In this document: piece after piece, positions 1 through 64,000 of the stretch
How positions within the stretch are numbered: position 1 is the first letter of the stretch
Layout: each line of letters begins with the position of its first letter
Assembly (NCBI GenBank): GCA_001628005.1
Contig: LUQU01000004.1
Span: 1-64,000, forward strand
Reading direction: 5' to 3'
Length of the DNA: 64,000 bases
Source: SAR86 cluster bacterium REDSEA-S09_B4
Lineage (GTDB): Bacteria; Pseudomonadota; Gammaproteobacteria; Magnimaribacterales; Magnimaribacteraceae
Notes under the pieces: generated by a model
Databases searched by the model: none
Told to the model about the DNA's origin: nothing
The model's input: only the letters and a program-made list of their open reading frames with translations
Position numbers and translations under genes: made by a program

Positions 1-75
1 TTTGAAAAGATTCACTCGGAGCTTAAAGCTGATGGTCCCGATACTGCAGCCAAGGTTATTGCTGAGATGATTTGA
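1..75 (+). CDS. lpxB: Lipid-A-disaccharide synthase, C-terminal end (partial)
   Basis: Open frame FEKIHSELKADGPDTAAKVIAEMI* runs in from the window edge and overlaps rnhB; canonical lpxB-rnhB-dnaE order. Confidence 0.7.
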   Translation, partial: FEKIHSELKADGPDTAAKVIAEMI

Positions 76-629
76 AATTTATAGCTGGAGTAGACGAAGC
101 GGGCAGAGGACCTTTGGCAGGGCCTGTTGTGGCAGCAGCAGTTATACTGCCAAAAAATTATTCTTTCAATGAATTAGCTGATTCTAAGTCTCTATCAGAA
201 AAACAAAGGAGAGAGTTATACTTTCTTATAAAGGAGAAAGCCTTGTCATGGAACACTGCTTTTATTTCATCAAAGAAGATAGACAGCATAAATATTCTAC
301 AAGCTACTCTCTTGGCTATGAAAAAGGCTGTGGAAGGTCTAAAAATAAAACCGGATAAAGTAGTTATTGATGGTATTAGTAAGCCTGATCTGCATGTACC
401 TTCTACTACAATAATCAAAGGTGATACAAAGCATAAAAGCATAATGGCAGCTTCAATCATAGCTAAAGTAACAAGAGATGAGTTCATGAAGAAATTAGAT
501 AAAAAATTTCCTCAATATGGATTTTTAAAGCACAAAGGTTACCCAACAAAATTGCATTTCAATGCGCTAGAAATGTATGGACCTTGTGAGCAACATAGAG
601 CATCATTTAGGCCATTAAAAGATAAATAA
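72..629 (+). CDS. rnhB: Ribonuclease HII
   Basis: GVDEAGRGPLAGPVVAAAVIL motif; upstream of dnaE. Confidence 0.97.
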   Translation: MKFIAGVDEAGRGPLAGPVVAAAVILPKNYSFNELADSKSLSEKQRRELYFLIKEKALSWNTAFISSKKIDSINILQATLLAMKKAVEGLKIKPDKVVIDGISKPDLHVPSTTIIKGDTKHKSIMAASIIAKVTRDEFMKKLDKKFPQYGFLKHKGYPTKLHFNALEMYGPCEQHRASFRPLKDK

Positions 630-637
630 TTTTAATT

Positions 638-3600
638 ATGCAACCTCAGGATTTTGTTCATTTACATTTACACTCTGAGTATTCATTGTCAGATGGAATC
701 ATAAGAATAGAGGATCTAATAGATCGTTCTTCTGAATACAATTTTCCAGCTGTCGCATTAACAGATTTAACCAACCTTTTTGGACTTGTTAAGTTTTATC
801 GGATAGCAAGGGAGAAGGGTATAAAGCCTATAGTGGGTTGTGAAATAAGATTGATTAAAGATGAAGGAAGTAATGGTGCGCCGTTTGTTTTATTAGTTAA
901 AAACAAAAAAGGTTATACCAATTTAACGAAACTGGTTTCTAAGGCTTACATAGAGGGACAAGAAACAGGAAACCCACTGGTTAAGATAGAGTGGTTAGCA
1001 GATTATTCGGAAGGACTAATTGCTTTATCTGGCGGACAAAATGGGCATATTGGGCAAGCTCTTTTATTGAAAAATAATAATTTAGCTAAGAAGAGAGTAG
1101 ATTACTTTAAAAAAATTTATGGAGATGATTTCTTTATAGAGGTTCAAAGAATAGGCAGGGAAGATGAAGAGCAGTACAACCTTTCAGCCGTAAATTTAGC
1201 CGAAGAATTAGCTATACCAATAGTCGCTACAAATGATGTTAGATTTCTTAGTCCGATAGATCCAGATGATGAAAGCCCCTCTGATTTTGAAGCACATGAA
1301 GCAAGAGTTTGTATACAAAAAGGAGAGGTTTTATCTGATTCTACAAGAACAAAACATTATCTAGAAGATCAATACTTCTCTTCTACTGAAGAGATGATTG
1401 AAAAATTCTCTGATATACCGGAAGCTATAGAAAATACAGTCTTAATCTCAAAAAAATGTAATCTGGAATTAGAATTGGGAGAGTTTTACCTACCTGATTT
1501 CGAAGTTCCTGGAGAAATTACCACTAAAGAACATTTAAGAAAGAAAGCTACAGAAGGCTTAAAAACAAGGTTTAACGAGATCTCTAAATCAGTTAATTTT
1601 TATGAAATCGATGAAAAGATTTATATGGAAAGATTAGAGTACGAATTGGACATGATATGTAAGCTTGGATTTGAGGGATACTTTCTTATTGTCGCTGATT
1701 TTGTAAATTGGGCTCAAAAAAATGAGATTCCAGTAGGTCCTGGTCGTGGTTCAGGTGCGGGTTCTATTACTGCCTATGCTTTGGGTATAACGGCAATAGA
1801 TCCAATTAAGTACGATTTACTTTTCGAAAGATTTTTAAATCCAGATAGGGTAAGTAATCCAGATTTCGATATTGATTTCTGCATGGAAGGCAGAGATAAA
1901 GTTCTTGAATATGTAACAGAAAAATATGGCAAAGACTCAGTGGCTCAAATAAGCACAAGAGGCACTATGGCAGCAAGAGCTGTTTTACGCGATGTTGTTC
2001 GGGTTCTAGGAAAACCCTATGGTTTTGGAGACAGATTAGCTAAGGCAATACCAGATGTACTAGGTATCTCTTTAGAGGATGCTTATAAGGAAAAGGAATT
2101 TAAGGAGCTTATAGACGCAAATGAAGAGAGCAAAGAGGTCTTTGATATGTCTCTAAAATTAGAAGGACTATCAAGAAGTGTTGGCACGCATGCAGCCGGA
2201 GTTGTTATTGCGCCTACTGCTTTAACAGATTTTACACCGCTTGTAGTTGATCAAGAAAGAGGAACTGTAGCTACACAATTTGATATGGGGGATGTTGAGT
2301 CTGCTGGGTTAGTTAAATTTGATTTTTTAGGTTTAAAAACTTTAACCGTAATAGATCGATCACTGAAAAGAATAAATCAAAAAAGAAAGAAAGAGCCTAT
2401 AGATATAAATAATCTACCCTTAAATGATAAAGAGACCTTCAAGCTTCTTCAAAGAGGTCTAACAACAGGAGTTTTTCAGCTTGAATCGCGAGGAATGAAA
2501 GAATATCTGAAACAGTTAAAACCAAATGACTTCGAAGACATAGTTAGCATGAATGCTCTTTATAGGCCAGGTGCACTGGGCATGAATATGGTGGATTCGT
2601 ATATTGATAGAAAACACGGACGTGAAGAAGTAACTTATGGCCATGAATCTGTAAAGAAGGTTCTGAGTTCGACTTATGGAGTCATTGTCTATCAAGAACA
2701 AGTGATGCAAATTGCACAAGAGCTGTCTGGCTTTAGCTTAGGTCAAGCCGATATCTTAAGAAGAGCAATGGGAAAAAAGAAAAAAGATGAAATGGAAAAA
2801 ATGCGAAAGGATTTTATTGATGGCGCAGTAAATAAAAAAGTAAATAAAAGGTATGCAGAAAATTTATTTGATCAAATAGAACAGTTTGCTGGATACGGGT
2901 TTAATAGATGTCATTCTGTGCCTTATGCCTTAATTGCTTATCAGACAGCTTGGTTAAAAGCGCATTATCCATCTGAGTTTATGTCTTCAACACTTTCAGC
3001 TGAACTAGATTCTACTGACAGAATACAAATGTTTGTTGATGATTGTCGTTCAATTGGATTACAAGTTCTTAAACCAGATATTAATTTAAGTTTTTTTGAA
3101 TTTCAGGACCTTGACGAAAAAACTATTCTTTATGGATTGGGTGCAATTAAAGGTATCGGTGAATCCTTAGTTAACTCAATTATCAGTGCAAGAGAGAGAG
3201 GCCCATTCAAAGATTTTTATGATTTCTGTATAAGAGTGGGTAGTAATAGACTCAATAAGAGAGCGCTAACTACTTTAATAGGGTCCGGAGCGATGGACTC
3301 TATAGGAGATAGAAAAAAACTTTATAATTTAATTGATCCTGTTTTAAAGAAAGCTGAACAATCCCAAGAACGTTCTGAGAGCCAAATACAAGACTTGTTT
3401 AGTGATGATCTTAGTGAAGAGAAAGAAATAGATTTAAAAGGTAGGAAAGAAGAAGACTTTGATATCCTTGCTAATGAATGGAGTTCCCTGGGCTTCTATT
3501 TAGAATCACACCCGATTGAAGGAAAGAGGGAAGAAGTTAGAAAAATGTGTGGGCTATTCATATCCGAGCTTGAAGAAGCGACTCACAAACAAAGAGTTGC

Positions 3601-4120
3601 CGGAATGCTAATGCATTTAAACGTTAGACAGGGAAGGCATGGACGATATGCTTTTGCTACTTTAGATGATTCAACAAGCAGATTAGAAATTTCAGTTTGG
3701 TCTGAAGCATTTGATACGTACAGGAGCGTCTTAAAGAAAGGACAAATAATAGTAGCTGAAGGGGTGATTGAAAAAGACAGCTATTCCGGTGACAAAAATA
3801 ACCCTTCGTACAAGATGGTGGCAGAAAGAATTCTTTCATTTGATCAAGCACGAAAAGAGTTTATAAAATTCATTAAAATCTCTGTTAATAAGGACTTTAA
3901 AGAAGTCGATTACTTAACTTCTCAGTTAAGAGAGATGTCTTCTAATGGCTCAGGAAGCCCCGTAGTTATTTCTTACTCTGGAGATAAAGCTAGAGCTGAT
4001 ATTAAATTACCTGAAGAGCTAACAGTTAATGTAGACGATGCCTCTTACAGATCTTTAGAAAGCATATGTGGAAAGGGTAATGTTCATTTGGTGTATTATG
4101 CTCGACCTCATATTCATTAA
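638..4120 (+). CDS. dnaE: DNA polymerase III subunit alpha
   Basis: PHP domain HLHLHSEYSLSDG, PDFDIDFC catalytic motif, 1160 aa. Confidence 0.99.
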   Translation: MQPQDFVHLHLHSEYSLSDGIIRIEDLIDRSSEYNFPAVALTDLTNLFGLVKFYRIAREKGIKPIVGCEIRLIKDEGSNGAPFVLLVKNKKGYTNLTKLVSKAYIEGQETGNPLVKIEWLADYSEGLIALSGGQNGHIGQALLLKNNNLAKKRVDYFKKIYGDDFFIEVQRIGREDEEQYNLSAVNLAEELAIPIVATNDVRFLSPIDPDDESPSDFEAHEARVCIQKGEVLSDSTRTKHYLEDQYFSSTEEMIEKFSDIPEAIENTVLISKKCNLELELGEFYLPDFEVPGEITTKEHLRKKATEGLKTRFNEISKSVNFYEIDEKIYMERLEYELDMICKLGFEGYFLIVADFVNWAQKNEIPVGPGRGSGAGSITAYALGITAIDPIKYDLLFERFLNPDRVSNPDFDIDFCMEGRDKVLEYVTEKYGKDSVAQISTRGTMAARAVLRDVVRVLGKPYGFGDRLAKAIPDVLGISLEDAYKEKEFKELIDANEESKEVFDMSLKLEGLSRSVGTHAAGVVIAPTALTDFTPLVVDQERGTVATQFDMGDVESAGLVKFDFLGLKTLTVIDRSLKRINQKRKKEPIDINNLPLNDKETFKLLQRGLTTGVFQLESRGMKEYLKQLKPNDFEDIVSMNALYRPGALGMNMVDSYIDRKHGREEVTYGHESVKKVLSSTYGVIVYQEQVMQIAQELSGFSLGQADILRRAMGKKKKDEMEKMRKDFIDGAVNKKVNKRYAENLFDQIEQFAGYGFNRCHSVPYALIAYQTAWLKAHYPSEFMSSTLSAELDSTDRIQMFVDDCRSIGLQVLKPDINLSFFEFQDLDEKTILYGLGAIKGIGESLVNSIISARERGPFKDFYDFCIRVGSNRLNKRALTTLIGSGAMDSIGDRKKLYNLIDPVLKKAEQSQERSESQIQDLFSDDLSEEKEIDLKGRKEEDFDILANEWSSLGFYLESHPIEGKREEVRKMCGLFISELEEATHKQRVAGMLMHLNVRQGRHGRYAFATLDDSTSRLEISVWSEAFDTYRSVLKKGQIIVAEGVIEKDSYSGDKNNPSYKMVAERILSFDQARKEFIKFIKISVNKDFKEVDYLTSQLREMSSNGSGSPVVISYSGDKARADIKLPEELTVNVDDASYRSLESICGKGNVHLVYYARPHIH

Positions 4121-4129
4121 TGCATTGTT

Positions 4130-5080
4130 ATGTCCAACGATTATTTAGACTTTGAAGAACCAATTGGTGCTTTGGAGAATAAGATTCAAGAATTGCAATC
4201 TTCTGATCAGACGCAAGGGCAAGACTTGAAGAAGGAAATATCGAAACTCAATGACTCTATTATTAAATTAACTGAACAAATCTACAAAAATTTAAACATC
4301 TGGCAGTGTGTTCAAGTAGCCAGACACCCTCAAAGACCGCATTTTATAGATATTGTAGATAAGATTTGTACAGATTTTGATGAGCTTCATGGAGATAGGC
4401 ATTACGGAGATGATAAGGCTTTAATAGGAGGATTAGCGCAAATAGGAGATCATCGATTGGTGCTGATAGGCCATGAAAAGGGAAGATCCACTGATGATAA
4501 GATTGAAAGGAATTTTGGCATGTCCCAACCTGAAGGGTATAGAAAAGCTGGAAGGCTAATGAAATTAGCTGAACAATTTGGCTTACCAGTGGTAACACTA
4601 GTTGATACCCCTGGGGCTTACCCAGGAATAGATAGTGAAGAAAGAGGTCAAAGTGAAGCTATAGCTAATAACTTATTGCTTATGTCTTCACTTAGAACCC
4701 CTTTACTTGTAAATATCATAGGCGAGGGAGGATCTGGAGGAGCTTTGGCCATAGCCGTAGGTGACCACATTTCTATGATGAAATATGCTACTTATTCTGT
4801 TGCTTCTCCTGAAGCTTGTGCGTCAATAGTTTGGCGTGATGCTGAAAAGGCCTCTGATGCTGCTGAGGCTATGCTTATGGATGCTGAGAGCATATTGAAG
4901 TTAAAACTAATTGATGAAATCATCGATGAACCTTTGGGGGGTGCGCACAGGAATCCAGATCAAGCTGCTCTTATGTTAAAAAAGTCAATAATTGATAATC
5001 TAGATAATTTAAGAACAAAACCTATTTCTTCTCTCTTAGAAACCAGATACAAAAGGTTAATGTCTTATGGGCATAAGTAG
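4130..5080 (+). CDS. accA: Acetyl-CoA carboxylase carboxyltransferase subunit alpha
   Basis: Full-length family match (RHPQRPHFIDIVDKICTDFDELHGDR; IGEGGSGGALAIAVGD). Confidence 0.98.
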   Translation: MSNDYLDFEEPIGALENKIQELQSSDQTQGQDLKKEISKLNDSIIKLTEQIYKNLNIWQCVQVARHPQRPHFIDIVDKICTDFDELHGDRHYGDDKALIGGLAQIGDHRLVLIGHEKGRSTDDKIERNFGMSQPEGYRKAGRLMKLAEQFGLPVVTLVDTPGAYPGIDSEERGQSEAIANNLLLMSSLRTPLLVNIIGEGGSGGALAIAVGDHISMMKYATYSVASPEACASIVWRDAEKASDAAEAMLMDAESILKLKLIDEIIDEPLGGAHRNPDQAALMLKKSIIDNLDNLRTKPISSLLETRYKRLMSYGHK

Positions 5081-5083
5081 AAC

Positions 5084-6424
5084 ATGTTTGTTCCAGATAA
5101 CTTAAGAGAAATTAATTTAGAGAATTACAGTCGAATTGCAGTAGCTTTTTCTGGAGGCTTAGATTCTTCAGTTCTATTGCATAGTTTGGTTAGCATTCCG
5201 GAATTCAAGGAAAGAGTCTTTGCAATACATGTAAATCATGGCTTAAGCCCTAATAGTAAATCTTGGATTAAACATTGTGAAAAATTTTGTAGTGTTTTAG
5301 GAGTAAATTTTATTCCATTAACAATTGAGTTAGAGAACTCAAAGACCAATGAAAATATTTTAAGACAAGCACGTTACGAAGCATTTTTTTCTTGCTTAGA
5401 AAAGGGTGATGTTTTGTGTACAGCCCATCATCAAGACGATCACATTGAGACAATTTTATTTAGGATTCTAAGAGGGACAGGCATTAAAGGTCTAGCAGGA
5501 ATAGAGAAATATTCTCAAATTGAAGGTATTGATCTTATAAGGCCACTAATAAGTTATTCTAAGAAAGACCTTTTAGATTATGGGAATAAATTTAATGTTA
5601 ACTGGATAGAAGATGAGTCTAATGAAGATTTATCGATTTCAAGAAATTTTATCCGAAAAAAAGTTATTCCAAACTTGAAGAACGACAATTGGCCTGAATA
5701 TAAGAATTCAATTTCTTACTTATCAAGTAAAGCAAAAGAAGCTAATGAAATTCTAGATGAAATAGCTTTTCTAGATTTAAAGAGATGTGCCTCTGAATCT
5801 CTTGATAGGCTTTCAATACTTAAAATAAAAGAGCTAAGTCATGCAAGGGCAATGAATGTTCTATTTACTTGGCTAGGCATTAATACTCATCTTGGTGTAT
5901 CCAACAAAATAACTGATCAAGTTTACAAGAGCATTGTTCTTGCCAGTGAGAACTCTAATCCTGTTGTTACTTTTGGAAAAAGAGGGGAAAGTGGATCATT
6001 TCAAATTAGAAGGTTTAATAATTTTCTTCGTCACTTGCCTTTAACTGAAACAGAAACATTGAGTAATAAGAAGGTTTGGAAATGGAATACAAATAATCCT
6101 TTGGAGCTACCAACTGGAACCCTTTCTATGCAGTTAAGTTTAGGTAAAGGTATTTCTACTCAGTTAACTGAGCCTGGTATTTCTATTAAAGGAAGGATTG
6201 GAGGAGAAAGGTGTAAACCAGAAGGTAGATCTAAATCTCAAAAATTAAAAAAACTTTTTCAAGAATATAGGGTGCCTCCCTGGGTAAGAGACAGGATACC
6301 TCTAGTATATGTAGGAGATCAGTTAGCTGCAGTTTCTGATTTGTGGGTTTGCGAAGAGTTTGTAGCTAAAAAAGATGAAAGAGGAATCGTATTAAGCTGG
6401 GCAGATAATCTTGATAATCAATGA
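5084..6424 (+). CDS. tilS: tRNA(Ile)-lysidine synthase
   Basis: PP-loop AFSGGLDSSVLLH; HHQDDHIETILFRILRGTG; follows accA. Confidence 0.96.
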   Translation: MFVPDNLREINLENYSRIAVAFSGGLDSSVLLHSLVSIPEFKERVFAIHVNHGLSPNSKSWIKHCEKFCSVLGVNFIPLTIELENSKTNENILRQARYEAFFSCLEKGDVLCTAHHQDDHIETILFRILRGTGIKGLAGIEKYSQIEGIDLIRPLISYSKKDLLDYGNKFNVNWIEDESNEDLSISRNFIRKKVIPNLKNDNWPEYKNSISYLSSKAKEANEILDEIAFLDLKRCASESLDRLSILKIKELSHARAMNVLFTWLGINTHLGVSNKITDQVYKSIVLASENSNPVVTFGKRGESGSFQIRRFNNFLRHLPLTETETLSNKKVWKWNTNNPLELPTGTLSMQLSLGKGISTQLTEPGISIKGRIGGERCKPEGRSKSQKLKKLFQEYRVPPWVRDRIPLVYVGDQLAAVSDLWVCEEFVAKKDERGIVLSWADNLDNQ

Positions 6425-6431
6425 GTCTAAT

Positions 6432-7853
6432 TCAGTCTGCAGATGTAACTTCAGTTTCTGCATTTTGACTTTCTAACTGAGCTCTTAATTCTTTATGTTT
6501 TTCTTTTGTTAAAGGATAAAACCATGTTAAGAAAAGTGCTGGAACAAAAAAAGCAGCGCATCCAAGACAATAATAAACTCTTAATGCAAGCATTGCTGAG
6601 TCAGTATTTTCAGTACCGGGAACAAAGCCTGAAAAGGCTACTAATATGGCTGCTGCCCAAACAGCAATCATTGCTGAAACCTTTGCTATCATTCCATTTA
6701 AGGCAAAGAAAGTACCTGCTCGTCTGCCACCCGTCTTAAGAGAATCTAGATCTACTACATCAGCAAGCATAGAGGCAGGAAGAAATTGTAGTCCACCAAA
6801 ACAGAATCCTTTGATAAGGAATAAAGCATGGAACTGATTAAAATCTCCTCTTTCTAGAAAGAAACATAAAAAACTAACTGTACCTGTTCCTACGAGAGTA
6901 ATACAAAAAGCTTTGTGCTTACCTAAAGTTTTCCCCAGCCAGAGCCAAAAAGGTATACCTATTAATCCAGCTATAAAGTATCTGGCATAAGACGCTCCTA
7001 CAGTTTCAATTCCAATAACGTCTCTAACAAACCATAGAGATAAAGTATTTCTAAATGACTCTCCTGCTATAACTAGGAATATGATTAATAAAATCCTTAT
7101 AAGAAGCGGGTTCTCTGCAGCATATTTAAGACCTTGAACTAAAGGAATCTTTTTTTCTACTTTAGGCATTGGATCCGGAACTTTCCAAAGTGCCAACCCA
7201 GCGAATATTGGTAACAAAATGACAATACCTAATCCCATACTGGCCAGGATGTCAGTCATTTTTCCGGATGTTGAAAAATCTTGAAAAATAAATATAGCCG
7301 CTAGCATTCTTTTGATAGAGTCAGAAAAACTAATTCCTTGTCCTGAAACTTCTATCGCAAGAGGTATTAGGGCTGAAATCAATAAACCAATTAGAGTCCA
7401 TCCCTCTCTTCCACCAACAACTCTAGATCTCTGGTGGTAGTCAGGTGATATTTCAGCTCCCCAAGCGCCATAAGGAATACCAATTATTGTTGAACCTAGA
7501 TACATGAGCATCATCCAAATAACAAAGTAGGCGATTGAAACTTCAGTTCCAGGTATAAATAACTTATATATGGCTAGCATCATCAAAGGAACACCTAGAA
7601 TAATCCAGGGCTTCCTTCTTCCGATTGGTGTTCTTGTAGAATCACCTAATTGACCAAGAATTGGATCGGTAATGACGTCAGTGAATCTCGCAATTAAAAG
7701 TATATTAGCAACTATATAAAGTGGAATGCCGACGACTTCAGAATAGAAAGGAATTAACCAGATAGCTATAGGATAGCCAATCATAGCGAGTGGAGTAGCT
7801 AATCCTCCATAAGCTAAAATATTTCCTCTTGTAACTGATGATAAAGAAGTCAT
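6432..7853 (-). CDS. MFS transporter, GPH/MFS_2 (sugar:cation symporter-like)
   Basis: 12-TM pattern; DVITDPILGQLGDSTRTPIGRRKPWIILG motif. Confidence 0.85.
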   Translation of the reverse strand: MTSLSSVTRGNILAYGGLATPLAMIGYPIAIWLIPFYSEVVGIPLYIVANILLIARFTDVITDPILGQLGDSTRTPIGRRKPWIILGVPLMMLAIYKLFIPGTEVSIAYFVIWMMLMYLGSTIIGIPYGAWGAEISPDYHQRSRVVGGREGWTLIGLLISALIPLAIEVSGQGISFSDSIKRMLAAIFIFQDFSTSGKMTDILASMGLGIVILLPIFAGLALWKVPDPMPKVEKKIPLVQGLKYAAENPLLIRILLIIFLVIAGESFRNTLSLWFVRDVIGIETVGASYARYFIAGLIGIPFWLWLGKTLGKHKAFCITLVGTGTVSFLCFFLERGDFNQFHALFLIKGFCFGGLQFLPASMLADVVDLDSLKTGGRRAGTFFALNGMIAKVSAMIAVWAAAILVAFSGFVPGTENTDSAMLALRVYYCLGCAAFFVPALFLTWFYPLTKEKHKELRAQLESQNAETEVTSAD

Positions 7854-7899
7854 CCTTTCCCCCTTAGAAGGGTAATTAGACTATATTGAAAAAAGAGTT

Positions 7900-9594
<1,695 letters not shown>

Positions 9595-9603
9595 TTACCT
9601 AAA

Positions 9604-9619
9604 ATCCTTCTTTAAGGAT
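9604..9619 (-). terminator. Weak terminator-like hairpin in leuA leader
   Basis: Minus strand ATCCTT-AAAG-AAGGAT followed by TTTTAGG; 6-bp stem, short U-run. Confidence 0.35.
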
Positions 9620-9653
9620 GGTATCTTTCGTTTAATTCGAGATATTATTAGAA

Positions 9654-9746
9654 CTAGAGATATATAGAAGGGCCCGGCAAACTCTGCAATACAGAGACCG
9701 GGTAAGTAAGTCGTAGGCTTAAAATGTTCAATACATCTAAAAACAT
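9654..9746 (-). CDS. leuL: Candidate leucine leader peptide upstream of leuA (30 aa): MFLDVLNILSLRLTYPVSVLQSLPGPSIYL
   Basis: Small ORF between a good promoter and leuA; 8 of 30 residues are Leu; contains strong hairpin 9673-9702 (CCCGG/CCGGG plus CTCTG/CAGAG). Too short for the supplied ORF track. Confidence 0.6.
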   Translation of the reverse strand: MFLDVLNILSLRLTYPVSVLQSLPGPSIYL

Positions 9747-9754
9747 GGAAACGC

Positions 9755-9782
9755 AGTATATATAGGCAATGGTAAGGGTCAA
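9755..9782 (-). promoter_or_regulatory. Sigma70-like promoter of leuA leader
   Basis: Minus strand TTGACC (9782-9777), 16-nt spacer, TATACT (9760-9755). Confidence 0.6.
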
Positions 9783-9803
9783 GTTAACTTAAAAAACATT
9801 TAT

Positions 9804-10193
9804 ATGTCTAAACTAGATTTAAATAAATTAACAAGATTAGGGTACCAGCTTTGGGTCCCAAAAAGATCAGAAACTAGTTCTTCTGAAGAAAACTTAGTTT
9901 TTTATGTCCTGGATGATAAAACCTTAATTACTGGTAAGGAGGATGAATTTAAAACCTACCCTAGAATATTGCCGTCTATAAAGAAAATTTTGGGTCAGGC
10001 AGACAAAGAAATAAAGCAAATAGACCAAACAGAAACAGTATCTAAAGAATTTAATCTAGTAATAGATTTCTCTCAAGGCTTGTCTTATAAAGCAGGCAAA
10101 ACCTTAAAATTTGATTCTCTAAAACTTTTAATAAAAGACGGTGCCCTGAAAGAAAGATTTTATAGTGAATTAAGAGGATCAATTGATTTATGA
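9804..10193 (+). CDS. holD: Putative divergent DNA polymerase III psi subunit (HolD-like)
   Basis: N-terminus LNKLTRLGYQLWVPKRS resembles E. coli HolD LQQLGITQWSLRRP; directly upstream of rimI as in E. coli. Confidence 0.55.
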   Translation: MSKLDLNKLTRLGYQLWVPKRSETSSSEENLVFYVLDDKTLITGKEDEFKTYPRILPSIKKILGQADKEIKQIDQTETVSKEFNLVIDFSQGLSYKAGKTLKFDSLKLLIKDGALKERFYSELRGSIDL

Positions 10194-10666
10194 ACCAAGT
10201 GATGACTCCTAGCTATAGGTATATGAGTGAGACTGATATCGAAGTTAGTAGAGATATAGAAATTAACTCTAACCCTGTCCCCTGGACAGAAAAAAACTTC
10301 TTAGATTGCTTGAGAAAAGATTATTACTGCTTAGTTCAAGAAGTTGATCAAGAATTTTCTGGATTTGCTATACAAACTATATCTCTAGATCAATCGCATC
10401 TTCTTAACATAGGGATAAAAGAAAAATTTAGAAACAAAGGATTGGGTCAAGAGCTTTTAGAACAGATTGTGCATGCTTCAAAATCCATGGGATGTAAAAA
10501 AATCTTTTTAGAAGTAAGGGTCTCTAACAGCCCAGCTATAGAGCTATACAATAAAACAGGATTTAAGAGGGTTTCTATCAGAAAAAATTACTATCGCTTA
10601 CCTGATGGAAGAGAGGATGCACTGGTGATGTCAAAAAGACTTAAGAAACCTTGGAGATTATTTTAG
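10190..10666 (+). CDS. rimI: Ribosomal protein S18-alanine N-acetyltransferase
   Basis: GNAT fold: NIGIKEKFRNKGLGQELLEQIV, LEVRVSNSPAIELYNKTGFKRVSIRKNYY. Confidence 0.9.
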   Translation: MNQVMTPSYRYMSETDIEVSRDIEINSNPVPWTEKNFLDCLRKDYYCLVQEVDQEFSGFAIQTISLDQSHLLNIGIKEKFRNKGLGQELLEQIVHASKSMGCKKIFLEVRVSNSPAIELYNKTGFKRVSIRKNYYRLPDGREDALVMSKRLKKPWRLF

Positions 10667-11163
10667 TTCGTTCCTTCTAACAAATCCTTAACATCAGAAG
10701 ATATTTGTTCCGGAGTGGTTTGAGGAGAATATCTTTTTACAGTTTGTCCATTTTGATCAATTAAAAACTTAGTAAAATTCCATTTTATTTTCTCTGTTCC
10801 CAATAACCCAGGCTTACTAGAAGTTAGGAATCCAAATAATGGGTCAGCAGTAGGTCCTTTTACATCAATTTTTGAAAATATTGGAAATGTAATGCTGTAA
10901 TTTATGCTACAAAACTCTGAGATTTCTTCTTCTGTACCTGGTTCTTGACTACCAAATTGGTTGCAGGGAAATCCAAGTACTTCAAACCCTTCACTTGAAT
11001 ATTCCTCATAAAGTTCCTGCAAACCCTTGTATTGTGGGGTAAATCCACATTTACTGGCTGTATTAACTATTAAAAGGGCTTTCCCCGAATAGTCGGATAG
11101 GCTGACTTCCTCTCCATTTAAATTCTTGCAAGAAAAGTTATAAATATTTTTTATTTCATCCAT
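10663..11163 (-). CDS. Glutathione peroxidase
   Basis: NTASKCGFTPQYKGLQELYEEY; GFPCNQFGSQEPG; WNFTKFLID. Confidence 0.95.
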   Translation of the reverse strand: MDEIKNIYNFSCKNLNGEEVSLSDYSGKALLIVNTASKCGFTPQYKGLQELYEEYSSEGFEVLGFPCNQFGSQEPGTEEEISEFCSINYSITFPIFSKIDVKGPTADPLFGFLTSSKPGLLGTEKIKWNFTKFLIDQNGQTVKRYSPQTTPEQISSDVKDLLEGTN

Positions 11164-11238
11164 GTCTTTCTTAAATTAGCCATGCCTATTATAGTTTTAG
11201 TTCGATAAATTTTCTTGATAAAGATTCAGGAGGAAAAC

Positions 11239-12276
11239 ATGGAATATAGAAAATTAGGAAATACCGATCTAGACGTAAGTCTTATTTGTTTAGGAACTAT
11301 GACTTGGGGTCAGCAAAATACTGAAGCTGAGGGACACGAACAAATGGACTACGCCCTTGATAGAGGAATTAACTTTTTTGACACTGCAGAAATGTACTCT
11401 ATTCCCCCGATGGCTGAAACTCAGGGGAGTACTGAAAAAATTATTGGAACTTGGTTTAAAAAAAGTGGAAATAGAGAAAAAGTTATTTTGGCTTCTAAAG
11501 TTGCTGGTAGAGGCAGAATGGATTGGATCAGAGGTGAAGAAACAAAGCTGGATAGAGAAAATATAGAAAAAGCGGTGGAAGAAAGTTTGAAAAGACTACA
11601 AACAGATTACATAGATGTTTACCAATTGCATTGGCCTGACCGTCCTATCAATATATTTGGTGGAGGTTTGGGTTATAAGCACATCGAAAGTGAAACTATA
11701 GAAATCTCAGAAACTTTAAATGTATTAAATGATCTAGTTAAACAAGGGAAAATAAGGTATGTGGGTTTGTCTAATGAAACCCCATGGGGAGTATCTGAAT
11801 TCTTAAAGTTCTCAGATTTAAATAATTTACCAAGAATTGTTTCTGTTCAAAATGCTTACAATCTTCTTAACAGAACCTATGAACAAGGATTATCAGAATT
11901 TTATTTCAGATCTTCCGTAGGACTCTTAGCCTACTCCCCTATAGCTCAAGGGTATTTAAGTGGCAAGTACTTAGATGGTGCTAGGCCAGAAGGAGCTCGT
12001 ACTACTTTGTTTGAAAGAGGGCAAAGATATGAGACAAAACATGCAGAAGGGGCAATTAGGGCCTACGTAAATTATGCTAAAGAGAGACAAATTGATCCCT
12101 CCGTATTTGCCAATGCTTTTGTTAATTCAAGAAAATTTGTTACCTCTAACATTATAGGTGCTACCAACATGGATCAGCTTAAATTAGCGATAGATAGTTA
12201 CGAAGTACAATTAACAGATGAAGATTTTAAGAAAATTGATGAAATTCATTACCGTTCACCCAATCCTTGTCCTTAA
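11239..12276 (+). CDS. Aldo/keto reductase (Tas-like)
   Basis: MEYRKLGNTDLDVSLICLGTMTWG; internal ATG at 11239 follows AGGAGG, preferred over the track start 11215. Confidence 0.92.
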   Translation: MEYRKLGNTDLDVSLICLGTMTWGQQNTEAEGHEQMDYALDRGINFFDTAEMYSIPPMAETQGSTEKIIGTWFKKSGNREKVILASKVAGRGRMDWIRGEETKLDRENIEKAVEESLKRLQTDYIDVYQLHWPDRPINIFGGGLGYKHIESETIEISETLNVLNDLVKQGKIRYVGLSNETPWGVSEFLKFSDLNNLPRIVSVQNAYNLLNRTYEQGLSEFYFRSSVGLLAYSPIAQGYLSGKYLDGARPEGARTTLFERGQRYETKHAEGAIRAYVNYAKERQIDPSVFANAFVNSRKFVTSNIIGATNMDQLKLAIDSYEVQLTDEDFKKIDEIHYRSPNPCP

Positions 12277-12309
12277 TTAGATTAAAGGGTTAATTCTTCT
12301 TCATAAAAA

Positions 12310-13164
12310 ATGAATAAGGAGAGATTAATAAACACTCTATTGGTATTAGGGGTTTTTATTGGTATCTCCTTAGCTCTTTTTTCTTCTATACGAGATACAA
12401 ACTTCGATGACAGTAGAGACTGGGCTGCTAGAGTAGGCGGTGCTGAAATTAGTAAGGAAAAATACCTTTTACAATTGGACGGCCTAAATTCAGATAAAAG
12501 GGTACCTTTAAATAAAGAAGACAAGGCTTTTGTTCTAGAAAGAATGATTGAAGAGGAGTTGCTTATTCAAAGAGCAAAAGATTTAGGACTATTCTCAACG
12601 AATACAATGATCAGAGGAACAATAGTTCAACAAATGATAAACATGGTTATTTCAGAAAACTCTCTCGATATAGTTTCTAATTCAGAGTTAGAAAGTTTTT
12701 ATAAGGAGAATAAAGGTTTTTTTACCAATGCGGACAGGTTGAGGTTGAAGCAAATTTACTTTTCAGAAGAAAAGGGCACCGCACTTGAAAGGGCCGAAAA
12801 CTTCTACTTAGAACTTATTCAGGGAAAAAAGGCAGATCAGATTGATGCAGAAGGCGATAAAAGTGCTTTAGAGATACCAGATACATTAATGACTTTAGCT
12901 AAGGTAAGGGAATATATAGGACCATCTTTAATGCAAGTAGCAAAAATGCTTCAACCAGGAGAATTTACCGCTCCTAAAAAGGTTATTGGTGGCTATAAAA
13001 TTATTATCTTATTAGAAAGGAGAGATGCTTCACCACCAAAATTTGAATTTATAAGAGAAAGGGTTAAATCTGAATATCAAAAGAGAAAAGATGATCAAGC
13101 GTTAAGAGATTATTTAAATAAATTGAAGAAAAGGTATGAGATCGATCGCAATTCAGAGATTTAA
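12310..13164 (+). CDS. PpiC/parvulin-like peptidyl-prolyl isomerase, membrane anchored
   Basis: N-terminal TM segment, SurA/PpiC-like helical region and C-terminal PPIase-like segment. Confidence 0.7.
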   Translation: MNKERLINTLLVLGVFIGISLALFSSIRDTNFDDSRDWAARVGGAEISKEKYLLQLDGLNSDKRVPLNKEDKAFVLERMIEEELLIQRAKDLGLFSTNTMIRGTIVQQMINMVISENSLDIVSNSELESFYKENKGFFTNADRLRLKQIYFSEEKGTALERAENFYLELIQGKKADQIDAEGDKSALEIPDTLMTLAKVREYIGPSLMQVAKMLQPGEFTAPKKVIGGYKIIILLERRDASPPKFEFIRERVKSEYQKRKDDQALRDYLNKLKKRYEIDRNSEI

Positions 13165-14359
13165 ATCTAAGATCTCTCTCATAATTTTTGCTCTCCTTTT
13201 ACTTGCTCTGTCTTTAGATTTATCTTCACATCAAAGGAGTGAGTCTTACTCAAAATGGGTAGTTGAGAAACAAGGGAATGAAAGCCTCATAAGTATTGCA
13301 TTTACTATTAGATTATCCAATCTCAACAGATTAGAGGGGCCTTTAATAGGAGAGTGGCAGAAAAGAGTTTCTGATAAAATCAGTTCATCATTTTTGACCA
13401 ATACTGAATGTTCTGTTGAAGAAAAGCCGATATCCGTTACGTCTAAAGAAGATGATATTTTTAGGGTCTCTTGGACTTTATTATGTTCATCCGAATTAGA
13501 AAAGATCAATACCGTTATCTTCTTTAACCAAGATCCTACTCATTCTCATATAGCTAGATATATTTATAGCTCAAATTTATCTATTGAGAAGTTATTTACT
13601 TCTCAAACTAGGGCCTGGAATCTTAAAGATATTAAGTCAGAAAAGAATGCAGTAAATTCTTCTTTTAAAGAATATGTTCTTTTAGGGATAAAGCATATTT
13701 CGACTGGTTATGATCATCTTGCTTTCCTTCTAGGATTGCTTCTTTTAAATCAAGGGATCAGAAGACTTTTATTGGCGGTTACTGGTTTTACTTTAGGCCA
13801 TAGCCTTACCCTAAGCCTGGCAGTTCTTGATTTAGTAAGACCAGTAGGTAGCTTTGTTGAAGCTCTTATAGGATATTCGATAGCTTTACTTGGTTTGGAG
13901 TTATTAATTAGAAGAAGCAAAGATAGTTCAGTTTATATTTATAGTGCCGCTTCTTTCTTGGCTTTATTTTTTCTTTTGTATTTAGTTTTCTTTGATGGAA
14001 GTTTTGCTTTAGGTCTCTTCGGATTATTTCTTTTTAGTATCTGTTACTTCATATTAGTTAAGGATGATCGTTCTATATTTTTCTCATTAATCATAGCTTC
14101 TATCTTTGGACTGATACATGGGTTTGGATTCGGAGGTTTTCTTTTTGAAGTAGGGTTTTCTGAAGACAACCTTTTAAAGACTCTTTTCGGATTTAATCTT
14201 GGTGTAGAAGTAGGGCAGATAATGGCTATTATTTTATTTCTAACCCTATTTTATGTATTGGGTAAATTAAAAATTATGAACCAAGGCTACCTTAATCCGA
14301 TTTTGGCAACTTTCTTAGTTAGCCTGGGAACATACTGGTTTGTATATAGAATTATTTAA
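13136..14359 (+). CDS. HupE/UreJ_2 family membrane protein
   Basis: GIKHISTGYDHLAFLLGLLLLN...FTLGHSLTLSLA signature followed by several TM helices. Confidence 0.85.
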   Translation: MRSIAIQRFKSKISLIIFALLLLALSLDLSSHQRSESYSKWVVEKQGNESLISIAFTIRLSNLNRLEGPLIGEWQKRVSDKISSSFLTNTECSVEEKPISVTSKEDDIFRVSWTLLCSSELEKINTVIFFNQDPTHSHIARYIYSSNLSIEKLFTSQTRAWNLKDIKSEKNAVNSSFKEYVLLGIKHISTGYDHLAFLLGLLLLNQGIRRLLLAVTGFTLGHSLTLSLAVLDLVRPVGSFVEALIGYSIALLGLELLIRRSKDSSVYIYSAASFLALFFLLYLVFFDGSFALGLFGLFLFSICYFILVKDDRSIFFSLIIASIFGLIHGFGFGGFLFEVGFSEDNLLKTLFGFNLGVEVGQIMAIILFLTLFYVLGKLKIMNQGYLNPILATFLVSLGTYWFVYRII

Positions 14360-14361
14360 TT

Positions 14362-14745
14362 CTAAATAATTGTAATATTTTCAGCTTGTGGTCCTTTTTC
14401 TGTATCTTCCACAGTGAATTTTACTCTAGTGTTTTCTCGTAGTTTCCTTCTATCTTCAGGTCTAACTGATCTAAGGTGGACAAATAAATCTCCTCCCTTA
14501 TCTCTTATCAAAAACCCATAACCCTTGCTTGGGTCAAACCACTTGATAGTTCCTGTTTCGCCTTTGAAGGCCTTTTTTAACCTTCTTCCATACACGAAGC
14601 CTAGAATAGATAAAAAACCTAAACTCCACAGTAAGGCGAATGATATTAACCATATATTTCTTGCTATACCAGGAACTAAACTTGCAAAAATAAAACCATA
14701 AATGGCAGCAAAAATTGCACTTGTTACTAGTGATCTAAAAAGCAT
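14362..14745 (-). CDS. Membrane-anchored cold-shock-domain protein
   Basis: Two N-terminal TM segments, then CSD GTIKWFDPSKGYGFLIRDKGGDLFVHLRSV. Confidence 0.8.
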   Translation of the reverse strand: MLFRSLVTSAIFAAIYGFIFASLVPGIARNIWLISFALLWSLGFLSILGFVYGRRLKKAFKGETGTIKWFDPSKGYGFLIRDKGGDLFVHLRSVRPEDRRKLRENTRVKFTVEDTEKGPQAENITII

Positions 14746-14793
14746 CTCATCACCTACAATTATTATAGTTGATTAAGATAAATTGTTCTTAGA

Positions 14794-17556
14794 TCAAAGA
14801 AGTTTTTGTATCTCTTGAATTTGAATAGCTTGCAGATTAAGTTCTTGTGAGATCTCTTGAAACCTTTTCTTTTGATTACTAACCAGTTCCTTAGGAGCAT
14901 TGTTGATGAATTTCTTGTTTTTAAGTTGTTTCGAAATAGATTCACTTTCCCGAGTAAGTTTTAGAATATTCTTTTCAATTCTATTCTTTTCTTCTTCAGC
15001 TTTTATTAATCCTTCTAAAGGAATTAAAACTTTTAGTTTTTTATGAAAATTTATTGCTGAAGCAGGTAATTCTTCTTTTTGGTTATGCCATTCAAGGGAC
15101 CCGAGTCCTGATAATTCTGAAATAAGGTACTCAAAGTCTTTCGATCTTCGCTTGTCATTATTATCACCCTGTTGAAGTAGTGCTGAAATCTTAACGGAAG
15201 GCTTAATTCTCATTTCTCCTCTAATATTTCTTATACCAGAGATAATCTCTTTGACCCACTCGATATCCTTATACTCTTTAGAAGCCCTTTTAGTTTTGTC
15301 AGTAGGATATTCACTTATCATAATGCTCAAACTCTTATTTTTATGCTCTGATTTGAATTGTTGCCACAATTCTTCTGTAATAAAAGGCATTATTGGGTGG
15401 GCTAGCCTCAAAGATTTTTCTAAAGTAGAGATAAGAGATTGAAGAATGGCCCTCTTTTCCTTTACCCCATAAGCTTTACTGGAAAGTCGAATTTTGCATA
15501 TTTCAATATACCAGTCACAGAATTCGTTCCAAATAAAGTCATAAATAGTCAATGTAACAAGATCAAACCTAAATTCTTCAAAATAAGAATTAACCTTCTG
15601 TGAAGTTTCATTTAGTTTTTCTTTTATCCATAAATCTGGTGAGTCTTTTGACTCTCTTCCCCCTGGTCCATCATTATCAGCAAGTTGTAGTTTTATAAAC
15701 CTTGCTGCATTCCAGAGCTTGTTACAAAAGTTTCTGTAACCTTCTACTCGCTTCATATCAAAATTAACATCTCTAGAACCAGAAGCTAGGGAACAATAGG
15801 TAAGCCTTAGTGCATCTGTGCCATGTGATTGAATGCCTTCTGGGAATTCTTTAATAGTTTGTTTCTCTATTTTTTCTTTCATCTTTGGTTGCAGTAAACC
15901 CTCAGTTCTTTTTTTAATCAGGGCCTCAGTGCTAATTCCATCTATGATATCTAAGGGATCTAAGATATTTCCCTTGGATTTTGACATCTTTTGACCTTCA
16001 GAGTCTTTTACTAAACCATGTATAAATATTTTCTTAAAAGGTACCTCAGAAATAAAATGCGTGGTCATCATTATCATTCTTGCTACCCAGAAAAAGATAA
16101 TATCGAACCCTGTCACTAAAACATTGGTGGGGTGATATTTTTTTAATAAATTATCTTTTGACGGCCACCCAAGAGTGGAAAATGTCCACAGTGCCGAAGA
16201 GAACCAAGTATCCAGCACATCTTCTTCTTGGGTAATCTTTTTCTTAGAATCAAGACCATACTTCTCCCTTACCTTTTTTTCATTTTCCGCAACAAAAATA
16301 TTTCCTTCATCATCTAACCAAGCAGGAATTCTGTGCCCCCACCAAATCTGTCGGCTTATGCACCAGTCTTGAATATCATTCATCCAAGCAAAGTAAGTAT
16401 TCTCCCAATTTTTAGGGACAAATTCAGTTTCTCCTTTTTTAACTGCTTTTATAGCTACTTTTGACATCTTCTTAACATCTAAGAACCACTGATAGGTTAG
16501 CAATGGTTCGAGAATAGAATTACTCCTATCACCTCTTGGGATTTTTGTTTTATAGGGCTCAATTTTTTCTAAAAGTTTGAGCCCTTCCATTTCTTGTATT
16601 ACCTTCTTTCTTGCTTCTAGTACTTTTAATCCCTGAAAGGAGTGGGGCACTTCATTATTTAAAGTTCCATCTAAATTAAAAATGGTAATAAAAGGAAGTT
16701 TGTGTTTTTTACCTATATCAAAATCATTAAAGTCATGTGCAGGAGTAATTTTTACGCATCCAGTTCCAAATTCAGGATCAACATGGACATCCCCAATGAT
16801 TGGTATTTCTCTATTTGAGAGAGGAAGTGCTACCTTTTTTCCTATTAGTTTATTAAACCTTTTATCTTTTGGGTTTACAGCTACAGCTGTATCCCCAAGC
16901 ATAGTTTCTGGTCTGGTTGTAGCTATGGTTATATGACCTTTATCTACCAGCGGGTATTTAAAGAACCAAAGATTTCCATTTCCTTCTTCATTTGATACCT
17001 CTAGATCTGAGAGCGCTGTTTGAAGAACTATGTCCCAATTAACCATTCTTTTACCTCTATAGATCATACCTTGATCATAAAGGCGGATAAAAACCTCTTG
17101 GACTGCTGTACTCATTTCAGGGCTCATTGTGAAAGCTTCTCTTGACCAATCAACGGAAGCGCCCAACCTTCTTAATTGGTTGGTTATATTATTTCCAGAC
17201 TTATCTTTCCATTGCCAAACTTTATCTATGAATTTTTCTCTACCTAAACCTTCACGAGTAAGCCCTTCCTTCTCGAGCTCTCTTTCAACTACCATTTGCG
17301 TAACGATACCCGCATGATCAGTTCCCACTTGCCACAAAGCGTCGTAACCTGACATCCTTTTATGCCTTATAAGAGCATCCATTAATGTATTTTGAAAACC
17401 ATGCCCCATATGCAGTGAACCAGTTACATTGGGAGGAGGGATCATGATGCTAAAAGAAGGTCTCTTGCTTTTTGGGTCTGCATTGAAATAACCAGATACT
17501 TCCCATTCCTTATACCACTTCTGCTCGATACTTTTAGGACTGAAAGTTTTTTTCAT
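14794..17556 (-). CDS. valS: Valyl-tRNA synthetase
   Basis: PPPNVTGSLHMGHGF (HIGH) and KMSKSKGN (KMSKS) motifs; 920 aa. Confidence 0.99.
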   Translation of the reverse strand: MKKTFSPKSIEQKWYKEWEVSGYFNADPKSKRPSFSIMIPPPNVTGSLHMGHGFQNTLMDALIRHKRMSGYDALWQVGTDHAGIVTQMVVERELEKEGLTREGLGREKFIDKVWQWKDKSGNNITNQLRRLGASVDWSREAFTMSPEMSTAVQEVFIRLYDQGMIYRGKRMVNWDIVLQTALSDLEVSNEEGNGNLWFFKYPLVDKGHITIATTRPETMLGDTAVAVNPKDKRFNKLIGKKVALPLSNREIPIIGDVHVDPEFGTGCVKITPAHDFNDFDIGKKHKLPFITIFNLDGTLNNEVPHSFQGLKVLEARKKVIQEMEGLKLLEKIEPYKTKIPRGDRSNSILEPLLTYQWFLDVKKMSKVAIKAVKKGETEFVPKNWENTYFAWMNDIQDWCISRQIWWGHRIPAWLDDEGNIFVAENEKKVREKYGLDSKKKITQEEDVLDTWFSSALWTFSTLGWPSKDNLLKKYHPTNVLVTGFDIIFFWVARMIMMTTHFISEVPFKKIFIHGLVKDSEGQKMSKSKGNILDPLDIIDGISTEALIKKRTEGLLQPKMKEKIEKQTIKEFPEGIQSHGTDALRLTYCSLASGSRDVNFDMKRVEGYRNFCNKLWNAARFIKLQLADNDGPGGRESKDSPDLWIKEKLNETSQKVNSYFEEFRFDLVTLTIYDFIWNEFCDWYIEICKIRLSSKAYGVKEKRAILQSLISTLEKSLRLAHPIMPFITEELWQQFKSEHKNKSLSIMISEYPTDKTKRASKEYKDIEWVKEIISGIRNIRGEMRIKPSVKISALLQQGDNNDKRRSKDFEYLISELSGLGSLEWHNQKEELPASAINFHKKLKVLIPLEGLIKAEEEKNRIEKNILKLTRESESISKQLKNKKFINNAPKELVSNQKKRFQEISQELNLQAIQIQEIQKLL

Positions 17557-17558
17557 TG

Positions 17559-18005
17559 TTAGTTTTCGATAAAACTCGGATTAAGTCCCATTGATTTACA
17601 TTCTTGCCAGGTACTAGCAGCTCTTTCTCTCATTTTAGAGTTATCAGAGATAACTAACTGGTAGTAATAGAGGTATTCAGCGATTTGATTAGGTAAGTCA
17701 GGATTTAGATTTAGTAACATTTTCTTATCCTCTTTAAGAAAAGTGCTACCTGGATAACCTATTTCAATAAATACGTCTTCTTGAGTTTTATGAGTCAAGC
17801 TATGTGGCAAGATAATATCTTCTGGGTAATCCCATAGCAATTTATCAAGTTCTTCTGCCTCTTTTGCTGACTCACAACGAATATCTATTTTCTCTACCCT
17901 TGGATAATTGGAATCTTCTAAAAATATATTTGAAACTAATTCACAAGTGTATTTTAGAGCTTCCTTTTTACTTGAACCTGCTGACAGGAATTTAGTCTGA
18001 AGCAT
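17559..18005 (-). CDS. holC: DNA polymerase III subunit chi
   Basis: Chi-like sequence in canonical pepA-holC-valS order. Confidence 0.85.
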   Translation of the reverse strand: MLQTKFLSAGSSKKEALKYTCELVSNIFLEDSNYPRVEKIDIRCESAKEAEELDKLLWDYPEDIILPHSLTHKTQEDVFIEIGYPGSTFLKEDKKMLLNLNPDLPNQIAEYLYYYQLVISDNSKMRERAASTWQECKSMGLNPSFIEN

Positions 18006-18014
18006 TTTTAGTAA

Positions 18015-19520
18015 TTAAGACTGATCTAGCAGATAATTACTTAGGAGTGGTACAGGTCTTCCAGAAGCTCCTTTAGCTGCGCCACCTAAATGGGCTGTTC
18101 CAGCAACATCTAAATGGGCCCAACTATAATCTTCAGTAAATCTAGAAAGAAAGCATGCTGCTGTAATAGTTCCAGCTCTTCCACCAATATTGGCAATATC
18201 AGCAAAATTACTATTCAGATCCTTTTGATAAACATCCCATATTGGCAGTTGCCATGCTCTATCGTTAGAAGTTGTTCCAGCTTTAAGAAGCTTTTGGGCT
18301 AGCCTTTCATCATTGCTCATCAGTCCAGAGGTTGAATGCCCTAAAGCAACAATACAGGCACCAGTTAAGGTAGCTATATCTACAACAGATTTAGGTTTAA
18401 ATCTTTTTGCATAAGTGAGTGCATCAGCCAAAACTAGTCGACCCTCTGCATCTGTATTTAAAACTTCAACTGTTAAACCAGACATTGTTTTGACTACATC
18501 TCCGGGTTTTGTGGCCTTACTTCCAGGCATATTTTCTGCGCTTGCTACCATACCAACAACATTTAAAGGAACTTTTAATTCAGCCATGACCTGTAAGGTC
18601 CCTATAACGCTAGCAGCTCCACACATATCAAATTTCATCTCATCCATTGCACCACCAGGTTTAAGGCTAATTCCACCAGTATCAAAAGTGATTCCTTTTC
18701 CAACTATCACATAAGGCTGATCTCCCTTTTTCCCACCCTGATAATTTAAGGTGATTAATTTAGATTCTTGAGCACTTCCATTTCCAACTGACAAAAGACA
18801 ATCCATTCCTAATTTCTTCATTTGTTTTTCACCCAGAACTGTACATTTTAATGAAGAGTATTTATTTGCGGCTGATCTAGATTCTTTTGCTAAGTGGGAA
18901 GGGGTACAGACGTTACCAGGAAGATTGCCTAAGTCTTTAGCAGCATTTGATCCTCTCCCTATAGCTTGTCCAATTTTGATGTTTCGATTTAATTTTGTGT
19001 CAGGTATAGGAGAATCAATAGTTAGAGAAACTCTTTTTAAGGAAATCTTTTTTTGATTTTTCTTATTTAACTTAGCATCGTAGGTGTAACTGTTATTTTC
19101 ACAAAGATAAGCTAATTGCTGAACTATCCAATCATCTCCTTCTCCTGTTACATTTAATTTAGGTAGAGAGATAAATGCACTCGAAGATTTACTAGAAATC
19201 GCAGCGCTCACCATTTTAGTTAAAATCTTAATCGCATCCTGTCTTGTTAGTTTTTTCCCCTTCTTACCACAGCCCACTAAATAAGTTCTTTGGGCACGAA
19301 TCCCCATTAGAGCAGGAAGGTAATTTCCTTGACCTAATTTCCCATTTAATTCACCTAGTTTTCTAAGTTTCTTCAGTTGGCCCTTACTAACTTCATCAAT
19401 TTTTTTAAGTTCTTCCGTAAAAGGTCCTTCGTATGCACCGACTATTAAGCTACCAGAGCTTACTTTTAGCAGTTCTACTGTGCTTTTTTTATTAAGATTT
19501 ATAGTTAATCGCTTTTTCAT
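18015..19520 (-). CDS. pepA: Leucyl aminopeptidase
   Basis: NTDAEGRLVLADAL signature; VGKGITFDTGGISLKPG. Confidence 0.98.
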   Translation of the reverse strand: MKKRLTINLNKKSTVELLKVSSGSLIVGAYEGPFTEELKKIDEVSKGQLKKLRKLGELNGKLGQGNYLPALMGIRAQRTYLVGCGKKGKKLTRQDAIKILTKMVSAAISSKSSSAFISLPKLNVTGEGDDWIVQQLAYLCENNSYTYDAKLNKKNQKKISLKRVSLTIDSPIPDTKLNRNIKIGQAIGRGSNAAKDLGNLPGNVCTPSHLAKESRSAANKYSSLKCTVLGEKQMKKLGMDCLLSVGNGSAQESKLITLNYQGGKKGDQPYVIVGKGITFDTGGISLKPGGAMDEMKFDMCGAASVIGTLQVMAELKVPLNVVGMVASAENMPGSKATKPGDVVKTMSGLTVEVLNTDAEGRLVLADALTYAKRFKPKSVVDIATLTGACIVALGHSTSGLMSNDERLAQKLLKAGTTSNDRAWQLPIWDVYQKDLNSNFADIANIGGRAGTITAACFLSRFTEDYSWAHLDVAGTAHLGGAAKGASGRPVPLLSNYLLDQS

Positions 19521-19662
19521 ACAGCTCTCCTTACATTCATTTATACTCAGGCTTTATCTTAGTAATTTAGTATTTAAACTTTTTTAATTGAAACAATATT
19601 ACCCTTTTCTTGTCGAATTTATATTTCAAGAGCAAAATAAATCACTTAAATTATAGAAAAGC

Positions 19663-20694
19663 ATGATCTTACAACGCTACTTATTGAAAGATATTTTCTC
19701 ACATACAGGTGCAGTAGGTTTAGTTTTTCTGCTTGTAATTCTTGCTTCAAGATCAATCCAGTACTTAGAACAGGTATCAAGAGGAGAGCTAAGCTTAGAA
19801 CTGGTTTTCTGGGTTATATTATTTAGGTTACCTGAATTCTTAGAACTTATTATTCCTTTTAGTTTCTTTCTTAGCATAGTGCTTGTTATAGGCAGGTTGT
19901 GTTCAGATAATGAAATGATAATTCTCGAACAGAATGGTTACTCAAATTCAAGATTACTTAAGTTATTTTTTGTAGCTTCTTTATTTTTTGCTTTATTAAC
20001 AAGCTTGTTTTCTTTTTGGGTAACTCCTACCTTCAAATCCAATTTAGATAATATTTATAAACAAACTTCCTTTAAAGAGGATTTTAATTCCATCCAACCT
20101 GGAAAATTTATAATTTTGAAAGACGGCTCAGTTTTTTATGCTGAGGAAAAGAACAATGAAATTTTCTCTGATATCTTTCTTAATTTTTCAATCTCAGAAT
20201 CAAAAAAATCTGAGAATTTCTTAACTGCTAAAAAATCTTTTGTTTCCTCAGAAGATCCAAATTTAGTTCTTTTTGAAGATGGCCAATCATTTTCTAAGGA
20301 TGGGAAAAATCAAGTCAAAATGAACTTTGAATTATTATCAATGAACGCCGGAAAAAACTTTTTCTTAGGCGAAACCTCAAACCAAAAAAATGTAAATGAA
20401 GTTCAATTATCCGGACTTAATAACATTTGGAAAATGTCTTTGCCTTTACTTACATTAATTGCAGTTTTCCTAGCTTTGCCGCTTAGCAAAATAAAGCCAA
20501 GACAGGGGAGGTATTCTAAGGTGCTACCTTGTCTTATTGTTTTTTTAGTCTATTTGGGATTACTGCTTTTAGTAAAAGGCTGGCTAGATGAAGGACGGAT
20601 AACTTTTGCTCCTAGCCTATTGTTAGTTCATTTATCTTTTCTTCTTTTGGGCTTAATTCTGATGTCTAAATTTTCGCCACTGAGGACTGATTAA
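19663..20694 (+). CDS. lptF: LPS export permease LptF
   Basis: YjgP/YjgQ family; divergent from pepA; paired with lptG. Confidence 0.92.
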   Translation: MILQRYLLKDIFSHTGAVGLVFLLVILASRSIQYLEQVSRGELSLELVFWVILFRLPEFLELIIPFSFFLSIVLVIGRLCSDNEMIILEQNGYSNSRLLKLFFVASLFFALLTSLFSFWVTPTFKSNLDNIYKQTSFKEDFNSIQPGKFIILKDGSVFYAEEKNNEIFSDIFLNFSISESKKSENFLTAKKSFVSSEDPNLVLFEDGQSFSKDGKNQVKMNFELLSMNAGKNFFLGETSNQKNVNEVQLSGLNNIWKMSLPLLTLIAVFLALPLSKIKPRQGRYSKVLPCLIVFLVYLGLLLLVKGWLDEGRITFAPSLLLVHLSFLLLGLILMSKFSPLRTD

Positions 20695-21740
20695 TGAACT
20701 ATATTTTGGGGGATTTAATTGAAAGAAATATAAGTTTCCAAGTTCTTATTTCGTTACTGATAGTATTGGTTGCAATATCAGGTATAGATTTAATCTTTCT
20801 TTTTTTGAATGAATTATCTGATCTGACTGAATCCTATACACTAAATGCTATTTTTATTTACTGTCTTAAAAGCTTTCCCTATCGGATATATGATTTAACT
20901 TCTTACATTTGCTTAATAGGGCTAATCATTGGTATGGGATCCTTAATAGATAAAGGTGAACTTATAGGCGCTCAAATTCTTGGAAAATCATTAACATCAA
21001 TTGCCATTGCAGCTTTTAGACCAGTTTTATTAATAATGATTATTGGTCTTTTCTCTTCTCAGTTTTTTATACCTTCTTTGTCTCAATCTGCAGAAGAAAC
21101 TAGATCTCAGTTACAAGAGAGAATTTCTTATGACCAAGGCTATTGGAATAAAAATGATGAAAACATTAGCTTCTTTCTTTCGACACCTGAAAGAGATCAC
21201 ATTCTTGATCTAACGGTCTATGAATTAGATAAGGACAAAAAAATCTCTAAGATAATTTTTGCAAAAGAAGCCTTTTTTAAAGAGGGTGTGTGGGAAGCAA
21301 CTAACGGACAGATAATTGGTTTAAGTGATAACATTTCTAGTAATGCCTCTCAAGTTTCATTACCAAAACTGAGTATAGATTTTAATCAAATGTTGTCTCC
21401 CAAGTACCTTTCCTTAACAAATTTGTATACCCAGTCAAAAGAAACTTTCTCAAAATATAGAAAGAATCAATTATCTCTGGAATTTTGGAGAAAGGTTCTG
21501 CAACCACTAGTTACTTTTTCTTTAGTTTTATTGGCAATGTCTTTCTTATTTGGACCTATGAGGGAGCAGAAAACAGGCCAGAGGATATTGATTGCAATAG
21601 GGGTAGCTTTTACAGTAGATCTAAGTCAGAAATTATTAGGCAGTATTTCTGTAGTATCAGAAATACCAACAATTGTTTCAGTACTCTTACCTGCAATTTT
21701 GCTTATTTGTCTTTCTTTAATGTTATTAAAGAGAGCTTAG
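20694..21740 (+). CDS. lptG: LPS export permease LptG
   Basis: YjgP/YjgQ family, tandem to lptF. Confidence 0.9.
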   Translation: MNYILGDLIERNISFQVLISLLIVLVAISGIDLIFLFLNELSDLTESYTLNAIFIYCLKSFPYRIYDLTSYICLIGLIIGMGSLIDKGELIGAQILGKSLTSIAIAAFRPVLLIMIIGLFSSQFFIPSLSQSAEETRSQLQERISYDQGYWNKNDENISFFLSTPERDHILDLTVYELDKDKKISKIIFAKEAFFKEGVWEATNGQIIGLSDNISSNASQVSLPKLSIDFNQMLSPKYLSLTNLYTQSKETFSKYRKNQLSLEFWRKVLQPLVTFSLVLLAMSFLFGPMREQKTGQRILIAIGVAFTVDLSQKLLGSISVVSEIPTIVSVLLPAILLICLSLMLLKRA

Positions 21741-21750
21741 GAAGAGTTTT

Positions 21751-22167
21751 CTAATTCGTCTTTATAACCTTGGTTTTGGTGAGTATATCTGACCAAGATA
21801 GATTATCTTTATCATAAAGAATCCAGAGGTAGCCCATTCCAAAACAAGCAAAAGAAATAGTTGAAATTAAGCACCTTAGCATAGTCTTTTTTATATTAAG
21901 TTCAGTTTCATCTATGGTAACTAGTTGGATTTTCCAAGCCTGCATGCCTGTGGTTTGTCCTTTATTAGCAATCCAGAAATAGCTATAAAAAATTGGTCCA
22001 GCGAAGACTAAAATAAAGAATTGTATAAAAGATACAAATGAGCCAGATTCTGGGTATCCGCTATTAACAAAAACAAGTAATAAGCTTAGAACTAGAACTA
22101 TTGCACCTATCAATAGTGAGTCATAGACTAAGGCTAAAATTCTTTTTAAAAATCCAGCTGGTTGCAT
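21751..22167 (-). CDS. RDD family membrane protein
   Basis: AGFLKRILALVYDSLLIGAIV; NKGQTTGMQAWKIQLV. Confidence 0.85.
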   Translation of the reverse strand: MQPAGFLKRILALVYDSLLIGAIVLVLSLLLVFVNSGYPESGSFVSFIQFFILVFAGPIFYSYFWIANKGQTTGMQAWKIQLVTIDETELNIKKTMLRCLISTISFACFGMGYLWILYDKDNLSWSDILTKTKVIKTN

Positions 22168-22224
22168 AAATAGTTTGGTCCTAAAAGGATAATTGATTAT
22201 TCTAGAGTATTACAAAGTAACTTT

Positions 22225-23724
22225 ATGTCTACAGATTTACAAGATTCAAACAACACAGCTTTTTTTGGTCACCCTATAGGTCTTCGAACACTTTTCTTTA
22301 CAGAGATGTGGGAGCGGATGTCTTACTATGGGATGCGGGGGCTATTAGTTCTCTATATGACCATAGGAGTTACAGGAAATCCCGGAATGGATTGGTCAAA
22401 TGTTCAAGCCAATGCCATATACGGGATTTACGCTGGGATGGTTTATTTTTTAGCTGTTCCGGGAGGCTGGATTGCAGATAATATTTTAGGCTACCAAAGG
22501 TCAGTATTAATAGGTGCTTTGATAATCACTTTAGGCCATTTCACTTTAGCAATTCCTCTGGAGCAAACCTTTATCCTCGGTTTGGTATTCGTAGCTCTAG
22601 GGACAGGTCTTTTAAAACCAAACATATCTTCAATAGTAGGACAGCTCTACAGTCAAAATGATACAAGGAGAGATTCAGGATTTACTATTTTCTACATGTC
22701 CATAAACATAGGATCTATGTTGGGTTTTGCTGTTTGTGGTTGGCTGGGAGAGAAGGTAGGTTGGCACATTGGTTTTGGTGCTGCTGGAGTAGGGATGCTC
22801 TTTGGTGTAACTCAATTTATCCTTTTTAGACATCATTTAGGAGAAGCAGGAAAGTATCCTAATAAGATTAAAGAAGAAACTAGAAGAAACTACATAAGAG
22901 GACTGGGTTTGGTAGTTTTTTTGGTAGCTGCAATTGTCATTACTGGTATGGCTGGCTTTTGGACAATTGATCCAGTTTATTTCGCTGAGAGGTTCAGAGA
23001 TTTCTTAGTAATAATTTCAATAATATACTTTATTTATCTTCTTTTCTTTGCAGGACTTTCTGCAGACGAGAAGAAAAATGTCTTAATGTTATTGCTTCTT
23101 TTTATTGGAGCAGCTGCTTTTTGGTCTGGGTTTGATCAATCAGCCGGTTCTCTAACTATTTTTACCAGAGATTATGTCAGCTTAACTTTCGGTTCTTTTA
23201 CAGCGCCTGTTAGTTGGACTCAGTTTTTAAATCCTTTATTTGTGGTGATGTTTGCCCCATTTTTCGCTTATCTTTGGGTTTTTCTTGGTAGAAGGAATTT
23301 AGACCCCAATATGCCAATTAAATTTGGTATAGGTCTCATTCTGATGGCGCTTGGTTTCATTGTAATGATCTTTGCTGTTAAGTTTGCATTAGTATCTTCT
23401 CCTGTTGGAGTTCAGTGGCTATTGTTAACCTACCTGCTTCATACTTTCGGAGAATTAACTCTTTCACCTGTAGGCTTATCAGCTTTTTCAAAATACTCAC
23501 CAAAAAAGTATCTTGGTCAGATGATGGGTATCTGGTTTTTAGCATCTTCGCTTGGAGGTGTATTAGCAGGTCTCTTAGGTGGTGAAGCAACTGCATCAGG
23601 TCTAGAGTCTATGTCTCCAATCTTCACGCAATTGGTTTACTACTGCTTAGGAATAGCAGCAGTGCTCATAGTTCTCTCCTTTTTCATAAAAGGAGTTAAA
23701 GCCAAAGCTATTTCAGATGAATGA
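22225..23724 (+). CDS. POT/PTR family peptide MFS transporter
   Basis: FFTEMWERMSYYGMRGLLVLYM; GTGLLKPNISSIVGQLY; FTIFYMSINIGSM. Confidence 0.93.
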   Translation: MSTDLQDSNNTAFFGHPIGLRTLFFTEMWERMSYYGMRGLLVLYMTIGVTGNPGMDWSNVQANAIYGIYAGMVYFLAVPGGWIADNILGYQRSVLIGALIITLGHFTLAIPLEQTFILGLVFVALGTGLLKPNISSIVGQLYSQNDTRRDSGFTIFYMSINIGSMLGFAVCGWLGEKVGWHIGFGAAGVGMLFGVTQFILFRHHLGEAGKYPNKIKEETRRNYIRGLGLVVFLVAAIVITGMAGFWTIDPVYFAERFRDFLVIISIIYFIYLLFFAGLSADEKKNVLMLLLLFIGAAAFWSGFDQSAGSLTIFTRDYVSLTFGSFTAPVSWTQFLNPLFVVMFAPFFAYLWVFLGRRNLDPNMPIKFGIGLILMALGFIVMIFAVKFALVSSPVGVQWLLLTYLLHTFGELTLSPVGLSAFSKYSPKKYLGQMMGIWFLASSLGGVLAGLLGGEATASGLESMSPIFTQLVYYCLGIAAVLIVLSFFIKGVKAKAISDE

Positions 23725-24107
23725 TTTCCAATAAAGAAAAGTACGTTAATCTATCAACTCAAAAAAAGGATGGCAGTCTTGTTAATACCCCCGTTTGGTT
23801 TGCTCAAGATGGAGACAAAAATGACTTTTACATTTTTTCAGCAGGAGAAGCAGGAAAAGTTAAAAGGATAAGAAACTTTTCTTCAGTAAAGGTTGCAATA
23901 TGCGATGCTAGGGGTAATTTACAGGGGAAGTGGATTTCAGCTCAAGCTGAATTAATAGATGAAGAAGAGTCTAAGATAAGAGCTTACAGACAATTCCACA
24001 AGAAGTATGGTCTTACAATTAAAGTTTTTGATTTTTTCTCTAAGTTATTTGGTAAATATAAGCAAAGACAAGTAATAAAATTCAAAATTCAAGACAGCAA
24101 AAATTAA
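23721..24107 (+). CDS. PPOX-class FMN/F420-dependent flavoprotein
   Basis: Split-barrel flavoprotein pattern: KDGSLVNTPVWFAQDGD...YIFSAGEAGKVKRIRN. Confidence 0.75.
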   Translation: MISNKEKYVNLSTQKKDGSLVNTPVWFAQDGDKNDFYIFSAGEAGKVKRIRNFSSVKVAICDARGNLQGKWISAQAELIDEEESKIRAYRQFHKKYGLTIKVFDFFSKLFGKYKQRQVIKFKIQDSKN

Positions 24108-25234
24108 GTTAGGAGTTTTGTTATCACTTTTAGATAAATATCTGGGAGCATTTCTAGTTCTTGGATACTCACGGCTTCATCTATCTTATGAATGGAAGCA
24201 TTCAATGGGCCAACTTCTACAACCTCGCTACCTGTAGGGGCAATAAATCTACCGTCAGAGGTTCCTCCCTCAGTAGATTGATCTACTTCATTTATGCCCG
24301 TTACATTAGATATGGATTCGATAACTGAATTTATTAGTTTAGTAGAGGTCGTCAGGAATGGAGAGCCACTGTCTTCCCATTCTGAATCAAAGTTTAGTTT
24401 ATATTTTTGAAGAATTCCTTCCACGGCATCAATTACAGTTTGAGGAGATATAGAAGGGGAATATCTAACATTAAGTTTTAAACTTAATTCTCCAGGGATG
24501 ACATTGTGCGCTCCTGTTCCTGAGTTAATATTAGAAACTTGAAGGATGCTATCTGGAAATTTTCCTGTTTCATCAGGCCACTGAAGTGCCACAATTTCAT
24601 TTAAAGCTTTAGAGCTTGTATGGATAGGATTTTCTGCATTGTGAGGGTACGCTGCATGGCCTTGAATTCCTTGTACCTTAATCATGCCATTAATAGAGCC
24701 TCTTCTTCCTATCTTAACTACATCTCCGAGTTTTCTTTCCGCTGTAGGTTCACCGACCAAACACCAGTCTATTTTCTCACCCTGATCAGTTAAATGTTTG
24801 ATAACTTTCTTTACACCATCCTTTGCAGGACCTTCTTCATCACTCGTTAGCATAATGCTGAGTCTGCCATTAGGCCTGGGGTTTTTCTGACAAAATTCTT
24901 CGGCAGCAACCACAAACGCAGCTACACTTCCTTTCATGTCTGCTGCTCCTCTACCATATAACAAACCATCTCTTTCAGTTGGTTCAAAAGGGCCATTAGT
25001 CCATTTTTCAACAGGACCTGTAGGGACAACATCAGTATGTCCTAGTAAAGTAAGAGTTTTTTCACCTTCTCCAAAGGTCGCCCATAGATTTGATACTTCT
25101 CCGAAAGGTAAATGATTTATTTCAAAGCCTAATTTTTTTAGGCGAGAAGCTATTAAATCCTGACAACCTTCATCTAAAGGTGTAACAGAGGGTTTTTTGA
25201 TGAGTTCCTTTGTTAGCTCTAATACTTTTGACAT
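24104..25234 (-). CDS. dapE: Succinyl-diaminopimelate desuccinylase
   Basis: GHTDVVPTGP, GRGAADMKGS, STEGGTSDGRFI motifs; next to dapD. Confidence 0.97.
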   Translation of the reverse strand: MSKVLELTKELIKKPSVTPLDEGCQDLIASRLKKLGFEINHLPFGEVSNLWATFGEGEKTLTLLGHTDVVPTGPVEKWTNGPFEPTERDGLLYGRGAADMKGSVAAFVVAAEEFCQKNPRPNGRLSIMLTSDEEGPAKDGVKKVIKHLTDQGEKIDWCLVGEPTAERKLGDVVKIGRRGSINGMIKVQGIQGHAAYPHNAENPIHTSSKALNEIVALQWPDETGKFPDSILQVSNINSGTGAHNVIPGELSLKLNVRYSPSISPQTVIDAVEGILQKYKLNFDSEWEDSGSPFLTTSTKLINSVIESISNVTGINEVDQSTEGGTSDGRFIAPTGSEVVEVGPLNASIHKIDEAVSIQELEMLPDIYLKVITKLLT

Positions 25235-25236
25235 AT

Positions 25237-26229
25237 TTAATTATTAGAGTGTAAATCCTCATTTAAGTTAACTGATTTTGTATTCGGCCTACACTGAACT
25301 GTTCCAGTAAGGGAATTTCTAACAAAAAGAAGGTCGTCTTTAAAAGCAAGTTCTGAAGCCTTGACTTCCTTTACTTCGTCTTTAGATTTAATTAGTTCTA
25401 CCTTAGTTCCCGCCGTAATATACAAACCTGCTTCAATGATGCATCTGTCTCCTAAAGGAATTCCAAGGCCTGAATTTGCTCCGAGCAAGCAATCTTTACC
25501 TACTGAAATAAGCTCTTCATTGCCCCCAGAAAGAGTGCCCATAGTGCTAGAGCTTCCTCCAAGGTCACTTCCTTCGCCAACAACCACCCCTTGTGAAATC
25601 CTTCCTTCAACCATACTTTTTCCTAGAGTACCCGCATTAAAATTAATAAATCCTTCGTGCATAACTGTAGTTCCTGCACCCAAATATGCACCTAATCTCA
25701 CTCTATGGCTATCAGCTATCCTTACTCCTTCCGGAATAACATAATCTGTCATACACGGAAATTTATCTAGAGAATGGATGTGTAAAGTTTCATTATTAAT
25801 TCTTTTTCTGGAAAGAATATCATTTAGTTCCTTAGGGTCTTTAGGACCATCTGATGTCCATGCCACTGTAGGCAAAAGACTAAAGATACCATCTAAATTT
25901 ATTTCATTTGGTTTTACTAATCTATGAGAGAGGAGGTGGAGTCTAAGATAAGAAGAGGGGACATCATTAGGAGGCTCTTCAGAATCCACTATAACTAAGA
26001 CACTTTTTTCGTCATTAAGCTTTGAAAAATCCTTAATTAGATCATTAAGCTCTACTAGTAATTCTTTAGGTACAGAGCTAGTAAAATTACCATTTTTATA
26101 TCCTATCAGTTCTTTGGCTTTACTAATAACAGACTCCGAAGGGTTTATAAGGCTTTTTGGATAATAGACTTCCAACCACTCTCCTTCAGAGTTCTTAGAA
26201 CCCATTCCTATAGCAAACCAAGTAGCCAT
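25237..26229 (-). CDS. dapD: Tetrahydrodipicolinate N-succinyltransferase (long type)
   Basis: Left-handed beta-helix C-terminal domain; downstream dapE. Confidence 0.93.
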   Translation of the reverse strand: MATWFAIGMGSKNSEGEWLEVYYPKSLINPSESVISKAKELIGYKNGNFTSSVPKELLVELNDLIKDFSKLNDEKSVLVIVDSEEPPNDVPSSYLRLHLLSHRLVKPNEINLDGIFSLLPTVAWTSDGPKDPKELNDILSRKRINNETLHIHSLDKFPCMTDYVIPEGVRIADSHRVRLGAYLGAGTTVMHEGFINFNAGTLGKSMVEGRISQGVVVGEGSDLGGSSSTMGTLSGGNEELISVGKDCLLGANSGLGIPLGDRCIIEAGLYITAGTKVELIKSKDEVKEVKASELAFKDDLLFVRNSLTGTVQCRPNTKSVNLNEDLHSNN

Positions 26230-26337
26230 CTTTTACCTAGTAGATTATCTTTTTATTGAGCCGCAGCATGATAGTCTCCATTTAGAGGTAGTCAACTTTT
26301 TAAAAGTTTAATATCTGAGAATTGTAAGAGAATTATT

Positions 26338-28950
26338 TTATACAGCTTCAACGTCAAGAGATTCCTTTAATTCTGATATTAACTTGTCCAATTCTGATTT
26401 TTTAAGAAAAGGAGTTTCTTCTAGAGAAGAAATACAGAACCTATCTTCTGCTCTTTCTCCATAAGTTGATATTCTAGCTTTTTTTATTGAAGCATTATTT
26501 TTTGCAAAAACACTACAAATAGAAGATAGCAAGCCAGGACGGTCAGCAGTTTTTATATCTAATTGTGTCCACCTATTTACCATGTCATGGTTGATTTCTA
26601 TTTGGGTATCTTTCTTTAAAGTTAAGAAATGTCTGGGTAGCTTCTTTTTAACAAGTTTAGGTTTAAGCTTATCTTTTTCTAAAGAACGAGTAATTCGTAA
26701 TTCAATGTCTCGAATTTGGTCTTTATTTAATTGTAGTGGATCACCTTTAGGGTCAGAAATAATAATATGATCCAAACAGTAACCATTTTTTGTTCCATAC
26801 AGGCTTGCTTCTAAAACATTTATGTTTTGAGAGTCTAATTCTCCAACTATAGTTCTAAAAACATTTAGTCTGTCTTTTGTGTAGACCAAAAGAGAGTCAG
26901 TATTAAAGGTTTCATTTTTAGGGAAAACCTTAACCACGGTATCTGATTTTCTTTTTGTAATAACTAGGCTGTGATCTTTTATTAATTCAGGTGAATGACT
27001 TTGAAAATAAGAGGGGTAGAAATTTTTCCATAATTCCCTCACTTTTAACTGATCTGACTTTGTCTTTGAGGAAAATTGTTTTTCAGCTGCACTTTTTGAA
27101 AACCTAAATGATTCTTGTTTAAAATTTATAGTATTCAGAGTTTTAAAGTACAGGTCATTTAATAAGGATTCATTCCAAGAATTCCATAAGTTTGGATTAG
27201 TAGCTGAAATATCAGCAACTGTTAAGCAGTATAAATAATTCAATCTTTCTTCATTCCCTATAATTTCCGTAAAATTATTTATGATCTTAGGGTTACTAAG
27301 ATCCTCTTTCTGTGAAGTAATTGACATTTTTAAGTGATTTTTTACTAACCATTTAATTAGGTCTGTATCTTTCTTTGTGAGTCTATGCCTTTCACAAAAT
27401 CTTTTAACAATTTTCATTCCAAGACCTGAATGATCTTTCCCTCTGCCTTTACCAATATCATGATATAAACCTGCAATATAAAGGATTTCCAGTTTTGGTA
27501 ATTTTTGGGTTAGATTTGAAGCAAAGGGATAAGTATCTTTGGAAGTTCCTAAAAGCAATCTTCTCATATTTCTTAGGACTTGAAGTGTATGAGCATCTAC
27601 GGTGTAGATATGAAATAGATCGTATTGCATTTGACCTGTAACCCTTCCAAATTCGGGTAAATACCTTCCTAAAATTCCCAGCTGCTTCATCTGTTCCAGT
27701 TGAGTAACCATAAGTCGTTTAGAACGTAATAGTTTCATGAAAAGATCATTGTTCTTTTTCTTCTTTCTAAATGATGAATCAATCAAATGCCTGCTTTCCT
27801 TTAACTTCATTAAAGTGTCAGAATGTATGCCAGTGATTTTTGGGTTTTCACAGAGTTTTACAAAAACTTCTAACATCAAAGAAGGATTTTTCTTAAAAGC
27901 ATTCAAATTCTTTAATTCAATTAGATTATTTATAACCTTAAAATTTTTATCTCTAAGGGCCGTCTTTGATTTTGTTGGTTTTACTAGATTTTCTTTAAAT
28001 CTTTGTACAGTTGTAGTATTTATTTCTGAGATATTTAATGCTGATCTAAAATATCTATGCATTAACTTCTCAGCTGCTGAGTTACTATTTTTAATTTTTG
28101 GAAATAATTGTTTTGCTATGGACAGTTGATAATTTAGTAAGAGTCGATCTTCTTCTCTTCCAGCTTCTTTATGAAGTAAATAGCGAAGAGTCCAAAGCCA
28201 AAGCTTACTTTTTTTCAGTTCTCTTCTTTCGGCTTCATTTAATATTTTTTCTAAGTTTCTTAATCGGTGATTTTTTCTTGAATAATTGAGCAACAACCAA
28301 TTCAAAATATGAATATCCCTCAAAGCTCCCGGTGAAGATTTAATGTTTGGTTCAAGGTTATACTCGGTGTTGTCGTATTTTCTGTGTCTTTGCTCCTGTT
28401 CTTCTATTTTATTTAGTAAAAACTTATCTCTTTTCCAGATACTTTTTTTCTCAATAATTTCTTTGGACACTGATTCTAATCTTTGATCACCCAATAAATA
28501 TCTTGATTCAAGCAAATTTGTGAAGGCCTCTAAATCTGAAGTGACAATCTTTTCCTCTTCATCAGTACTTCTGACACTATGCCCTAGATCTAATTCAAGA
28601 TCCCAAAGTTGGCTAATAAAGGATTCTATTGAAGTTCTAGTATTTTTATTTATTTTTCCTTTATAAAGGATTAATAGATCAATATCTGAGTAAGGGTGCA
28701 GTTCTTGTCTTCCATAACCTCCAACTGCAAAAAGACAAATGTTTTCCTTTTCAGAAAGGTTTGAAGTAACCCAGATAGAAGAAATTAAATTATCTATACT
28801 GTTAGATCTATTTCTTAAGAATTGTTCAATTCCAGAAACTCCTGATTTTCTTTTTTTTAACCAGTTTATAAATTCATGATCCGAATTTTTCTTTGACAGT
28901 ATTGAAGCTTTTCGTATCTCTTGATTACTTAAAATTAGATTTGAAGACAT
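26338..28950 (-). CDS. glnD: [Protein-PII] uridylyltransferase
   Basis: VGGYGRQELHPYSDIDLLIL nucleotidyltransferase, HD motif AGLYHDIGKGRGKDHSGLG, tandem ACT domains. Confidence 0.97.
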   Translation of the reverse strand: MSSNLILSNQEIRKASILSKKNSDHEFINWLKKRKSGVSGIEQFLRNRSNSIDNLISSIWVTSNLSEKENICLFAVGGYGRQELHPYSDIDLLILYKGKINKNTRTSIESFISQLWDLELDLGHSVRSTDEEEKIVTSDLEAFTNLLESRYLLGDQRLESVSKEIIEKKSIWKRDKFLLNKIEEQEQRHRKYDNTEYNLEPNIKSSPGALRDIHILNWLLLNYSRKNHRLRNLEKILNEAERRELKKSKLWLWTLRYLLHKEAGREEDRLLLNYQLSIAKQLFPKIKNSNSAAEKLMHRYFRSALNISEINTTTVQRFKENLVKPTKSKTALRDKNFKVINNLIELKNLNAFKKNPSLMLEVFVKLCENPKITGIHSDTLMKLKESRHLIDSSFRKKKKNNDLFMKLLRSKRLMVTQLEQMKQLGILGRYLPEFGRVTGQMQYDLFHIYTVDAHTLQVLRNMRRLLLGTSKDTYPFASNLTQKLPKLEILYIAGLYHDIGKGRGKDHSGLGMKIVKRFCERHRLTKKDTDLIKWLVKNHLKMSITSQKEDLSNPKIINNFTEIIGNEERLNYLYCLTVADISATNPNLWNSWNESLLNDLYFKTLNTINFKQESFRFSKSAAEKQFSSKTKSDQLKVRELWKNFYPSYFQSHSPELIKDHSLVITKRKSDTVVKVFPKNETFNTDSLLVYTKDRLNVFRTIVGELDSQNINVLEASLYGTKNGYCLDHIIISDPKGDPLQLNKDQIRDIELRITRSLEKDKLKPKLVKKKLPRHFLTLKKDTQIEINHDMVNRWTQLDIKTADRPGLLSSICSVFAKNNASIKKARISTYGERAEDRFCISSLEETPFLKKSELDKLISELKESLDVEAV

Positions 28951-28953
28951 GAT

Positions 28954-29715
28954 CTAAAAGATTTCTTCAGATCTTTTTGTTAATACTTCATATCCTGACG
29001 AAGTAACAACAAGCGTATGTTCCCATTGAGCTGAGTTTCTTCCATCTTTCGTTTCAACAGTCCAGCCATCAGCTAGAGCTTTAGTATATTTTGTGCCTAG
29101 GTTAATCATTGGTTCTATGGTGAAGCACATACCTTCTCTTAACTCTAAGCCTGTTCCAGCTTGGCCATAGTGAAGTACTTGAGGGTCTTCATGATAAATC
29201 TCTCCAATTCCATGACCACAATAGTCTTCTACAACTGAATAGTGATTGTTTTCAGCATGAACTTGAATGGCATTACCAATGTCCCCCAAATAGGCACCTG
29301 GCTTTACTTGCTCTATGCCTTTATAAAGGCATTCTTGGGTGATATTAACCAATCTTTCATTGTGAGGTTGTGACTTGCCTACTAAAAACATCTTAGATGT
29401 ATCACCATGCCATCCATCCTTTTTTACCGTTACATCAATATTTAAAATATCTCCATCCTTTAATTTTCTTTGAAAATCAGGAATGCCATGGCAAACAACC
29501 TGATTTAGGCTACTACAAATTGTTTTTTCATACCCTTTATAGCCTACATTAGCTGGAATAGCATCTTGCTCATTGACTATGAAGTCATGACAGATTTTAT
29601 CTAACTCACCTGTTGATATACCTGGTTTGACTAATGGAGTTACCATTTCTAGAACTTCAGAAGCTAGCTTTCCAGCTAATCTCATTTTTTCTATCTGCTC
29701 AGTTGTTTTGATCAT
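28954..29715 (-). CDS. map: Methionine aminopeptidase type I
   Basis: MRLAGKLASEVLEMV; GHGIGEIYHEDP; adjacent to glnD. Confidence 0.98.
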   Translation of the reverse strand: MIKTTEQIEKMRLAGKLASEVLEMVTPLVKPGISTGELDKICHDFIVNEQDAIPANVGYKGYEKTICSSLNQVVCHGIPDFQRKLKDGDILNIDVTVKKDGWHGDTSKMFLVGKSQPHNERLVNITQECLYKGIEQVKPGAYLGDIGNAIQVHAENNHYSVVEDYCGHGIGEIYHEDPQVLHYGQAGTGLELREGMCFTIEPMINLGTKYTKALADGWTVETKDGRNSAQWEHTLVVTSSGYEVLTKRSEEIF

Positions 29716-29740
29716 TTTTGTAAATTATCAATCTTTTAAA

Positions 29741-29769
29741 TAGACAGTGCTCCGCTTATTTATTATAGT
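29741..29769 (+). promoter_or_regulatory. Sigma70-like promoter of carA leader
   Basis: TAGACA (29741-29746), 17-nt spacer, TATAGT (29764-29769). Confidence 0.6.
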
Positions 29770-29778
29770 GCGGTTTTA

Positions 29779-29865
29779 ATGCCTAAAAGCATTAAAATCA
29801 TACCTGCGAACTTCAGATATTTAACTGGTTCGCTTTTTTTTATCAACTTTTCCTTCAATTTTTAG
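29779..29865 (+). CDS. Candidate carA leader peptide (28 aa): MPKSIKIIPANFRYLTGSLFFINFSFNF
   Basis: ATG-to-TAG ORF starting just after the predicted TSS, reading through the terminator and stopping 12 nt before carA. Confidence 0.45.
   Translation: MPKSIKIIPANFRYLTGSLFFINFSFNF
29806..29841 (+). terminator. Intrinsic terminator/attenuator upstream of carA
   Basis: GCGAAC-tt-CAG-atatttaa-CTG-GTTCGC followed by eight T, 36 nt before the carA start. Confidence 0.65.
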
Positions 29866-29877
29866 GCTCTAAATAAG

Positions 29878-30996
29878 ATGAGCTTTGATAAAGCCGTACT
29901 AGCATTAGCAGACGGCACTACCTTCTTTGGTAAGAGTATTGGTTTCTTAGGAGAAACAAATGGGGAGGTAGTTTTTAATACCGCCATGACTGGCTATCAA
30001 GAAATTCTTACTGATCCTTCTTATGCAAAACAAATTGTTACCTTAACTTACCCCCATATTGGTAACACCGGAGTGAATTCTGAAGATGTCGAATCAGATA
30101 GGGTCTGGGCTTCAGGTTTAGTTATCAAAGACCTTTCAGTTTTTGCTAGTAATTGGCGTAAAGAAACTGACCTTACAGAATACTTAATTGCGAAAGAGAC
30201 TGTAGCTATTTCAGATATAGATACTAGAAAGCTCACATCAAGAATTCGCAAAGAAGGTGCTCAATCAGCAGCAATTATCACAGGAAAAAATATTTCAGAA
30301 CAAAAAGCTATTTCTTTAGCTCAAAAGTTTTCAGGTCTAAAAGGATTAGACTTAGCTAAGAAAGTAACTACTAAGAAGCCTTATTCATGGGATCAAAGTG
30401 AATGGAGACAAGGCGAGTCTAGGAAAGCATTTAAAGTTGTCGCTTTAGATTTTGGAATAAAAAAGAATATTCTTAGGATTCTTTTTCAAAAAGGTTGTGA
30501 AGTTACTATTCTGCCTGCTAAGACAACTTACAAAGAGATAACAAAACTTAACCCAGATGGAGTTTTTCTTTCTAATGGTCCAGGAGATCCTGAACCTTGT
30601 GATTATGCCATACAGACTATTAAGAGATTAATAGAAAGAGAAATGCCTATATTCGGCATATGTCTAGGGCACCAGCTCTTATCTCTTGCCTTGGGAGGCA
30701 AAACAGAAAAGATGAAATTTGGTCATCACGGCGCCAATCACCCAGTTAAGAATTTAACAAACAATGAAGTTTTTATAACCAGTCAAAATCATGGTTTTAC
30801 TGTTAAAGAAAGTTCGTTGCCAAAGGAGGTATTGGTTACTCACAGATCGCTATTTGATGGAACAATTCAAGGGATCAAACACGAAGAATTGCCTTTTTTT
30901 AGTTTCCAAGGTCACCCAGAGGCTAGTCCAGGACCACATGACATAAAGTTACTTTTCGAACAATTTTTAGAAAATATGAGAAAGGCTAATGCCTAA
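29878..30996 (+). CDS. carA: Carbamoyl-phosphate synthase small subunit
   Basis: [31 protein letters not shown] glutaminase motif. Confidence 0.99.
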
Positions 30997-33900
30997 ACGA
31001 ACGGATATAAATTCAGTTTTAATTTTAGGAGCAGGACCCATTGTAATAGGCCAGGCTTGTGAATTTGATTATTCAGGAGCTCAGGCTTGTAAAGCTCTAA
31101 AAGAAGATGGATTTAGGGTAATTTTAGTCAATTCAAATCCAGCTACCATCATGACTGATCCCTCTTTAGCTGATGCTACCTATATAGAACCAATTCAGTG
31201 GCAAACAGTGGAAAAAATTATAGAAAAAGAAAAACCAGATGTAATTTTACCAACTATGGGTGGTCAGACGGGATTAAATACTGCCTTGGATTTAGATAGA
31301 GAAGGGGTTCTAAAAAAACATAAAGTTGAAATGATTGGAGCCACCAAAGATGCAATAGATAAAGCTGAAGACAGAGACCGATTTTCTGAAGCAATGAAGA
31401 AGATTGGTTTAAGAACTCCCAAGGCAGCTTTAGCACACAATTTAAAAGAAGCTAAAAAAATAGTAAAAGATATTGGGTTTCCCTGTGTCTTAAGGCCCAA
31501 CTTTACTATGGGAGGGGCAGGAGGTGGAGTTGCCTATAATCAAGATGAATTCGAAGAGATCTGTTCCAGAGGTTTTGATCTATCTCCAACCTCTGAGATT
31601 TATATAGATGAATATCTCGAAGGTTGGAAGGAATACGAAATGGAAGTGGTAAGGGATAAAAATGATAACTGCATCATAGTTTGCAGTATTGAAAACCTAG
31701 ATCCTATGGGTGTACATACTGGAGATTCCATAACAGTTGCACCTGCTCAAACCCTAACAGATAAAGAGTATCAGCTAATGAGAAATGCAGCTATGGACAT
31801 TCTTAGAGAAATTGGTGTGGAGACTGGCGGTTCTAATGTTCAATTTACTGTTAATCCTGAAGATGGAGAAATGCTGGTAATTGAAATGAACCCAAGAGTT
31901 TCTAGGTCTTCAGCTTTAGCCTCGAAAGCTACTGGATTTCCGATTGCAAAAGTAGCAGCTAAGTTAGCAGTAGGATACACACTGGATGAGCTTAGAAATG
32001 ATATTACTGGAGGTATCATTCCTTCATCCTTTGAACCATCTATAGATTATGTAGTTACGAAGATTCCCAGATTTAATTTCGAGAAGTTTCCACAAGCAGA
32101 ACCTATTTTGACAACGCAAATGAAATCAGTTGGTGAAGTCATGGCAATAGGTAGAACCTTTCAGGAGTCATTTCAAAAGGCTATAAGAGGATTAGAAATT
32201 GGAAAGGATGGGCTTAACGAAATATATGATTGTTCAAATCAAGACTTGGCTGATCTAAAGAAAGAACTTTCAACACCAAGCCCAGACAGGATTTGGTTCC
32301 TGGCTGATGCACTAAGAAATGGCATGACAGTTCAAGAAGTTTTTAATACAACAAAAATTGATCCTTGGTTTATTTCACAAATTGAGGATTTAATAATTGA
32401 GGAAGATACTTTAAAAAATTTGTCCTTAAACGCAATAGACAAAGATTATTTATTGGATGTAAAGAAAAAAGGGTTTTCAGATAGTAGATTGGCTTTTTTG
32501 TTAAAGACTCAAGAAAGAGAGGTCAGAGAAAAAAGGAAAGAGCTTAAGGTAATACCGGTATTTAAAAGAGTGGATACTTGCGCGGCTGAATTTGAATCAT
32601 CAACCGCCTACATGTACTCAACCTATGAAGAAGAATGTGAATCTAAACCTAGCAGTAAAAAGAAGGTGATAGTTTTGGGAGGAGGTCCAAACAGAATCGG
32701 TCAGGGGATAGAGTTTGATTATTGCTGTGTTCATGCAGCTCTAGCTATGAAAGAAGAAGGATACGAATCAATAATGGTAAATTGCAATCCAGAAACTGTT
32801 TCTACTGACTATGATGTTTCCGATAGATTATATTTTGAACCCATCACTATGGAAGATGTGCTTACTATTACTGAGTTGGAGAAACCACTTGGAGTTATAG
32901 TCCAATACGGAGGGCAAACTCCTTTAAAATTAGCTAAAGAACTAGAAAAGAATGGTGTGCCTATATGGGGAACATCTCCCGATTCAATAGACTTGGCTGA
33001 AGACAGAGGAAGATTTCAAAAGTTCGTTCACAAACTAAAACTAACTCAGCCCCCAAATGGGTTAGCCACTAATCAGGAAGAGGCTATGAAAGTTTCAACT
33101 GAAATAGGGTTTCCTTTGGTAGTTAGGCCTTCTTATGTTCTTGGAGGAAGAGCTATGGAAATAGTTTACAACCAAAAAGATTTAGAAAATTATTTAGTTG
33201 ATGCAGTAGAGGCAAGTGAAGAAAGCCCAGTTTTATTAGATAGTTTTTTAAATCAAGCAATTGAATTAGATATTGAAGCAGTTTGTGATGGCAAGGAAGT
33301 AGTTATTGGAGGTATTCTTCAACATATTGAACAAGCTGGTATCCATTCCGGGGACTCTGCTTGCTCTTTACCTCCTTATAACTTGGACAGTAAGTTAATT
33401 TCAGAAATTCATACCATGGTTAAATCTATAGCCTTGGAAATAAAGGCAGTTGGACTTATAAATGTCCAGTTAGCTCTTTGTGATGATATTCTTTATTTAC
33501 TTGAGGTAAATCCTAGGGCCTCTAGAACCATCCCTTTTGTCTCAAAGTGCATTGGGAATTCTTTAGCTAAAGTAGGTGCAAAATGCATGTCAGGAATTTC
33601 TTTAAAAAGACAAGGATTTACTAAAGAGATTATCCCTAAATATTTTTCTGTGAAAGAGGCAGTACTTCCATTTTCAAAATTTCAAGGGGTAGATCCGATA
33701 CTTGGTCCTGAAATGAAATCCACTGGAGAAGTTATGGGGATAGGCAAAAGTTTTGCTGAAGCCTATGCTAAAGCTCAAATAGGAGCGGGCGAAAATATAT
33801 CTTCTGAGGGATGTATTTTTCTCAGTGTGCGAAACTCTGATCAGGAATTTGTTGCAGAATTAGCTAAAGAGTTTCACGATCTAGGTTTCACTATAGTTGC

Positions 33901-34201
33901 CACTAAAGGGACAGCAACTTTCATTTCTGAAAGCGACCTTCCTGTAACAATTGTAAAGAAAGTTGCAGAAGGAAGACCTCATGTTGTAGATATGATGAAA
34001 AATGGCGAAATTCAAATAGTAGTTAACACCACCGAAGGAAGGCAATCAATTTTGGATTCTGCTTCCATAAGAAGAACAGCTTTAGAAGAGAAAATCTACT
34101 GCACTACAACTTTGGAAGGAGGAAGGGCAGTTTGTTCGGTTCTAAGAAATAAAGAAGATTGGGATGTAGATCGATTACAAGACCTTCATGCTAAACTGTA
34201 A
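30989..34201 (+). CDS. carB: Carbamoyl-phosphate synthase large subunit
   Basis: 1070 aa with duplicated ATP-grasp halves. Confidence 0.99.
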
Positions 34202-34221
34202 ATTTACAAGAAACTAAACTA

Positions 34222-34698
34222 ATGCCTCGTTATCCCATGACAAAAGAGGGTGAGTCCTCTCTCAGAGAAGAGCTCCAAAAGCTTAAATCTGTTGATCGAA
34301 ACAATGTAGTAAAAGCTATAGCTGAAGCTAGAGAGCATGGCGATTTGAAAGAAAATGCAGAATATCATGCTGCAAAAGAACAACAGGGACTAATTGAATC
34401 ACGGATCAGAGATATTGAAAGTAAGTTGGCTAATTCTCAAATTATAGATGTGTCAGATATAGAGCCTACTGGGAAGGTAATTTTTGGAACTACGGTAGAA
34501 ATACAAGACTTGAAAGATAGTAACTTAATTTCTTATAAGATAGTGGGGGAAGATGAAGCAGATGCTAAGTTGAGTAAGATATCTGTTAATTCACCCTTAG
34601 CCAGAAGTCTAATTGGAAAATGTGAAGGGGATCTTGTAAATTTGGAGACCCCTGGTGGAAAAAAGGAATATGAAATCTTGTCTATTCATCACATCTAA
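34222..34698 (+). CDS. greA: Transcription elongation factor GreA
   Basis: [20 protein letters not shown]; after carB. Confidence 0.98.
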
Positions 34699-34700
34699 AT

Positions 34701-35309
34701 TTGACCAAATCATCTAAAGCTATATACAAAAAAGCAGATACTTTTTCTAAGTTAGCTAAAGCTCATGGTTATAGGTCAAGGTCCGCCATTAAGCTTCTAG
34801 AGATACAAAAAAAAGACAACTTTATAAAACCCCATGCAAAAGTCTTAGATCTAGGTAGTAGCCCAGGAGGATGGTCTCAAGTCTGTAAAGAAATAGTAGG
34901 TAAAAAAGGCATAGTTTTTGGAGTAGATAAAAAGATTATGCAGCCATTGAAGCCAGTTCATTTCATAAATAAAGGCCTAGAAAACCTTTGTGTAAGTGAT
35001 TTCGAAGTCTTAAATAAAAATATTCTGCCATTTGATGTTGTTTTATCTGATATTGCCCCAAATATAAGTGGTATAAGAGACAGAGATAATGCCTTAATGG
35101 AAGCTATTCTTATAGATATTAGGCTATGTATTGATAATTTTTTAAAAGTAAGAGGAACTGCTTTATGTAAAGTATTTCATGGTGAAAATTTTGACAAATT
35201 AATGATTTATATGAAAACTAACTTCCAAAAGGTTAAAATTAGAAAACCAGATTCTTCGAGAGCAAATTCTAAAGAAACCTATATCCTAGGGGTTGGTAAG
35301 AAAAAATGA
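34701..35309 (+). CDS. rlmE: 23S rRNA 2'-O-methyltransferase (TTG start)
   Basis: [25 protein letters not shown]; upstream of ftsH. Confidence 0.96.
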
Positions 35310-37207
35310 GTGAATTAGTAAAAAATATCTTAATGTGGCTTTTTATAGTAGTGACCTTGTTCACTGTTTTCAGCAACTTTTCTTCTGAATCCAAAAGCGA
35401 GGTAATTAGTTATTCTGAATTCATAGCTCAAGTTGAGAGTGATCAAGTTTTAAGTGTGGAATTTCAGAATGATAATTACACCATTACAGGAAAAACAGTA
35501 AATGGAAAAAGCTTTGAAACCGTTAAACCTCCTTTTTTACAAGATGATCTAAGTGAAGTACTTAAAGACCACAGAGTCTCTGTTATTGGAGAGAAGCCTG
35601 AACAGCAATCAATCTTAAAACAACTCTTAATTGCTAGTTTTCCAATATTAATAATTCTTGCTGTATTTATTTTCTTTATGCGTCAAATGCAAGGAGGAAT
35701 ATCTGGAAAATCAGGACCCATGAGCTTTGGCAGAAGCAAGGCAAAGATGCTAGAGGGAGGTAAAGTTAAAACAAACTTTTCGGATGTAGCAGGTATAGAA
35801 GAGGCTAAGGAAGAAGTTCAGGAAATAGTAGACTTTCTGAAGGATCCATCAAAATTTCAAAAACTTGGAGGGAAGATACCTACTGGGATACTCATGGTAG
35901 GGTCACCAGGAACAGGTAAAACTCTTTTATCCAGAGCAATTGCAGGAGAAGCTCAAGTTCCATTCTTTACAATCTCAGGATCTGATTTTGTTGAGATGTT
36001 TGTAGGAGTAGGGGCTTCAAGAGTAAGGGATATGTTTGAACAAGCAAAGAGGCAAGCACCTTGTATAGTTTTTATAGATGAAATAGATGCAGTTGGAAGA
36101 CATAGGGGTGCAGGTTTAGGTGGAGGTCATGATGAAAGAGAGCAGACTTTAAATCAACTTCTTGTAGAAATGGACGGTTTTGAACAAAACGAAGGAATAA
36201 TTATCATTGCTGCTACAAACAGACCAGATGTATTAGATCCAGCTTTATTAAGGCCAGGCAGGTTTGATAGACAAGTAGTAGTCCCACTTCCTGATATTAG
36301 AGGAAGAGAACAAATCCTTAAGGTTCATATGAAAAAAGTTCCAATAGGAGAAGATGTAGATCCTTCTGTAATTGCTCGAGGAACTCCTGGTTTTTCGGGT
36401 GCTGATCTAGCAAATTTGGTAAATGAAGCAGCTTTAGTTGCAGCAAGATCTGGAAAGAAGCTTGTAGGGATGGAGCAAATGGATTTTGCTAAAGACAAGG
36501 TAATGATGGGCACTGAAAGAAGGTCCTTGGTTATGTCTGAAGAAGATAAACTTAAAACCGCATATCACGAGGCTGGTCACGCAATTGTAGGTAGATTGCT
36601 AGAGGAACATGATCCAGTTTATAAAGTGACTATTATTCCAAGAGGAAGGGCTTTAGGAATAACAGTTTTTCTACCTGAAGAGGATAAGTATAGCCATAGC
36701 CGTCAATATGTTTTAGACAGGATTTGTGGTTTATACGGAGGCAGAATTGCTGAAGAATTGATATATGGTGAAAAGGGAATAACTACTGGCGCTTCTAATG
36801 ACATAGAGAGGGCTACAGAGTTGGCACGTAATATGGTTACTAAATGGGGCCTCTCTCAAGAGTTAGGACCAATGCGTTATGGAGATGAGACCGATGAGCC
36901 TTTTTTAGGAAGATCGGTTGGAAGTGCCAAACAAGGTATTTCTGATGAAACCGCTTCAAAAATTGATAAAGAAGTTAAATTAATTATTTCTACTTGTTAT
37001 GAAAATGCAACGAATTTACTAAAAGAGAATTTAGAAAATCTTCATTTAATGGCGAAATCGTTAGTTGAATACGAAACTTTAGATTCAGAACAGATAGATG
37101 ACATTATGGCTGGTGCAAAACCTAGAGCTCCAGGGTCTAAAGAAAATAAGACTGAAAATAAAGAAAAGAATGACCCTTCAGTAGGGGATGCTGCTGAGCA
37201 AAGTTGA
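35306..37207 (+). CDS. ftsH: ATP-dependent zinc metalloprotease FtsH
   Basis: [21 protein letters not shown] region, HEAGH zinc site. Confidence 0.99.
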
Positions 37208-37236
37208 GGTAACTTTAACTTAACAACTTTAGATCA

Positions 37237-38598
37237 ATGTCTTTAAAAAAAATACCTGAATATTTTCCTTTAGATTGGCGTTTTGGTACCGATGGCATTA
37301 GAGGTCCAGTTGAATCTAAGATGAATCCTTTATTTATGGTTAAGCTAGGTTGGGCTGCAGGGAAGATTTTGCAAGAAAAAGGCATTGAAGGAATATTAAT
37401 AGGTAAAGACACAAGGATCTCCGGATACATGATCGAGTCTGCATTGGAATCAGGGTTCATTTCAGCTGGAGTAAATGTCACTTTAGTTGGACCTATGCCT
37501 ACTCCAGGTGTTGCGTATTTAGCAAAATCAACCAATCAGGCTGGTTTGGTTATTAGTGCTTCACATAATAGGTTTAGTGATAATGGAATTAAATTCTTTA
37601 CTGAAAAAGGTTTCAAGCCTGATTATCAGTTTGAGAAGGAAATAGAAGATGTTCTTTTAGACAAGAGTACAGTAGTAGATTCTCTAGAACTTGGAAAAGC
37701 GAAGAGGCTTGAAGACGCACAGTCTAGATATATTGAATTTTGTCTTTCTGCCTCTCCAAATCTTGATTTATCTGGACTTAATCTAGTTATTGATTGTGCA
37801 AATGGAGCTAATTATGCAATAGCTCCAAAAGTGTTTGGCGAATTGGGTTGTAAGGTAACCGAAATGTCTACTTCGCCAGATGGAATTAATATTAATGCAG
37901 ATTGTGGCTCTACTAATCCTGAAAAAATACAACAAGCAGTTATTTCTAATGAGGCAGATCTAGGTATTTCTTTTGATGGAGATGGGGATAGATTAGTGAT
38001 TGTTGATAAGAAAGGAATAATATTAGATGGAGATGATCTTCTATACACATTAGTCTCTAGGAATTCCATTAAGCAAGAAAATAAATCTTATGAGGGAGTA
38101 GTAGGAACTCTCATGACAAACAAGTCCTTAGAAGACTTCTTGGAAAATAAAGGAATAGGCTTCTTAAGAACCGATGTAGGTGATAAATATGTATTGAGGG
38201 CTTTAAGGGAAAGAAGCTGGATTTTGGGAGGAGAGCCTTCAGGGCATATCATTTGCTTAGACAAAACTACTACTGGAGATGCTCTTATCGCTTCAATTAA
38301 ATTACTGGAATCATTAAAGGATATAGATTTTGATATCTCAAAGGCTCTAGAGAACTTTACAAAATTACCACAGCAATTAATCAGTTTTGAAGTAAATGAT
38401 CCATATAAAATATTAATGAATTCTGAAATCAGATCTGAAATTTCTAAATTAGAAAAGAAACTGGGTAATAAAGGAAGAGTTCTTATTAGGCCTTCTGGTA
38501 CAGAAGAACTGTTAAGAGTTATGGTCGAAGCTTCAACAAAAGAACTAGCAGATGACTTGGCAAAAGAACTGTCTGAGTTTATACGCAAAGCTGCATAA
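37237..38598 (+). CDS. glmM: Phosphoglucosamine mutase
   Basis: FGTDGIRG, ISASHNRFSDNGIKFF, DGDGDR motifs. Confidence 0.98.
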   Translation: MSLKKIPEYFPLDWRFGTDGIRGPVESKMNPLFMVKLGWAAGKILQEKGIEGILIGKDTRISGYMIESALESGFISAGVNVTLVGPMPTPGVAYLAKSTNQAGLVISASHNRFSDNGIKFFTEKGFKPDYQFEKEIEDVLLDKSTVVDSLELGKAKRLEDAQSRYIEFCLSASPNLDLSGLNLVIDCANGANYAIAPKVFGELGCKVTEMSTSPDGININADCGSTNPEKIQQAVISNEADLGISFDGDGDRLVIVDKKGIILDGDDLLYTLVSRNSIKQENKSYEGVVGTLMTNKSLEDFLENKGIGFLRTDVGDKYVLRALRERSWILGGEPSGHIICLDKTTTGDALIASIKLLESLKDIDFDISKALENFTKLPQQLISFEVNDPYKILMNSEIRSEISKLEKKLGNKGRVLIRPSGTEELLRVMVEASTKELADDLAKELSEFIRKAA

Positions 38599-38603
38599 AA
38601 TTT

Positions 38604-39332
38604 ATGTTTATAGCAAATTGGAAAATGAATGGCTCCCAATCTATGCTTTCAGATTGGCTTGAAGGAGTTGGTAAAACATTGGATAAATCACTTCAAAAGC
38701 AGTGTCTACTTTGTCCACCCGTATGTTTTTTATCAGAAGCTTCCCAGCTTATAAGTAAATATAAGTTAAATATTTCTTTGGGTGCTCAAAATATAGATCC
38801 CAGTAGCTTTTCTCCTATAACTGGCGGCATAGATGGCGCAATGCTAAGAAGTATAGGCTCAGAGTTTGTAATAATTGGCCATTCTGAAAGAAGAGATATT
38901 TTTAAAGAAAGAGATTCCTTATTATTGGAAAAGCTTAAATCAGCTTCAGAGGATGGGTTAAAGGTTATTTTTTGTATTGGAGAGTCTCTGAAGGAAAAAG
39001 AAGAAAATCAAACCGCAAAGGTCCTCAAGCAACAATTACAAATAGTTAAGAATGCAGAGTTAAATGAATTTATGATAGCGTATGAGCCTGTTTGGGCTAT
39101 TGGATCTGGCACTGCAGCCAACATAGATTACATAAATAAAGTTCATAGAGAAATAAGTGATGAGGTTAGTTCTTATCAAAAAGAAGGATTCCTAGGAGTA
39201 TCCTACGGAGGTAGTGTAGATTCATCGAGTTCAAAGGATATACTCTTAATTAAAGGAGTACAGGGGTTACTTATAGGTGGTGCTTCTTTACAATATCAAG
39301 AATTTTGTAACATTGTCTTAAGTAATAATTAA
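38604..39332 (+). CDS. tpiA: Triosephosphate isomerase
   Basis: IANWKMNGS, IIGHSERR, AYEPVWAIGSG. Confidence 0.98.
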   Translation: MFIANWKMNGSQSMLSDWLEGVGKTLDKSLQKQCLLCPPVCFLSEASQLISKYKLNISLGAQNIDPSSFSPITGGIDGAMLRSIGSEFVIIGHSERRDIFKERDSLLLEKLKSASEDGLKVIFCIGESLKEKEENQTAKVLKQQLQIVKNAELNEFMIAYEPVWAIGSGTAANIDYINKVHREISDEVSSYQKEGFLGVSYGGSVDSSSSKDILLIKGVQGLLIGGASLQYQEFCNIVLSNN

Positions 39333-39348
39333 AACTAGGGAATCATTA

Positions 39349-39654
39349 ATGCAGACTTTATTAATCTTCTTTTATATTTTAACTGCACTATTAGTAATTG
39401 CACTTGTTTTGCTTCAACAAGGTAAAGGATCAGATATAGGCAGTGCTTTTGGTGGCGGTTCAGGTAATACAATGTTTGGACCCAATAGTTCCTTAAGCCC
39501 ATTAGCTAAGATTACTGCTGTTTTATCTCTTATTTTTCTTATTCTAAGTTTTTACTTAACTTTCCAATCTAGAACTATGGATAAGGAGGTTGAGTTAGAA
39601 CAAGAAATAATTAAGCCTAACGAAGGTATAGTCCCCGATTCTTTACCTGAATAG
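39349..39654 (+). CDS. secG: Preprotein translocase subunit SecG
   Basis: LLQQGKGSDIGSAFGGGSGNTMFG. Confidence 0.96.
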   Translation: MQTLLIFFYILTALLVIALVLLQQGKGSDIGSAFGGGSGNTMFGPNSSLSPLAKITAVLSLIFLILSFYLTFQSRTMDKEVELEQEIIKPNEGIVPDSLPE

Positions 39655-39658
39655 ACTT

Positions 39659-39745
39659 GCCGAAGTGGTGGAACTGGTAGACACGCTACCTTGAGGGGGT
39701 AGTGGGCTTTAGCCCGTGGAGGTTCGAATCCTCTCTTCGGCACCA
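39659..39745 (+). tRNA. tRNA-Leu(GAG)
   Basis: Cloverleaf GCCGAAG...CTTCGGC ACCA, long variable arm, anticodon loop TTGAGGG, encoded CCA. Confidence 0.96.
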
Positions 39746-39793
39746 ATTTTCTTGACCACCATGATAGCTAGACCTATACTTCGCCAGCTTTGA

Positions 39794-39870
<77 letters not shown>

Positions 39871-39873
39871 ACT

Positions 39874-39896
39874 AAAAGCCCCTAGAGGGCTTTTTT
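39874..39896 (+). terminator. Intrinsic terminator after tRNA-fMet
   Basis: AAAAGCCC-CTAGA-GGGCTTTTTT. Confidence 0.8.
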
Positions 39897-39911
39897 GTTA
39901 GGTTAGTAAGA

Positions 39912-40376
39912 ATGGATAAAGAATATATAGAGACATTAATAAAAAAGGATATTAAAACCTTGGGGTACGATATTTGGGGTATAGAACTATTAGGTAGTAG
40001 CTTAAATCCCACTCTAAGGATATTTATTGATAATGAAAATGGGGTAACTGTAGAAGATTGTGAAAAAGTAAGTAAACATGTATCTAAAGTAATAGAGGCT
40101 GATGATACTTACTCTATAAATTCAATTTTAGAAGTTTCTTCACCAGGAATAGAAAGAAAATTCTTCAATAAAGATCAATATATAAATTACCTGGGGTACA
40201 CAATTAAAATTAGGTATAGAGATACAGAACAACAATTCAAGAGTGTCAAAGGAGTTCTTATTTCAGTCTCTGAAAAGGGCTTAATTATTAATGTTCGAGA
40301 TGAAGAGTGTTTTATCCAGTTTCAAGAAATTGAAAAAGCAAATCTAGAATTCACGGGGGTAAAAAATGCAAAATGA
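39912..40376 (+). CDS. rimP: Ribosome maturation factor RimP
   Basis: LRIFIDNENGVTVEDCEKVSKHVSKVIEADD; before nusA. Confidence 0.96.
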   Translation: MDKEYIETLIKKDIKTLGYDIWGIELLGSSLNPTLRIFIDNENGVTVEDCEKVSKHVSKVIEADDTYSINSILEVSSPGIERKFFNKDQYINYLGYTIKIRYRDTEQQFKSVKGVLISVSEKGLIINVRDEECFIQFQEIEKANLEFTGVKNAK

Positions 40377-41847
40377 GATTTTATTAGTAGCTGAGTCAGT
40401 TTCTGGTGAAAAGGGACTGCCTCAAGAAGTAATCTTTGAAGCTATTGAGTCAGCATTGGCTACTGCTACTAAAAGAAGATATTCAGAACCTTCTAATATA
40501 GAAGTTAATATTGATAAATCTTCAGGCGAATACGAGACTTTTAGATTTTGGGAAGTTGTTGATGAAGAGGAATTTGAGGATCCAGGATTACACATTCTTT
40601 TAGATGAAGCTAAAAAGAAAGATTCTAAATTTGAACTCGGATCAAGAATAGAAGAAAAAGTTGATAATGTAGAATTTGGAAGAATAGCTGCCCAAGCTGC
40701 AAAACAAGTAATAGTTCAAAAAGTTAGAGAAGCTGAAAGGGCCAAGATAGTAGATCAATACAGATCATTTCTTGGAGAGTTAGTTAATGGGACTGTAAAA
40801 AAAGTTACAAGAGAGTTCTTAATTGTAGATCTGGGTGATGGAGCAGAAGCCATCCTCCCTAGAACTGAATTGATACCGGGTGAAGTATATAGAATAGGAG
40901 ATAGATTAAGGGCTGTCTTACAAGAAGAGGAAAGAGAAAATAGAGGATCTCAACTTTCATTGAGTCGGAAATGTCCCGAAATGGTTGGAGAGCTATTTAG
41001 GTTAGAGGTTCCTGAAATAGCTGAACAAGTAATAGAAATTAAAGCTATCGCAAGAGATGCAGGTTCTAGAGCCAAAATAGCAGTGAAAACAAATGACAAT
41101 AGAATTGATCCTGTGGGAGCCTGTGTAGGCATGAGAGGATCTAGGGTGCAAGCAGTTTCTGCCGAGCTTGGAAATGAGAGATTAGATATTGTTATTTGGG
41201 ATGATGATCCAGCAGAATTACTTATAAATGCAATCGGCCCAGCTGAGATAGACTCAATTGTCTTAGATGAAGAAAATCAGATAATGGAAGTTGCGGTAGA
41301 TAAGGATTCATTGGCACAGGCTATAGGCAGAAGTGGGCAAAATGTCAGATTATGTAGCTTAATTACTGGTTGGAAATTAAATGTGGTAGATAAAGACGAA
41401 GCTGGGCAAGAGGAGAACACCTCTGCTGCCAGTTTGCAAGTTCTGATAGATTATCTGGATGTAGATAAAGATTTAGCAAGTGTTTTGATTAGTGAAGGAT
41501 ATTCATCATTAGACTTGATTGCTGCTGCTAAAGAGTCTGACCTAAATAAAATAGAAGGTTTTGATGAAGAAATATCAGAACTTCTAATTAATAGATCTAA
41601 AGAAGCTCTTTTGACTTTAACAATGGAGATTTCTTCTGAAGCCGAAGATGATGAAAATGATTTAATGGCTGTTAAGTCAGTGGATATGACTTTAGCACTA
41701 GAATTAAATCAAAAAGGGATTAAGACAAGAGAGGATTTGGCTGAGTTATCTGTAGAAGAACTAACTGATGTAATTGAGATGGATGAAAAATCTGCAGCGG
41801 ATTTAATTATGGAAGCTAGGGAACATTGGTTTAAAGAGGATGAATAG
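40366..41847 (+). CDS. nusA: Transcription termination/antitermination protein NusA
   Basis: S1/KH domains: CVGMRGSRVQAVSAELGNERLDIVIWDDDPAE; AIGRSGQNVRL. Confidence 0.98.
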   Translation: MQNEILLVAESVSGEKGLPQEVIFEAIESALATATKRRYSEPSNIEVNIDKSSGEYETFRFWEVVDEEEFEDPGLHILLDEAKKKDSKFELGSRIEEKVDNVEFGRIAAQAAKQVIVQKVREAERAKIVDQYRSFLGELVNGTVKKVTREFLIVDLGDGAEAILPRTELIPGEVYRIGDRLRAVLQEEERENRGSQLSLSRKCPEMVGELFRLEVPEIAEQVIEIKAIARDAGSRAKIAVKTNDNRIDPVGACVGMRGSRVQAVSAELGNERLDIVIWDDDPAELLINAIGPAEIDSIVLDEENQIMEVAVDKDSLAQAIGRSGQNVRLCSLITGWKLNVVDKDEAGQEENTSAASLQVLIDYLDVDKDLASVLISEGYSSLDLIAAAKESDLNKIEGFDEEISELLINRSKEALLTLTMEISSEAEDDENDLMAVKSVDMTLALELNQKGIKTREDLAELSVEELTDVIEMDEKSAADLIMEAREHWFKEDE

Positions 41848-41853
41848 GAATAG

Positions 41854-44214
41854 ATGAAAGATATTTCGGTTGAAGAGTTAGCTAAGATTGTAGGTACTCC
41901 AGAAGACAAAATTCTGTCACAAATGAAAGAGGCAGGATTGAATCAAACTTTAGCTTCTGACTTAGTTACGGATCAAGACAAGAAAATACTTTTAAATTTT
42001 TTAAAAGGTCAACAAGGAAAGTACTCCAAGACAATCTCACTTAAAAGAAAAAAACCAGCAGAAAGCGCAGTCAAACAGACGACTATAGCTATAAAGAGAA
42101 AGAAGGCTAAGACTTCTGGAGCGGAAGAAGACATTAGAGATGACTCTAAAAGAATCGATTTTGAAAAAATAGAGAAAAAAAGAATTGAAGGAGAGGAATT
42201 TAAGAAATCAGAAGAAGAGAGAAGACAAAAAGAGTCTGAAAAGAAAGTTTCTGTTAAAAGAAGAGCAAAGCCTTCTCAAACTGTAGTCAAGAGAACTAAA
42301 CCTTCTGTAGCACCTAAAGTAATAGAAAAGAAAAAGAAAGTTCAGAAAGATAAGGTTGTTATTTCCAAAAAAGAACTAAAAGAACTTGAGGGAGAAGAGT
42401 TCTTAAGCAAAGAAGAAGGAAAGATTACCGAGCACAGGTTTGAAAAACCAGCTGAATTTGTTTCAAAAAATGTAAAAGTTCCTGAAACTATAACTGTCAG
42501 TGACTTAGCAAAAGAAATTTCAATTAAATCGTCAGAAGTAGTAAAAAAATTGATGGATATGGGAGTGATGGCTACTGTAAATCAAACACTAGATCAAGAT
42601 ACTGCTATTTTGGTCACAGAGGAAATGGGGCATAAGGCCGAACCAGCTCAAGAAGAACTTGCAGAAGATAAGTTAGATGAATTAGTTTCTTATGAAGGTA
42701 CTCAGGAACCTAGAAATCCAGTTATCTCCGTTTTAGGTCATGTAGATCATGGGAAGACCACTCTTTTAGACACAATACGAAATAGTAATGTAACTAACCA
42801 AGAAGAAGGAGGTATTACTCAGAAGATTGGGGCTTATCAGACTGAAACAAAATATGGAAACATGACATTTATTGATACTCCTGGTCACGCAGCTTTTAGT
42901 GAAGTAAGAGCTAGAGGGGCTAATTCTACAGACATTGTTATATTAGTAGTTGCAGCTGATGACGGTCTTCAGCCGCAAACTGAAGAAGCAATCAGTCATG
43001 CTAATGCAGCTGAAGTTCCAATCATTGTAGCGGTTAATAAAATTGACCTTGAAGGATCAGATATAGAAAGAGTAAAGAATGAGCTCTCTTCTAAGGAACT
43101 TGTCCCTGACGATTGGGGAGGAAATACACAGTTTATTCCAGTTTCAGCTTTAAAGGGTGATGGGGTGGATTCTTTATTAGAAGCAGTTTCTTTAGAAGCT
43201 GAAGTACTTGAATTGAAGTCTTATCATCAGGGTCCTGCTCATGGGATAGTTCTAGACTCTAGCATAGAGAAAGGGAAGGGTGCTGTTGCAACAGTTCTTG
43301 TACAAGAAGGGACCTTAGAAATAGGGGATATGATGTTAGTAGGAGAACAAACTAAGAAGATAAGAAGCTTAATGGATGAAAACTCTGTATCTCTAAAATC
43401 TGCAGGTCCTTCAGTGCCTGTATTAATAAGTGGTCTAGATTTACCTCCAAAAGCTGGAGAAGATTTTGTAGTTGTAACAAGTGAAAAAATGGCAAAAGAA
43501 ATTTCTACTGAAAGATCTAAGAAGGCAAGGGAGACTAAACTTGCAAGACAACAAATAACTAATTTGGAATCATTGTTTGATTCTGAATTTACTAATACAA
43601 AAACTCTTAATTTATTAATTAAATCTGATACTTATGGTTCCCTTGAAGCAATATTAGGTTCTTTAAAAAACTTTGAGTCTGAAGAAGTGAAACTAAATGT
43701 CGTTCATGACTCTGTAGGAGGAATAAATACCAATGATGTGAATCTAGCAATGACAACTAATTCTTCGATCATTGGTTTTAATGTTAGAGCTGACAGCCCT
43801 TCTAAAAAACTCGCTGAATCTGAGTCGATTAATATTTCTTACTACGGAATAATTTATGATCTTTTAGATGGAGTAAAAGAAATAATAGAAGGTGAGCTAG
43901 AACCTGAAATAAAAGAAGAAATTTTAGGTACAGCCGAAGTGAAAGATACATTTAAGTCACCAAAGTTCGGTTTGATAGCTGGTTCAATGGTTATTGAAGG
44001 AACAATAAAAGTAAATCAATTTGTAAGGGTAATCAGAGACGACATAGTTATATTTGAAGGTCTTTTGGACTCTCTTCGAAGATTTAAAGATGAAGCTTCT
44101 GAAGTACAGACAGGTACAGAATGTGGAATAGGGATAGAAAATTATTCTGATGTAAAAGTTGGAGATAAGATAGAGGTATTTGACAAAAAAGAAATTAGAA
44201 GAACATTAGGTTAA
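41854..44214 (+). CDS. infB: Translation initiation factor IF-2
   Basis: GHVDHGKTTLLD, DTPGHAAFSEVRARGA; charged N-terminal region. Confidence 0.99.
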   Translation: MKDISVEELAKIVGTPEDKILSQMKEAGLNQTLASDLVTDQDKKILLNFLKGQQGKYSKTISLKRKKPAESAVKQTTIAIKRKKAKTSGAEEDIRDDSKRIDFEKIEKKRIEGEEFKKSEEERRQKESEKKVSVKRRAKPSQTVVKRTKPSVAPKVIEKKKKVQKDKVVISKKELKELEGEEFLSKEEGKITEHRFEKPAEFVSKNVKVPETITVSDLAKEISIKSSEVVKKLMDMGVMATVNQTLDQDTAILVTEEMGHKAEPAQEELAEDKLDELVSYEGTQEPRNPVISVLGHVDHGKTTLLDTIRNSNVTNQEEGGITQKIGAYQTETKYGNMTFIDTPGHAAFSEVRARGANSTDIVILVVAADDGLQPQTEEAISHANAAEVPIIVAVNKIDLEGSDIERVKNELSSKELVPDDWGGNTQFIPVSALKGDGVDSLLEAVSLEAEVLELKSYHQGPAHGIVLDSSIEKGKGAVATVLVQEGTLEIGDMMLVGEQTKKIRSLMDENSVSLKSAGPSVPVLISGLDLPPKAGEDFVVVTSEKMAKEISTERSKKARETKLARQQITNLESLFDSEFTNTKTLNLLIKSDTYGSLEAILGSLKNFESEEVKLNVVHDSVGGINTNDVNLAMTTNSSIIGFNVRADSPSKKLAESESINISYYGIIYDLLDGVKEIIEGELEPEIKEEILGTAEVKDTFKSPKFGLIAGSMVIEGTIKVNQFVRVIRDDIVIFEGLLDSLRRFKDEASEVQTGTECGIGIENYSDVKVGDKIEVFDKKEIRRTLG

Positions 44215-44534
44215 TGAAGTCTTCAGATTTTAATCGCTCTGATCGCCTTTCAGATCAAATAAGAACTGAGATAGCTGCAATTCTAAGAAATGAAGTAAAA
44301 GACCCCAGACTTAAAGGTATTACAATAATAAGAGTAGAGCTTTCAAAAGATATTAGTAAAGCTTATATAATTTTCTCAAGCTTAAATAGTTTTACTCAAA
44401 TAAGTTCGTTAGAGGTTGAAAAAGGCTTAAAAAAAGCTAAAGGCTTTATTAGAAGTAATTTAGGAAAAAGGTTAAATGTTAAGCGACTACCAGAGCTTTC
44501 ATTCCAGGAAGATCAGACAAGCTCCTTTTTATGA
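44214..44534 (+). CDS. rbfA: Ribosome-binding factor A (short)
   Basis: RSDRLSDQIRTEIAAILRNEVKDPRLKGITI. Confidence 0.95.
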   Translation: MKSSDFNRSDRLSDQIRTEIAAILRNEVKDPRLKGITIIRVELSKDISKAYIIFSSLNSFTQISSLEVEKGLKKAKGFIRSNLGKRLNVKRLPELSFQEDQTSSFL

Positions 44535-45187
44535 ATGGCTTCTTACTGATTGATAAACCATCTGGTATTTCTTCAAGGGGCTGTTTAGATCTTGTAAAAA
44601 AAATCTTAAACGAAAAAAAAGTTGGTCATTGCGGAACATTGGATCCCTTAGCTACTGGAATGCTTCCTATATCAATAGGTGAAGCAACTAAGTTTAGTTA
44701 TTATGTTAGCAGTCTGCCCAAAACATATAACGTAAAAATCCTTTTTGGATTAGAAACGGATACTGGAGATATTACTGGTATAGAAATATGCAAAGCTGAT
44801 GTTAAATTTTCTAAAAAAGAGTTATCTAAGGCTCTGGAGAGTTTTATTGGAAAGCAGGATCAAATACCCCCCATGTATTCTGCACTGAAGAGGGATGGTA
44901 AACCACTGTACTACTGGGCAAGAAAAGGAGTATCTTTAAAGAGAGAACCTAGACATATTGAAGTTCAAGGTTTGAATTTAAAGTCAGTAACAAAAATGAA
45001 AGAAATCGAGATAGAAATATCTTGTACAAAAGGAACTTATATAAGGGCGTTAGTTCAATCGATCGGAAAATCTTTGAACTCTGCAGCTACTGTCTTAGAA
45101 CTAAGAAGGACACATATAGGGTCATTTAATGAAGAAAACTTGGTAAACAAGTGGACTATAATGCGCGGCAAGAAAAAGAAGGAATAG
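44531..45187 (+). CDS. truB: tRNA pseudouridine-55 synthase, catalytic domain only (C-terminally truncated)
   Basis: GHCGTLDPLATGMLPI catalytic motif; ends RGKKKKE* with no PUA-like domain in frame. Confidence 0.95.
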   Translation: MNGFLLIDKPSGISSRGCLDLVKKILNEKKVGHCGTLDPLATGMLPISIGEATKFSYYVSSLPKTYNVKILFGLETDTGDITGIEICKADVKFSKKELSKALESFIGKQDQIPPMYSALKRDGKPLYYWARKGVSLKREPRHIEVQGLNLKSVTKMKEIEIEISCTKGTYIRALVQSIGKSLNSAATVLELRRTHIGSFNEENLVNKWTIMRGKKKKE

Positions 45188-45309
45188 TAAGATTATACGA
45201 AGAAGAAGGTTCGTTTATAGGAATCGGTAGTGTTGATTCATCTATGAAGGTCTCGCCTAAAAGGCTTTTTAATACTCAAAAATACTCTGCTTCACCTTCA
45301 AAAATTTAG
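45133..45309 (+). pseudogene. truB: Out-of-frame remnant of the TruB C-terminal PUA-like domain (-1 frame)
   Basis: -1 frame reads RKLGKQVDYNARQEKEGIVRLYEEEGSFIGIGSVDSSMKVSPKRLFNTQKYSASPSKI*, resembling E. coli TruB C-terminus GLVRV...[20 protein letters not shown]; stops 8 nt before rpsO. Confidence 0.85.
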
Positions 45310-45317
45310 GAAAAATT

Positions 45318-45587
45318 TTGGTTTTAGATAATTCTAGTAAGAAAGAAATAGTAACAAAGTTTGGTAGGTCCAGTTCAGATACTGGATCTGCAGAAGTTCA
45401 AATAGCACTTTTGTCAGCTAATATTGATTCACTCCAATCTCATTTCTCAGAAAACTCTAAAGATCACCATTCAAGAACTGGTTTGATAAGGATGGTAAAT
45501 AAAAGACGGAAACTCCTAGATTATTTGAAAGAGAAGAAGCCCGAAACTTATTCTAAGCTTTTAAGTGAGCTTGGTTTAAGAAGATAA
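45318..45587 (+). CDS. rpsO: 30S ribosomal protein S15 (TTG start)
   Basis: GSAEVQIALLSANIDSLQSHFSENSKDHHSRTGLIRMVNKRRKLLDYL. Confidence 0.98.
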   Translation: MVLDNSSKKEIVTKFGRSSSDTGSAEVQIALLSANIDSLQSHFSENSKDHHSRTGLIRMVNKRRKLLDYLKEKKPETYSKLLSELGLRR

Positions 45588-45606
45588 ATCTATTTATTTC
45601 CTTTTT

Positions 45607-45635
45607 ATAAAACCCTTAGGGGGTATTTTTATTAA
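45607..45635 (+). terminator. Hairpin/terminator-like element between rpsO and pnp
   Basis: AAAACCCTTAGGGGGTATTTTTATT. Confidence 0.5.
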
Positions 45636-45649
45636 TAATTAAAAAACAT

Positions 45650-47737
45650 ATGGAAAATTACAAGAAAATTACAAAAATTGGCAATAATGAAATTGTCTTT
45701 GAAACAGGAAAAGTAGCGAGACAAGCTACCGGTGCGGTATTAGTATCCTCAGGTAATACTCAGGTTCTATCTACGGTGGTTGTAGGAAAGCCACCAGGAG
45801 AACGTCAAGATTTCTTTCCGCTTACAGTTAACTATTTAGAAAAAACTTATGCTACAGGAAAAATTCCAGGAGGATTCTTCAAGAGAGAGGGAAGGCCTAC
45901 CGAAAAAGAAACTTTAACCTCAAGATTAATTGATAGACCAATACGACCACTTTTTGAAAATGACTTCTTATATGAAGTTCAAGTCATTTGTACTGTGCTT
46001 TCATCTGATAAAGATGAAGATCCAGATATCCTCTCTTTCTTGGGTGCTTCAGCTGCTTTAGCTATTTCAGGTCTTCCATTTAAAGGTCCTTTAGGGGCTG
46101 CAAGGGTAGGATTTATAGAAGGTCAGTATGTTATCAATCCTCTACGAAGTGAAATGGAGAATTCTTATTTAGATATGGTAATTGCTGGCAGTGACTCAGC
46201 TGTGATCATGGTGGAATCTGAAGCCAAGGAGCTAACTGAGGATCAGATGTTAGGAGGAATCCTTTTTGCCCATCAAGAAATGCAAGAGTCTATTAAAGCT
46301 ATAGAGGAAATGGCAAAAGAAGTTGGGAAAGAGCCTTTTGAGTATGAACCAAAAACTATAGATGAAAATCTATTAAAGACTGTAGAGAAAAATTTTACCG
46401 ACAAGATCACCGAAGCATATTCAATTAAAGATAAGCAAGAAAGAGTGCAATTTATAGCTGGAATCAAAGAAAAACTGATTGAAGAAAAAATACCAGAAGA
46501 TGAAGACTCCGAAATCTCTGAATCAGATTTACTGGATGCTTTTAAAAAGGTAGAAAAAAAGATTGTAAGGACAAGACTCCTAAATGGTGAGGCTAGAATT
46601 GATGGTAGAGACCTGGATACGGTAAGACCTATTTTTGTTGAAGCTGGTCTTTTACACAATACACACGGTTCCGCTTTATTTACGAGAGGTGAAACTCAAG
46701 CCATAGTGGCTGCAACATTAGGTTCTCCCAGGCAAGCTCAATTAATTGATGCACTTGAAGGAGAGTTTAAGGATCAATTTATGCTTCACTATAATTTCCC
46801 ACCATATTCAGTAGGAGAAGCTAGCTTTTTAGCTGGTCCTAAACGTAGAGAAATAGGCCATGGAAAACTGGCGAGAAGAGCTTTAGAAGCGGTACTTCCT
46901 GATCCTGAAGAATTTCCTTATACGATCAGGGTTGTTTCTGAAATAACTGAATCTAATGGTTCTAGCTCTATGGCGTCTGTTTGCGGATCTAGCTTGGCTC
47001 TCATGGATGCCGGTATACCAATTAAAAAATCAGTAGCAGGAGTAGCGATGGGCTTGGTAAAAGAAAATGAAGATTTCGCTGTTATTACTGACATTTTAGG
47101 TGATGAAGATCATTTAGGAGATATGGATTTTAAAGTTGCAGGAACTGCTGATGGAATAACAGCTCTTCAAATGGATATTAAGATAGATGGCATAACAGAA
47201 GAAATCTTTGATGACGCCTTAAAAAAGGCTAATAAGGCTAGGTCTGTAATTCTTGAAAAGATGAATGAAGAGCTTTCTAAACCCAGAGAAGAACTATCCT
47301 CAAAAGCTCCTCAAGCTGTAATAATTCAGATTGATACTAAGAAGATTAGAGATGTTATTGGAAAAGGCGGAGAGACAATTAGAGGGTTAGTTGAAGAGAC
47401 AGGAGCACAGATTGATGTTGATGACTCAGGTAAAGTAACAGTTTATGGAGACACTCCTGAATCAAGGTCTATGGCGGTTGAAAGGATAAATGCGCTGACT
47501 GAAGAGCCTGAGGTTAATAAGATTTACACAGGGAAAGTAGCAAACATAGTTGATTTTGGTGCTTTTGTGACAATCATGCCTGGAAGAGATGGTCTAGTTC
47601 ATGTTTCAGAAATTTCTGAAGAAAGAGTTGAAAATGTGTCAGATTATTTCGTAGAAGGAGAAGAAGTGAAGGTAAAAGTGTTAGAAGTAGACAGACAAGG
47701 TAAGATCAGATTAACCATGAAAGGACTGGACGATTAA
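45650..47737 (+). CDS. pnp: Polynucleotide phosphorylase
   Basis: RNase PH repeats, KH domain IGKGGETIRGLVEETGAQIDVDD, S1 domain. Confidence 0.99.
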   Translation: MENYKKITKIGNNEIVFETGKVARQATGAVLVSSGNTQVLSTVVVGKPPGERQDFFPLTVNYLEKTYATGKIPGGFFKREGRPTEKETLTSRLIDRPIRPLFENDFLYEVQVICTVLSSDKDEDPDILSFLGASAALAISGLPFKGPLGAARVGFIEGQYVINPLRSEMENSYLDMVIAGSDSAVIMVESEAKELTEDQMLGGILFAHQEMQESIKAIEEMAKEVGKEPFEYEPKTIDENLLKTVEKNFTDKITEAYSIKDKQERVQFIAGIKEKLIEEKIPEDEDSEISESDLLDAFKKVEKKIVRTRLLNGEARIDGRDLDTVRPIFVEAGLLHNTHGSALFTRGETQAIVAATLGSPRQAQLIDALEGEFKDQFMLHYNFPPYSVGEASFLAGPKRREIGHGKLARRALEAVLPDPEEFPYTIRVVSEITESNGSSSMASVCGSSLALMDAGIPIKKSVAGVAMGLVKENEDFAVITDILGDEDHLGDMDFKVAGTADGITALQMDIKIDGITEEIFDDALKKANKARSVILEKMNEELSKPREELSSKAPQAVIIQIDTKKIRDVIGKGGETIRGLVEETGAQIDVDDSGKVTVYGDTPESRSMAVERINALTEEPEVNKIYTGKVANIVDFGAFVTIMPGRDGLVHVSEISEERVENVSDYFVEGEEVKVKVLEVDRQGKIRLTMKGLDD

Positions 47738-47811
47738 ATATTTGAAAGTTTAAGTCTTTTATGCTAAGTCCTTATTTGTTTATTTAATTACTTTACTGTT
47801 AAATACCGGAG

Positions 47812-47830
47812 TCCGGGTTCTGCCTGGACG
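47812..47830 (+). promoter_or_regulatory. Stable hairpin in 5' region of the small membrane protein gene
   Basis: GTCCGGG-TTCTG-CCTGGAC, 7-bp stem with one G:U. Confidence 0.5.
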
Positions 47831-47858
47831 TTTGTTTAGCTAAATTAATGGGTGAAAT

Positions 47859-48077
47859 ATGAATGCACTTAATATGGTAAAAGATCTAATAGGTCAATTA
47901 ACTGGCATCATAGTATCTCTAATCGCACTTGGAGTTGCTGCTGGAGTAGTATTCGGCGGTGGTCTTCCTTTTGTAGGTGGAGTTCTTGATGGCCTTCTTG
48001 GACTAGTTAACACTCTTGGTGATAACGGTCTAGTAGGTTTAATCGTACTAGCGGTTTTACTTGACCTTTATAGATAA
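47859..48077 (+). CDS. Small hydrophobic membrane protein A (72 aa), unknown function
   Basis: RBS-like GGGTG upstream; two hydrophobic segments; paralogous to the next ORF; own terminator. Confidence 0.75.
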   Translation: MNALNMVKDLIGQLTGIIVSLIALGVAAGVVFGGGLPFVGGVLDGLLGLVNTLGDNGLVGLIVLAVLLDLYR

Positions 48078-48099
48078 GTTTTTACTTAGCTATTGCATA

Positions 48100-48135
48100 G
48101 AAAGGGGGCCTCTAAAGGTACCCCTTTCTTTTTTT
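48100..48135 (+). terminator. Intrinsic terminator after small protein A
   Basis: GAAAGGGG...CCCCTTTC followed by TTTTTTT. Confidence 0.85.
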
Positions 48136-48155
48136 AGGGTTACTTAGGGGGTGAT

Positions 48156-48383
48156 ATGGATCTTGTAGAAAGAATAAAACGTTGGTTGTGGGAAGCAACT
48201 AAGCTTTTAGCTTTGATAGTAGCTGTTTCAGTATTGGTTTCTGTTCTGTTTGGACCTTCAGCACCATTTTTTGGTAATGTTATGACAAACTTGGGACCGG
48301 TTATTGATACACTGGGATCTGAAGGATTGGCTGTCATCATAGCTCTAATAATAATTTTAGGGATTTGGAACGGCAGATCATAA
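48156..48383 (+). CDS. Small hydrophobic membrane protein B (75 aa), paralog of A
   Basis: Shared FG-x3-PF-x-G-x-V...TLG-x2-GL pattern; preceded by TTAGGGGGTGAT. Confidence 0.75.
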   Translation: MDLVERIKRWLWEATKLLALIVAVSVLVSVLFGPSAPFFGNVMTNLGPVIDTLGSEGLAVIIALIIILGIWNGRS

Positions 48384-48394
48384 AAAAGGATTAA

Positions 48395-48430
48395 AATAAA
48401 AAAGGCATCTTTAAGGTGCCTTTTTTATTT
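48395..48430 (+). terminator. Intrinsic terminator after small protein B
   Basis: AAATAAAAAAGGCA-TCTTTAAGG-TGCCTTTTTTATTT. Confidence 0.85.
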
Positions 48431-48441
48431 GGGAAAAAAAT

Positions 48442-49242
48442 ATGAAGATACAAGAAGGAAGGGTCTCGATTGAAGAGGCAGTTGAAATAGGAACAGGGGG
48501 TCAAAAAGTCTTATTTGCAGATATATTCTTACCTCCTAAAGAAGAGCTTAATAGACCTGCAATTTTGTTTGTTCACGGAGGAGGGTGGATAGAAGGTGAT
48601 AGATCTCAACTTAGAGGGTATGGCATTTTATTAGCTAGATTGGGATTCGTAACCATGTGTAATTCTTATAGATTATCTAATGAAGCACATTGGCCAGCTC
48701 AAATCCAAGATGTTAAGTGTGCTATTAGGTATCTAAGAGCTAATGCACAGAAGTTAGGCATTGACCCTGAGAGAATTGGTGTATCGGGTAATTCAGCTGG
48801 TGGTCATTTATCTTTAATGGCTGCTGCGACTTCATATGATGATAGCTTTGAGGGTGATGGGGGTAACAACGATGTATCATCAAAAGTAAAAGCTACTTGT
48901 GCTATTTATCCTCCCACCACAATTCGTCAGTTGGACCTTGATCCTCTTGAAAATGCTTATGCCATGCTCATGGGTTCAGAAGCTAACGAAGAGGATTATA
49001 AGAAAGCAAGCCCTATGAATTACGTATCCCAAGATTTTCCACCTTGTATGTTGGTTCATGGGTCCACGGATAGTGTTGTCCCTTTAAAAGAAAGTACAGG
49101 CTTCTACGATAAACTGAAAGAAAAAAATATACCTGCTTCTCTGCATGTCTATTCGGAAGAAGATCATGCCTTTGATGGTGAAAGTGAGAAGGGAAGGAGT
49201 GTGGCAGACTTACAGGCCTTATTCTTTAAAAAATACCTTTAA
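48442..49242 (+). CDS. Alpha/beta hydrolase (esterase/lipase, HSL-like)
   Basis: HGGGW oxyanion motif, GVSGNSAGGHLS nucleophile elbow, EEDHAFD. Confidence 0.88.
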   Translation: MKIQEGRVSIEEAVEIGTGGQKVLFADIFLPPKEELNRPAILFVHGGGWIEGDRSQLRGYGILLARLGFVTMCNSYRLSNEAHWPAQIQDVKCAIRYLRANAQKLGIDPERIGVSGNSAGGHLSLMAAATSYDDSFEGDGGNNDVSSKVKATCAIYPPTTIRQLDLDPLENAYAMLMGSEANEEDYKKASPMNYVSQDFPPCMLVHGSTDSVVPLKESTGFYDKLKEKNIPASLHVYSEEDHAFDGESEKGRSVADLQALFFKKYL

Positions 49243-49262
49243 AATTTCTAAAAGGAAAAAGC

Positions 49263-49340
49263 TGGTGGCTATGGGTAGACTTGAACTACCGACCTCAGCA
49301 TTATGAATGCTGCGCTCTAAACCAGCTGAGCTACATAGCC
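49263..49340 (-). tRNA. tRNA-Met(CAT), elongator
   Basis: Minus strand GGCTATGTAGCTCAGCTGG...CAGCATTCATAATGCTG...CATAGCCACCA. Confidence 0.93.
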
Positions 49341-49386
49341 AAGGGTCAGGATTGTCAAAGCCTAGCTTCGGAAAGTCAAGTTTGTA

Positions 49387-50472
49387 TTAGACATTAAACA
49401 AGAAATGCATAATGTCTCCATCCTTAACTAAGTAATCTACACCTTCAGTTCTTAGTTTCCCAGCAGATTTTGCTCCAGCTTCTCCTTTGTAAGTCATAAA
49501 GTCATCAAAAGAGATTGTTTCAGCTTTAATAAAGCCCCTTTCAAAATCAGTATGTATTTGACCTGCTGCCTCCGGAGCTGTCATACCTTTTTTTAAATTC
49601 CAAGCTCTAACCTCCTTAGGACCAGCAGTAAAGAAAGTTATTAAATTAAGCATGGAGTAGCTTTCTCTTATTAATTTATTTAAACCCGGTTCATTCATGT
49701 CCATGTGTTTAAGCATCTCAAGACGTTCTTCTGTTTTTAACTCAGCTATTTCTGCTTCAATTTGATTACACAAAGCAAGCCCTCTAGACCCTTTGGATTC
49801 AGCATATTCTTTTAATTCTTGTAGTAAAGAGCTTGTTTTTTGGGGCTCTTCTACATTTGCAATGTATAGGCAAGGTTTTATGGTTATTAGTTGGAGATCT
49901 TTAAAGTCATCTTTATATATACTCATAGTAGAATCTCTTCCAAGGATTCCTTCCCCCATCTCTTTTGCAAGAATTTCTAACTTTTCTAGTTGAGAGGCAG
50001 CAGATTTATCACCGGTTTTAGAAACTCTTTCTAATTTATCTTTAGCATTTGAAACTGTTTCAATATCAGCTAGAAGCAATTCAGTTTCCACTACTTCTAA
50101 ATCTACTATAGGATCAATTTCATCATGTACGTGACTTATGTTCTTATCTTCAAAACATCTAACTACATGGATTATGGCTTGCGTTTCTCTTATATGAGAC
50201 AAAAATTGATTACCTAAGCCCTCTCCCTTGCTCGCACCTTTTACTAACCCTGCTATGTCTACAAATTCTGTTGTTGTTGGGATGGTTGATAAGGGACTCA
50301 CTATTGTTGAAATTTTTTTCAGGCGATCATCAGGAACGGAAACCATTCCTTGGTTTGGTTCTATAGTACAAAAAGGAAAATTTTCAGCGTCTATGCCAGC
50401 GGCAGTTAAAGCATTAAATAAGGTTGATTTACCTACGTTTGGTAATCCTACGATTCCACATTTCAGACTCAT
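49387..50472 (-). CDS. ychF: Redox-regulated ATPase YchF
   Basis: GIVGLPNVGKSTLFNALT; NFPFCTIEPNQGMV. Confidence 0.98.
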   Translation of the reverse strand: MSLKCGIVGLPNVGKSTLFNALTAAGIDAENFPFCTIEPNQGMVSVPDDRLKKISTIVSPLSTIPTTTEFVDIAGLVKGASKGEGLGNQFLSHIRETQAIIHVVRCFEDKNISHVHDEIDPIVDLEVVETELLLADIETVSNAKDKLERVSKTGDKSAASQLEKLEILAKEMGEGILGRDSTMSIYKDDFKDLQLITIKPCLYIANVEEPQKTSSLLQELKEYAESKGSRGLALCNQIEAEIAELKTEERLEMLKHMDMNEPGLNKLIRESYSMLNLITFFTAGPKEVRAWNLKKGMTAPEAAGQIHTDFERGFIKAETISFDDFMTYKGEAGAKSAGKLRTEGVDYLVKDGDIMHFLFNV

Positions 50473-50481
50473 CTAAAAATT

Positions 50482-51060
50482 TTATGTATGCAATTCAAGC
50501 ATTGCCTGCTGCCATTTACTTTTGATAATTAAATCTAATATGTCTAATGTATTCTCAAAAGAGGTATCTAATATTTTTCTATCTGTTTTATTTACCTTAC
50601 TTAAAACATATTTAACTACATCCGCACCTTTTCTTGGGTGGTCAATACCGATTCTCATCCTTAAAAAAGAAGCATCACCCTTTTGACTGTCAATTATGTT
50701 TCTTAGACCGTTATGTCCGCCATGGCCACCACCTTCTTTTAATTTGATTTTGCCTAAAGGCAAATCAAGTTCATCATGAACAATTAGAATATCTTCATTA
50801 GATAGCTTTAAAAAATTTTTTATGGCAGAAACTGTTTTACCACTTTCATTAACATAAACAGTAGGTATGCAAAGATGTATATTCTTTTTTCCTATTTTTT
50901 TGCTACCGTATAAAGCAAAGAACTTATCTTCTTTAGAGAGGGAGATTTTTATCCTGTCAGAAAGAAAGTTGACATAGTCAGCACCACAATTGTGACGGCT
51001 TCCTTGATACTCTTTATCTGGATTGCCCAATCCAACTATGAGCAAATTTTTAGATAACAT
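50482..51060 (-). CDS. pth: Peptidyl-tRNA hydrolase
   Basis: VGLGNPDKEYQGSRHNCGADYV; GGGHGGHNGLRNI. Confidence 0.97.
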   Translation of the reverse strand: MLSKNLLIVGLGNPDKEYQGSRHNCGADYVNFLSDRIKISLSKEDKFFALYGSKKIGKKNIHLCIPTVYVNESGKTVSAIKNFLKLSNEDILIVHDELDLPLGKIKLKEGGGHGGHNGLRNIIDSQKGDASFLRMRIGIDHPRKGADVVKYVLSKVNKTDRKILDTSFENTLDILDLIIKSKWQQAMLELHT

Positions 51061-51073
51061 GCTTTAGGGGCAA

Positions 51074-51826
51074 TTACTCTTTTTGTTTTTCCTCAGAAGG
51101 ATCTGATTCTTTACTTTCGGTTGGAGTTTCCGAATCTTCTTCTGTACCTTCAGTTACTTCTGCTTCTCCTTCTTCTCCTTCTTCTCTTTCTCCTTCTTCT
51201 CCTTCTTCAAGTTCTAATTCCTCTTCCTCTTCTTCAATAATCATTTCTCTGGTTTCGGTTACTGATACAACAGCTTGGTCTCTATCTTCGTCTTGTTGAA
51301 GAATTGTAATTTCTACACCTTCAGGAAGCTTGATTTCACTTAGAGATATGGTGTCTCCAATGTCCATTTCTTGAACATCTATTTCTAACTGTTCTGGTAG
51401 ATTTGAGGCTAAACAGGAAATCTCTATATCATTTATTAAATGGTTAACCTGCCCACCGCTTACTTTGACTCCAATACAACTTTCATCGTTTAAAGTTCTT
51501 ATAGGTACTACAAGTGTAATTTTTGAATCAGGGTCCACTCTCATGAAATCTGCGTGTAGTACCCTAGAAGTAGCAGGGTGTCTCTGGATTTCTTTCACCA
51601 CAACATCAACATCTTTTCCATCCATTGAGATTCGAAGAATTTGTGTAGCAAAACCTGCAATCTCGGTAGCCTTTACAATATCTTTCTCCATAATCGAGAT
51701 TTTCTTTGGTTCATCCTTGCCCCCATACAGAACGCCTGGAATGTATCCAGACCTTCTAAGGTTTCTGTTAGCTGACTTTCCTTCAGATTGCCTTTCTGAA
51801 GCCGCCAAACTCACCTGCTCACTCAT
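51074..51826 (-). CDS. rplY: 50S ribosomal protein L25/Ctc with acidic C-terminal tail
   Basis: L25 N-terminal fold GKSANRNLRRSGYIPGVLYGG; between pth and prs. Confidence 0.95.
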   Translation of the reverse strand: MSEQVSLAASERQSEGKSANRNLRRSGYIPGVLYGGKDEPKKISIMEKDIVKATEIAGFATQILRISMDGKDVDVVVKEIQRHPATSRVLHADFMRVDPDSKITLVVPIRTLNDESCIGVKVSGGQVNHLINDIEISCLASNLPEQLEIDVQEMDIGDTISLSEIKLPEGVEITILQQDEDRDQAVVSVTETREMIIEEEEEELELEEGEEGEREEGEEGEAEVTEGTEEDSETPTESKESDPSEEKQKE

Positions 51827-51849
51827 CTATTTTTCTCCTAAATGCTAAA

Positions 51850-52806
51850 TTACAAGAACATAGCACTAATCGATTCTTCATTGTTAACCCTTCTAATTGC
51901 TTCCGCTAGTGTGGGCGCTAGAGATATAACTCTAATCTTTTTACAAGCTTTAGCTACATCAGAGAGCGGTATGGTATCTGTTACTACCAATTGATCAAGC
52001 TTTGATTTATTAATTTTTTTAATGGCATCTCCCGAGAGCACAGGATGGACAATGTAGGCATATACTTTCCTTGCTCCTCTTTCTTTTAAAGCCTTAGAAG
52101 CATTACAAAGGGTTCCAGCAGAATCAACCATGTCATCAACTAAGACACAATCTTTTCCTTTAACTTCTCCAATTACGTTCATAACTTCAGATTGATTGTC
52201 TTCATCCCTTCTCTTATCAATAATTGCTAAATCAGATAAATCTAATACTTTAGCTAAAGCTCTAGACCTTACTACCCCTCCAACATCAGGAGACACAATT
52301 AAAATATCATTTAGTTTTTGTTTAATAATGTCGTCATGAATTATTCTAGTTCCATAGACGTTATCCACTGGGATATCAAAGAAACCTTGAATTTGTTCAG
52401 AATGTAGTTCAACCGTTAGAACACGATCAATACCAGATCTTTCTAGTATATCCGCAACCACTTTAGCGCTGATAGGGACTCTTTCTGACCTGACTCTTCT
52501 GTCTTGTCTGGCATATCCATAGTACGGAATTACTGCAGTTATTCTACTAGCAGAAGATCTTTTAAGGGCATCTACCATAATTACTAGTTCCATTAGATTT
52601 TCATGAGCTGGCGGGCTTGTGGGTTGGATAAGAAAGACATCCATGCCTCTTACATTTTCTTCTATTTTTACACTAATTTCTCCGTCACTAAATCTCTCAA
52701 CCTTTGAATCTCCAAGCTTTAAGCTTAGTTTTTTTGAAATAGCTTCTGAAAGGGATCTATTGCCGTTTCCTGAGAAAAGGACTAAACCAGGTCTTCTTGA
52801 ATGCAT
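51850..52806 (-). CDS. prs: Ribose-phosphate pyrophosphokinase
   Basis: [31 protein letters not shown]. Confidence 0.98.
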
Positions 52807-52829
52807 ATCATATCTCTACTTTATTTCAC

Positions 52830-52904
52830 TGGCTGGGGTGGCAGGATTCGAACCTGCGAATGGTGGCATCAAAAGCCACTGCCTTACCGCTTGGCCACAC
52901 CCCA
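52830..52904 (-). tRNA. tRNA-Gln(TTG)
   Basis: Minus strand TGGGGTGTGGCCAAGCGGTAAGGC...GTGGCTTTTGATGCCAC...CACCCCAGCCA. Confidence 0.96.
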
Positions 52905-52922
52905 ACATTTTGCGTGCGTATT

Positions 52923-53729
52923 CTATTCCATTAACCCCGTTAAAGGCGAATGATCTAAACCTTTTACCAAAATTCCTTGAGGAAAAACTTCAAGACCCTT
53001 TTGAGCTTCTTTCTCATTTTTAAAGGATAAGAATAAAGTTGAACCTGTACCTGTTAGTTTAGGGTCACCTAAATTTTTTAACTGATCAAAGGTATTTTTT
53101 ACTTCAGGAAATTTTTCTTTAGCCCAGTCAGTAAAACTATTTTTTGAGCGACCATTTAAAAATTCCTGTTTGGTTATGGGTGAAGTTTTGGATATATGAA
53201 TATCATTAAATGCCATTCTGGTACTGATGTTAGTTTTAGGAAAAACTAAAAGAAACCATTGATTGGGTAGTATTAAAGGTTTAAAAATTTCTCCTCTTCC
53301 TTCTGCCCAAGAGTTTATACCATGAATAAAAAAGGGAATATCTGATCCTAATTCTAATCCAATTTCTATAAGTTCATCTTTGCTTAATTTAGTTTCCCAA
53401 AGTTTATTAAGAACAACCAATGTAGTAGCGGCATTTGAACTACCTCCACCAAGACCTTTTTCCATAGGTATTTTTTTATTTAAAAATATTTTTACCCCTT
53501 GAGTTGCTTTAGTTCTTTCTTTTAAAAGATGTGCTGCTTTAAGTATCAGATTATCTTTAATAGGTAGAGGGTTCTCAACAATATCAATTTTATTGCTTGT
53601 TATTTCAAATTCAATTTCATCTTGTAAATCAATAAGTTGAAAAACTGTTCTAAGTTCATGAAAACCATCTTTTCTTTTTTTTAATACTTCTAGATGTAAA
53701 TTCAGTTTTGCAGGAGACTTAACTTTCAT
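52923..53729 (-). CDS. ispE: 4-diphosphocytidyl-2-C-methyl-D-erythritol kinase
   Basis: PAKLNLHLEVLKKRKDGFHEL; PMEKGLGGGSSNAATTL. Confidence 0.96.
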   Translation of the reverse strand: MKVKSPAKLNLHLEVLKKRKDGFHELRTVFQLIDLQDEIEFEITSNKIDIVENPLPIKDNLILKAAHLLKERTKATQGVKIFLNKKIPMEKGLGGGSSNAATTLVVLNKLWETKLSKDELIEIGLELGSDIPFFIHGINSWAEGRGEIFKPLILPNQWFLLVFPKTNISTRMAFNDIHISKTSPITKQEFLNGRSKNSFTDWAKEKFPEVKNTFDQLKNLGDPKLTGTGSTLFLSFKNEKEAQKGLEVFPQGILVKGLDHSPLTGLME

Positions 53730-53736
53730 TAAACAA

Positions 53737-54267
53737 TCAAATTAAATCAAACTTCTTTAAGATAAACTCTATGGAAGAATCTCCAGAGACTAATAGTGTT
53801 TTTTGCGGGGCTTGAAATCCGTTAATCTCTTTTATACCTTGAGGGTAGTATATATACCAAGATTCTATTTGTTTTAGATCATTTTTTCCTAGTATTAGAG
53901 AGATAAGTTGTTCAACTCTTAAATTTTGTGGGAAAAGCTTGTATGTAAAATTTTTATCTTCTGTGTTAATTAATTCTGACAATACAATTAATCCTTTGTA
54001 ATCAAAAGATAGCTCTCTTTCAGGAAGTAAGTAATTCCTACCCAATGTAAGATTAACAGTGTTATTTTGTTTTTTTAGAAGAAAATACCCATTTTCACGA
54101 ATACTATTTATTTTGATTTTAAATTTTCCCTCTATAGTAAAATCTTCCTTTTGAAGGATAATTTGAGTAGAAGGAGTAAATTGATTAACTGAAGTACAGC
54201 TTATTAAAGCAGTTGTTATGATGAAAACAATAGAAATGTTTCTTAGATTTGTATTGTGTATGGTCAC
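53737..54267 (-). CDS. lolB: Outer membrane lipoprotein LolB
   Basis: Lipobox-like ALISCTS; lolB-ispE-prs order. Confidence 0.8.
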   Translation of the reverse strand: MTIHNTNLRNISIVFIITTALISCTSVNQFTPSTQIILQKEDFTIEGKFKIKINSIRENGYFLLKKQNNTVNLTLGRNYLLPERELSFDYKGLIVLSELINTEDKNFTYKLFPQNLRVEQLISLILGKNDLKQIESWYIYYPQGIKEINGFQAPQKTLLVSGDSSIEFILKKFDLI

Positions 54268-54300
54268 TTCTTAATTATCTAATTTTTACAGACTAGACTA

Positions 54301-55386
54301 ATGAATGAAAGTATTTTAAATAAATTATCAGAAGTTTCAGAAAGATTTAGTGAAATAGAGACCTTGTTAAGTCAACCTGATGTGACGCAAGATCAGAAAA
54401 GATACATTAGTCTGACCAAAGAATACTCAGATCTTTCTCCAGTTGTAGAAGCTTTTAAAGAGATTTCTTTAATACAGGAAGCTATAAAAGAAGCTTCTCA
54501 AATGGCAGAAGACAAAGATGAAGATATTAGGAAATTAGCTGAATCTGAATCAGAAGAACTTAAAGTCAAACTTGATTTACTAGAGGTAGAACTCAAGAGC
54601 CTTTTGCTTCCCAAAGACCCAGACGACTCAAAAAATGTTTTTTTAGAAATAAGGGCAGGGACTGGGGGAGATGAAGCTGCCTTATTTTCTGGAGACCTCT
54701 TTAGAATGTATTCAAGAGTAGCAGAAAGAAGAGGATGGAAAATAGAAGTTGTTAGTGTAAGGGAAGGGGACCATGGAGGTTATAAAGAGCTAGTTACCAG
54801 AATAGAGGGTACCGATGTCTTTAAGGATCTTAAATTTGAAGCTGGAGTACACAGAGTACAAAGAGTCCCTGAAACTGAATCTCAGGGAAGAATCCATACC
54901 TCAGCCTGTTCAGTGGCAGTTCTTCCAGAGATGTCAGAAGTCTCTGAGATTGAGGTAGATAAGAATGAATTACGCGTAGATACTTTTAGGGCTTCTGGAG
55001 CTGGTGGCCAGCATGTAAATAAAACTGACTCAGCTGTTAGATTAACTCATATACCTTCAGGCATAGTTGTAGAGTGTCAAGATGGTCGCTCACAACATAA
55101 AAACAAAGAGAAGGCTTTGACCTTACTAAAAGCTAAATTATTAGACTCTGAAATAGAAAAGAAAGATGCAGAACAAGCAGAGAATAGGAAGGTTATGGTA
55201 GGTTCTGGAGATAGATCAGAAAAAATAAGAACTTACAACTTTCCTCAAAACAGAATAACAGACCACAGGATTGAAATGTCTATTCATAGCCTAGACTCCT
55301 TTCTTGACGGAGATATAGAAGAAATGACCTCTGCTCTGCTTGAAGCCAATCAAGCAAAAGCCTTAGCCAACTTAGAAACAGCTTAA
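54301..55386 (+). CDS. prfA: Peptide chain release factor 1
   Basis: RASGAGGQHVNKTDSAVRLTHIPSG (GGQ). Confidence 0.99.
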   Translation: MNESILNKLSEVSERFSEIETLLSQPDVTQDQKRYISLTKEYSDLSPVVEAFKEISLIQEAIKEASQMAEDKDEDIRKLAESESEELKVKLDLLEVELKSLLLPKDPDDSKNVFLEIRAGTGGDEAALFSGDLFRMYSRVAERRGWKIEVVSVREGDHGGYKELVTRIEGTDVFKDLKFEAGVHRVQRVPETESQGRIHTSACSVAVLPEMSEVSEIEVDKNELRVDTFRASGAGGQHVNKTDSAVRLTHIPSGIVVECQDGRSQHKNKEKALTLLKAKLLDSEIEKKDAEQAENRKVMVGSGDRSEKIRTYNFPQNRITDHRIEMSIHSLDSFLDGDIEEMTSALLEANQAKALANLETA

Positions 55387-55388
55387 TT

Positions 55389-56222
55389 ATGAGTGAAACA
55401 GTTCAGTTTTTTATTAAAGAGACTATTGCTAGACAAGAAAATATACAACATCTAGAAACACTAGATTTGGAGCTCATGGCTTGTAGTTTGCTTGATGTTG
55501 AAAGATCAAAGTTATTAGCCTTTCCTATCACTCTAAATCAAGAGATAAAAGATGAGTTTCGGTCGATGATAAGAAGAAGAATAGATGGAGAACCTCTTGC
55601 CTACATATTAGGCAAGAAGAGTTTTTGGAGTTTAGATTTAGAAGTTAATAACCAGGTTCTTGTTCCTAGACCTGAAACAGAAGTGTTGTTAGAAGATATT
55701 TTATTAAATTTTAATCAAACTAACCTATCGCTATTAGATCTTGGAACGGGAAGTGGCGCTATAGGTTTATCTCTTAAAAAAGAAAAAAAAGAGTGGGATG
55801 TGTATTGCTCTGATATTTCGATTAATGCTTTGGAAGTTGCCAATAAAAATTCACTTAAAAACAACTTAGAAGTTAATTTTGTATGTTGTGATTGGTTAAA
55901 TGCTTTTAAAACTAATAGCTTTGATTTGCTAATCAGCAATCCCCCATATATTAAATCAGACGACATCAGGCTAAAGTCAGATGGTTTAAGTCATGAACCG
56001 CTTGAAGCTCTCGTTTCAGGTGCTACTGGAAAAGAGCATCTATTCGTTATTGCCATTTCATCAAAGAGATTTCTTAAGAAAGGAGGGTACTTGTATTTAG
56101 AGCACTCACCTTGCCAGGCCAACGAATTGAAGCTTTTCTTAAAAGAGTTAAATTTTAAAAATATTTCAGAAATTTTTGATTTAAATGGTGATAAAAGGGT
56201 GATAAAAGCTCAACTTTTATAA
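55389..56222 (+). CDS. prmC: Release factor glutamine methyltransferase
   Basis: NPPY motif, LLDLGTGSGAIGLSL; after prfA. Confidence 0.96.
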   Translation: MSETVQFFIKETIARQENIQHLETLDLELMACSLLDVERSKLLAFPITLNQEIKDEFRSMIRRRIDGEPLAYILGKKSFWSLDLEVNNQVLVPRPETEVLLEDILLNFNQTNLSLLDLGTGSGAIGLSLKKEKKEWDVYCSDISINALEVANKNSLKNNLEVNFVCCDWLNAFKTNSFDLLISNPPYIKSDDIRLKSDGLSHEPLEALVSGATGKEHLFVIAISSKRFLKKGGYLYLEHSPCQANELKLFLKELNFKNISEIFDLNGDKRVIKAQLL

Positions 56223-56226
56223 TTTC

Positions 56227-56964
56227 ATGAGAGACGATGAATTACTTCGCTACAGTAGGCAGATTGTATTGCCTGAAGTTGATATTGAAGGCCAAAGATC
56301 AATTAATAAAACAAGAGCTATTATTATTGGTTTAGGAGGCTTGGGAACGGTCATCTCTAATTATTTAGCCAGAATGGGGATTGGAAATATAACCGTTTGC
56401 GACTATGACAATATAGACATATCTAATCTACATAGGCAGGTTTTATTTAATTCAAAAGATATAGGGTTTAATAAGGCCAAAATTACAAAAGAAAAATTAA
56501 ATCAAATTAATCCTGATTTAGTGGTTAAAGCAGTTGATAAAAAATTAGATAAAAATAAATTAGATTCCTTAGTAACTAAAGAAAATATAGTAGTTGATGC
56601 AACTGATAATTTTAAAACTAGATACGAGATTAATGAGATTTGCGTTAACAATAAAAAGCCCCTCATTTCTGGATCTGCTATTGGATGGAAGGGTCATGTA
56701 TTGACCTTAGACTTTAGTAAGAAAGAATCACCTTGTTATCAATGTATTTATGGGGCTAATATGGAAGAAGAAGAGAGTTGTTCAGAATTGGGAATTCTTC
56801 CTCCTGTTACAGGCTTAATAGGCTCTTGGCAGGCGTTGGAAGTAATAAAAATAATTTTAAATAGAAAAACTACTCCTTTTAATTTAATTGAATTTGACGC
56901 TTTATCCAATTCTATTAGAAAATTTAATTTAGAAAAGGATCCAATTTGTAAAGTCTGTGGTTAA
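56227..56964 (+). CDS. moeB: HesA/MoeB/ThiF family adenylyltransferase
   Basis: GLGGLGTVISNYLARMGIGNITVCDYDNIDISNLHRQ; CysXXCys pairs. Confidence 0.9.
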   Translation: MRDDELLRYSRQIVLPEVDIEGQRSINKTRAIIIGLGGLGTVISNYLARMGIGNITVCDYDNIDISNLHRQVLFNSKDIGFNKAKITKEKLNQINPDLVVKAVDKKLDKNKLDSLVTKENIVVDATDNFKTRYEINEICVNNKKPLISGSAIGWKGHVLTLDFSKKESPCYQCIYGANMEEEESCSELGILPPVTGLIGSWQALEVIKIILNRKTTPFNLIEFDALSNSIRKFNLEKDPICKVCG

Positions 56965-56968
56965 TACA

Positions 56969-58096
56969 ATGCTTAAAAAAGGTTATATAGAAGGATTTTA
57001 TGGAAGACTTATGAGTCTGAATGACAGGACTATTCTACTTAAAAAACTTTCAGAGCTTTCTATGGATTTTTATATATATGGTCCTAAAGAGGACCCTTAC
57101 CATCGCTCTAAGTGGACTTCTATTTACCCAAAAGATAAGGCAATAGGTCTTCAGAATTTTAAAAATGAAGGAGAAAGATTAGGAATTAGAGCCTATATGG
57201 CTTTATCCCCTCTTATAAGTGCAGGCGATAACTTGGACAAAGCGACCAAGGCTGTTCTTAAGAAGATTAAACAGTTTAAAAAACTTGGTTTCACAGACTT
57301 CGCCATATTTTTTGATGATGTAGATTTTGAAAGGGACGATACTTTGGCTACCACTCATGCAGATATACTCTGCGCAGTTAATGAATTCACTGAAAAAGAA
57401 AATAGCCTAATTTTTTGCCCAACTGTTTATTGCAATAAATTTGCAAAAGGTAAGTTGAGTAATTCAACTTATCTTAAAACTTTATCTAAAAAAGTGCCTG
57501 AATCCATTCCCATGTTATGGACTGGAAAAGAGGTAGTTAGTAAGACTATTAGCGACGCTGATATTCTTGGTCTAAAAGAGGTACTTAATAATCCCGTAAT
57601 TATTTGGGATAACTACTACGCAAATGACTATTGCCCAAGGAAACTATTTATTGGTGATTATCAAGGGAGAGACTTTTCAGAAAATAGTCCAATAGGAATT
57701 GGAATTAATCCTACAGGTTTACCCATCACAGATTCAATCATTCTCTCACAAGTAGAGGGTTCTAGAAGTACTAAAGACCTTTTAAGAAAAAACAATGTAC
57801 CTGACTGTTTTGAAGAGATTTTACCTTTCTTTAATGGTCCTTTTACCAAAGTACCTACATTTGAAGGATTAGAAAATATTAAATCTTTGCTTAAACTTTC
57901 TACCCCACTATGCATAGACTGGAAAAGTGAATTGCAGTTGGAATGGGCACCTTATTTGTGGAATTTCTTTATTGATCTAAATTTTCTTATGAAACTCTAC
58001 AAGTCAGAAGATCAAAAGGGACTTGAAGAGTGGGCTTCTCAAAGATATTCTAATCCGTTAAACGAAATTATATTTGGAAGGAACACAGACAACTAA
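56969..58096 (+). CDS. GH84 family O-GlcNAcase-like beta-N-acetylglucosaminidase
   Basis: YIEGFYGRLMSLNDR, YIYGPKEDPYHRSKW, FFDDVDF (catalytic DD), CPTVYCN, LWTGKEVVSK, PVIIWDNYYANDY. ATG at 56969 preferred over GTG at 56957. Confidence 0.88.
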   Translation: MLKKGYIEGFYGRLMSLNDRTILLKKLSELSMDFYIYGPKEDPYHRSKWTSIYPKDKAIGLQNFKNEGERLGIRAYMALSPLISAGDNLDKATKAVLKKIKQFKKLGFTDFAIFFDDVDFERDDTLATTHADILCAVNEFTEKENSLIFCPTVYCNKFAKGKLSNSTYLKTLSKKVPESIPMLWTGKEVVSKTISDADILGLKEVLNNPVIIWDNYYANDYCPRKLFIGDYQGRDFSENSPIGIGINPTGLPITDSIILSQVEGSRSTKDLLRKNNVPDCFEEILPFFNGPFTKVPTFEGLENIKSLLKLSTPLCIDWKSELQLEWAPYLWNFFIDLNFLMKLYKSEDQKGLEEWASQRYSNPLNEIIFGRNTDN

Positions 58097-58106
58097 GAGG
58101 AAAAAA

Positions 58107-59735
58107 ATGCTAGGAAATATGCAAGATGGCCAGTTATTGATATCTGGCTTAATTGAACATGCTGAGATATACCATACAGATACAGAGATTGTATCAAGAA
58201 CTGTAGAAGGCCCAATACATAGATATACACTCAAGGATGCTGCGAACAGATCTAGAAAATTAGCCAATGCACTAGGAAAACTTGGGTTACAGCAAGGTGA
58301 TGTTGTGGGTACTTTAGCTTGGAATACCTTTAGACACTTTGAGTTATATTTTGGTGTTTCTGGCATAGGCTGTGTGGTAAATACAGTTAATCCAAGACTT
58401 TTTCCAGAACAATTGACTTATATAATAAATCACGCTGCAAATAAGTATCTTTTTGTAGATTTAACTTTCGTACCGCTTGTTGAATCAATTAGTGATTCCC
58501 TTGAAGGCATAAAAGGAATAATCGTTCTTACAGACAAAGAAAATATGCCTGAAACCGAGCTAAAAAATGTAATTTGTTATGAAGAATTAATAGCTGATGA
58601 GCCAACTAAATATGATTGGCCAGTTTTTGATGAAAATACAGCTTCTAGTCTTTGTTATACATCTGGAACAACGGGTAACCCCAAAGGTGTACTGTACTCC
58701 CATAGATCAACGCTTTTGCATACTTGGATTGTTAGCTCTGGTAATGTTGGTAAGGTATCAAGTTCTTCTGTAATTTTACCTGTGGTCCCAATGTTTCATG
58801 TTAATGCTTGGGGCATCCCTTATGCTTCAGCAATGTTTGGTGCTAAATTGGTCTTACCCGGTCCTATGATGGATGGAGCTTCTATCTTTGAACTTATTGA
58901 TCAAGAAAAGCCTGATCTTTTGATGGGAGTGCCAACAGTTTGGCTTGGTCTTCTGCAATATTTAAAAGAAACAAACCAGACTCTAGATTCAGTTACCACT
59001 GCATTAGTCGGAGGGTCTGCAGCTCCAAGAGCTATGATTCAAGAATTCGAAGAAAAACATGATGTTTTTCTTATGCATGGTTGGGGTATGACTGAAATGA
59101 GTCCTTTGGGAACTGCCACAAGCCGAACAGCTGAAATGGATAACATGGACATTGAGAGTCGCTACGACCTCCAAGAGAAACAAGGGAAGGCTTTTTTTGG
59201 AGTAGAAATGACTATAGCAGACGATGAAGGTAATGAATTACCCAAAGACGGTATTGCTTTTGGTCGTCTACTTGTAAAAGGACCTACGATTGTTGAGAGA
59301 TATTTCAAAAGCAACGAAAGTTCTTTGGATGAGAATGGATGGTTTGATACCGGCGATGTAGCCAAGATTCACCCAGAGGGATCCATGGAAATAGTTGACA
59401 GAAGTAAAGATGTTATAAAATCAGGAGGGGAGTGGATAAGTTCTATAGATCTGGAAAACGCTGCAGTCGGTCATCCTGAGGTAGCTGAGGCCTGTGTAAT
59501 TGGAGTCTTACATAAAAAATGGGATGAAAGACCTTTATTATTAATTGTCAAAGTAGATGGTAAAGACCCTTCCAGAGAAGAAATATTAACTTTCTTGGAA
59601 GATAAGGTTGCTAAGTGGTGGATGCCAGATGACGTAATTTTTGTTTCAGAACTTCCTCACACTGCAACAGGAAAATTATTGAAAACAGATTTAAGAGATG
59701 AATATAAAGAACATTTAATTAAGTCAGGAGAATAA
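58107..59735 (+). CDS. Acyl-CoA synthetase (fatty-acid / 3-methylmercaptopropionate CoA ligase-like)
   Basis: AMP-binding motif [44 protein letters not shown]. Start ATG 58107 preceded by AGAGGAAAAAA. Confidence 0.88.
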
Positions 59736-59736
59736 T

Positions 59737-60192
59737 ATGATAGGACTAGTACCGGCAGAAAAGTTAGTTGATTACGTGGGCAAAGAAATTGGTACTTCAG
59801 AATGGTTTGAGGTAGATCAAGAAAGAATCAATCAGTTCGCTGATACAACTTTAGATCATCAATTTATTCATGTTGATCCTGAAAAGGCAACACCACTATT
59901 CGGATCTACGATAGCTCATGGGTTTTTATCTCTTTCCCTGATTCCCCACTTAACTTCGCAGGCTGTTTTAGCCCCTGAGAATCTAAAACATGTTTTTAAT
60001 TATGGTTTGGATAAGGTGAGGTTCATTAATCCTGTAAATGTAGGCTCAAAAGTAAGAACTCTTAGTAAGGTAGTTTCTGTTGATGATAAAGGCGATGGAA
60101 GGTATCTAATGAAAACTGAAATAACTATGGAAATAGATGGAGTTGACAAGCCTGCTTTCGTTGCGGAATCTCTATCAATGTTTATTACCTAG
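59737..60192 (+). CDS. MaoC-family dehydratase
   Basis: VGKEIGTSEWFEVDQERINQFADTTLDHQFIHVDPEKA...IAHGFLSLSLIP. Confidence 0.92.
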   Translation: MIGLVPAEKLVDYVGKEIGTSEWFEVDQERINQFADTTLDHQFIHVDPEKATPLFGSTIAHGFLSLSLIPHLTSQAVLAPENLKHVFNYGLDKVRFINPVNVGSKVRTLSKVVSVDDKGDGRYLMKTEITMEIDGVDKPAFVAESLSMFIT

Positions 60193-60228
60193 ATTAACTC
60201 ATGGTTTGAATTATCAATTACTTGAAGG

Positions 60229-61677
60229 TTATTCTTCTAATCTTTTCTTTAATAATTTATTAACCTGTTCTGGGTTGGCTTTACCTCTAGAAACTTTCAT
60301 AACCTGTCCAACAAAGAAACCAAATAACTTTTCTTTACCCGATTTATACTGTTGTAACTGAGTAGGGTTCTCCTCAAATACTTGATCAATAACCTTTTCA
60401 ATTTCTGTTGAGTCAGTTACTTGTTTAAGGCCTTTCTCTTCAATAATTTGATCTGGACCTTTCTCTGAAAGCCACATCTCTTCAAATACTTCTTTAGCTA
60501 TTTTTCCTGAAATTGTTGAATCTTCAATTCTAGCAAGAAGGGTTCCTAGATTTGTTGCATCTACTCTTGTGTCTAGAATAGATAAATTATCTTTATTAAG
60601 AAAAGCTGAAAGATCTCCCATTACCCAATTTGCTGCTAGTTTTGGATTACTTGAATTAGTAACAACTTCTTCAAAATATTTCGATAAATTCGGGTCTACA
60701 GAAAGAACATCAGCATCGTAATCACTTAATTTATATTCTGTGATCAATCTATTTTTCTTCTCTTCTGAAAGTTCAGGCATTTCACTTTTTACTGATTCGA
60801 TAAATTTCTTGTCTAAAACTACTGGTAGCAAGTCAGGTTCAGGAAAGTATCTATAATCATTAGCAAATTCTTTTGATCTCATGGATCTTGTTTCATCAAG
60901 CTGAGAATCGTACAGTCTTGTCTCTTGAGTAATTTTTTCTCCAGATTCTAGAATCTTTATTTGTCTTTTTATTTCATGGTTTATTGCTTTTTCAACAAAT
61001 CTGAATGAATTCACATTTTTTGTCTCTGTTCTTGTTCCTAACTCATCACTTCCTTTCTTTCTCACTGAAACATTTGCATCGCATCTCATCGAACCCTCAG
61101 CCATGTTCCCATCAGAAATCTCTAGGTGTCTTATGATGGAATGAATTTTCTTTAAATAGGAGACGGCTTCTTCAGAGGTATTTAATTCTGGTTCAGAGAC
61201 TATTTCTAGTAGGGGTGTTCCTGCCCTGTTTAGATCTATTCCGCTGTGATTTTCAAACTCTTCGTGTAAGGACTTACCTGCATCTTCTTCTAGATGAGCT
61301 CGTGTAATACCTATTTTTTTTGGTTTTTCGCCACCAATTTCTATTTGTAAAAAACCGCCTTCAACTATGGGACTATCCAGTTGACTTATTTGATACCCCT
61401 TAGGCAAGTCAGGGTAGAAATAATTCTTTCTAGCAAATTGAGTAGGGCTATTAATGCTGGCATTGATAGCGAGACCAAACTTGATTGCCATCTTTAAAAC
61501 TTCTTTGTTTAATACTGGAAGCACTCCCGGCATCCCTAGGTCTATATTGCAAGCCTGTGTGTTAGGTGGGGATCCAAAAAGAGTACTCGCCCCCGAAAAG
61601 ATTTTAGATTTTGTTGCTAATTGGACATGAACTTCAAGACCAATGACGGCTTCCCAATTAGACATTTCTTTCCCCAT
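60229..61677 (-). CDS. gatB: Asp-tRNA(Asn)/Glu-tRNA(Gln) amidotransferase subunit B
   Basis: [33 protein letters not shown]. Confidence 0.98.
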
Positions 61678-63137
61678 TATTCAATTTCTGGCCAAGCTTC
61701 ATGCCAATCTGTATTTAATTGGAAATAGTGAGCCATTCTGAGCAATTTGCTCTCATTTAAATTATCTGCAACAAGTTGCACTCCTAAAGGCAGTCCTTGG
61801 TGTTCCCCACAAGGAAAAGAAATACCTGGTAGGCCAGCTAAGTTAGCAGGTATGGTAAAAATATCTTGTTTGTACATTTCAACTGGATCTGAGGTTTTGT
61901 CACCTAAGGAGAAAGAAGTATCGGGAGCTGTCGGAGAAAGAATAAAATCCACTGATTTAAAAGCTTTACTAAAGTCATCAGCTACAAGCCTTCTGCATTT
62001 TTGTGCCTTTAAATAGTAAGCATCATAATATCCTGCAGAAAGGGCATAGGTTCCAATCAATATTCTTCTTTTAACTTCTGCGCCAAAACCTTCTTCTCTT
62101 GTACGCATATAAAGGTCATCTAGATTGTTTGGGTCTTCGCATCTGTAACCAAACTTAACACCATCATATCTCGATAAATTCGCTGAACATTCAGCTGGAG
62201 CAATTACGTAATATATGGGTAAAGAAAGGTCTATATGAGGTAAATCCACATCTTCTACCTGAGCTCCAAGTTTCTCAAATATCTTAATGCTCTCGTCAAT
62301 ACTTTTTTCTACGTAATTGGGTAAATTCATAGAAAAAAATTGTTTAGGTAAACCAATTCTTAACCCCTTAATATCTTCATTAATTTCATCTACAAAGTCT
62401 GGAACATCTACATTTAAGCTTGTAGAGTCTCTGGGGTCATGACCTGACATGGCTTTAAGCATATATGCTGCATCTTCAGCTGATTTAGTCAAAACACCGC
62501 CTTGGTCTAAACTAGAAGCAAAAGCTATCATGCCGTATCTTGAAACCCTTCCATAAGTTGGTTTAATTCCTGTTAATCCACAAAGAGCGGCTGGTTGTCT
62601 TATTGAACCACCCGTGTCAGTAGCTGTAGCCCCCGAGGCTAGACCAGCAGAAACACAAGCTGCTGAACCCCCAGAAGAGCCACCTGGTACGTAATTTCTT
62701 TTCCAGGGATTATTTACTGCTCCAAAATAGCTTGTTTCATTAGAAGAGCCCATAGCAAACTCATCCATGTTGGTTTTTCCTAAAATAACGGAACCATTGG
62801 CTGAAAAATTCTTTACCACAGTTGAAGAATAAGGAGATACAAAATTGGATAGCATTTTAGAGCCACAAGTAGTGAGGATTCCTTCAGTACAGAAAATATC
62901 TTTATGTGCTATAGGAATCCCATCTAAGGGAAGGGCAGATCCTTCTTTGTATCTTTTATCAGATTCTCTTGCACTTTCTATAGCTTTGTCTTCAAGGACA
63001 GTAATAAAGCTATTTATCTTTTTATCTACTTTCTTGATTCTTTGAAGATAAGATTCAGTTAATTCCAGACTCGAAAAAGCAGATTCCTTCAACCCCTTTA
63101 ACTTTTCTTTTATAGAAAGTTTATAAAATTCCTCCAT
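61677..63137 (-). CDS. gatA: Asp-tRNA(Asn)/Glu-tRNA(Gln) amidotransferase subunit A
   Basis: Amidase signature [37 protein letters not shown]. Confidence 0.98.
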
Positions 63138-63433
63138 TAAGCATCCTCATCTATTACTTTTGGTACCATAAAGAGACCAGCTTTTTTTAGAGGGGCATTT
63201 TTTTGTAAATTCTTTCTATCATCTTTTTCTGTAACCTCATCTTTTCTAAGAGGCTGAGATATATCAAGAGGATGAGACATCGGAACTACTGATTCCGTGT
63301 TTACGGAATCCATCTTAGCCACTAGCTCTAAAATACTTTCTAGCTCTTTTTTTAAAGAAGGGAAGCTCTTTTTATTTATATTAATTCGAGCCAAATAAGC
63401 TATTTGTTCTAAATCTTTATTTTTAAGAGTCAT
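63137..63433 (-). CDS. gatC: Asp-tRNA(Asn)/Glu-tRNA(Gln) amidotransferase subunit C
   Basis: IAYLARINI...MDSVNTESVVPMSHPLDISQPLRKDEVTE. Confidence 0.95.
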   Translation of the reverse strand: MTLKNKDLEQIAYLARININKKSFPSLKKELESILELVAKMDSVNTESVVPMSHPLDISQPLRKDEVTEKDDRKNLQKNAPLKKAGLFMVPKVIDEDA

Positions 63434-63542
63434 AAATAATAAGTTTTATATAGAAATGTGGCTAATGTAGCATATTGTTCCTTGCTCAAAAACTAAGCTG
63501 TTGCTAGAGTAGCCATCTTTTAAAAAATTCATTTTTTGGTAA

Positions 63543-64000
<458 letters not shown>

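Follow-up and report, generated by a model that had tools for sequence, protein, structure and literature searches.

A tandem pair of small membrane protein genes in marine Gammaproteobacteria, with single-copy homologues in T4-like marine viruses

The window analyzed here, a stretch of 64,000 nucleotides from SAR86 cluster bacterium REDSEA-S09_B4, carries two small genes, A and B, in the order infB-rbfA-truB-rpsO-pnp-A-B-esterase-ychF. What kind of proteins they encode, whether they form one transcription unit or two, and what such a pair does in a marine bacterium are the questions raised by this locus. The two open reading frames of 72 and 75 amino acids given in a preliminary description of the sequence were both found:

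47859 to 48077, plus strand: gene A, 72 amino acids, a small predicted N-in/C-in membrane hairpin and the putative abundant member of the pair.
48156 to 48383, plus strand: gene B, 75 amino acids, a predicted N-in/C-in membrane hairpin paralogous to A and the putative minor member, with a two-helix AlphaFold2 model.

BLASTP aligned A with B without gaps (17/57 identical, E = 2e-6), and when this register was carried to 66 residues 20 identities were counted, in agreement with the gapless hand alignment reported earlier (about 20 identities over about 66 residues). The whole genome holds only these two copies of the family, and the sole other match of A was B (E = 5.8e-8), so the likeness between them is not chance hydrophobicity. 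Both genes are under purifying selection; because dN/dS is far below 1 in each, A and B are genuine proteins. A BD-FAE-type alpha/beta hydrolase gene (48442-49242 of the window) lies 3' of B in the window's family of bacteria and not in other families.

No credible match to the A/B family was obtained in Pfam, NCBIfam, PHROGs or PADLOC, the best sequence match in the PDB had E = 0.49, Foldseek searches against the PDB and viral structures gave no match, and literature searches yielded no description of the family. The earlier statement that the family was not recognized thus still holds. By these comparisons the family is without known relative. A resemblance to a FliP helix spans 25 residues only and was treated as chance. 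A prophage or plasmid gene was also rejected, since the window neighbors are infB-rbfA-truB-rpsO-pnp on one side and esterase-ychF on the other, and no cultured phage or plasmid record matched the family. The two-peptide bacteriocin-like pair suggested in the preliminary description is unlikely, as A and B form a core pair amid housekeeping genes, lack a leader peptide, and have neither export nor immunity genes next to them.

Within the order of the window, the family was present in 85 of 101 genomes and in 36 of the 39 that are of high quality. Both members were found in 48 of 49 loci read, 9-82 nt apart, and the one exception is truncated by a contig end. The arrangement pnp-A-B-ychF is shared by two families of the order; part of a third also has the pair next to ychF, and in a fourth it is located elsewhere. 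The two outcomes named beforehand as tests of the original reading, a match to a known family and a lack of conservation, did not come true, the proteins being unmatched and conserved. One genus (G036, G063 and G096, including a single-contig genome that is 97% complete) has lost the pair, and because some near-complete genomes of this genus lack A and B, the pair is not universally essential. As seen in L032, L035, L037, L039, L046 and L051, two other families of the order have a tRNA-Met gene immediately after B, on the opposite strand. Some B members (L070:1776-2075, L071:1075-1359 and L115:4352-4636) have a hydrophilic insertion of 20-25 residues in the periplasmic loop.

Outside the order, only five of 369 sampled genomes from the class gave good matches, two of them single-copy, and a phylum-level genome sample gave no credible match. 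A collection scan returned 22 named loci, all 22 with the tandem pair, and each of the 17 searched genomes behind named loci outside the order had exactly two copies. Two tandem copies recur in this way in other marine Gammaproteobacteria and in Marinimicrobia (the phylum of G756), where 46 of 120 genomes matched, one of them with an extra fragment at a contig edge. The neighbors there vary (yajC-def-fmt, zapA/ygfA with ilvA, amidase with enolase, and others, the gene names being readings of translations). As A and B remain linked at many unrelated loci, the cassette moves as a unit. The preliminary description had offered a lineage-specific small-protein family; this was too narrow, since the pair spans the order and is also present in Marinimicrobia, and viruses carry homologues in single copy. 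The copies from Marinimicrobia and Desulfaltia look genuine. Those in single metagenome-assembled genomes of Gemmatimonadota, Burkholderiales and 'Deltaproteobacteria' either cluster among gammaproteobacterial sequences or match them, one A being identical, and may for this reason be binning errors. The proteins of G438, a genome labeled as of the same class, are identical to those of the Sulfuriflexus metagenome-assembled genome L094, in support of Gammaproteobacteria as that class.

Reciprocal profiles gave consistent A/B assignments between the order and other lineages in 13 of 19 cases (p = 0.17), and the two types are not cleanly orthologous. The duplication may have occurred once or twice, since the tree of these 76-column sequences is compatible with either.

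In the predicted layout of the proteins, a short amphipathic stretch at the N-terminus leads into the first membrane helix; then come a periplasmic loop, which includes an amphipathic helix, and a second helix that begins at a nearly invariant glycine (G57, 99%). The loop was free of lysine and arginine in 23 A proteins from the order and had a mean of 2.8 acidic residues, and basic residues lie at the ends. Because the loop lacks K/R and the ends are basic, both termini are predicted to be cytoplasmic; A and B would thus be N-in/C-in helical hairpins with a neutral-to-acidic loop in the periplasm. The packing motif of GxxxG type noted earlier in A is present as GxxxGxxxG at G25-G29-G33. AlphaFold2 gave two or three long helices with moderate confidence (pLDDT 71 and 78, pTM 0.4). 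A helical hairpin of 70-80 residues with a glycine-rich first helix resembles ATP synthase subunit c. This candidate was rejected: A and B have no conserved carboxylate in the second helix (no conserved D/E, with a mean of 0.0-0.3 acidic residues), the predicted topology is opposite, and no atp genes lie nearby. A single-copy family member at L055:1168-1719 (minus strand) is fused to a (KT)n, histone-H1-like Lys/Thr-rich tail of about 110 residues, a further argument for a cytoplasmic C-terminal end.

Whether A and B are transcribed together depends on the signals around them, which are as follows.

47775 to 47804, plus strand: putative promoter-like element of A (TTTGTTT, 17 nt, TTAAAT, within TGTTAAAT), kept across the window's family and non-canonical relative to the sigma-70 consensus.
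47811 to 47829, plus strand: leader hairpin (GTCCGGG...CCTGGAC), present in 18 of the 18 loci listed for the window's family.
47830 to 47858, plus strand: near-invariant TTTGTTTAGC and extended ribosome-binding site GGGTGAAAT, from the alignment of 17 loci of the window's family.
48100 to 48135, plus strand: hairpin (48100-48128) with a T-tract to 48135, between A and B, from sequence and folds.
48147 to 48155, plus strand: ribosome-binding site of B, GGGGGTGAT, from sequence.
48400 to 48426, plus strand: intrinsic terminator closing the A-B unit, from sequence and kept in the window's family.

In the stem of the leader hairpin 96.7% of cells pair, two of the four pairs have changed on both sides, and pairing collapses on sliding. 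This hairpin may mark where the A mRNA starts, or else be the terminator of pnp. A strong terminator after each gene had been described, and a hairpin with a T-tract is indeed found 3' of both A and B; a simple terminator scan missed both hairpins, whereas sequence and folds reveal them. They fold better than shuffled sequence (median z of -2.6 after A and -3.1 after B in the window's family), as do hairpins at homologous positions across the order. The intercistronic hairpin was strong in all 18 tested loci from the other families of the order (median z -5.1), with its position kept and its sequence unrelated between families.

These two hairpins, together with the conserved promoter-like leader of A, are what favors the earlier proposal of separately bounded units, in which A and B would be individually regulated and yield two independent small proteins. 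Against this, only about 20 nt separate the T-tract after A from the start codon of B, and the locus alignment shows no conserved promoter there, so B seems to have no promoter of its own downstream of the hairpin. Several lineages outside the order have A-B gaps of 33-47 nt without a hairpin, and the pairing has survived moves to many unrelated loci. We consider two independent units quite improbable, and the preliminary description was probably wrong on this point. From the short spacing and the hairpin-free gaps, A-B is better read as a single operon whose internal hairpin lowers B; on sequence evidence A appears to be expressed above B. In light-harvesting alpha/beta (pufBA) operons, an intercistronic hairpin sets the unequal expression of two small membrane proteins. 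A and B likewise are two small tandem membrane genes with a hairpin between them; unlike the pufBA products, they have two helices rather than one and no conserved histidine, and no pigment genes lie nearby.

The expression signals at the order level differ between the two genes. In codon tests based on the window and the loci, A had an excess of C-ending codons over neighboring genes (p = 7e-6 and 3e-15 in two locus sets), and the excess was weak or absent in B. In each of the 12 pairs compared, A had a lower dS than B, and no scorable flanking gene had a dS as low as that of A. Related sequences were pooled in the codon and dS tests and shared ancestry was ignored, which makes the p-values optimistic. 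Together, the codon excess and the low dS point to strong translational selection on A, although the low dS could alternatively be due to an RNA element inside the gene. Marinimicrobia and other lineages outside the order showed no A/B difference in codon bias. The earlier suggestion of abundant or individually regulated products is therefore retained in its first half, since A is probably abundant, and not in its second.

The family extends to viruses. First viral scans with B-type and LFPGTT-type profiles gave no match, whereas the A profile succeeded: profile A1 matched three viral contigs, and queries from those retrieved hundreds. All 203 marine viral loci examined carry one homologue each, scoring 47-76 bits against a cellular-only profile and 37-60 bits against a profile of the order's A proteins only, and the neighbors are unmistakable T4-like genes. 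In virus cluster 0 (120 loci) the gene stands between gp62, RegA and dUTPase on the upstream side and Hsp20 on the downstream side. In virus cluster 1 (82 loci), and likewise in five cluster 0 loci, it lies directly after the major capsid gene gp23, and cluster 1 proteins have the same charge pattern as the A proteins of the order. The viral copy of L147 comes after a gp32-like gene, named from a reading of its translation. T4 makes few proteins in larger amounts than gp23 and gp32, and a place behind these genes fits a protein needed in bulk. In 202 of 202 clustered loci the viral copy was closer to the order's A than to its B, and the same test with other lineages was mixed. Literature searches found no description of this viral link.

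Class II holins have two transmembrane helices with both termini inside the cell (PMC9636201). The main rival to the membrane assembly proposed below is a holin-like module, in which the viral copy would be a class II holin and the chromosomal A/B a domesticated holin/antiholin pair tuning permeability or autolysis, similar in action to Cid/Lrg though unrelated to it in sequence. The likeness is to the phage 21 S pinholin type: about 70 amino acids, a basic C-terminal end and, as predicted for A and the viral proteins from hydrophobic segments and charges, two N-in/C-in helices. The viral members moreover belong to lytic myophages, and in 44 of the 62 cluster 0 loci long enough to show it, an M15 endolysin gene is found on the same strand, about 1.7 kb downstream. 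However, no holin family in Pfam, PHROGs or NCBIfam was matched, the nearest being a holin PHROG hit by one A member of the order at E = 0.12. No endolysin stands beside the bacterial A/B loci, and in most cluster 1 loci, where the gene follows gp23, none is adjacent (six have a SleB-like hydrolase 1.6 kb upstream). Genes placed after RegA/dUTPase or gp32 would be expected to be expressed ahead of lysis, and such codon bias in a tandem pair that is part of the core chromosome across the order is unexpected for a lethal pore former. We regard this role as unlikely.

T4 Imm is a small two-helix inner-membrane superinfection-exclusion protein of a T4-like phage. By this precedent the viral copy might block the DNA entry of rival phages and the bacterial pair might be a resident barrier; one of the viral positions, in the replication region beside regA, suits such a role. 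On the other hand, neither a superinfection-immunity profile of Imm type in Pfam nor PADLOC gave a match. The bacterial copies are a paralogue pair with order-wide vertical conservation, purifying selection and constant synteny, unlike mobile defense genes. Superinfection exclusion is thus very doubtful.

Considering all these results, we propose, tentatively and with a little less than even confidence, an inner-membrane assembly in which A is abundant and B is the lesser component; T4-like phages would provide the A-like subunit for themselves. A and B would be a bicistronic cassette for two paralogous inner-membrane hairpins with cytoplasmic ends and a periplasmic loop. A would be made in bulk, and the intercistronic hairpin would pass only part of the transcription, or of a processed message, into B, leaving B as the minor partner. 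Small residues, such as those of GxxxGxxxG in A, may let neighboring hairpins pack against one another in a mixed A/B assembly, a putative bulk component of the inner membrane with a structural or protective role. Marine T4-like phages would bring their own single copy beside gp23 and gp32 to sustain the supply of the A-like subunit during infection. Small paralogous subunits are common in membrane complexes, and the pair is core-like with an apparently abundant A, so A and B could instead be accessory parts of a larger membrane enzyme that is already known, such as a respiratory complex, transporter or translocase, and have been overlooked for their small size. Yet no enzyme is a constant neighbor (pnp/ychF, yajC-def-fmt, ygfA/ilvA, amidase/enolase and others), and phages bear the gene without such an enzyme adjoining, which makes this alternative decidedly unlikely.

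The proposed A/B assembly would matter because the family, found in no protein library searched, is order-wide in small-genome marine Gammaproteobacteria, common in Marinimicrobia and present on over 200 contigs from uncultured marine viruses. A gene kept by both viruses and hosts usually marks a process important in infection, and an unrecognized membrane component may therefore matter to ocean bacteria and their viruses alike. The furthest-reaching version, which we think rather doubtful, is that this is a new inner-membrane assembly, a major one in several dominant ocean bacteria, and that marine T4-like phages have independently put the gene for one subunit after the genes with the greatest output, so that the host membrane is rebuilt or preserved during infection. 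A and B offer a small, expressible target for studying the role of unannotated abundant membrane proteins in ocean bacteria.

A marine T4-like phage bearing one subunit of a host membrane assembly would resemble phages with auxiliary genes from their hosts, such as psbA in cyanophages; here the host role of the A/B family is a proposed one, and the transfer may have run in either direction. Exchange between virus and bacterium has occurred, because the single-copy protein of the bacterium G422, probably SUP05-like, falls among the cluster 0 viral proteins, with identities to them of up to 61%. Among the viral contigs, L331:3371-4309 (plus strand) carries an open reading frame in which a dUTPase is joined to a translational repressor of the T4 RegA type.
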